Origin: a virus
DNA: 33,380 nucleotides
IMG/VR virus record: IMGVR_UViG_3300035698_010378
Location: 1 to 33,380 of that record
Reading direction: 5' to 3' (one strand)
Numbering within the stretch: position 1 is the first letter of the stretch; each line of letters opens with the position of its first letter. The notes beneath the pieces were generated by a model. That model was not told where the DNA came from, searched no databases, and was given only the letters and a program-made list of their open reading frames with translations. The translations under genes and the position numbers were made by a program. Below, in pieces: positions 1-33,380 of this stretch.

Positions 1-322
1 GATTATAAAAAGAAGGATAACACCCCCTTCTAAATTCATGCAGAAAGTTTATATTAATGTTCCGATATGGAGTAGCCGGGCCGTTGGGATAAAAGAAAAA
101 TATCTAGAGGATGATTTAATGGTAGAGCCTCTTTAAAGGAATATCCATTTGAAACAGTTGGGGATAATTAACATTTAAAGAACCAATAAAGAGATTGATT
201 GTTGGATATTGGAGCCTCCCGTAATTAATCTCCCTATTGTTTCTTTAAGAAGTCTGCCGAGTATAGTTATAGCTAACGCACGGCAGTTCCTTAAGGAAAT
301 AAAATAATTTAAGATACTAAAT
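1..322. other. Structured non-coding leader region
   Basis: No convincing gene is seen in this stretch. It holds several dyads. A small hairpin pairs 11-16 with 26-31. A long imperfect stem pairs 175-200 with 223-248, with only a few mismatches and one G-U pair, around a 22-nt loop. A 6-bp hairpin pairs 254-259 with 281-286, and a perfect 12-bp palindrome lies at 287-298, 24 bases before the first gene. The first 33 bases read as an open frame ending in TAA and could be the tail of a truncated gene. Whether the region is transcribed as a small RNA, is a leader, or is a genome-end structure cannot be decided from sequence. Confidence 0.5.
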
Positions 323-517
323 ATGAAATATATAATATTTTTTATGTGGCTTTCAACGGCAATGTTTCTTAGTATAATTTTCTCGGCAATTCTAATACTA
401 GATGAACCGATGACTGTATTTTTTGGATGGCTTTTTCTTATCGGTCTTTTGATTGTTATGATTCCTAGTGGATATTATTCAATCAGAGGTTTATCGAAAA
501 AAGTGCATAGCCTGTGA
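323..517 (+). CDS. Small two-segment membrane protein, unknown function
   Basis: The 64-residue product has two hydrophobic stretches, about residues 3-26 and 33-52, separated by a short acidic turn (DEP), and a short basic tail (RGLSKK). It should sit in the cytoplasmic membrane. The start ATG follows an A/T-rich stretch with no SD, the normal context in this genome. It stands alone between two structured non-coding stretches. A second holin or a superinfection-exclusion protein would fit the size and topology, but nothing in the sequence proves either role. Confidence 0.6.
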   Translation: MKYIIFFMWLSTAMFLSIIFSAILILDEPMTVFFGWLFLIGLLIVMIPSGYYSIRGLSKKVHSL

Positions 518-572
518 ATAACTTTATTTGCTATATTCCGAAAAATCTATATAATAAAATTATGGAAAATAT

Positions 573-647
573 ACTGAAACAATTTGAACATTCAGACGCC
601 CTAATAAGTTTGCGTTTCAGTACGCTTTCCAGCTTGTTAGGGTTTTT
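573..647 (+). terminator. Folded leader with terminator-like stem, pseudoknot-capable
   Basis: Bases 599-608 pair with 633-642 (10 bp, one G-U) and are followed by five T (643-647), which is terminator-like despite the long loop. Inside the loop 612-615 can pair with 622-625. Separately, 573-580 is an exact complement of 614-621, so that pairing would either displace the inner hairpin or form a pseudoknot with the large stem. The element ends 14 bases before the initiator start codon at 662. Transcription attenuation or a regulatory RNA is the inference. Confidence 0.5.
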
Positions 648-661
648 AAGTGTTTAAATTT

Positions 662-1369
662 ATGAAAAGAGGATATGTTAGAATATGGAGAAAAATAGCA
701 GACAATCCAATATCAAACAGACCAAGTTATATAGCATTATGGGTTTGGCTTTTATTACTAGCTAATCATAAGCCTAAAAAATTTATGTGGAATAAAGAAT
801 TTATAGTAATAAAAGAAGGTCAACTACTAACAGGGAGAAAAGAATTATCCCTTAAATCAGGCATTCCAGAGTCAACTATTGAAGATATACTAAAAATCCT
901 AGATTCCCAACATCAAATCCAACAACAAAAAACTACCAAATTCCGCATTATTACTATATTAAATTGGAAAGAGTACCAAAACTCCAACATCAAATCCAAC
1001 AACAGAGCAACAACAGAGCAACAACAGGCCGACACAAACAATAACTATAAGAATGATAAGAATACTAATACTAGCGACCTAAAGGTCGCGGACTATCCAA
1101 TGAATTTAGAAGATTTTAAAGTATGGTGTAAGAAGTCTCCTAGAAGACAGATTAAACTTATTGGAGAATGGGCAGATACTACTAAACCTAATTTCACCAC
1201 AAAAAAACAATGGGACGTATTTATTAAAAGGAACTTACGACCAGCTAAAGACCTTGCAGTCTTTACAGACGAGCAAATAGATAGGGCGTATAGTGAGATA
1301 TTAAAAGGAAAAAGTGATGGCTGGCTTAAAAAGGCTACGTTAGAAACAATTATTAAATTTTTAAACTAA
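662..1369 (+). CDS. Winged-helix phage replication initiator / DnaD-like organizer
   Basis: Residues 1 to about 105 resemble the winged-helix N-terminal domain of phage replisome organizers: an R-x-W-R-K start, a W-V-W-L-L-L-L-A-N core, a G-Q-x-x-T-G-R-x-x-L segment before the recognition helix, and a wing ending N-W-x-x-Y-Q. These families bind the phage origin and load host helicase. A Gln/Asn/Thr-rich linker (about 80-135) follows, then a basic helical C-terminal part that may contact partner proteins. I chose ATG 662 over the in-frame GTG 650 because A/T-rich ATG starts dominate this genome. The linker DNA carries direct repeats, as origins inside initiator genes often do. It is followed by a TAATG-overlapping gene. 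Confidence 0.7.
   Translation: MKRGYVRIWRKIADNPISNRPSYIALWVWLLLLANHKPKKFMWNKEFIVIKEGQLLTGRKELSLKSGIPESTIEDILKILDSQHQIQQQKTTKFRIITILNWKEYQNSNIKSNNRATTEQQQADTNNNYKNDKNTNTSDLKVADYPMNLEDFKVWCKKSPRRQIKLIGEWADTTKPNFTTKKQWDVFIKRNLRPAKDLAVFTDEQIDRAYSEILKGKSDGWLKKATLETIIKFLN
907..1028. repeat. Iteron-like direct repeats inside the initiator gene
   Basis: A 21-bp sequence is present exactly twice, at 907-927 and 984-1004. It is followed by an 11-bp unit (AACAGAGCAAC) in tandem at 1001-1011 and 1012-1022 with a partial third copy. An A/T-rich stretch lies between the two long repeats. They encode the Gln/Asn-rich linker of the putative initiator. Lambda-type phages place origin iterons in the same position, so this is a candidate replication origin; a simple low-complexity linker is the alternative. 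Confidence 0.5.
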
Positions 1370-1701
1370 TGGCATTTAAACAAGAAGAAAAAGTTAGATA
1401 CGATAATAAGTATAGTTTGGACAATCCAACTCATAGGCAGATTATACTAGACTTTGAAAAAGAATTTGGAATATTGAATTTTATGGAGATTTTAAAAAGG
1501 AAAGGCTATTTTAGAATTAATGCTTTTTATCCGAATGGAATTATTGACGGAACATATTTAGAAGAAGTTGAAGACGTTAGAGAAAAATATACAACATTGG
1601 GAAAACTTATTGAACGAAGATTTTATATGAAAAAAAAGGAAGAAACTGATTTGAAAATTAAAGCTGATGAAACTAAAAGACTTCAAGGAAAAAGGGATTG
1701 A
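1369..1701 (+). CDS. Conserved-looking early phage protein, unknown
   Basis: The 110-residue product is charged and soluble, with a lysine-rich helical C-terminus (about residues 85-110). No catalytic or metal-binding motif is seen. The start codon overlaps the stop of the initiator gene (TAATG), which suggests translational coupling, so a role beside replication initiation is plausible. I do not recognise the family. Confidence 0.6.
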   Translation: MAFKQEEKVRYDNKYSLDNPTHRQIILDFEKEFGILNFMEILKRKGYFRINAFYPNGIIDGTYLEEVEDVREKYTTLGKLIERRFYMKKKEETDLKIKADETKRLQGKRD

Positions 1702-1745
1702 TAGTATTAAGTATCTCATCGGTATCTTGCGTAATTAAAAATAAT

Positions 1746-2126
1746 ATGCCATCAGGAATTTATAAAAGGATTAAAAAATGGAAGCATTCTGAAGAAACAA
1801 AGAAAAGAATGAGCGAAACCCAAAAGCGTATAGGAAACAAACCTCCGATAAATAAAAAGAAGAACGAAGAAATTTGGAATTGGAAAGGAGATAATGTAAG
1901 CTATTGTGCACTTCACGCTTGGATTATTAGAAAGAAAGGAAAAGCAAAGATATGTTTAAAATGTGGTAAAGATGAGAAAGTTTGTTGGGCTAATGTAGAC
2001 CATAAATATAGCAGAGAGTTAAGCGATTATATTCAACTATGCTATGGTTGTCATAAAAGATATGATATTAAAAATAATCGGAATAAGAAAGACAAAGTAT
2101 ATCGAGGAAATATAAAATTAATTTAA
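1746..2126 (+). CDS. HNH homing endonuclease with NUMOD3-type N-terminus
   Basis: The 126-residue product starts with a NUMOD3-like DNA-binding module (MPSGIYKR, then an H-S-E-E-T-K-K-R-M-S-E segment), as found in free-standing phage homing endonucleases. The C-terminal HNH/zinc part shows a CxxC pair (CLKCG), a DH pair in ANVDHKYS and a closing C-Y-G-C-H. The enzyme would nick or cut DNA at intronless target sites and spread its own gene. ATG 1746 has the usual AATAAT-type context; an upstream in-frame start at 1698 would add a hydrophobic stretch unlike the family. No hairpin precedes it, unlike the other HNH genes here. It interrupts the early operon between two small unknown genes. Confidence 0.8.
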   Translation: MPSGIYKRIKKWKHSEETKKRMSETQKRIGNKPPINKKKNEEIWNWKGDNVSYCALHAWIIRKKGKAKICLKCGKDEKVCWANVDHKYSRELSDYIQLCYGCHKRYDIKNNRNKKDKVYRGNIKLI

Positions 2127-2147
2127 TTGGTATATTACGAAAATAAT

Positions 2148-2333
2148 ATGAGTGAAAAAAGAGCTATAGATAATTTGCCAGAGAGAAACAATGCTTATTA
2201 TAAACAAGGTTATCATGATGGATTAATTGAAGGAAGAAACCTAGTTTTGGAATCTTTAAATAAGATTGAACAAAATAAAATTGAAGCGAAAAGATTTATA
2301 CCAAATGAAGAATTAGGAAGATTTAAATTATAA
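2148..2333 (+). CDS. Small charged protein, unknown
   Basis: The 61-residue soluble protein has an N-terminal part rich in Asn, Glu and Tyr, a G-Y-H-D-G-L-I-E-G segment and a helical Lys/Glu-rich C-terminus. The ATG at 2148 follows AAATAAT and is preferred over the in-frame TTG at 2127. It lies just after the HNH gene and may be the original neighbour of the 1369-1701 gene. Not recognised. Confidence 0.55.
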   Translation: MSEKRAIDNLPERNNAYYKQGYHDGLIEGRNLVLESLNKIEQNKIEAKRFIPNEELGRFKL

Positions 2334-2339
2334 AATTAT

Positions 2340-2507
2340 ATGAAGAAAAAAGAAGTTGAAAAGGCAGATAAAGGCATAAGGCATTGGACTAGGTTCGCAG
2401 ATAAAAAACCAACAACAATAAGCTTGGAAGGGACAACTCTATCATTGGAAGGAATAAAAAAAATAAATGAAGAAAACAAAAATAATTCTGACCGGAAAGC
2501 TTCCTAG
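2340..2507 (+). CDS. Small basic protein overlapping the resolvase start
   Basis: An open frame of 55 codons starts with an ATG in TAAAATTAT context and overlaps the start of the RusA gene by 41 bases in another frame. The product is Lys/Glu-rich with a T-I-S-L-E-G-T-T-L-S-L-E-G repeat of two similar strands. The overlap and A/T-rich start fit the operon style here, but the short length leaves doubt. Confidence 0.4.
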   Translation: MKKKEVEKADKGIRHWTRFADKKPTTISLEGTTLSLEGIKKINEENKNNSDRKAS

Positions 2508-2865
2508 CACTTCGCATATTTACAAATATCGTTATACCGGAAAATTCATTATGGGCTATATGAGTGCCAAGGGAAAGGAAGCCAAAGAACGCTTTCAGGG
2601 AGAATTTTTAGCCCAATGGGGTTCCAATGTACTAGAGTGCGATTTAAAACTCACTGTGGTCTACTACTGGGGCGACAGGAGGCGTAGAGATATAGATAAC
2701 TTCTCGAAACTATGGTTAGATGCCGGAACTGACATAATTTGGAAAGATGACAAGCAAGTTAAGGATCTTCATTTAAAGATGAATTATGATAAAAATTTTC
2801 CGCGCATTGAGATAGAAATAGAAAAGTTCACAGAGGATCATAATCTAAATATTAGAGAAATATAA
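2467..2865 (+). CDS. rusA: RusA-family Holliday junction resolvase
   Basis: The 132-residue product has the RusA length and fold signature. It opens with a P-S-T-S-H-x-Y-K segment near residue 13, and the catalytic block D75-I-D77-N78-F-S-K81 is followed by D85 and the D94-D95 pair. RusA aspartates bind metal and, with the lysine, cut four-way DNA junctions symmetrically. In phages this resolves branched replication or recombination DNA before packaging. The gene sits in the early region near the replication initiator. The symbol follows the family; the product is diverged from the lambdoid enzyme. Confidence 0.85.
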   Translation: MKKTKIILTGKLPSTSHIYKYRYTGKFIMGYMSAKGKEAKERFQGEFLAQWGSNVLECDLKLTVVYYWGDRRRRDIDNFSKLWLDAGTDIIWKDDKQVKDLHLKMNYDKNFPRIEIEIEKFTEDHNLNIREI

Positions 2866-2886
2866 CTATTATTAATTTAAAATAAA

Positions 2887-3087
2887 ATGTTTAATAAAAG
2901 AAAATATCTTGTTGTGTATTTAGTGAATTCAACTTGGGGAAATATTGAGATTACAAGTGGTGCAAAACTAGAATATGATAATTTTGAGAGGACAAAAATA
3001 ATAATTCAAGAAGCACTCAAACAAGACGAGATTAAGTGTAAGGTAAGTGAAATTATTTTGTTAAATATTATCAAGTTACCAGTTTAA
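2887..3087 (+). CDS. Small protein, unknown
   Basis: The 66-residue product alternates short strands (KYLVVYLV at its start) with a charged central helix and ends in a hydrophobic strand (EIILLNIIKLPV). No known motif or membrane segment stands out. The ATG follows TTAAAATAAA. It lies in a run of small early genes with short spacers. Confidence 0.5.
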   Translation: MFNKRKYLVVYLVNSTWGNIEITSGAKLEYDNFERTKIIIQEALKQDEIKCKVSEIILLNIIKLPV

Positions 3088-3097
3088 TTATAATTTT

Positions 3098-3313
3098 ATG
3101 AGAGAAGAAAATAAATTTATACCGGCAGTGAATGGATGGCAACCAGTTGAAAATTATAAAAATATGTGGGGAGAATTACATCCAACGACACAAGAAAAAC
3201 TAAAAGAATTAAAAAAAGAAGAGCTAGTCGAAATTTGTTTATCTGCTATGAATGCAATGTCTAATATGGATGATGTTGAGATTGCTATTAAAAGAATAAA
3301 AAAATATGTCTGA
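3098..3313 (+). CDS. Small acidic/basic helical protein, unknown
   Basis: The 71-residue product has an N-terminal segment with aromatic residues (NGWQPVENYKNMWG) and a helical C-terminal half beginning L-K-E-L-K-K-E-E-L. Its stop overlaps the next start by 8 bases. The start follows TAATTATAATTTT with no SD. Not recognised. Confidence 0.55.
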   Translation: MREENKFIPAVNGWQPVENYKNMWGELHPTTQEKLKELKKEELVEICLSAMNAMSNMDDVEIAIKRIKKYV

Positions 3314-3464
3314 CGCAAATATAGATTATAAAATATTAAAAAAGTGCGTTAACGGGGAAGAAAGCTATGGGCAGGTGTGTGTTAAATGTGAGAAATGTGG
3401 AAGAAAATTTGGTAAAAAGGGAATTAAAATTAAAAATAGTAATTTAGAGAAGCCATTAAAATAA
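3306..3464 (+). CDS. Tiny putative zinc-binding protein
   Basis: This 52-codon frame starts inside the end of the previous gene. The product has cysteines at 14, 25, 28 and 31 (V-C-V-K-C-E-K-C-G-R-K-F), enough for a small zinc-ribbon-like site, and a basic C-terminus. The next gene follows after 4 bases, which supports it being a real operon member. Confidence 0.45.
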   Translation: MSDANIDYKILKKCVNGEESYGQVCVKCEKCGRKFGKKGIKIKNSNLEKPLK

Positions 3465-3468
3465 ACCT

Positions 3469-3669
3469 ATGAATAATAAAATAAAAATTATTGACAGAGA
3501 AAAACAAACAACAATTCATTTTGGGGGTGGATGTCTATTTTTAAAGTGTTATAAATGTGGAAAAAGAATAGCTGCTGAAGAGGTTAGTTTTCCTGGAACT
3601 CCTGAACAACAAAGAGAACCTAGAAAAAAACTTGCAGAAGCGGAGAAAAAACATTTATTAGTATGTTAA
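3469..3669 (+). CDS. Small CxxC protein sharing a duplicated start segment
   Basis: The 66-residue product begins MNNKIKI and holds one clear C-Y-K-C-G knuckle plus a C just before it and a terminal C, so a single zinc site is possible. Its start region (3463-3486) is nearly identical to those at 3672 and 4609. Function unknown. Confidence 0.55.
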   Translation: MNNKIKIIDREKQTTIHFGGGCLFLKCYKCGKRIAAEEVSFPGTPEQQREPRKKLAEAEKKHLLVC

Positions 3670-3677
3670 TAAAACCT

Positions 3678-3980
3678 ATGAATAATAAAATAAAAGAGAT
3701 AGAGGAAATAATCAGAGAAGAAATCAGAAGAGGACTTAAACTGAAAGAATTAAAAGATTCAGATAATTTGTTACTTGGAGATGGAAAATATATTTATTTA
3801 TTACCCAAAATAGAGGTCGGGCTATTTATTAAAGGGTTAAAAGAACAAATCCAATCTCTTATAGAAGAAGAAAAAGTATCAATGGGAGTTTCTGCTTGGA
3901 AAGAACACGGAAAAAAGAATGGCTACTGGAAGTATTTTATAGAATTAGAAGATTTAAAAAACAAACTTAACAATAAGTAA
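3678..3980 (+). CDS. Helical protein, paralogue of the 4465-4998 product
   Basis: The 100-residue, Glu/Lys-rich, mostly helical product begins MNNKIKEIEE and ends LKNKLNNK. Three DNA segments are shared with the gene at 4465-4998: 37 bp at the start (3672-3708), 25 bp in the middle (3849-3873, encoding IQSLIEEE) and 20 bp at the end (3961-3980). I chose ATG 3678 over ATG 3663 because the shared segment centres on it. No enzymatic motif is visible; a coiled-coil regulator or structural role is only a guess. Confidence 0.55.
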   Translation: MNNKIKEIEEIIREEIRRGLKLKELKDSDNLLLGDGKYIYLLPKIEVGLFIKGLKEQIQSLIEEEKVSMGVSAWKEHGKKNGYWKYFIELEDLKNKLNNK

Positions 3981-4196
3981 ATGACAAAAAAAGAATTTGA
4001 AAAAAGTAAAAAACCATTAGTATTTTTTGTATCTATAGACCCAAAAACAGGGAAAAAAAACTGGGAATATTTAGATGGGTATAGTTGGGATTGGATGAAA
4101 AAACTTATAAAAGATGATTTCCCAGAAAGGTTTTGCTTTGGTATTAGAAATAAGCCAGCTTGCGGTTTGATGGCAAAAGAACTATTTGGTATATAG
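3981..4196 (+). CDS. Small aromatic-rich protein, unknown
   Basis: The 71-residue product starts directly after the preceding stop codon, with no spacer. It is rich in Trp, Tyr and Phe (NWEYLDGYSWDWMKK) and has two cysteines. No known motif. A copy of the repeated 3' segment (4203-4219) lies downstream of its stop, as if a third member of the paralogous set was once here. Confidence 0.5.
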   Translation: MTKKEFEKSKKPLVFFVSIDPKTGKKNWEYLDGYSWDWMKKLIKDDFPERFCFGIRNKPACGLMAKELFGI

Positions 4197-4220
4197 TTAA
4201 ATAACTTAACAATAAGTAAT

Positions 4221-4463
4221 ATGAAAACAAAAGAAGAAACAAGAGATGTGCTTGCTGAAATAGGAAAAAATCCTAGGTATAAATGGTTTTTATTTGTTGA
4301 AGGTTGGAAAATGAGATTGAGACGCTGGAAATTGGTAAAATGTAATCACGATTCATCTTTTGGGGCAGTTGGAGCGGAGAAGCATCAATGTATTGACTGT
4401 AATGAGATAGTGGAAAATCCTGATGCTGAAGAAGAACGAGAATATATTGAAGGTTTAAAATAA
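4221..4463 (+). CDS. Small putative zinc-ribbon protein
   Basis: The 80-residue product has a basic N-terminal half (RLRRWKLVK) followed by a C-N-H ... H-Q-C-I-D-C arrangement that could bind one zinc ion, and an acidic tail (DAEEEREYIEG). The basic part plus metal site would fit nucleic-acid binding, but this is inference. The next gene starts one base after its stop. Confidence 0.5.
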   Translation: MKTKEETRDVLAEIGKNPRYKWFLFVEGWKMRLRRWKLVKCNHDSSFGAVGAEKHQCIDCNEIVENPDAEEEREYIEGLK

Positions 4464-4464
4464 A

Positions 4465-4998
4465 ATGAACAAAACACAAGAAGCATTGAAAAGAATAAAT
4501 ATCCTATTATGCCAAATTGCGGAAAGCATAGAGGAGGGAGAAGTTGAAATGGGATATGTCAGAGACTCAACAGATGAAATAGAAAAAATAATTGATAAAA
4601 TAAAAAACAAACCTATGAATAATAAAATAAAAGAGATAGAGGAAAAGTCTTGGAAAGAATCAAAATATTGGAAAGATATTTGTGAAGAATCTTCTAAACT
4701 TTTCGGTGTATATCCTGATAAAATGGAAAAATTCATCCAATCTCTTATAGAAGAAGAAAGAAAAGAAGCCTACCAAAAAGGTAAAAAGGATGAGGCAAAA
4801 TCAAGAAACTGGGAAAGAACTGAAAAAGCACTAGGAATATTAAAGTTCATAAAGAAAAAAGCTATAGAAGAAGAAAGGGCGGATATTATAAAATGGGCTG
4901 AGGAAAAGGTAGACTTACAAACAAAATCCCATCCAAAAAAGATATGGAATAATTTTATTCACATTGAAGATTTAATCAACAAACTTAACAATAAGTAA
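4465..4998 (+). CDS. Fusion-like helical protein carrying a paralogous C-terminal part
   Basis: The 177-residue product is helical and highly charged. Residues 1-50 are unique. Residue 51 is an internal Met (ATG 4615) that opens a segment matching the start of the 3678-3980 gene over 37 bp, and the middle (4735-4759) and end (4979-4998) also match that gene. It therefore looks like a small upstream gene fused in frame to a paralogue, or two overlapping products from one frame. The stop overlaps the next start (TAATG). Function unknown. Confidence 0.5.
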   Translation: MNKTQEALKRINILLCQIAESIEEGEVEMGYVRDSTDEIEKIIDKIKNKPMNNKIKEIEEKSWKESKYWKDICEESSKLFGVYPDKMEKFIQSLIEEERKEAYQKGKKDEAKSRNWERTEKALGILKFIKKKAIEEERADIIKWAEEKVDLQTKSHPKKIWNNFIHIEDLINKLNNK

Positions 4999-5150
4999 TG
5001 TACTTCTCATTTTCCAGAAAATTTAAAACAAAAAAAGAGTTCCTAAGTTATGTATTTATGTTGGAATATGAAAACTATGGAATGGATGTTTATTGGCGTG
5101 AAGTTGAAAAAGATTACTGGGATATAATTGACGGAAGTTTAAAAAACTGA
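4998..5150 (+). CDS. Small aromatic protein, unknown
   Basis: The 50-codon frame starts by TAATG overlap with the previous stop. The product has a basic N-terminus (SRKFKTKKEF) and a Tyr/Trp/Asp-rich second half. Coupling supports expression. It is the last gene before a strong stem-loop, so it probably ends the early transcript. Not recognised. Confidence 0.5.
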   Translation: MYFSFSRKFKTKKEFLSYVFMLEYENYGMDVYWREVEKDYWDIIDGSLKN

Positions 5151-5176
5151 TAATATTAATATATAATTAGCTTGAG

Positions 5177-5220
5177 AACAAAGGCGGACATCTTCTCTCA
5201 AGCGGATGTCCTCTTTTGTT
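5177..5220 (+). terminator. Strong 16-bp stem-loop, terminator or leader hairpin
   Basis: Bases 5177-5192 pair with 5205-5220 (one mismatch, one G-U) around a 12-nt loop. The left arm starts A-rich and the right arm ends T-rich, as in bidirectional intrinsic terminators, although no free T run follows. The stem ends 8 nt before the ATG of the next HNH gene, so it could equally shape that gene's translation start. Confidence 0.6.
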
Positions 5221-5228
5221 AAAAATAT

Positions 5229-5798
5229 ATGCCAAAAGGAGTTTATAAGCGTAGGAAAGTGTTGAAGCTTTCCGAAGAACATAAAAAAAAGATAAGTATA
5301 GGAATGACAGGAAGAAAGCTTAGTTTGGAGACTAGGTTCAACATAAGTAAGGGAAAACTGAAAATGTTTGATAAGAAATTAGGAAAAGGGAAGAGAAAAA
5401 CTCCAAAAGACAAATTAATTAAAAGGTCTTTAAGGTATAATTTACTAAAAGATGAAGTGCTTAAAAGGGATAATTATTTGTGTAGGGAGTGTTCATCAGA
5501 CAAAGATTTAATAGTACATCATATAAAATCTTGGAATAAATATCCAAAACTAAGATATGACATAAATAATATGTTAACCTTATGTCAGAGTTGCCACAGA
5601 AAGACAGATAATTATGGGAGAAGGTCAGCTGATAATAGGAGCAAGTATAATAAGAACAATACCTTTGAGAAAGAAATAATAAGACTTAGGGATAAGGGAA
5701 AAACATTCATGGAGATTAGAGATATTGTTAATCCTAATCTTAATCGTGATAATATAAAATATATTTATAATGCTGTTACTAAGGATAAAAGTTGTTAA
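5229..5798 (+). CDS. HNH homing endonuclease with NUMOD3 and C-terminal HTH
   Basis: The 189-residue product opens with a NUMOD3-type module (MPKGVYKRRK, then L-S-E-E-H-K-K-K-I-S). The HNH nuclease core lies at about residues 78-125: a C-R-E-C knuckle, the catalytic V-H-H-I, an N in the N-N-M-L-T-L turn and C-Q-S-C-H. A helix-turn-helix-like tail (about 140-185) probably adds sequence recognition. It is a free-standing mobile gene between a terminator-like hairpin and another HNH gene. Confidence 0.87.
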   Translation: MPKGVYKRRKVLKLSEEHKKKISIGMTGRKLSLETRFNISKGKLKMFDKKLGKGKRKTPKDKLIKRSLRYNLLKDEVLKRDNYLCRECSSDKDLIVHHIKSWNKYPKLRYDINNMLTLCQSCHRKTDNYGRRSADNRSKYNKNNTFEKEIIRLRDKGKTFMEIRDIVNPNLNRDNIKYIYNAVTKDKSC

Positions 5799-5840
5799 TA
5801 ACTTTTTCTTAAACCTTTAAATAAGCTACAAATGAGCCAC

Positions 5841-5868
5841 TTGATTTTTCTGAAATATATGCTATACT
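5841..5868 (+). promoter_or_regulatory. Sigma70-like promoter for the third HNH gene
   Basis: TTGATT (5841-5846) and TATACT (5863-5868) are separated by 16 bases. A transcript starting near 5875 would begin with the folded leader at 5895-5946 and reach the ATG at 5955. An open frame extends upstream through this promoter to 5832, but the promoter and leader argue that the extension is not translated. Confidence 0.5.
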
Positions 5869-5894
5869 TTTTATGCAGAAAAATAAAGATAAAT

Positions 5895-5946
5895 CTTCGT
5901 GCATACCCTTTTGGCTCTTCTCACGAAGTGGAGCCAGAATGGTATG
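5895..5946 (+). promoter_or_regulatory. Bistable leader hairpin before HNH gene
   Basis: Two nested stems, 5902-5907 with 5941-5946 and 5912-5917 with 5931-5936, make one fold. A competing 7-bp stem pairs 5895-5901 with 5922-5928. The fold ends 8 nt before the ATG at 5955. Such leaders commonly limit expression of phage homing endonucleases; the switching idea is inference. Confidence 0.5.
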
Positions 5947-5954
5947 AAAATAAA

Positions 5955-6356
5955 ATGGTTAATGCGTCTAGACATCAGATTGAAAAATATGGGAGGGAAA
6001 ATGTAGAAAAAGTTTTTAAGAGGGATAAGGTTTGTACAACTTGCGGAAATAATAAAAGATTAGCAATTCATCATATTGATGGAAATGGTATATATAAATA
6101 TTTAAGAAACGGATTAAAGTGTTCTGAAGCGAAGAAGCTAATTGATAATAATCCTGTTAATCTAAGATTGGTTTGTATAAGTTGCCATACTAAACTACAT
6201 AAAAACTGGGAGAAAAGAAAAAATAAAGGAGGGAAAGGAACTTCAAAGGCATATAAAAAAGGGAAAATAAGGGCAACAAGAAAGAAAATTGAATATTATC
6301 AAGTCTGGAATTACGATAAACTAATGTATGATGTTTTTACTAGAAGGTGTGTTTGA
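5955..6356 (+). CDS. HNH homing endonuclease
   Basis: The 133-residue product has an HNH core: V-C-T-T-C-G knuckle, catalytic I-H-H-I-D-G, an N-P-V-N-L-R turn and V-C-I-S-C-H closing, followed by a long basic tail (KKGKIRATRKK) for DNA contact. It belongs to a different HNH subtype from its neighbour, with a longer insert between the HH and N motifs. The start at 5955 is chosen because a promoter and folded leader lie just upstream; the frame is open back to 5832. It is a probable mobile gene inserted next to another one. Confidence 0.8.
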   Translation: MVNASRHQIEKYGRENVEKVFKRDKVCTTCGNNKRLAIHHIDGNGIYKYLRNGLKCSEAKKLIDNNPVNLRLVCISCHTKLHKNWEKRKNKGGKGTSKAYKKGKIRATRKKIEYYQVWNYDKLMYDVFTRRCV

Positions 6357-6383
6357 AAAACATTCCTTGCAGTAAAAATAAAG

Positions 6384-6444
6384 AACGGGCAACATCAGGT
6401 TTACCAGACATAATCTTTAGCCTTAAAAGGCTTTCTTGCCCGTT
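6384..6444 (+). ncRNA. Folded intergenic RNA: closing stem with two inner hairpins
   Basis: A perfect 9-bp stem pairs 6384-6392 with 6436-6444. It encloses a small hairpin at 6398-6405 and a second at 6419-6432 (4 bp, 6-nt loop). This three-way layout lies between an HNH gene and the next operon, just before an intrinsic terminator. It may be a small structured RNA or a processed 3' end. Confidence 0.4.
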
Positions 6445-6498
6445 ATAAATTATGAAAAGAATTCTTCCAATTAAGAGATTAGTTTTAAGCATAGAATG

Positions 6499-6523
6499 CT
6501 GATTTATTATCAGTGTTTTTTTT
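6499..6523 (+). terminator. Intrinsic terminator
   Basis: A 5-bp stem (6499-6503 with 6509-6513, 5-nt loop) is followed by TG and eight T (6516-6523). A second short hairpin (agcat/atgct) lies immediately before it. It would end transcripts from the HNH genes ahead of the operon starting at 6557. Confidence 0.6.
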
Positions 6524-6556
6524 ATTTACGTTAATTTTTTAAAATAATATAAATTT

Positions 6557-6781
6557 ATGCCTGGAGTTATGCCTAGCCCTGCTCAAAAAGAACCAAATGA
6601 TGAGGCCCCTGTTGGAGAAGAAGAAGGAAAAATACTATTAAACGAAAATCAAAAGAAGAAAGATCTAGAGGAAAGAATTAAGAACTTTCAAGAAGAATAT
6701 GGTGAGTTATCTAAAAAGTATAAGATTTCTATTCAAGCGGCAGTTCAGCCAATTATAAAACTTATAAACTTAAAGGAATGA
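6557..6781 (+). CDS. Small charged coiled-coil protein, unknown
   Basis: The 74-residue product has a Pro/Glu-rich N-terminus (MPGVMPSPAQKEPNDEAP) and a helical, coiled-coil-like middle with K-K-K-D-L-E-E-R. Its stop overlaps the next start as ATGA, so the two genes are probably coupled. The start has a TATAAATTT context. Not recognised. Confidence 0.55.
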   Translation: MPGVMPSPAQKEPNDEAPVGEEEGKILLNENQKKKDLEERIKNFQEEYGELSKKYKISIQAAVQPIIKLINLKE

Positions 6782-7041
6782 TATACTTATCAGCGGCTTT
6801 GGTTGGAGTTTTAGTAGGGCTTGCAGTTAGTGTAATTTTTATCTTGTTTTTTATTTTCACGGATAAAATTGTAGAAAAAGTCAAATCAAAAGGTCCAGTA
6901 GATAAGGAAATACATAAACATCCTCAAGAAGCACAAATTTTAAAGCCTACCGGAGTTAGAGAGAAAGATGCTAAAAAAGCAATTGAAGAAAATGAATCAA
7001 AAGGAAAAGATACTCCAATTGATACTATTTTTAAGAGTTAA
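6778..7041 (+). CDS. Single-pass membrane protein, unknown
   Basis: The 87-residue product has one strong N-terminal membrane segment (about residues 3-28, with an A-L-V-G-V-L-V-G-L-A core) followed by a lysine/glutamate-rich soluble tail. An anchor or small lysis accessory protein would fit, but the gene lies ahead of the packaging module rather than beside the holin-like gene. Coupled to the previous gene by ATGA overlap. Confidence 0.55.
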   Translation: MIYLSAALVGVLVGLAVSVIFILFFIFTDKIVEKVKSKGPVDKEIHKHPQEAQILKPTGVREKDAKKAIEENESKGKDTPIDTIFKS

Positions 7042-7057
7042 AAGGAATTAGAAGAGG

Positions 7058-7249
7058 ATGGAGCATTTATGCAATTATGTAATAGTAGAAGAATATCCGG
7101 ATGCTGTAGTTGAAGTCTGCAAAGAATGCAGGCACAAGCTTATTACTAGAATAAGAGATGGACATATAGATAATAAGAAATACTTAAAAAATCACAAGAG
7201 AGACTTTTTGCAAAAAGGAGAGCAATTGTATTATAAGTATTATGACTAA
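7058..7249 (+). CDS. Small putative zinc-binding protein
   Basis: The 63-residue product holds H3-x-x-C5 and, about 16 residues later, C21-x-x-C24 and H26, enough for one zinc site near the N-terminus; the rest is basic (DNKKYLKNHKRD). A weak purine-rich stretch precedes the ATG. It overlaps the next start by 8 bases. Function unknown; nucleic-acid binding is possible. Confidence 0.55.
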   Translation: MEHLCNYVIVEEYPDAVVEVCKECRHKLITRIRDGHIDNKKYLKNHKRDFLQKGEQLYYKYYD

Positions 7250-7565
7250 CGAAGAAATATTAAAAAAAGTAATAGAGAAAGCTATCAAGAATGGGTATAA
7301 ATATTGGAAAGATGATGAAGATTTTGATTATTATGATTTAAAAGCAGTAGTTGAATCAGAGAATCGAAGGAATACTTATTATTGGGAACATATCATCTTC
7401 TCTCACGACTTTGCTAAGGCATTTTGGGGAAATAAAGATACAGGATTAATAAAATCTGTTACGGATGGAAGCAAACCTGAAATTATATATGAGTGGCATT
7501 TTCATCTTCAAGAAATGGTACTAGAAAAAGAACCAATTTCTTATTTAGAACAATTTTTAAAATAA
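7242..7565 (+). CDS. Phage hypothetical protein
   Basis: The 107-residue soluble protein begins TNEEILKKVIEKAIKNGY and has a conserved-looking H-x-F-A-K-A-F-W-G segment near residue 55. Proteins of this general look are common in tailed phages without known function. It overlaps the preceding gene and ends 5 bases before the next start. Confidence 0.55.
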   Translation: MTNEEILKKVIEKAIKNGYKYWKDDEDFDYYDLKAVVESENRRNTYYWEHIIFSHDFAKAFWGNKDTGLIKSVTDGSKPEIIYEWHFHLQEMVLEKEPISYLEQFLK

Positions 7566-7570
7566 CAATT

Positions 7571-7777
7571 ATGTTTAATAGAAAGAAAATTAAAAGGTTA
7601 GAGGAACGAGCAAAGTCCTTAGAAGATACGCTAGGGTTAATTTATACTTTAGAAGATCAAGATGATGGCGATTGGATGAACCATAGAGACTTAGATTGTC
7701 CTTATGGATTTAGCCTTGCTAAAATTAAAAAGCTATTGAATGACAAAGAAAGGGAAGTAGAATCTAAAAAGAAATAA
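7571..7777 (+). CDS. Small coiled-coil protein, unknown
   Basis: The 68-residue product begins MFNRKKIKRLEERAKSLED, a basic then amphipathic helix, followed by an acidic patch (LEDQDDGDWMNHRD) and a Lys/Glu-rich end. ATG 7571 follows AACAATT and is preferred over an in-frame start at 7493, which lies deep inside the previous gene. Last gene before a folded intergenic region. Confidence 0.5.
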   Translation: MFNRKKIKRLEERAKSLEDTLGLIYTLEDQDDGDWMNHRDLDCPYGFSLAKIKKLLNDKEREVESKKK

Positions 7778-7790
7778 TAGTTTATTTATT

Positions 7791-7927
7791 CTCACTATCT
7801 TTTCACCTAACTCGTAGAAAGTTGGGTGTGAGTAAATAATATCTTTTCGCTCACTCGTGAAGTGGGACTTTCCTAGCAGTGCCTAATCGTTACTTATTGG
7901 AGCCAGTCGTGATTGGGCGAAAGGATA
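7791..7927 (+). ncRNA. Folded intergenic RNA with three-way junction, upstream of terminase genes
   Basis: A first hairpin pairs 7804-7811 with 7821-7828 (8 bp, one G-U), flanked by ctcac/gtgag (7791-7795 with 7828-7832). An 11-bp stem (7840-7850 with 7917-7927, one G-U) then closes a junction holding a short hairpin (7852-7855 with 7861-7864) and an 8-bp hairpin (7881-7888 with 7911-7918, one G-U). The fold ends 7 nt before the next ATG. It could be a leader, a processing site or a stable RNA; no promoter was found. Confidence 0.45.
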
Positions 7928-7934
7928 AAATATT

Positions 7935-8078
7935 ATGGGATTTAACATAACATTAAAAAAACACAGAAAGGAGATTAGAAGAGAACTAAAAAGATTGGGG
8001 TTAAAATCTAAGAAATGGTGGATGCCAATGTGGTTATATGATTATTTATTTAATTTAGTAATGGAAGATAAGAAATGA
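7935..8078 (+). CDS. Tiny basic protein ahead of TerS
   Basis: The 47-codon frame begins 7 nt after the folded RNA and its stop overlaps the small-terminase start as ATGA. The product is Lys/Arg-rich at the N-terminus, then Trp-rich (KKWWMPMWLYDYL). The coupling suggests it is real and may serve translation of TerS. Not recognised. Confidence 0.45.
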   Translation: MGFNITLKKHRKEIRRELKRLGLKSKKWWMPMWLYDYLFNLVMEDKK

Positions 8079-8623
8079 CAACAATCAAACAAGAAAAAGT
8101 AGCAAAGGAAATGATTAAGGTTATAGAAGGTAAGGAAAACAAGAACGCAGGAGAGATATTGGAAAATGTAGGCTACAGTGAGGGAATAGTAAGCAATCCA
8201 AAAGTTGTCTTAGAGAGTGTAGGTTACCAAGAAGTTTTAGAAAGATTACTTCCGGATAAAGTTCTAGCAGAAAAACATAGAGAGTTATTGAATTCAACTA
8301 CAATAGGTCACATAGTGTTTCCGTTATCAATGAGTGATGAAGAAATTACGAAGTTATTGAATTCTGTTAATTGTAAACCTAAGAAATTCAAGCACGGAGA
8401 AACTGCAACGCACGTTTGGTTTTGGTCCAGAGATAATAATGCATTGAAGAATGGTTTGGATCTAGCTTACAAAGTTAAAGGAAGTTATGCACCGGAGAAA
8501 AAGCAAAGTGTGAATCTTAACTTAAATACAGAGTTAAAGAACTCAGAAGAATCAAGAGAGTTAGTTGACGAATATGAAGGAAAACTGCAGGATATGCTAA
8601 AACTACCGAAAAACAAGGCTTGA
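8075..8623 (+). CDS. terS: Terminase small subunit
   Basis: The 182-residue product has a helical N-terminal domain of the terS type, with G-Y-S-E-G and repeated V-G-Y motifs, then a D-K-V-L-A-E-K-H-R-E-L-L segment typical of small terminases, a beta-rich middle part and a charged C-terminal helix (EYEGKLQDMLKLPK) likely to contact TerL. Small terminase recognises the phage DNA and regulates the large subunit. Position directly before TerL supports the call. The start is coupled to the preceding tiny gene. Confidence 0.75.
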   Translation: MTTIKQEKVAKEMIKVIEGKENKNAGEILENVGYSEGIVSNPKVVLESVGYQEVLERLLPDKVLAEKHRELLNSTTIGHIVFPLSMSDEEITKLLNSVNCKPKKFKHGETATHVWFWSRDNNALKNGLDLAYKVKGSYAPEKKQSVNLNLNTELKNSEESRELVDEYEGKLQDMLKLPKNKA

Positions 8624-8663
8624 AATTACGTTCTAAGTGATTTAAATATAGATAGATACATAG

Positions 8664-10289
8664 ATGTTAGAAGATTTATCAATTCACGCGTTCATTAATA
8701 AGCACGAAATAAAAAACGAACAAGGATTAAATATAGATTTCCACGACCATTTTTTCTTGTTTGATATTTATAGGGACTTCAGTAAGAAGCTATGCATAAT
8801 GAAAGCTGCTCAAATTGGAGCAACAATCTGTGAGATTATTAAATCATTATGGGGTGTAAAGAATAAGAGAATTGATGCTGTATATGTTTTACCTACTGAT
8901 TCAGATGTGAACTCAATGGTTGGTTCTAAAGTCAACAGAATTATTGCTCAGAATCCAATCTTTCAGAAATGGACAAAAGATAAAGATAGCGTAGAGCAAA
9001 AGCAAATAGGACAAAACTACATTCACTACAGAGGAAGTTGGAGTCAGAAAGCTGCAATTATGGTGACATCTGACTGGAATATGTACGATGAAGTTGACGC
9101 TTGTAAACAAGATGTTGTTGAGCAGTATTCCACCCGGTTACAGCATTCAAAGCATAAGATTGAGCATTACTTTTCTCATCCAAGTGCAGTAGGGACAGGA
9201 ATCGATAAGTATTGGATTAAGAGCGATCAGAAGCATTGGTTTATTGTCTGTAACGGCTGTAAGGAAGATCAGTATATGGAATGGCCCAAGAGTTTCGATT
9301 TAGATAAAGAGATTTATGTCTGCAAGTATTGTGGGAAAGAATTAACGAATGAAGAACGAAGAGTGGGCCGGTGGGTTCAGAAACATAAAGACAGAGAATA
9401 TTCAGGCTATTGGATTCCATTATTCATAGCTCCTTGGGTTAGCGCTCACGATATAATCACATATTACAAGGAGAAATCAGAAGAGTATTTTTATAATAAA
9501 GTATTAGGATTGCCGTATGTAGGTGGAGGAAACAAGCTGACGAAAGCTCATTTGATGCAGAACCTAACTGGTGATTTAATCATAACCCCAGAAGATGATG
9601 AAAGAATAGTTATCGGAGTTGATACAGGAAAGAACGCGCATTATGTCGTAGGTTGTACGCAAGGTATCTTCTATTATTCATATTTCGGAAAGGGAAGCCT
9701 TCACTCTACAATAGATAAATACGAAGAACTCGAGAGTTTATTGATCAGGTGGCCTAGAGCGATAATGATTATTGACCAAGGTGGAGATTTGACTGGACCG
9801 AGAGCTTTAAGAGAGAAATATCCAGGAAGAGTGTTTTTATGCACATTCGGAGTAGATAGAAAGACGAAAGAATTAGCTCGGTGGGGAAAGAATGATGAGG
9901 ATGGCGCTGTTGTAGCAGATAGAAACAGGTGTATTCAGCTAGTAGTAGATGAGTTTACTGATGGAAGAATCCCAATTCAAGGCAAAGAAGAAGATTGGTA
10001 TGACTATTATCTTCATTGGAATAACTTAACTAGAATCAAGGAGTTCGACCAAAAGACAATGGAAGTTAAGAGGAAGTTATGGGTTAGGAGTGGTGATGAT
10101 CATTGGGCGCTAGCAACTACTTACTGGAGGATTGGAATGTCAAGATTTGGTTCAGGAGAGAATAAGATCATAGGAAGCAAGCCAGAAATAGAAGAAGCTC
10201 CAGTAGTTTATCCGGGAAGTAAAATGGATTCAAAGTTTGCCTTATCTCAGTTTAAGAAGAAGCAAAAACAAGATTGGAGAAAAGTATGA
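8664..10289 (+). CDS. terL: Terminase large subunit, GpA-like
   Basis: The 541-residue protein is the DNA-packaging motor. A Walker-A-like segment lies at K47-A-A-Q-I-G-A-T54 and a Walker-B-like D-E-V-D at 141-144. A four-cysteine zinc site (C196/C199 and C220/C223) and the following R-R-V-G-R-W segment are typical of the GpA-type family. The RuvC-like nuclease acids are D320 (GVDTG), D371 (IIDQGG) and D478/D479 before H480-W. It would cut concatemers and drive DNA through the portal. The stop overlaps the next start as ATGA. Confidence 0.92.
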   Translation: MLEDLSIHAFINKHEIKNEQGLNIDFHDHFFLFDIYRDFSKKLCIMKAAQIGATICEIIKSLWGVKNKRIDAVYVLPTDSDVNSMVGSKVNRIIAQNPIFQKWTKDKDSVEQKQIGQNYIHYRGSWSQKAAIMVTSDWNMYDEVDACKQDVVEQYSTRLQHSKHKIEHYFSHPSAVGTGIDKYWIKSDQKHWFIVCNGCKEDQYMEWPKSFDLDKEIYVCKYCGKELTNEERRVGRWVQKHKDREYSGYWIPLFIAPWVSAHDIITYYKEKSEEYFYNKVLGLPYVGGGNKLTKAHLMQNLTGDLIITPEDDERIVIGVDTGKNAHYVVGCTQGIFYYSYFGKGSLHSTIDKYEELESLLIRWPRAIMIIDQGGDLTGPRALREKYPGRVFLCTFGVDRKTKELARWGKNDEDGAVVADRNRCIQLVVDEFTDGRIPIQGKEEDWYDYYLHWNNLTRIKEFDQKTMEVKRKLWVRSGDDHWALATTYWRIGMSRFGSGENKIIGSKPEIEEAPVVYPGSKMDSKFALSQFKKKQKQDWRKV

Positions 10290-10471
10290 TTAAAGAAGAA
10301 ATAGAAAAATTAGCAATTATTCAAAGAGATCTAATTGTCCCTGCAGAAGAGAAAAAGGATAATACTGATATTATAATAAAGATTAGAGATGGAATTATAG
10401 TTTGGGCAGAGTCAAGTTCAACAGAGAAATGCAGAGTTGACTTCAAGGTGTTGGCAATTCATAAAATTTAA
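10286..10471 (+). CDS. Small protein downstream of TerL, unknown
   Basis: The 61-residue product begins MIKEEIEKLAIIQRDL and has two strands near the C-terminus. ATG 10286 overlaps the TerL stop (ATGA) and is preferred over the in-frame TTG at 10274. It is followed by regulatory DNA with direct repeats and a terminator, so it probably closes the terminase transcript. Not recognised. Confidence 0.5.
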   Translation: MIKEEIEKLAIIQRDLIVPAEEKKDNTDIIIKIRDGIIVWAESSSTEKCRVDFKVLAIHKI

Positions 10472-10496
10472 AGTATAGTATAGACACAGTTAGCGT

Positions 10497-10532
10497 CTGA
10501 CCGTAAAAGATTTTAATACTGACCGTTATAAT
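10497..10532 (+). promoter_or_regulatory. Paired CTGACCGT repeats with TATAAT box
   Basis: CTGACCGT occurs at 10497-10504 and 10519-10526, 22 bases apart (two helical turns), and TATAAT follows at once (10527-10532). No matching -35 box is seen at the usual distance, so an activator- or repressor-bound promoter is the inference. The following terminator would attenuate any transcript from here. Confidence 0.35.
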
Positions 10533-10535
10533 CGG

Positions 10536-10568
10536 AGGTATATCCCTAATTAGGGCATACCTTTTTTT
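10536..10568 (+). terminator. Strong intrinsic terminator
   Basis: AGGTAT (10536-10541) pairs with ATACCT (10557-10562), enclosing a perfect CCCTAATTAGGG dyad (10544-10555), followed by seven T ending at 10568. It separates the terminase genes from the portal operon. The homing-endonuclease remnant starts 26 bases later. Confidence 0.85.
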
Positions 10569-10594
10569 GTGTAAATAATTAACTTTATAAATAG

Positions 10595-10804
10595 ATGGAA
10601 TTAAATATACGTGGAATAAAATGTTTAATTGATGATGAAGATTATAATAAAATAGCTGGCTATGATTGGAAAACAAGTAAAGGTAAGAACAATAATAGAT
10701 ATGTTTATTTAGGAAGATTTTTAAATAAAATAGACGCAGCGATTGCTTATAACCAAGCTGCAAGAAAATATCATAAAGAATTTGCATTACTCAATAATAT
10801 ATAA
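10595..10804 (+). pseudogene. AP2-domain homing endonuclease remnant lacking HNH core
   Basis: Residues 1 to about 30 (CLIDDEDYNKIAGYDW) match the N-terminal part of phage HNH-AP2 homing endonucleases, and residues about 37-69 match their C-terminal AP2 DNA-binding domain (YVYLGRF, AAIAYNQAARKYHKEFA, LN). The HNH catalytic block that normally lies between (H..., D-H-I-x-G-N..., N-L-R) is absent, and the two ends are joined in frame. It should bind DNA at most. The 69-residue frame is intact, so a domesticated DNA-binding protein is also possible. The terminator lies just upstream and the portal gene starts 4 bases after its stop. Confidence 0.7.
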
Positions 10805-10807
10805 AAT

Positions 10808-12604
10808 ATGGGCGTACTAGATGGATTTTATTCCTTATTTAAAAAAGTAAATAGACATTCGACTTCTGAAGTGGAGACTCAGGAAGGTGTATTTGACTAT
10901 CTCGAAGAATTAAAGCTTAATATGTCAGATAAGAAATTACTTGCTTTAAAAGATCAATGGGTAAAGAAGTGGGAAGAATATGCTCCAAAAATTAAGGAGA
11001 AACAGAAGGAAAATGAGAAGTATTGGCTTGGAGAGCATTTTGAAGTAGCAAGAATACAGGACAGAGCAATGGTTGACAATGTAATATTTGAATCATTAGA
11101 GACATTTCTTCCTATTGCAACAAAGCGCAACCCAGAACCTACAGTCAGAGGAGATAATACCGATGGAAGTGAAGAGCTAGGCAAGAAAGTTCAATCTATG
11201 CTTGTCTATCAGGCAGATATTCAGAGGCTCAAACTCAAGATGAAGAAAGTAGCTAGATTCTGGGCTTTGTATTTATTAGGAGTAGCAGAAATTGGTTGGA
11301 GTTTGAATGAAAATGATATAAGCACCAAAATAGAAAGACCTCAAAAGTTCATTTTTGATCCAGATGGAACTATTGGAGAGGATATGCAGTACACAGGAAA
11401 GTATATTGGAAAATATGTCGGTGATGATGCTTCAGATCTAATAAAGAGATTTCCAGACAAAGAAGCGCTCATCAAAAAGTCAGTTGATAAGAAGATGGGA
11501 ACGAAGATTGTTTACATCAAGTGGGTTACAGAAGATTATTGGTTTTGGACAATTGATAATAATGTTCTAGGCAAAATTAAGAATCCTCATTGGAATTATC
11601 CAGAAAAAGAAAAGGAAACAGATGCTCTTGGAGTAGAAACAGAAAAACTAGTCCCTGGGAAGAATCATTTCAATTATCCAAAAATGCCTTATGTATTTCT
11701 TTCAGTATTTAACTTAGGGAAGCATCCATTTGATGATACTTCTCTCATAGGGCAGAATTTAGCGAATCAAGACATCATAAATAAGAGGCAAGCTCAAATA
11801 GACAAGAATATTGATGGAATAAATGGAGGATGGATAATCTCTGGAGAACTTTCAGGGCTTACTCAAGAACAATCAGCAACAGCTATTGAGGCGTGTCGTC
11901 AAGGAGGAGGATTATGGATAGCACAAGGAAATCCAGCTTCAGCCGTACAAACTGTTCAAGCTCAAGGATTACCCGGTGATATATTTAATCATTTAGTAGA
12001 TACAAGAGAAGAATTAAGAAACATATTTGGAGTTAGAGGTTCAAGTCCGCAAGGAACAATTAATGAGGATACTGTAGGAGGAAAGCAGATTATCAAGGAA
12101 CAAGACTCTAGCCGTATTGGAGGAGGAATTTCTGAGTATTTAGAGCAATTTGCAGATACAGTTTATAACTGGTGGGTGCAAATGATGTACGTTTATTATG
12201 ATGAAAAGCATTTGGCTTCAATTGTAGGAAAGGATAAAGCTGTAGAATTTGTAGAGTTATCTAATGAAGAATTTGGAAGCAAGTTGTCTGTAAGCGTTAA
12301 GGAGGGCTCCTTACTTCCGAAGGATGATGTTTCAGAGGCTAATCAGGCTGTTACACTAGCCGATAAAGGCTTCTTGGATCCAGTTACACTCTATGACAAA
12401 CTCGATTATTCTGACCCACAAGATCAAGCTGAAAGATTGTATATCTGGCAGAATGCTCCTGAATTATTATTCCCTGAAGCAGCTAACGCAGCTATGGTGG
12501 CAAATCAAACAAAGAATATAGAAGAATCTGCAACTCAAATGGTTGTGAATGAAGAAGCTCAAGCGGGCTTAGATGCTATTGCGCCTGATGAAGTTAAGAA
12601 ATAA
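10808..12604 (+). CDS. Portal protein
   Basis: The 598-residue product has portal length and a position directly after the terminase genes and before scaffold and capsid. The N-terminal part is helical and charged; a conserved-looking F-E-S-L-E-T-F-L-P-I-A-T-K-R-N-P-E-P segment occurs near residue 95, and a D-T-R-E-E-L-R-N-I-F-G-V-R-G segment near 400 fits the long portal helix region. Portals form the dodecameric vertex through which DNA enters and leaves. The acidic C-terminus may line the inner channel. Confidence 0.85.
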   Translation: MGVLDGFYSLFKKVNRHSTSEVETQEGVFDYLEELKLNMSDKKLLALKDQWVKKWEEYAPKIKEKQKENEKYWLGEHFEVARIQDRAMVDNVIFESLETFLPIATKRNPEPTVRGDNTDGSEELGKKVQSMLVYQADIQRLKLKMKKVARFWALYLLGVAEIGWSLNENDISTKIERPQKFIFDPDGTIGEDMQYTGKYIGKYVGDDASDLIKRFPDKEALIKKSVDKKMGTKIVYIKWVTEDYWFWTIDNNVLGKIKNPHWNYPEKEKETDALGVETEKLVPGKNHFNYPKMPYVFLSVFNLGKHPFDDTSLIGQNLANQDIINKRQAQIDKNIDGINGGWIISGELSGLTQEQSATAIEACRQGGGLWIAQGNPASAVQTVQAQGLPGDIFNHLVDTREELRNIFGVRGSSPQGTINEDTVGGKQIIKEQDSSRIGGGISEYLEQFADTVYNWWVQMMYVYYDEKHLASIVGKDKAVEFVELSNEEFGSKLSVSVKEGSLLPKDDVSEANQAVTLADKGFLDPVTLYDKLDYSDPQDQAERLYIWQNAPELLFPEAANAAMVANQTKNIEESATQMVVNEEAQAGLDAIAPDEVKK

Positions 12605-12615
12605 TTTTTAAATAT

Positions 12616-12885
12616 ATGTATATGGACTCTATGGATAGTTCAAAGGGTAGCTACGAAGAAAGAGAGAAAGCTATCAAGAACAAAATTAAATCAGTAGGCT
12701 CGAAGAGTAAAACTCTTCAGGCTATGTCGAAAGAAGTAAAGAGAATTGATGATCCTGAAATTAAGAAGAATAATAGGTTAGTAGATATGATTGTTAGAGA
12801 ATCACTTGAAATGTATCAAGAGGGAGATATGAATTTCAAGGAAATGGTTGCTGATATTCATAAAAGTCTAAAAGCGATAGCTTAA
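12616..12885 (+). CDS. Small helical protein between portal and scaffold
   Basis: The 89-residue product is charged and helical (YEEREKAIKNKIK) with no recognised motif. ATG 12622 could be the start instead of 12616. Small helical proteins in this slot occur in many phages and are often assembly helpers, but no specific role is visible. A stem-loop follows the gene. Confidence 0.5.
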   Translation: MYMDSMDSSKGSYEEREKAIKNKIKSVGSKSKTLQAMSKEVKRIDDPEIKKNNRLVDMIVRESLEMYQEGDMNFKEMVADIHKSLKAIA

Positions 12886-12896
12886 TTTTTAAATAT

Positions 12897-12929
12897 TTGG
12901 ACGCTAAATTTTTAGTAGAAATCGTCCAA
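12897..12929 (+). promoter_or_regulatory. Leader hairpin before scaffold gene
   Basis: TTGGACG (12897-12903) pairs perfectly with CGTCCAA (12923-12929); the interior holds a second small dyad (ctaaa/tttag). No T run follows, so it is not a classical terminator. It ends 11 nt before the scaffold ATG. Confidence 0.5.
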
Positions 12930-12940
12930 ACTACAAACAT

Positions 12941-13759
12941 ATGGCAATCAAAGATGAATTGAACGCGCTTCCATCTGATGGAACTAAGTTAGAAGACATC
13001 AAGACGGAAAAAGAGGAGAAAGAAGAAACTCCTGGGGAGTCGTTACCCGAAGACAAGGAAAAAGAAGAGAAAGAAGAAAAAGGAGAGAAAGAGATTGAGG
13101 AAACTGAAGAGGAAAAAGTAGCCAGAGAGGCTAAGGAAAAAGAGGATAAAGAGGAGGAAGATAAAGAGATTCCTTTTCATAAACATCCTCGGTTCAAGGC
13201 TCTTGTTGATGAGAAGAATCAAGCCAAGGGTGATCTTGAAAAATTTAAGGAAGAGACAGCTACTAAACTTAGCGAATTAGCGGACTCGCAATCCAAAGGA
13301 GATGTCAAAATTCCTAGTTGGTTTTCAGATGTTCTCGGAGAGAGTGAAGAAACTTGGAATGGTTTTGTTGGGATGAATAAAAAATTCCAACAAGACGTAA
13401 AGAAAGAAATTACAGATCAATTCAAGAAAGAGCAGAAAGAAAAAGAGGACTCTGTAACCAAGGTCAATGAGTGGATTGACGATGAAATTGAAGCCTTAAA
13501 AGATGACGGCAAGAAGTTCAGCAAGAATGAACTTATGAAAGTTATGACAGACTATAAGCCGTCTGATGAAAAAGGGAATCTAGATTTTAAAAGAGGCTAT
13601 GAAATATTAGAACTTCTTAAAAAGAAAGATCCTAAAAAGGCTGAAGCACGCAAGAAGCTTGTTGATGAAGGAGGTACTACTAAAAAGGTAGAACCTGGAG
13701 ATAAAAAATGGTTCACCCCTAAAGATATGCAAGGAAAAGGATGGGATGGGATGAGCTAA
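12941..13759 (+). CDS. Capsid scaffolding protein
   Basis: The 272-residue product has an extremely Glu/Lys-rich N-terminal half (about residues 20-85), a F-H-K-H-P-R-F-K segment, a helical coiled-coil centre and a basic C-terminus. This composition, and the place between portal and major capsid gene, are typical of scaffold proteins that shape the prohead and then leave. No protease motif is seen. The start follows a leader hairpin. Confidence 0.75.
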   Translation: MAIKDELNALPSDGTKLEDIKTEKEEKEETPGESLPEDKEKEEKEEKGEKEIEETEEEKVAREAKEKEDKEEEDKEIPFHKHPRFKALVDEKNQAKGDLEKFKEETATKLSELADSQSKGDVKIPSWFSDVLGESEETWNGFVGMNKKFQQDVKKEITDQFKKEQKEKEDSVTKVNEWIDDEIEALKDDGKKFSKNELMKVMTDYKPSDEKGNLDFKRGYEILELLKKKDPKKAEARKKLVDEGGTTKKVEPGDKKWFTPKDMQGKGWDGMS

Positions 13760-13787
13760 AAACTTAATTAACTAAATAAACTTAACA

Positions 13788-14792
13788 ATGTCAAGAATTA
13801 CAACGACAACCCAAGATAAGATGTTGCCAAAAGTGTTGGATACAATACTTAATGGTAATGTCTTATTCACCCGAATAATGGGTGGCACAAAAAAGTGGGC
13901 GGGTGAGACATTAAAGAAATCTATCAAGGTAGAGAAAAATACCACTGGTGGATTCTTTAGTGGGTATGACCTATTGGACACTAATGCTACTGATAATAGA
14001 ATTCAGCTATCTTTTGAGCCTAAATTTTATTACAAAACAGTATCAGTTCCAACAACAGAGCTATCGATTAACGCCGTTTCCGAAACAAAGGTGATTGATT
14101 TGATGGCTGCTGAAATGGAATCAGCTGCTCAAGATATGGCTGATGACCTAGGAACACTTCTGTATTCAGGATTAGGAACAACTAACACCTATAATGGTAT
14201 AGGTAACATCATTGATGATGGAACAGATGCAGCTACTTATGGTGGACAAACAAGAGCGGATTATTCAACTCTTGATTCTACTGTAACGGCTTCAGGTGGA
14301 ACTCTAACGCTAGCAAAGATGGCAACTCTCTATAATGCAATTACTTCGGGAACACAAAAGCCAAGTATTGCTGTTTGTAGTGAGACGATATTTTCTCTAT
14401 ATGAGCAACTGTTACAGCCACAGGAGAGAATTTCAAAGAAGGTAGATATGTATAAGGGAGGACTAAAGGGTGGAACAGGATTCACCGGACTTTCTTACAA
14501 AGGAATGGATGTCTTAGCAGATGAGAAATCTACATCTGGAGTTCTTCATTTTATAAATGAGGATTATCTCGATTTCTTTGCTCTACCTGTTTATGGAGAA
14601 GATCCATTTAAGTACAAGACAGTAACTGAAGGTAATGACTATGGTCAAACTATGGGTCTTGGATTTACTTGGGACGGATGGAAGAAACCTGTTAATCAGA
14701 AAGCTTATGTAACACAGCTAACTCTTGGAGGAAACTTTGTTTCTTGGAATCCTAAGAGGATGGGTAAGCTAACAGGAATCACAGGAGTATAA
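13788..14792 (+). CDS. Major capsid protein
   Basis: The 334-residue product follows the scaffold gene. It has a polar N-arm, a central helix with A-A-E-M-E-S-A-A-Q-D-M-A-D-D (near residue 105) and beta-rich segments, consistent with the HK97-fold length of phage capsid proteins. Its ends look uncleaved. The leader contains the words CTTAACAAT and AAATAAA just before the ATG and no SD. The HK97 fold itself is inferred from position and size, not read from the sequence. Confidence 0.8.
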   Translation: MSRITTTTQDKMLPKVLDTILNGNVLFTRIMGGTKKWAGETLKKSIKVEKNTTGGFFSGYDLLDTNATDNRIQLSFEPKFYYKTVSVPTTELSINAVSETKVIDLMAAEMESAAQDMADDLGTLLYSGLGTTNTYNGIGNIIDDGTDAATYGGQTRADYSTLDSTVTASGGTLTLAKMATLYNAITSGTQKPSIAVCSETIFSLYEQLLQPQERISKKVDMYKGGLKGGTGFTGLSYKGMDVLADEKSTSGVLHFINEDYLDFFALPVYGEDPFKYKTVTEGNDYGQTMGLGFTWDGWKKPVNQKAYVTQLTLGGNFVSWNPKRMGKLTGITGV

Positions 14793-14811
14793 TTAACTAA
14801 TTTATATTTTG

Positions 14812-14838
14812 CCCTTCACCGAGCAAGACTCGAGAGGG
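14812..14838 (+). other. Intergenic stem-loop after capsid gene
   Basis: CCCT (14812-14815) pairs with AGGG (14835-14838), and inside it CGAG (14820-14823) pairs with CTCG (14829-14832) around a 5-nt loop, separated by a small internal loop. It may tune expression between the abundant capsid protein and the next gene. No T run follows. Confidence 0.4.
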
Positions 14839-14857
14839 AGAAATACAAAGAAAATAT

Positions 14858-15865
14858 ATGGGACGAAGAGATTTAGGTTCACTTTTGCCTGGTATTAAAT
14901 ACGGGCATAAGGTCTTTCCTAACGAGATCGCAGGAATGATTGGCTTACCATCTATAGGTAATATTTGGTATGTTGATCCAGGTAAAACAAGCGGAGTCAG
15001 CGGAGGTGGTACTTCAAGAGAAGATGCTTTCTTAACTGTCGCAGAGGGATTAGCAGCAACAACCGCAGATCAAGATGATGTAGTTCTTATTACACCATCT
15101 AGCTCAACTGGTAGAACATCAGAAGCAACATCTATTAATTGGAATAAAAGGAGAACTCATTTGATTGGTTCAACTTCTCCACTTATGTCTAGCCCAAGAG
15201 CAGGTATGAGTTTTGGTTCGGGAGCTGTAAGTCCAAGCTTTACAGTTTCAACTAGGAGTTGTATTTTCAAGAACTTCACTATTGCACAATTCAATGATGT
15301 TGAAGATAATACATTGGTCGAATTGACAGGAAGTTATAACTACTACGAAGGTATTCATTTTCAAGCATTTGGAAATGCACTCGTAGGGGATGACGCAGCT
15401 GCAATAGGAGTTAATCTGAACGGATCTGATGAGAATGTATTCCAGAGTTGCACCTTTGGTTTGGACACTGTTGTAAGAACAGCCGCTAATTCAACACTGA
15501 CGTTTGCAGGTTCTAAGAACAATTCAAACAACAGCTTCTTTAATTGTAACTTTGTTATGATTGCAGATGCAGACGCACCATTCCATATCAATACCAATAT
15601 TGGTGGTTCAGCTTTGAACAGATGGGCTATGTTTGATAGTTGTTACTTTAACTGCAATTCAGATGTTACATCTGGAACAGTTCAAACAGATGTATGTTCA
15701 TTAGATGCAGCAGGAGATACAGGTGGACTACCTATCTTTAAGGATTGCGTTGCAGTTGGACACACAGGCTGGGCTGATGATGTCACAGGAATGAAGATTC
15801 TTGGAGCAACTACTAACGATACTGAGCTTACAGATTACTGTAAGGCGGTTAATCCAGCTGCTTAA
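14858..15865 (+). CDS. Right-handed beta-helix virion protein
   Basis: The 335-residue product starts its helix with W-Y-V-D-P-G-K and a G-G-G-T-S-R-E-D-A-F-L-T-V-A-E-G segment, then D-D-V-V-L-I, followed by turns with regularly spaced N, S, F and C residues (e.g. SCTFG, SFFNCNF, FDSCYFNCN). This is the look of parallel beta-helix proteins used as tailspikes or decoration. Its position immediately after the capsid gene, not in the tail block, is unusual. No catalytic site is clear. Confidence 0.7.
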   Translation: MGRRDLGSLLPGIKYGHKVFPNEIAGMIGLPSIGNIWYVDPGKTSGVSGGGTSREDAFLTVAEGLAATTADQDDVVLITPSSSTGRTSEATSINWNKRRTHLIGSTSPLMSSPRAGMSFGSGAVSPSFTVSTRSCIFKNFTIAQFNDVEDNTLVELTGSYNYYEGIHFQAFGNALVGDDAAAIGVNLNGSDENVFQSCTFGLDTVVRTAANSTLTFAGSKNNSNNSFFNCNFVMIADADAPFHINTNIGGSALNRWAMFDSCYFNCNSDVTSGTVQTDVCSLDAAGDTGGLPIFKDCVAVGHTGWADDVTGMKILGATTNDTELTDYCKAVNPAA

Positions 15866-15882
15866 ATAGCTAAGTAACAATT

Positions 15883-16026
15883 ATGGTAAAAGAAAAGAAA
15901 GTTGAAGCTAAGGAGCCAACCAACGAGGGAATGTATTATAAAGACTATGATATAAATTGGTTGCGGGATTATCCCGAGCATCCAGAGTTTTATCTAGTAG
16001 CAGAATACGACAAGAAAACTAAATAA
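15883..16026 (+). CDS. Tiny virion-operon protein, unknown
   Basis: The 47-codon frame begins with ATG in a TAACAATT context 17 bases after the previous stop. The product has a basic start (VKEKKVEAKEP) and an aromatic/acidic rest with W-L-R-D-Y-P-E-H-P-E-F-Y-L. It fits neatly between two virion genes. Function unknown. Confidence 0.5.
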   Translation: MVKEKKVEAKEPTNEGMYYKDYDINWLRDYPEHPEFYLVAEYDKKTK

Positions 16027-16050
16027 GATAATTAATTAAAATCTAAAATT

Positions 16051-16776
16051 ATGGCAAAGTTTACACAGGATGCCGCAACATCTCCAGCCAATATTAGGAG
16101 TAATTCTTCTGTACAAGAATGTTCTCTTGGCTTGAAAGTGGTTACTCCTGATGGACGAGCATATCGCTATGTTAAAGCTGGTGATACTGCTTTGGTAGTA
16201 GGAAAGTTGCAAGATGGACCAGCTAACTCAACGGACAATGCAAATATTGCAGTTGTTCTAGGAGCTATTGGGTCAACCGCAATTACGGTTACTTTGGGAA
16301 GCACAGCTGCTACTGCTGATCAGTATGCAGGTGGAGTAGTTGTAATCAATGATGAGACTGGGCAAGGTCAAACCTTCTCAATTAAGTCTCATCCTGCAGC
16401 CGATGCATCTGCTGCTCTTGTTCTCACCTTAGATGATGAGGAAACAATAGTAACTGCATTGGACACGACATCGCAGGCAACGCTAATTCCAAATCAGTAT
16501 GATGGTGTGGTTATTCACGCTGCTTCAGAAGCTGGAATTCCAATTGGTGTAGCAGTTACTGCTATCACAGCTGAATATTATGGATGGGTTCAGACTAGAG
16601 GACCGGTATCGTGCTTGCACGATGCTGCTCCTGCTGAAATTGGAGAAGGCGTTGATGCTTCAACGACAACTGATGGTTCAGTTACAGAATCAGTAGCTCC
16701 ATTAAAGCAAGTTGGAACCTCATTGGTTCAAGGAGTATCAACAGAGTACAATCCGATATTCTTATCAATCGACTAG
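16051..16776 (+). CDS. Virion decoration-like protein
   Basis: The 241-residue product is rich in Ala, Thr, Val and Gly, has short beta strands throughout, and lacks helices, signal peptide or membrane segments. An R-A-Y-R-Y-V-K-A-G motif near residue 37 and a late P-I-G-V-A-V-T-A segment are typical of head decoration or capsid-associated proteins near the major capsid gene. Assignment rests on composition and context. Confidence 0.55.
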   Translation: MAKFTQDAATSPANIRSNSSVQECSLGLKVVTPDGRAYRYVKAGDTALVVGKLQDGPANSTDNANIAVVLGAIGSTAITVTLGSTAATADQYAGGVVVINDETGQGQTFSIKSHPAADASAALVLTLDDEETIVTALDTTSQATLIPNQYDGVVIHAASEAGIPIGVAVTAITAEYYGWVQTRGPVSCLHDAAPAEIGEGVDASTTTDGSVTESVAPLKQVGTSLVQGVSTEYNPIFLSID

Positions 16777-16875
16777 ACTTCTTTAGTCAAAAGTTTTGGG
16801 GCTTGAACTTTATCAAGCCTCGCTAGGCGATAATTAAGCGATTCGCCATCGTATAATAAGGGTCAGAATTACCCT
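16776..16875 (+). ncRNA. Folded intergenic leader with three hairpins
   Basis: In order: 16776-16779 with 16785-16788; a 9-bp stem 16798-16806 with 16813-16821; then two interleaved stems, 16820-16824 with 16837-16841 and 16826-16830 with 16843-16847, which can only form together as a pseudoknot; finally 16859-16863 with 16871-16875. The last hairpin ends 9 nt before the ATG at 16885. A regulatory or processed RNA is inferred. Confidence 0.45.
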
Positions 16876-16884
16876 ATTAAAAAA

Positions 16885-17337
16885 ATGGAAAAGCAACAGG
16901 TAGCAATTATGTTCACTAATTGGACAAATGAAGACTTCTCACATAAGTGGGATAGCGTTAATTATACATTTAAAGAAGGAGAATCCACTTATTTACAGGA
17001 TTATTTAGCATATCACTTTGCTAAACATCTCGCTCAGAGAGAGATAAATAAAAGAAAGCTCTTGATGACCGACAGGAAATTTAAAGAATTTTATGATAAA
17101 TGTCTTGTAGGAAAAGCTATTGAAGCAGAAACTGATTTGAAGTTAGAAATGAAATTAAAGAAAAAAGAAGAAAAGGCTGAAAAGAAAGAGGAAAAGAAAA
17201 TTGAAGAGCCAGTACCAAATGAAAAGACAAAGAAAACATTCTGCGAATCGTGCGACAGTAAGGGAGTTAGGCATAAAAAAGAATGCCCTACTTTAAAAAG
17301 CAAAAGTAAGCCAGAAGATTCATTTGAAGGAAATTAA
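16885..17337 (+). CDS. Unknown virion-operon protein with C-terminal zinc knuckle
   Basis: The 150-residue product has an aromatic N-terminal part (MFTNWTNEDFSHKWD), a helical middle, a long Lys/Glu-rich linker (about 88-115) and a C-E-S-C ... H-x-x-x-C knuckle near residue 120. The N-terminus resembles small phage proteins found between capsid and tail genes, but the family is not identified. Two bases separate it from the next gene. Confidence 0.55.
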   Translation: MEKQQVAIMFTNWTNEDFSHKWDSVNYTFKEGESTYLQDYLAYHFAKHLAQREINKRKLLMTDRKFKEFYDKCLVGKAIEAETDLKLEMKLKKKEEKAEKKEEKKIEEPVPNEKTKKTFCESCDSKGVRHKKECPTLKSKSKPEDSFEGN

Positions 17338-17339
17338 AA

Positions 17340-18038
17340 ATGAGGCTATTGCAAAAAAAAGAAGTAATTGAAAAGAGAAGAGCCTCTAGTGACGTTGATC
17401 TATTTAAGTCTTATAAAGTTAAAAAGGATCTTACTAAAGAAGTAGAAAGATTGAAAGAATTTAAAGACTCAATAGAACCAAGAAAACGTGAAGAAATAGA
17501 GGCTTTTTTTGCATATATGAAAGAAATGCAGAGCAAGAAAGGACAGGTGGTAAAAGAGATTAAAATTTTAGAAGACAAGCGAGATAAAATATTGCTTCCA
17601 TTAGATGAAAGAAAGATGGAATTAATGGAATTTGAAGAGGAGTTAGATAAAAAGAAAAGAGAAATTATTCTTACAAATAAAGAGCTAGCAAAAGAAAGAA
17701 TCGAAGTTAAAGAGAAACAGCTTATTATAAATGACAGAATAGAAAAGCTTCAAAGAATTGATAAGGAAATTGCAGGAAAGCAAATTGAAACTAATAATCG
17801 ATACAAAGCGCTAGAAGAAAGTGAATTAGAATATAACGCTAGATCTTCAAAGCTAGATAAAGGACAAAAAGACTTAAATATGCTTGTAATCGATTTAGAT
17901 AACAGAGAAGAATCTTTAAAATTAAAATTTGAATCTTTAAAAAGTAAAGAGGATAACATAGTTAAGCAATTAAAATTGATTGAAAGTAGGCAGGCTCAAT
18001 TGAAGACTGCTTATGAGGAGATTAAAAAACAACAATGA
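17340..18038 (+). CDS. Long coiled-coil protein
   Basis: The 232-residue product is almost entirely a charged coiled coil, dense in Lys, Glu, Leu and Ile, with no membrane segment or catalytic motif. Such proteins in virion blocks can be fibre stalks or assembly chaperones. Its stop overlaps the next start as ATGA, giving coupling to a beta-rich structural gene. Confidence 0.55.
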   Translation: MRLLQKKEVIEKRRASSDVDLFKSYKVKKDLTKEVERLKEFKDSIEPRKREEIEAFFAYMKEMQSKKGQVVKEIKILEDKRDKILLPLDERKMELMEFEEELDKKKREIILTNKELAKERIEVKEKQLIINDRIEKLQRIDKEIAGKQIETNNRYKALEESELEYNARSSKLDKGQKDLNMLVIDLDNREESLKLKFESLKSKEDNIVKQLKLIESRQAQLKTAYEEIKKQQ

Positions 18039-18487
18039 CACAAATAACTTCTACTTTGAGGAGAGATGGAAATAGAGTTCCATTGCAAGATGTAAATGGA
18101 ATTACCTCAATTAAGACATCTACCTATGTTTCTACATCTGGAGCGCAAACGCTTTTCACTGTAACCGGAGATGTAATTCTGCGAGTTTTTGGAATATGCA
18201 AAATAGACGTAGAATCGCAAGGATCTTGCAATGTTGAGGTAGGAACTTCTGGGACTACAGACCAATTTATAGCTACTACTGATGCAACAACTCTTGAGGC
18301 GAATGACATATGGCACGATAATGCTCCTGATGCGACAGTTGAATTGGATAGCGTTTCGGTTAGCTATATAGTATCAGTTGGACAAGATGTAATATTAACT
18401 CCTTCTGCTACATTGGATAGTGGAGAAATTGATTTTTATTGTCAATGGAGGCCTCTATCAGATGACGCTAATGTAGTAGCAGCTTAG
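18035..18487 (+). CDS. Beta-rich virion protein, unknown
   Basis: The 150-residue product is rich in Thr, Val and Asp with alternating strands (TLFTVTGDVILRVFG, IDFYCQWRPLSDD), the look of a jelly-roll or Ig-like virion domain. It is coupled to the coiled-coil gene upstream and followed by two tail genes that share a repeat. No specific match recognised. Confidence 0.5.
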   Translation: MTQITSTLRRDGNRVPLQDVNGITSIKTSTYVSTSGAQTLFTVTGDVILRVFGICKIDVESQGSCNVEVGTSGTTDQFIATTDATTLEANDIWHDNAPDATVELDSVSVSYIVSVGQDVILTPSATLDSGEIDFYCQWRPLSDDANVVAA

Positions 18488-18491
18488 AAAA

Positions 18492-18752
18492 ATGACAAAT
18501 ATAGATCAGAATTACGAATATGTTTCTTTGGCTTATGACGGCTCTGATCCTGCTCCATTAAAAGTTGATCCTGTAACTGGAAGACTTTTAGTAGAGGTTC
18601 ACTTATTGGCAGCAGGTGAAACAACCATTAATTCAGCAGAAATAGATGAAAACAGAGAAGCAACGAGTTTAGCAGTTGGGGCCGATGGAGAGGCTTATCC
18701 TCTTCATATAGACAATAGAAATGATTTTTTATTAGTTGAAATAACGACATAA
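18492..18752 (+). CDS. Small tail-associated protein with two copies of a short module
   Basis: The 86-residue product contains two similar units: residues 4-36 (IDQN ... SLAYDG ... VDPVTGRLLVEV) and 51-84 (IDEN ... SLAVGADG ... IDNRNDFLLVEI). A third copy opens the following tail-fibre protein. It may be a fibre adaptor or trimerisation unit made as a separate chain. Four bases separate its stop from the next start. Confidence 0.5.
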   Translation: MTNIDQNYEYVSLAYDGSDPAPLKVDPVTGRLLVEVHLLAAGETTINSAEIDENREATSLAVGADGEAYPLHIDNRNDFLLVEITT

Positions 18753-18755
18753 AAT

Positions 18756-21035
18756 ATGGCTGAGGAAAATGCAAAAATTGATGATAATCGCAGACGTACC
18801 ATTCTTGGAGTTACTGATGATTCAAATGCAGAACTTAGAAGATTGCTAGTTGATGCAACAACTGGCAGACTTAAAGTTTCAGCAATTTTTTCTTCTGGCG
18901 CAATTGCTTCAATAAATGCCGATACTACTGCGGTTCAGACTTTAACAGTAGGTACTACTGGAACAGACTTTGCAATTGCTGATGATGCTTCTGGAGATCA
19001 TAAATTTAATCTTCCTACTGCTTCGACTACAAATAGAGGGGCTTTGAGTTCTGCTGATTGGGATACTTTTAATAGTAAGGCAGAAGCAGATCAAACAATG
19101 TATATTGGTACAACTGGCGTTGCTATTAATAGAGCTTCTGCAGCATTAACTCTTGCAGGAATTACTCTTACTACGCCTGATATTGGAACTCCAGCTGCAG
19201 GAACACTTACAAATTGTACATTCCCTACTCTTAATCAAAATACAACAGGAACAGCGGCTAATCTTTCAGGAACTCCAACATTGCCAGATGGAACATTAGC
19301 GGCAACTCAAGCTCCTGATGATAATTCAACCAAATTAGCAACTACTGCTTATGCTGATACTGCAGCTGCTGCTGGCGGTGCTACTGTAGCCTTAGATAGC
19401 TTAGCTAATGTAGCAATTAATGAAACTTTAGCATCAGATGCAGATAATACAGATGCACTACGAACTGCTGCCATAGGTTGGTCTGATTTATTTTTAGGTA
19501 ATGAAAGTGTAATAACTTGGAGCACTGCTCCATCAACAGCAGATGTAACATTAACTCACACTGCTAATTTACTTACATTTGCAGGTGGAACAATTGCATT
19601 AGGAACGGCAACTGCAACTGGTGGATTAACTGGAGATGTAACTGGAAATGCAACTGGAAGTTCAGGAAGTTGTACTGGCAATTCTGCAACCGCTACCTTA
19701 GCATCAACTATCACTGTTGATGCAACTACATCAGATACAAGTTGTTTTGTAGCTTTATTTGAATCAGCATCTGGTTCACTAGAACCGCAAACAGATGCTG
19801 GCTTAACATATAATGCAGATACAAATGAATTAACAGCAACAGCATTTGTAGGTGCATTAACAGGTAACGCTGATACAGTAACTAATGCAACGCTAACAAC
19901 CGCACTAACTGTAAATACTGGAACCTTAACTCTTACAGCTCACGCAGATAATGATTCTGTGCTTACGATAGGAAAGGGCGCGGTTTCAGTGAGTGGAGCA
20001 AATACAGGAGATGAAGTTGAAGCTTCTGGAGCAGAACTAGATACCGGAACAGATCAAACTAAATATGCTTCTGCTAAAGCGATTAAAGATTCGCATAATG
20101 TTCCCTCAGTTGTTCCGAGTACTGATGGAAATGTCTTAACCTCTAACGGAACCGATTGGGTTAGTGAAGCGGCTGCTGGTAGTTCAATTCTTACAACTTC
20201 TCACTATGCTCCAGAAGGATTTTTAATAAATGGAAAAATAGTTGTTACCGATGCTTCTGGAATTACTGTTGCTATAAAGGGTATGGATGGGAATGATCCT
20301 TCCGCTAGTAATATAGTTTATTGCCGAATTGGAGATACTGTTCGTACAATCACGGCTGCTCTTTCAGTCGCTAAAGCTGACGGAACTAATTGGTTTAATT
20401 CTGGAGGTGCAGAACTAGCAACTAAAGAAATAGATTATTTTGTTTATCTTGGTTACAACTCAACTGATGGGGTAGTTATCGGATTTTCACGTTATCCTGG
20501 CGCTAACAGTTATGATGACTTTTCAGTTACTACCACTAATAAAAAATATTGTGCAATTTCAACAATCACAAATGCTGCTGCAACTGATTATTATAATGTA
20601 ATTGGGAGATTTGCAGCTACTCTTTCAGCAGGAGCAGGATATACTTGGAGCGTTCCAGCTTTCACGGCTAAGAATCTTATTCAAAGACCGATTTATACGA
20701 CTCGTTGGTTAGTTTGGGTGGCTACTAAGACTTGGACTGCTGGAACTGACCCTGCGGGAACCCCATCGTTGTATGAAATATATAAAATTGAGAATGATAA
20801 GATTACAGTAATGTCTTCAGGAGGTAGTTGGAACGCTGGTGTAACTGTTACTCAATTACGATTATCACTTCCGTTTACTCCAAAGACTTCAAGGACAATT
20901 ATGACTACTGGAATGATAAACATTCCCAATAATCCTAATTTAAGCCAAGGACAGGTTTCGGGTACAACGGGGTATATTTATTGCACATCTGTATCAGCAA
21001 CAGCGCATAAATTTACGGCTATTTATAATATTTAA
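18756..21035 (+). CDS. Tail fibre protein
   Basis: The 759-residue product opens with a copy of the short module (IDDN ... TILGV ... VDATTGRLKVSAI, residues 8-44). A long Ala/Thr/Gly/Asn-rich fibre body follows, with repeats such as TGDVTGNATGSSG and L-T-S-N-G-T-D-W-V-S-E, then a beta-rich C-terminal domain (from about 490) with aromatic clusters likely to bind the host surface. Low-complexity body and lack of membrane segments fit a trimeric receptor-binding fibre. Confidence 0.75.
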   Translation: MAEENAKIDDNRRRTILGVTDDSNAELRRLLVDATTGRLKVSAIFSSGAIASINADTTAVQTLTVGTTGTDFAIADDASGDHKFNLPTASTTNRGALSSADWDTFNSKAEADQTMYIGTTGVAINRASAALTLAGITLTTPDIGTPAAGTLTNCTFPTLNQNTTGTAANLSGTPTLPDGTLAATQAPDDNSTKLATTAYADTAAAAGGATVALDSLANVAINETLASDADNTDALRTAAIGWSDLFLGNESVITWSTAPSTADVTLTHTANLLTFAGGTIALGTATATGGLTGDVTGNATGSSGSCTGNSATATLASTITVDATTSDTSCFVALFESASGSLEPQTDAGLTYNADTNELTATAFVGALTGNADTVTNATLTTALTVNTGTLTLTAHADNDSVLTIGKGAVSVSGANTGDEVEASGAELDTGTDQTKYASAKAIKDSHNVPSVVPSTDGNVLTSNGTDWVSEAAAGSSILTTSHYAPEGFLINGKIVVTDASGITVAIKGMDGNDPSASNIVYCRIGDTVRTITAALSVAKADGTNWFNSGGAELATKEIDYFVYLGYNSTDGVVIGFSRYPGANSYDDFSVTTTNKKYCAISTITNAAATDYYNVIGRFAATLSAGAGYTWSVPAFTAKNLIQRPIYTTRWLVWVATKTWTAGTDPAGTPSLYEIYKIENDKITVMSSGGSWNAGVTVTQLRLSLPFTPKTSRTIMTTGMINIPNNPNLSQGQVSGTTGYIYCTSVSATAHKFTAIYNI

Positions 21036-21139
21036 CTAAAGCTATGAAACACCTCTAGTTTCCACTACTAATCATTTAACCAATTATCGCCCAAGAAAAA
21101 GAACTTCTGGAGAAGTAAGTATTTAATTAAAAAAATTTT

Positions 21140-22039
21140 ATGATGTTAACTTACACAGGAAGGAGAAATTTATTTGGAAGTTTAGCAGCAGACAAATCAG
21201 CTGCTAATTTAACTACAGGAGATATTTTAATCAATATCTATGATGGAAAAATTGCTAAAAAGTTTAAGTTTTTCGAAGATACTGCAACAATAACTTCAGT
21301 GGCTGATCAGCAATTTTATGACTTGTCGCCAATAGATTATGGAAAATTCGTACAACTTTTCACGACAAGTGGAACAACAAATTATTATCCAGATCTTATT
21401 ACTACAAGAAAAGAGTGGGATGAAATAAATGCAACAACTTCGTATTCTTCAGATGTACCTCAATACATTTATATTTTTGGTGGACAAATAGGATTTTATC
21501 CTACATTTTCTTCGTCTGGCTTAGAAAGCACTCTAGTCTATCATAAAAAGAACAAGTCTTTGAGTGTAGCTGATTATATTACTGGAACAATTACGACCTT
21601 AACAAATGGAAGTAAGGCGGTTGTAGGAAGTGGAACAACTTGGACTGCTGGAATGGTTGGAAGATATTTTCAAGTTCCAGAAGGTCAAGGCGGAGATGGA
21701 TATTGGTATAAGATTTCAGCTTTTACAGATACAACTCACATTACACTTGATAAGGAGTATGAAGGCACTTCAATAGCTGCAGGATCAGCAACTTACACAA
21801 TTGGACAAGTATCTTTGATTCCAGAAGAATATCAGGCATTGCCAGTATTTGAAGCACTAGAAGTCTTTTTTACATCAATGAAGCCTGATGCTACCAAAAG
21901 AACTATGTACAAAACATTAGCAACAGATCTCAGGAATGGCTTGATGGCTGATTATGGTTCAGCTTCTATAAGTCCAGTAGTATCTGAAGTAGATCTTCCA
22001 GCAGAAAACGTAAATAATTACATACAACCAAGTGCTTAA
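21140..22039 (+). CDS. Head-tail connector / tail adaptor-like protein
   Basis: The 299-residue product has a helical N-terminal part, the strand F-F-E-D-T-A-T-I-T-S-V-A-D-Q-Q-F-Y-D-L (near residue 45), a beta insertion with G-S-G-T-T-W-T-A-G-M-V-G-R-Y-F (near 170) and a helical C-terminal part (L-P-V-F-E-A-L-E-V-F-F). This layout resembles adaptor proteins that join portal and short tail. It precedes the propeller-like tail gene and overlaps its start by 8 bases. The assignment is by resemblance and order. Confidence 0.55.
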   Translation: MMLTYTGRRNLFGSLAADKSAANLTTGDILINIYDGKIAKKFKFFEDTATITSVADQQFYDLSPIDYGKFVQLFTTSGTTNYYPDLITTRKEWDEINATTSYSSDVPQYIYIFGGQIGFYPTFSSSGLESTLVYHKKNKSLSVADYITGTITTLTNGSKAVVGSGTTWTAGMVGRYFQVPEGQGGDGYWYKISAFTDTTHITLDKEYEGTSIAAGSATYTIGQVSLIPEEYQALPVFEALEVFFTSMKPDATKRTMYKTLATDLRNGLMADYGSASISPVVSEVDLPAENVNNYIQPSA

Positions 22040-23603
22040 TAAGATAACTATAAATTCAATACTCGGAGGACAAAGTGCAACAGAGCATTTTGGAGCTAAA
22101 GACTCCTATCTTTCTTCGATTGCTATAGATCCAGATATGCCTATAGGAACAGCAAAAAAGGCTTCAGGATGTATTGTTCCTGTTGTTTATCAAGAATTTA
22201 GTGGCGCGCATATTACTGGTTATCCAAAATGGATTGTAAATAATATTAAAAACACCCTAACTTATGTCTATAATTCAGATGGCAAAGTAGTTAGCTATAA
22301 TAGTTCTTTGGCAAGTGAAACTTTAATAGGAACTCCTACATCAGGAGCAGGAAATGGATCAGCTTACTATAATAACTATGTTTATTTTGCTACTACAACT
22401 GATGTTTCTCGTTATGGGCCGTTGGATGGAACGCCTGCTTTAGTTAATAATGTATGGACAGGAGCAACTTTGGGAAGTCTTGGAGGGCTTATAAATACAA
22501 CTTATCCAACTATTCAGGGAGTTCAAATTCCAAATCATCCAATGCATTATCACGGAGATCTTTCAACTTATTTTGGAGATGTAGTAAATGGAGCCGGAGT
22601 TTTGCATAGAATTAAAACTACAAAAACAACAGCAGAAGGTGATACAAATGATGGTTCAGCATACAATGTATTGGATCTTCCTAAAGGATGGTTTCCGACT
22701 GATATTGATTCTTGGGGATTAGATGTTGCAATTTTAGCTATTCAAACCTCATCTAGCTCCATAGATCAAGGAAAATCAGCTATGTTTATTTGGGATCCAA
22801 CTAATGTAAATACATTCTACAGAGGACCAATTTTTCTTCCAGATCCACTAGCAACTTCTCTTATGAATGTAAATGGCAGGCTCTATATTTGGTCAGGAAA
22901 CTCAGTAGCAGGATGCAGACTTTCAGAATACATAGGAGGAGATTCAATTTCAGAAATTGCTTTTATTGAGGATGGACAGCCTCCAATGGCAGGAGCTTGT
23001 GATTCTATGGGAGGAAGATTAGTTTGGGGACAAACAATTACAACTCCTGAAGCAGCAGTTGTGGCGATGGCTTATGGAAGTAAAAACTCGAAATTACAAA
23101 AAACTTTACACTGCATAGCTAGAACAACAAGTACAGGCGCGAATGGAATTTGCACAGCTTTAAAAGCAGTTCAGCAAGGAAGCTCAACTCAGCAACTAGT
23201 TTTAGGAAGTGGTGATGACACTGCAAAGCAACTTGATAAATATAGTACAACCGTAACATACGATGCTATTTGGAGATCTGATATGATAAATATTGGTTCA
23301 AAATTTATTATTAACAGAATACGAATACCACTAGGAGCATCTTTAGCAGCTAATATGAGTCTTGTAGTAAAGATTAAATATGATGATTCTGGATCAAGCA
23401 AAACTCTTACTACAATAAATAATACTAATTATACGGCAGGAGCTAGAAGAATAATTTTCAATCAAGAAGAGATTTTGGATGAATCAATAGAGCCTCAAAA
23501 CAACTTTTTCCTAGAATTAAGTTGGGCAGGTACAGTTAAATTGCCAGTGATTTTTCCAATAGAAATAATAATTGACGTTCAAGAAGACGAAAACAATGCC
23601 TGA
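22032..23603 (+). CDS. Propeller-like tail hub / stabilisation protein
   Basis: The 523-residue product is beta-rich with repeated blade-like strands (GRLYIWSGN, GGRLVWGQT, Y-N-N-Y-V-Y-F-A-T), as in the short-tail hub or stabilisation proteins of podoviruses (P22 gp10 type in role). It starts with GTG inside the end of the connector gene, the only confident non-ATG start in the virion block. It would cap the connector and plug the tail. Confidence 0.6.
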   Translation: MLNKITINSILGGQSATEHFGAKDSYLSSIAIDPDMPIGTAKKASGCIVPVVYQEFSGAHITGYPKWIVNNIKNTLTYVYNSDGKVVSYNSSLASETLIGTPTSGAGNGSAYYNNYVYFATTTDVSRYGPLDGTPALVNNVWTGATLGSLGGLINTTYPTIQGVQIPNHPMHYHGDLSTYFGDVVNGAGVLHRIKTTKTTAEGDTNDGSAYNVLDLPKGWFPTDIDSWGLDVAILAIQTSSSSIDQGKSAMFIWDPTNVNTFYRGPIFLPDPLATSLMNVNGRLYIWSGNSVAGCRLSEYIGGDSISEIAFIEDGQPPMAGACDSMGGRLVWGQTITTPEAAVVAMAYGSKNSKLQKTLHCIARTTSTGANGICTALKAVQQGSSTQQLVLGSGDDTAKQLDKYSTTVTYDAIWRSDMINIGSKFIINRIRIPLGASLAANMSLVVKIKYDDSGSSKTLTTINNTNYTAGARRIIFNQEEILDESIEPQNNFFLELSWAGTVKLPVIFPIEIIIDVQEDENNA

Positions 23604-25044
23604 AATTAAAGAATTCAAACAAACAACTTCTCCTGAAGTTAAAGAAAAATATCTTACTGAAGAGGAAGTGAGAGCTGTTGTCAATGAGTTTATGACAAAC
23701 CTTTCGGGCAATGTTAGGTTGCTGTCAGGACAAATTACAAATCTTGCTAATTCTCTTACAATCACTCCTACTGGAACAACTATTTCAGAACTAGAAACTG
23801 GTACACTTCCATCTATTCTTGGGTGGAGTTCAACCCTGACTTTTTCTTCAACCGATCTTAATACTGTTTCTTGGTCAACTGGAGATATTATTCTTTCAGA
23901 TGGAACAACCTATTCTATGGCTTCTGGAAATACTGGAAATATGTCAGCCATAACTTATATTTATCTTTATACAGGTGCTTCTTCAACAGTCTTACAAACA
24001 ACAACAACAGCATCTACTTCTGTTGGAAGCAATAAGATTTTAGTATGTGTAGCTCAAAATTCTACTGATGAAGCTATTTTTCAAGCATTTGGAGGAAAGG
24101 GAGGATTGCTTTTGACTACTGATAATTTAGCAGCTAATACAGTAACTGCTAATGAAGTTAATATAAATACTCTATCGGCTATTTCTGCAGATTTGGGAAC
24201 AATTACTGCTGGAACCGTAACAGGAGCTTTAATTCAAACAGCAACATCTGGTTATCGATCATTGGTAACTTCTTCTGCTGGTTTCCAGCTCTATAATGGA
24301 GGTACTTATTACGGTAAAATGTCCAGTTCTGCTAGTGGAAATGTGATTTTAGATTCAACAAGTAATATTCATTTTAGAAACCAAACTGTAGAATTAGCAC
24401 AATTTTCATCTGATGGATTGTTACTACCAGCAGATAAATCAGTTATATTCTCAGGAGAGGGGAAAGTTAGAGCCACTGGAGGATATTGCAAAATAGAAGG
24501 TTCAAGTGGTGGAAACTGGGATTTGAGAGTGAAAGGGAATGTTTACCCAAACAGTGATAATGCACATACTTGCGGAGCTAGTGATAAAAGATGGAGTGGT
24601 GGATGGTTTGAAGATATAAATGTCGATGACTTAACTGTAAATACTGGATGCTCAGGATGCGGATTCAATGAGTTAAATTTGATGGATGGCAGACAGAAAG
24701 ATTTATTTTTAAAAAAGAAAAAAGAAGTGAAAAAAATAAATCCGACTGGATTTGAATTAGGTGATGTACTTGTTTGGAAAATAGGCAGACTTATGAAAAT
24801 CAGCAAGGATATGTGCAAGTGTGTAATGGCTGTGGCGAATAAGGATGGGTTGCCAACCGTTCTCGGCGCTGAACCTATCAAGGTTGTCGGATTTGTGGCT
24901 CAGGGAAACTTTCTAGTTACATCATTAGAGAAAGGATATGCGCGCGCGGAGAGAAATCCAAAAATAGGAACAGTAATAGCACAAGCGTTACAAGCCAATA
25001 AAGGTGGCAAGGGATTAATTAAAGCAATGATAAGAAAATTTTAA
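23596..25044 (+). CDS. Second tail fibre / receptor protein
   Basis: The 482-residue product has a helical N-terminal attachment segment (EEEVRAVVNEFMTNLSGN), a Ser/Thr-rich beta body, a R-W-S-G-G-W-F-E-D-I-N-V-D-D-L motif (near residue 340) typical of fibre ends, a C-S-G-C-G hinge, and a C-terminal domain with G-D-V-L-V-W and P-I-K-V-V-G-F-V-A-Q-G-N-F-L-V-T-S that resembles the fibre-end domain seen in many tail proteins. ATG 23596 overlaps the previous stop and is preferred over TTG 23572. Confidence 0.65.
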   Translation: MPEIKEFKQTTSPEVKEKYLTEEEVRAVVNEFMTNLSGNVRLLSGQITNLANSLTITPTGTTISELETGTLPSILGWSSTLTFSSTDLNTVSWSTGDIILSDGTTYSMASGNTGNMSAITYIYLYTGASSTVLQTTTTASTSVGSNKILVCVAQNSTDEAIFQAFGGKGGLLLTTDNLAANTVTANEVNINTLSAISADLGTITAGTVTGALIQTATSGYRSLVTSSAGFQLYNGGTYYGKMSSSASGNVILDSTSNIHFRNQTVELAQFSSDGLLLPADKSVIFSGEGKVRATGGYCKIEGSSGGNWDLRVKGNVYPNSDNAHTCGASDKRWSGGWFEDINVDDLTVNTGCSGCGFNELNLMDGRQKDLFLKKKKEVKKINPTGFELGDVLVWKIGRLMKISKDMCKCVMAVANKDGLPTVLGAEPIKVVGFVAQGNFLVTSLEKGYARAERNPKIGTVIAQALQANKGGKGLIKAMIRKF

Positions 25045-25063
25045 ATAAATAAACTAAAATAAT

Positions 25064-25795
25064 ATGGCAAATAAAAGAGGTGGATTAAGCAAGAGAGAAT
25101 TCTGGGCTAAGGAAACTGGAAAATCAAAATATGATTATCCAGGAAGTTCATCTAAAAAATCTTCTAGTTCTTCAAAGAAAAAGAAATCTTCAAGCGTTAG
25201 CACTAAAAATCTTGAAAAACTTCAAGAAAAATATCTAAAGTTTTTAAAGCCTACTACAGAAGAAACTGGAACTCAGACACAACTTAGTAATCTCATAACT
25301 TCTAAAGAATTAGGAATAGCTAAGTCTGAGCAAGAGCCAATGGCTCAAAGATTTATTACAGGACAATCAGCAGCACTAGAAAAGTCAGCTGCTCTTAAAT
25401 CTATGCCTTTGCAAACTAAATTAGCTAGCCTTCAAGCTAGTAGATCGGCAGCAGCAGATGTTTTGAAAGCCAGCTTAGGATTTGAGTCGGAAAGCATTGG
25501 AAGAAAGCTTGGCATAGAAGAACAAGATCGAGCAAGAGCTTTTCAAGCATCTCAATCAGCAGAACAGTCAAGGCAATTTGAAGCTACTTTAGCTAAGCAA
25601 GGATCAGGCTCTACTGGAACTTGGTCAAATGTAAATGTAGGTGGAAAAGTCTATAAGATGAATTCAAAAACAGGAGAAATGGTTGATGCAGGAGTTCAAG
25701 AAGAAGGAAATATTGAAGCTATCGTTAGGCAATTAAAGAATCTTGGATGGAGTGATGACGAGATTAAAGAATATATAGAACTAAATAGTAAATAG
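25064..25795 (+). CDS. Internal virion-like protein
   Basis: The 243-residue product has a Ser/Lys-rich N-terminal low-complexity stretch (about 25-47), an Ala/Gln/Ser-rich helical centre and a G-K-V-Y-K-M-N-S-K-T-G-E-M-V strand pair followed by a helix with W-S-D-D-E-I-K-E-Y. Composition and position before the giant protein fit an ejected internal virion protein or its chaperone. One base separates the stop from the next start. Confidence 0.5.
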   Translation: MANKRGGLSKREFWAKETGKSKYDYPGSSSKKSSSSSKKKKSSSVSTKNLEKLQEKYLKFLKPTTEETGTQTQLSNLITSKELGIAKSEQEPMAQRFITGQSAALEKSAALKSMPLQTKLASLQASRSAAADVLKASLGFESESIGRKLGIEEQDRARAFQASQSAEQSRQFEATLAKQGSGSTGTWSNVNVGGKVYKMNSKTGEMVDAGVQEEGNIEAIVRQLKNLGWSDDEIKEYIELNSK

Positions 25796-25796
25796 G

Positions 25797-26192
25797 ATGG
25801 CATTTTTTGATCAACTTAATGCATTAAAGAATAGAGTTGGAGGCGGCATATCCTCCTCTTTTCAACGTGCTGAAAAAGATGATTCTTGGATGGGACGAGC
25901 TCTAAGATTTGCTAAAAGCAATGCTACGCCTCTTGATTTTGTTTCAGGACAATTAAAGAAAACAGATTATTTTAAGCCAACTGATACCCTAAGAACTCGA
26001 GATATTGTAAGAGAATTACCAGCCGGACTTAATGTTGGAGCAAAAGAAACTGCAAAGGCAATTCCAGAATATGCAACTAGATTTGGAATATCTGCTGCTG
26101 AAGTTCCCGGAACTCTAAGAACAGGGAAAGCTACAGGAAAATATTATAAAACTCCTTTCGGCAAATTAGGATCTTTTCAGACTGAAGCTTAA
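25797..26192 (+). CDS. N-terminal part of giant internal virion protein, cut by in-frame TAA
   Basis: The 131 residues read as the natural N-terminus of the following giant protein (begins MAFFDQLNALKN; ends L-G-S-F-Q-T-E-A). The frame stops at TAA 26190-26192 and then continues open, in the same frame, for more than 1,250 codons. A one-base change would make it CAA (Gln), giving T-E-A-Q-A-R-T-E-R-G. The protein may be truncated, read through, or a sequencing artefact. Confidence 0.65.
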   Translation: MAFFDQLNALKNRVGGGISSSFQRAEKDDSWMGRALRFAKSNATPLDFVSGQLKKTDYFKPTDTLRTRDIVRELPAGLNVGAKETAKAIPEYATRFGISAAEVPGTLRTGKATGKYYKTPFGKLGSFQTEA

Positions 26193-26255
26193 GCGCGAAC
26201 AGAAAGAGGAGATCCTTTATGGAAAGCCATTGGTAATCCAGCTTTAGATACTATC

Positions 26256-29200
26256 TTGGCAGCTGGTGGTGTTGGATTAGTAGCTAAATTATTTACCGGA
26301 GCTTTAAAGGGAAGCGGAATTAAGGCGCTTCAAAATTTATCTCACGACTTAACTACTCCGATTAAAGGAAAGTTAGATATTAAGTCTGTTAAATTTAATT
26401 TAGATGGCTGGAAGAGTATTGATGAGATAGAAGAATCTGTTATAGCTGCCAATAAAAAAGCAGGCAATCGCCCTATGTTTTATGAAGATGTTAGAAAGGA
26501 AGCTAGGAGATTAGCAGAAGCATCTGAAGTAAAAGTTTTCAAAAAAGAAGTTCCTAAGTATGGTTTTAAATATAAAAGTGGACTTCTAAAGGGCTTAAAT
26601 AAGCCCGGTCTTTCAGTAGAGGATGTGTCAAAAGGCAAGAAGGCTATTCCTAAAAAAGAACCAAAGGGTTCTGCTGGTAAAATATTCGGAAAACAAGAGT
26701 ATGCAAAAGAGTTAGCAAGAAAAAAAGGGGTTATAGTAGAAAAAAATGATCCAGCAATAAATAGATTTGAGTTTAATAATTCCAACGAAAAAACTGAAAC
26801 ATTGAGAGCATTGGATGCTTATAATGGATATGTTAGAAAAGACTTTCCAGTAGGAGAGATATTTAATAAAATAGAAAACTCATACGGAAAAAATTTCAGA
26901 GACAACATTGAAGATATTATAAAATTAAAGCTCTCTCAACCTAAAAAAGTCCCTAAAAAAGGACTCCTACAAGTAGCAAGAGAAGAAAAGATTATTCGTG
27001 ATAAACTTCAAAAAAGCACTCCTCGTCCGTTTGCTGGCAAAAAGACGGGTCCTCTTTTACAAGATATAAAGCCCAAACCAAAAGAGGGGTTATTACAAGC
27101 ACAAAAAATAGATAAATCAAAAAGTCTTTCATATACTGACAACGTAGCACAAACAGAGAAAAAGTCAATACAAATAGCAGATAAGGTTCTTACTTCTCCA
27201 GCAGAAACAACTCCTGCAAAAACAGGAGTATTCAATCGCGCCATAGGAGCATACAGGCGAAGTTGGACTAAAATTCGAGAAGCTGTTCAAGATGATTGGA
27301 TTAGGGTGAAAAATCTTCAAAGAGATAAGAATGTAAATATAGATAAAAAAGCCCTTAATCCTTACGAGGCTGAGACTTTATTTCACGGGAGAGTAGCAAC
27401 AAGAATAACTGAAGCAGATGATGTTGTTAAGAATATAGACAAAGATCTTCTAAAAACTTCTAAAGATTTGAAGATACCAGACAAAGAATTCAAGTCTGAT
27501 ATTTATAATTATCTTATTGCAAAGCACGCCCCTGAAAGAAATCTTGCACTTGGAGAAAAGGCTGCCGGTATAACTACTAGAGAAGCTAGTGAGCTTTTAG
27601 CTAAGATAAAATCCAAGCCTCATTTTAAAGAAATAGAAAGAGTTTCAAAAGATATAAAGACAATGAATGATAAAGTTTTGGATATTCTTCACGATTCACA
27701 AGTAATAGATGATGGACTTTACAATACATTAAGAAATAAATACAAAGAGCATATTCCACTTAATAGAATAATGGATGAAACAGAAGATATTGGAGGAATT
27801 CTTTCAAGCAAGGGCTTTTCAGTCAAAGGGACAGGAATAAAAAGAGCAAAGGGAAGTGAAAGAGAAATAGATGATGTCTTTAAAAATGTTGTTTCTAATT
27901 ACAAGCAAGCCATTATTAGGGCAGAAAAAAATAGAGTTGATTTAGCAACTCTTAATTTTGCACGAAAGAATAGAAACTTAGGAATATTTGAAGAAATAAA
28001 ACCAAAAGCAATAGGAGAAACTTTTGATGGAAAGCCAATATTACAGGAAGTTAAAGATCCTCTCGTTTTGACTATTAGAGAAAATGGCAAGCCTGTTTAT
28101 TTGAAAATAAAAGATGAAGGTCTAGCAAGGGCATATCAAGGATTAGGCAGAGATAAGATGCCAGCACTATTTAAGTTTGTAGGTTCATTTACTAGATTTT
28201 ATTCCGGACTAGCAACTCGCTTTAATCCGGAGTTTGCTTTTTCTAATAAAGTAAGAGATATTCAAGAAATGGCTGTCTATATGGCTTCTGAAAAAGGAAT
28301 AGGCTTTACTGGTGCTGCTAAAACAACACTTAGGGATTCTGTTAGTATGAAAAATGTCTTTGATTTTATTAGAGGAAAGAATACTCCCGGAGCAAAACTT
28401 TATAGGCAAATGCAAATGGATGGAGGAACTACTGGTGGAATGGCTTTATCAACTAAGAAACAAGTAGAACTAGATTTGGAAAGTATATCAAAAATAAACA
28501 GAAGCAATCCAAAAAAAGCAGCTAAGTATGCGATTGAAAAAATTGATCAATGGAATACTGTCTTTGAAGATTCAACTCGTTTGTCTGTCTATAAGACTGC
28601 CCTAGACAGAGGAATGAGCAGAAATGAATCAGCTCTTTTGGCAAAAAATGCTACATTGAATTTCAATAAAAAAGGGACTGGAGGAGCTATAATAAATTCT
28701 TTATATATGTTTTCCAATGCTTCAATACAAGGATCAGCAAAATTACTTAAAGCAATGAAGAATCCAAAAGTAGCTGCAGCTACTACTAGTGCTGTTGGAA
28801 CTGCTGTATTTACAGTGAATAAATGGAATGATAGCGTTGATGAAAATTGGAGGGATAAAGTTTCAAAGTGGGATAGAAATAGCAATCTAGCAGTAATGTA
28901 CCCAACAAAAGAAGGTGTTAAATATTTTACGATTCCAGTTTCTTGGGGAATAAAGCCAATCAAAGTAGCAGCTGACTATGCCTATGACGCAACTGCTGGC
29001 AAGTTAAAAGGTGGAGTTGCAGAAGCTACAAAAGGAATAATGGGAGCTGCTTTTGATGCCTATAATCCAACTGGCGGAACTGATATAACAGGGGCTATAA
29101 CTCCTACCATTTTAGATGTTCCAACTGAAATTTCAAGAAATAAGAAATGGAGTGGATCACAATTAAAGCCAGAAGAACAAAAGGGTGTCAAAGAGAGTCA

Positions 29201-29966
29201 AAGATTTTTCCAAAGCAAAGAAGGCGCGCCGTCAGACAAATCAGTAACATTCGATGTATTTAGGAAAGCAACTGAAAAATTTTCAAAAGTTGGAATTGAA
29301 ATTAGTCCTGCTGATATTAAATATGCTTATGATCAGTATATAGGTGGAGCCGGAAGAAGTGTTGTAGGTACAGTTGAAACTATGAAATCTGCTATTAACA
29401 AAGAAGTGCCACAAGCAAGGCAGACTCCATTCATTAGAAGATTCTACAAATCAAAAACTGAAGAAGAAGTCGAAAAGTCGAGTTACTATAATGAGAAAAA
29501 TGCATTTTTTGAAGAAATGAAAAAGCTTCCTGAAGGAGAAGAGAAGCTACAGAAAATACAGGATTATGTTATGACATTCCCAAGCGAAAGAAGATCAGGA
29601 TTATTGTATGGCTTAATGCAAGAAGGACTTTCTACTAAGGGAGTATCTTCTTCTTTGAATGTAGTTAAGGCTCGCGAGATAGTCCAATTGCCTTCCAATG
29701 AAAGGCTAAAAAGATTAAGAGAAGAAAGAAGGAGAGATCCTAAATTTATAGCTGCATATAAGAAAGCCCTAAAAGAGAAAGATTTTACTCGAGATGAATT
29801 AGACTTGAAGAATAGTTCGACAAGTAAAAGAGCAGAACATATTAAGGCTGAAATGGAAGGAATGAGTGATAATGAAAAGTCAAAATATAGGCTAGATTTA
29901 ATCAAAAAAGGAATACTAACTAAGGAAGTTTTAAGAAAATTGAAGCAATTAATTCTAAATAAATAG
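26256..29966 (+). CDS. Giant ejection/internal virion protein, LPD38-like
   Basis: The frame is open from 26193; 26256 is a TTG, the first plausible start. The 1,236 residues are helical with linker segments. About residues 640-835 resemble the polyvalent-protein-associated LPD38 domain: R-F-Y-S-G-L-A-T-R-F-N-P-E-F-A, then E-D-S-T-R-L-S-V-Y, and N-A-T-L-N-F-N-K-K-G-T-G before a hydrophobic N-A-S-I-Q-G segment. Such giant proteins travel in the head and enter the host with the DNA. The C-terminus is strongly charged. No SD or ATG lies at a good place for independent start, so the 25797 frame is probably its true beginning. Confidence 0.7.
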   Translation: MAAGGVGLVAKLFTGALKGSGIKALQNLSHDLTTPIKGKLDIKSVKFNLDGWKSIDEIEESVIAANKKAGNRPMFYEDVRKEARRLAEASEVKVFKKEVPKYGFKYKSGLLKGLNKPGLSVEDVSKGKKAIPKKEPKGSAGKIFGKQEYAKELARKKGVIVEKNDPAINRFEFNNSNEKTETLRALDAYNGYVRKDFPVGEIFNKIENSYGKNFRDNIEDIIKLKLSQPKKVPKKGLLQVAREEKIIRDKLQKSTPRPFAGKKTGPLLQDIKPKPKEGLLQAQKIDKSKSLSYTDNVAQTEKKSIQIADKVLTSPAETTPAKTGVFNRAIGAYRRSWTKIREAVQDDWIRVKNLQRDKNVNIDKKALNPYEAETLFHGRVATRITEADDVVKNIDKDLLKTSKDLKIPDKEFKSDIYNYLIAKHAPERNLALGEKAAGITTREASELLAKIKSKPHFKEIERVSKDIKTMNDKVLDILHDSQVIDDGLYNTLRNKYKEHIPLNRIMDETEDIGGILSSKGFSVKGTGIKRAKGSEREIDDVFKNVVSNYKQAIIRAEKNRVDLATLNFARKNRNLGIFEEIKPKAIGETFDGKPILQEVKDPLVLTIRENGKPVYLKIKDEGLARAYQGLGRDKMPALFKFVGSFTRFYSGLATRFNPEFAFSNKVRDIQEMAVYMASEKGIGFTGAAKTTLRDSVSMKNVFDFIRGKNTPGAKLYRQMQMDGGTTGGMALSTKKQVELDLESISKINRSNPKKAAKYAIEKIDQWNTVFEDSTRLSVYKTALDRGMSRNESALLAKNATLNFNKKGTGGAIINSLYMFSNASIQGSAKLLKAMKNPKVAAATTSAVGTAVFTVNKWNDSVDENWRDKVSKWDRNSNLAVMYPTKEGVKYFTIPVSWGIKPIKVAADYAYDATAGKLKGGVAEATKGIMGAAFDAYNPTGGTDITGAITPTILDVPTEISRNKKWSGSQLKPEEQKGVKESQRFFQSKEGAPSDKSVTFDVFRKATEKFSKVGIEISPADIKYAYDQYIGGAGRSVVGTVETMKSAINKEVPQARQTPFIRRFYKSKTEEEVEKSSYYNEKNAFFEEMKKLPEGEEKLQKIQDYVMTFPSERRSGLLYGLMQEGLSTKGVSSSLNVVKAREIVQLPSNERLKRLREERRRDPKFIAAYKKALKEKDFTRDELDLKNSSTSKRAEHIKAEMEGMSDNEKSKYRLDLIKKGILTKEVLRKLKQLILNK

Positions 29967-30007
29967 GGATGCAAAAAGGATTTGGCGAATAATCTAATTA
30001 ATATAAT

Positions 30008-30211
30008 ATGCCTGAAAAAACATTAGAAGAAAGAATTGTGATTTTAGAAGATAGCGACAGCAAAATGGCTCAACAAGTAGATGAGATGTACAAAGTCTTT
30101 ACTAGATCAGGATGGGCTACTAAGAAAGTTATAAGTATATTTGCAGCTATTGGAATAATAACTGGAGCAGTTATTGGAGTGATAGAATTATTGAAGAGAT
30201 TGGGTAAATAA
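30008..30211 (+). CDS. Holin-like protein (XhlA type)
   Basis: The 67-residue product has an N-terminal coiled coil (LEERIVILEDSDSKMAQQVD), then a single C-terminal membrane segment (about residues 38-60, I-S-I-F-A-A-I-G-I-I-T-G-A-V-I) and a basic end (KRLGK). This is the layout of haemolysin XhlA-type holin partners. The position after the virion genes fits lysis. No endolysin is recognised beside it. The start lacks an SD, unlike the next gene. Confidence 0.6.
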   Translation: MPEKTLEERIVILEDSDSKMAQQVDEMYKVFTRSGWATKKVISIFAAIGIITGAVIGVIELLKRLGK

Positions 30212-30239
30212 ATAGTACCTTAAAAAGTTAGGAGGAGTT

Positions 30240-30605
30240 ATGCTTATCTGTTTCCATTGTGGAATAGTCATTGGCTGTCGTAATAAGTTCTGCCACGAAT
30301 GTGAGGATAAGTGTGATAAAGAGGGACAAATTCTCGCAGGAGACTTCGGTGGGACTTGTAAAAAATGCCACAAAGAAATTTTAGAGGACATTAGAGAGGG
30401 GGTGACTATGGAAAACAAGTGCCACACCTGTAAGTTTGATTCAGGGAACGATTACTGCCCAAAGGCAGAAATGAAAAAGTCTCGTATGATTGTTCCATTC
30501 TGTGCAGCTTATAGAGAGAAAAAGAAAGTTGAAAAGAAAGTTGATTTTGAAGAAGGGACTACTTACACTGATAGATTTTATAACTCAGCAATTCTCAAAG
30601 TGTAG
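30240..30605 (+). CDS. Cysteine-rich two-part zinc protein, first gene of SD island
   Basis: The 121-residue product has an N-terminal cluster C4-x2-C7, C13, C18-x2-C21, C25, C40-x2-C43 and a second unit C61-x2-C64-x8-C73-x14-C88, followed by a basic/acidic tail. It probably binds two or more zinc ions. An AGGAGG site (30230-30235) lies 4 nt before the ATG. A second in-frame ATG (30408) with a purine-rich site in front could give the C-terminal unit alone. That unit has the same cysteine spacing as the product of 31226-31456. Function unknown. Confidence 0.6.
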   Translation: MLICFHCGIVIGCRNKFCHECEDKCDKEGQILAGDFGGTCKKCHKEILEDIREGVTMENKCHTCKFDSGNDYCPKAEMKKSRMIVPFCAAYREKKKVEKKVDFEEGTTYTDRFYNSAILKV

Positions 30606-30616
30606 GAGGTGAAAAA

Positions 30617-31018
30617 ATGAAATCATCAGTTACGTCAAGATGTCTGACCATTACGAATTACAAATCAACCTCGTTAAATCTGTGCTTACTAACTCTAGGA
30701 GCAAAGAGGAGTGAGGTTTATGCCTCTCTCAATAACTTCTCTAAGATTAGAGGCAAAGGGAATGTAACTCTTAAAGACCGATACAGCGATGAGGAACTTT
30801 TAGACTGGGCTGGAAAGCTGAAGCGAACCTCTTTATCAATATTTCATCCTGACAGAATCCGCCAGCAAAACGATTTCCAAAGAGCCAGCGTATTTATTCA
30901 GATGTACCGAATCTCACAAGCAGAGCATCAGTCTAAGGAGATAACTCTCGCTTACTATCGTCTGAAAAGAATACTTGAAAACAGGGGTAGAATCTTTATC
31001 CCAGGGAGGAGAAAATGA
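30617..31018 (+). CDS. J-domain-like protein with HPD motif
   Basis: The 133-residue product carries H77-P78-D79 between helix-like segments (E-L-L-D-W-A-G-K-L-K-R before; L-A-Y-Y-R-L-K-R-I-L after), the arrangement of J domains that stimulate host DnaK. The N-terminal part is unrelated to DnaJ repeats and no G/F-rich or zinc region follows. SD AGGAGGTG (30604-30611) precedes the ATG. A short HPD match can be chance, so a divergent J domain is likely but unproven. Its stop overlaps the next start (ATGA). Confidence 0.5.
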   Translation: MKSSVTSRCLTITNYKSTSLNLCLLTLGAKRSEVYASLNNFSKIRGKGNVTLKDRYSDEELLDWAGKLKRTSLSIFHPDRIRQQNDFQRASVFIQMYRISQAEHQSKEITLAYYRLKRILENRGRIFIPGRRK

Positions 31019-31134
31019 AAGGATTAATAATACTTTTAATCTGTTATGGAATTGCAAGAAGCCTAGCGTGGTTATTATTCCCTCCATTCACTGATTTAAA
31101 AAGAAAGATACTTCGCTTTATTCTTAGAGCTTAG
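31015..31134 (+). CDS. Tiny single-pass membrane peptide
   Basis: The 39-codon frame starts inside the previous stop (ATGA) after a GGGAGGAG site. The product has one hydrophobic segment (residues 3-25) and a basic tail (KRKILRFILRA). A membrane toxin-like or accessory peptide is possible. The stop is embedded in the SD of the next gene, a compact arrangement that supports both. Confidence 0.5.
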   Translation: MKGLIILLICYGIARSLAWLLFPPFTDLKRKILRFILRA

Positions 31135-31143
31135 GAGGTGCGT

Positions 31144-31305
31144 ATGGAATGTCCGGATTGCCCATTTCTTGAAGACGACTTCAAGCACTGCAAGAGCTGT
31201 ACGGCAGAACCAAAGGAGGTACATCATGCGATGTTTATTCTGCAAATTCTGTACCTCGGCGAAAGAGTTTTATACTTGTGGGTTTTACCTGACGGAAATA
31301 TTTAA
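31144..31305 (+). CDS. Tiny zinc-ribbon-like protein
   Basis: The 53-codon frame follows AGGAGGTG (31133-31140). The product starts with C3-x2-C6 and C16-x2-C19 in an acidic context (MECPDCPFLEDDFKHCKSC), enough for one zinc site, and ends in a hydrophobic strand. It overlaps the next gene start. Function unknown. Confidence 0.5.
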   Translation: MECPDCPFLEDDFKHCKSCTAEPKEVHHAMFILQILYLGERVLYLWVLPDGNI

Positions 31306-31456
31306 TCCAAGAAGGGCTGGGTGCAGAAATGGGATACTCAAGGAAGCAAAGAAAGAGAAATCGGAGATCGAAGAAGAATGTGAGACTAAGCAGAAGCGAC
31401 AACGCTTTGTGTTGGGCTATCGCTCGTATCATAACGAAGATTCCTTCAAGCTATGA
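31226..31456 (+). CDS. Small zinc-binding protein, C-x2-C-x8-C-x14-C type
   Basis: ATG 31226 follows AAGGAGGT (31213-31220). The 76-residue product has C3, C6, C9, C18 and C33; the C6/C9/C18/C33 spacing equals that in the C-terminal half of the 30240-30605 product, including an F between the cysteines and a Tyr near the third. The rest is charged. The two may be paralogues. It overlaps both neighbours. Confidence 0.5.
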   Translation: MRCLFCKFCTSAKEFYTCGFYLTEIFNPRRAGCRNGILKEAKKEKSEIEEECETKQKRQRFVLGYRSYHNEDSFKL

Positions 31457-31601
31457 TGATACTAAAAAGTTCTGTCCATATTGTTCTCAATATTATTGTT
31501 GTAGCAAGAATTTTTGTAGGAATTGCCATTATGTAAAGTTCTTTGATTGTTGTCTCAAAAAGGCAGTGAGCATCAAAGTATGCTCTGTCTGTGGGGGATA
31601 G
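31329..31601 (+). CDS. Arginine/cysteine-rich protein overlapping previous gene
   Basis: The 90-residue product has a very basic N-terminus (KQRKRNRRSKK) and a cysteine-rich C-terminus (C49-x2-C52, C57, C58, C63-x2-C66, C74, C75, C85-x2-C88), suited to nucleic-acid binding with zinc. It overlaps the 31226-31456 gene by 128 bases in another frame and lacks a clear SD. The non-overlapping cysteine-rich half makes it likely that at least that part is coding. Its stop lies in the closing hairpin. Confidence 0.45.
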   Translation: MGYSRKQRKRNRRSKKNVRLSRSDNALCWAIARIITKIPSSYDDTKKFCPYCSQYYCCSKNFCRNCHYVKFFDCCLKKAVSIKVCSVCGG

Positions 31602-31630
31602 TTGAAATTGATGTAGCTTTCAACTATCCC
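31595..31630 (+). terminator. Perfect 13-bp stem-loop closing the SD island
   Basis: Bases 31595-31607 pair perfectly with 31618-31630 around a 10-nt loop. No long T run follows. It includes the stop codon of the last island gene and marks the change back to SD-less genes. It ends 22 nt before the ATG of the next HNH gene. Confidence 0.6.
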
Positions 31631-31652
31631 TTATCCAAATAATTATAAAATT

Positions 31653-32102
31653 ATGTTAAAAGAGAAGAAATGCTCAACATGTAAAAAAGTAAAGAAATAT
31701 ACTGAATTCTATAAAGATAACAGTAAAAAAAGTGGTCTTCTTACCAGATGTAAAATTTGTGCCAAGATTTATGTTAGAGAACATTATACTACAGAAAAAG
31801 GCAGACGAATATATCAGAAAAATAAAGAAAAGATTCTATATAGAAGGTTGCAAAAACTTATTAAGGTAAAAAAAGATATTATAAAAATACTTGGTGGAAA
31901 ATGCAAAAAATGTGGAGTTTCAGATTATAGGGTTTTGGAATTTAATCACATAGATGGAAGTAAGAAAGGGAAGGTTAATGGAGCGTGCAGTAGAATTAAA
32001 GATTGGAATAATAATATAAAAATTGGAAATTTAGAGTTACTATGTGCTAATTGCCATAGATTATATACCTGGGAACAAAGAGGCTGGTATAATGATTTTT
32101 AG
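31653..32102 (+). CDS. HNH endonuclease with N-terminal zinc ribbon
   Basis: The 149-residue product has an N-terminal zinc ribbon (C-S-T-C ... C-K-I-C, with the Y-T-E-F-Y-K-D signature), a basic helical linker and an HNH core: C-K-K-C-G, L-E-F-N-H-I-D-G, G-N-L-E-L-L-C-A-N-C-H. The first H is replaced by N in the N-H-I pair, as in some active subfamilies. It is probably a free-standing homing endonuclease, lying just downstream of a strong hairpin. Confidence 0.83.
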   Translation: MLKEKKCSTCKKVKKYTEFYKDNSKKSGLLTRCKICAKIYVREHYTTEKGRRIYQKNKEKILYRRLQKLIKVKKDIIKILGGKCKKCGVSDYRVLEFNHIDGSKKGKVNGACSRIKDWNNNIKIGNLELLCANCHRLYTWEQRGWYNDF

Positions 32103-32108
32103 CTCCTT

Positions 32109-32176
32109 ACTTTCCCACTCTTTTCCTGTCTAGTCGGTTTTCCCCAAAACTTCACTAGATAGGAATGGGGGAAAGT
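32109..32176 (+). other. Large composite intergenic hairpin
   Basis: An outer 8-bp stem (32109-32116 with 32169-32176) encloses a 12-bp stem (32123-32134 with 32154-32165, one G-U), which encloses a 5-bp hairpin with a CCCC loop (32137-32141 with 32146-32150). No T run follows. It lies between an HNH gene and an inverted-repeat-bracketed cassette. It may be a processing site, terminator or homing target. Confidence 0.5.
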
Positions 32177-32180
32177 CCTT

Positions 32181-32194
32181 TAAAAGCTGATGTC
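32181..32194 (+). repeat. Left inverted repeat of two-gene cassette
   Basis: TAAAAGCTGATGTC is the exact reverse complement of 32567-32580. The pair brackets two small genes. It may be a mobile cassette boundary or form a long-range stem in the transcript. Confidence 0.55.
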
Positions 32195-32214
32195 TAGTTT
32201 AGTCAAGTAAAGTT

Positions 32215-32475
32215 ATGTCATCACAACAAGATGTAGGAGTAGAAAAAATAATGTCGTGGGATAGATGCGAGTTAGTAGGAGCAGACGATGTGAGTTTCCT
32301 AGAGGGAAGAGTAAAAACTTTCATTGAGTCATTAGGATTAAATGAAAAACAAGAGAAAGCATCAAAGGATATTTCAAGGGATATTTTATGGGATTGGTTT
32401 AATTTTATAACTGACCATAAATTAGATTATCTTATTGATAAGAAGAAATGGTATAAGGAAAATAGGACATTATGA
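32215..32475 (+). CDS. Unknown protein in inverted-repeat cassette
   Basis: The 86-residue product is soluble, with Met/Asp/Glu-rich N-terminal part (SWDRCELVGADDVSF) and a helical C-terminal part (EKASKDISRDILWDWFNF). It overlaps the next start as ATGA. No family recognised. Small genes in such cassettes often serve defence or anti-defence, but nothing here shows that. Confidence 0.55.
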   Translation: MSSQQDVGVEKIMSWDRCELVGADDVSFLEGRVKTFIESLGLNEKQEKASKDISRDILWDWFNFITDHKLDYLIDKKKWYKENRTL

Positions 32476-32558
32476 GTAAATTAATTGTTTTAGGATTAAT
32501 GATTTTAGGTGCTATGTGTGTTATTTTAGGTCAATGGTTAGGTAAAAAAATTAATTAA
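32472..32558 (+). CDS. 28-residue membrane peptide
   Basis: The frame starts within the previous stop (ATGA) and encodes one hydrophobic helix (residues 4-22, I-V-L-G-L-M-I-L-G-A-M) with a short basic end (GKKIN). Coupling to the previous gene suggests that the two act together. Small single-pass peptides can be toxins, anchors or lysis helpers; no evidence chooses between them. Confidence 0.45.
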   Translation: MSKLIVLGLMILGAMCVILGQWLGKKIN

Positions 32559-32566
32559 ACTTACTC

Positions 32567-32580
32567 GACATCAGCTTTTA
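32567..32580 (+). repeat. Right inverted repeat of two-gene cassette
   Basis: GACATCAGCTTTTA is the exact reverse complement of 32181-32194, with the cassette between. It begins 9 bases after the membrane-peptide stop. Confidence 0.55.
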
Positions 32581-32593
32581 GGGGATTAATAAT

Positions 32594-32647
32594 TTGACAG
32601 TTTACTAATAGTACTATAAAGTTGAAATATAACCATTATTAGTAAAC
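32594..32647 (+). promoter_or_regulatory. Promoter-like TTGACA with overlapping 11-bp dyad
   Basis: TTGACA (32594-32599) is followed after 15 bases by TATAAA. A perfect 11-bp inverted repeat (32600-32610 with 32637-32647) starts right behind the -35 box and ends 2 nt before the ATG of the HNH gene. It could be an operator or an RNA hairpin shielding the start. The spacer is short for a strong promoter. Confidence 0.45.
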
Positions 32648-32649
32648 AA

Positions 32650-33144
32650 ATGAAGAAGTGTAAACATTGCGGAAAAGAAACAGAAAACTGGAGAAAAATA
32701 AAAGTTAGGGGAAAAATTTATTTTGCTGGTAGATGTCGAAAATGTGAGGCTAAAAATACTAAAAAATGGATTAAAGATAACCCAGAGAAATTTAAAAAAA
32801 TACAGTTAAAATATCGGAGAAAGACCCAGCAGCCTAGTAAGAAAGGTATATGCAGAGGAGAAGAAAAATATTATCAGGCTTTCAAAAGAAAATATGGGAT
32901 ATCATATATAACATCTAGAAAATTTGGTGTTAAAAAAGTAAATAAAATTTTTAGTAAGTTTAGATATAAATGTGCAATATGTAATTCTAAAAAAGGGCTA
33001 TGTATTCACCACAGAGACGAAGTAGGTTTCGGAAATTGCAAAAAGCTAAATAAACCAGTCAATAATAATCTAGATAATTTATTGCTGGTATGTAGAAAAT
33101 GCCATATGATTATTCACGATAATCTTGGCACTACAAAAAAATAA
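32650..33144 (+). CDS. HNH endonuclease with N-terminal zinc ribbon
   Basis: The 164-residue product opens with a zinc ribbon (C-K-H-C-G ... C-R-K-C), continues with a basic helical linker, and ends in an HNH core: K-C-A-I-C, C-I-H-H-R-D, N-N-L-D-N-L-L-L-V-C-R-K-C-H. The arrangement is like the product of 31653-32102, although the cores differ. It has its own promoter-like sequence and a dyad just before the ATG. It is probably a free-standing homing endonuclease. Confidence 0.83.
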   Translation: MKKCKHCGKETENWRKIKVRGKIYFAGRCRKCEAKNTKKWIKDNPEKFKKIQLKYRRKTQQPSKKGICRGEEKYYQAFKRKYGISYITSRKFGVKKVNKIFSKFRYKCAICNSKKGLCIHHRDEVGFGNCKKLNKPVNNNLDNLLLVCRKCHMIIHDNLGTTKK

Positions 33145-33307
33145 TTTTTTAAAAAATTACTTTATTAGTAAATTAAGTTTCGTACTTATAACGATTTTAT
33201 TAGCCTTACTATTATTTTTAGCGACCTATGATATTGCAACAGGAGATTACTTTAGGGAAAGAAAATCAATTATCCAAAAAAGAACAGACTCTTTTAACAA
33301 TCAATAA
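33125..33307 (+). CDS. Small membrane protein, start uncertain
   Basis: The 60-residue frame has one strong membrane segment (about residues 16-36, SKLSFVLITILLALLLFLAT) and a charged tail. The only usual start is TTG 33125, inside the end of the HNH gene, so the true start is uncertain. The frame might be a real gene or chance. Confidence 0.35.
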   Translation: MALQKNNFLKNYFISKLSFVLITILLALLLFLATYDIATGDYFRERKSIIQKRTDSFNNQ

Positions 33308-33312
33308 AATAT

Positions 33313-33366
33313 ATGGCAAATAGATATTATTCACAAAAAGAATTTAAACAAAAGCTGGGAACTTGA
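33313..33366 (+). CDS. Very short open frame near window end
   Basis: An ATG in the usual TAAAATAT context opens 17 codons (MANRYYSQKEFKQKLGT) before a TGA. The start looks genuine but the gene is too short to judge. It may be a truncated or frameshifted gene that originally continued past the end of the window. Confidence 0.2.
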   Translation: MANRYYSQKEFKQKLGT

Positions 33367-33380
33367 CGGATACAATAATA

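Follow-up and report, generated by a model that had tools for sequence, protein, structure and literature searches.

Phage-type polyvalent proteins with an LPD38 domain (PF18857) have been described by Iyer et al. (2017; PMC5512222), and in the Bcep22-like phage JC1 the domain is carried by gp69 (PMC9144972). The gene studied here lies in a stretch of viral DNA of 33,380 nucleotides, analysed as a whole and called the window below (positions 1 to 33,380 of IMG/VR record IMGVR_UViG_3300035698_010378). Like the giant proteins that Bcep22-like phages and Stx-converting podoviruses encode, its product is of giant size, carries LPD38 in the C-terminal third and is encoded next to virion genes, but the gene is smaller (about 1390 codons) and in this assembly contains one internal TAA. 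A tblastn search against named phages gave matches in Escherichia/Stx phages (27% identity over 55%) and also in Burkholderia and Vibrio phages, while the same search with the N-terminal part gave nothing significant.

The giant gene and its neighbourhood

Translation of positions 25797-29966 from the ATG at 25797 gives 131 codons, the TAA at 26190-26192 and then, with no shift of frame, another 1257 codons before the TAG at 29964-29966. The parts of the gene are as follows.

25797-26189, plus strand: the 131 codons ahead of the stop, N-terminal part of the LPD38 giant gene, with 61% identical pieces in one relative (G005) and about 43% identity in two others (L049 and L050); no PHROGs family covers these residues
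26190-26192, plus strand: in-frame TAA, with CAA (Gln) in three relatives, from the translation and the relatives' alignments
26193-29966, plus strand: the same frame continued, 1257 codons and the TAG, with LPD38 at residues 885-1081 of this part; open in 13 of 14 relatives

The long open frame cannot be a chance product at this composition. At the same composition a random frame would have a stop at about 8.3% of its codons; 1257 open codons would then arise by chance with a probability of about 5e-48, and the other frames of the giant gene contain 3-12% stops. In relatives, the two flanks of the TAA align to a single uninterrupted protein with no insertion or deletion at the stop position, and these single-frame alignments together with the translation confirm the first-pass annotation in its claim that the two sides share one frame.

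The only domain that Pfam finds in the 1257 residues after the stop is LPD38 (E 2e-23; 83.9 bits against a cut-off of 27), the remainder matching long PHROGs families of unknown function; a search of solved structures gave no match. Upstream on the same strand are genes for terminase (8664), portal (10808), capsid (13788) and an SU10-type adaptor (21140). With the domain above the Pfam cut-off and the gene near late virion genes, the product belongs, judged by its sequence, to the LPD38-type "polyvalent" proteins of phages. The earlier label of "internal virion protein" is plausible, since the LPD38 domain is present and the gene follows those for portal, capsid and adaptor. The capsid protein of the window is closest to that of a TM7 (Saccharibacteria) phage, a likeness that does not establish the host of the window phage.

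Elsewhere in the window there are three HNH endonuclease-like genes (5229-6356 and 32650-33144), and a motif, N[SA]xIDxNRxxTxLxVxxD, occurs both where the ORF at 18492-18752 ends and where that at 18756 starts, a single ORF of L011 aligning over both (window 18492-18850).

The stop position in related phages

Relatives were collected in three ways. A terminase search of viral contigs gave 23 contigs at 44-83% identity, two of which contain the giant gene (G001 and G005); a degenerate DNA pattern for GDPLWKAIGN added the contigs L049 and L050; and an alignment search found additional relatives, giving 15 loci with the C-terminal part (L034-L048), G001 and G005 included. A protein search of the viral contigs with the 1257-residue part or the 131-residue part as single query found no relative. 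G001 (IMGVR 3300033148_002824, also L033) and G005 (IMGVR 3300031949_000100, also L032) resemble the window in terminases of one lineage that are 80-81% identical, in the same gene neighbourhood and in an LPD38 part of about 50-55% identity. Unlike the window gene, the giant gene of G001 is an intact single frame of 1524 codons, and that of G005 has CAA at the position of the stop codon but its own frameshift about 900 codons in.

All three relatives that align over the site, namely G005/L032, L049 (3300038475_000012) and L050 (3300035670_000448), have CAA (Gln) at the stop position, and in each of these independent viral contigs both sides of the site are in one open frame. A CAA at this codon in related phages had been predicted beforehand; it was looked for and is what these relatives carry. 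The G005 protein, 61-64% identical over the site, reads FQTEA-Q-LRVKRGDPLWKAIGNPA, and the L049 and L050 proteins read FQSEA-Q-NRVQRGDPLWKAIGNPA. The stop thus replaces an invariant glutamine in the best conserved block, FQ[ST]EA-Q-x-R-x-x-RGDPLWKAIGNPA, of an N-terminal module (YFxPTxxxRxRDxxRExP ... FQxEAQxRxxRGDPLWKAIGNPAxDT; window 25797-26330) which is common to the giant proteins of L049, L050 and L032. The match of L049 and L050 to the window is confined to this N-terminal part. Most relatives align only from about residue 400, the N-terminal region being variable. The C-terminal LPD38 part is one open frame, of 1010-3259 codons, in 13 of 14 relatives, a conservative count since L041 runs to the edge of its contig; the only relative with a split C-terminal part is G005, where the frameshift is far from the window's stop position. 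Neither a two-gene arrangement nor a gene boundary at the stop position was found among the relatives.

G005 has its break at L032:3920-3960, with TTT TAA C in place of the bases that continue as MFSNASIQ in the window and in G001. The break resembles a 2-base deletion, although TTT-TAA-C is also like a +1 slip site, and slippage by +1 there would bring back the reading frame with one Ser missing. Of the three closest giant genes, two have a break, and the positions differ.

The coding constraint is similar on both sides of the TAA. Compared with G005, codons 133-228, the stretch from the TAA to ATG 26475, differ by 0.32, 0.15 and 0.47 at positions 1, 2 and 3 and the codons before the stop by 0.33, 0.16 and 0.46, with amino-acid identities of 0.62 and 0.64, respectively. 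A C-to-T change could create a stop at 45 codons of the giant gene, and 689 of its approximately 12,500 single-base changes (about 5.5%) would do so; the downstream frame of 3.8 kb contains zero further stops. More would be expected had selection long been absent there, and their lack puts the unconstrained substitutions that followed the break at fewer than about 54 (about 1.4%). Because the stretch from the stop to the next in-frame ATG is as constrained as the upstream codons, and because a second downstream stop is missing, we infer that the stop either arose very recently or does not exist in the real phage, a mutation not datable more finely with the closest relative over the site only about 62% identical.

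Restart, read-through and the genetic code

Two ATG codons after the stop are relevant to a possible restart.

26219-26236, plus strand: out-of-frame mini-ORF ATGGAAAGCCATTGGTAA (M-E-S-H-W-stop), with a good Shine-Dalgarno and then ATG
26475-26477, plus strand: first in-frame ATG past the stop, a weak restart candidate with a weak Shine-Dalgarno (-4.9 kcal/mol)

The first-pass annotation had stated that no ATG or usable Shine-Dalgarno restart lies nearby. The good Shine-Dalgarno and ATG at 26219 go against this, but that ATG is out of frame, and in the reading frame of the giant gene the first start codon is the TTG at 26256. The mini-ORF is probably fortuitous because its bases follow from conserved RGDPLWKAIGNP codons. 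Gene starts in the window are mostly without a strong Shine-Dalgarno (median near 0 kcal/mol, weaker than at random window positions), and the absence of such a site is therefore weak evidence either way.

With a restart at TTG 26256 or ATG 26475, two products would be made: a peptide of 131 residues, and a protein of about 1160-1236 residues in which the LPD38 part is retained. Both codons are in frame, a start is possible without a strong Shine-Dalgarno when most genes of the window begin so, and the N-terminal region is variable among the relatives. We nevertheless regard such an arrangement as improbable: no relative has two genes split at this position, the stop interrupts the N-terminal module where it is best conserved, and protein-level conservation over the 96 codons preceding ATG 26475 is as strong as before the stop, which a long-standing ATG restart would not maintain. 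A restart downstream of the TAA may have been acquired recently. A broader version, in which the LPD38 protein has been divided by a lineage-specific ochre stop into two products, a small N-terminal one and a large one with its own start, and in which partial read-through connects the two in some virions, appears very unlikely.

Regulated read-through of the TAA, producing a minority full-length virion protein, is harder still to credit. The frame is maintained on both sides and the RNA round the stop can pair into a stem of about 11 base pairs, but its fold is not unusual (z -1.46, with 18 of 200 shuffles as good; other segments gave z -0.2 to -0.3). A suppressor tRNA was considered as well, but no tRNA gene was found in the window, and the recoded phages of PMC11210395 reassign TAG or TGA, not TAA. 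Nor do the relatives support programmed read-through: with CAA in all three that align over the site, none has the stop, and there is nothing conserved to regulate.

TAA terminates 28 of the 47 listed ORFs, including conserved ones (12604, 13759, 14792, 17337 and 22039). In an alignment of the ORFs of all collected relatives to the window, no stop but TAA 26190 fell in frame inside a conserved gene, the other stop matches in the scan being gene ends or wrong-frame ORF alignments. This agrees with the earlier view that TAA is not generally reassigned, and a recoded phage was rejected on the same two observations. Reassignment of TAA, e.g. to Gln, in the window phage or its host can thus practically be dismissed, even if relatives carry Gln at exactly this codon.

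Nature of the interrupted gene

Very probably, the locus is a normal single-frame LPD38 giant gene with a CAA-to-TAA change, recent or present only in the consensus, in this one assembled genome. All observations are accounted for by such a point change in a single consensus derived from a metagenome. The phage would be podovirus-like and its LPD38 "polyvalent" protein a normal giant product of a single frame, with the conserved glutamine codon 132 turned into TAA by one C-to-T change. If this change is in the phage, translation would end after 131 residues, the LPD38 part would be lost or made at trace level, and the genome would be that of a variant that is defective or in the minority. With a consensus error, on the other hand, the phage would make the full protein. 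Among the options originally proposed, a nonsense mutation or a sequencing error fits the CAA of the relatives, and read-through control does not fit the lack of a stop in relatives, of an unusual fold and of a tRNA gene or the use of TAA as an ordinary terminator.

TAA 26190 provides no evidence for recoding and most likely does not represent a new kind of translational control. Its consequence is for annotation: automatic gene callers will split the giant gene in two, and the N-terminal module belongs to the LPD38 protein.
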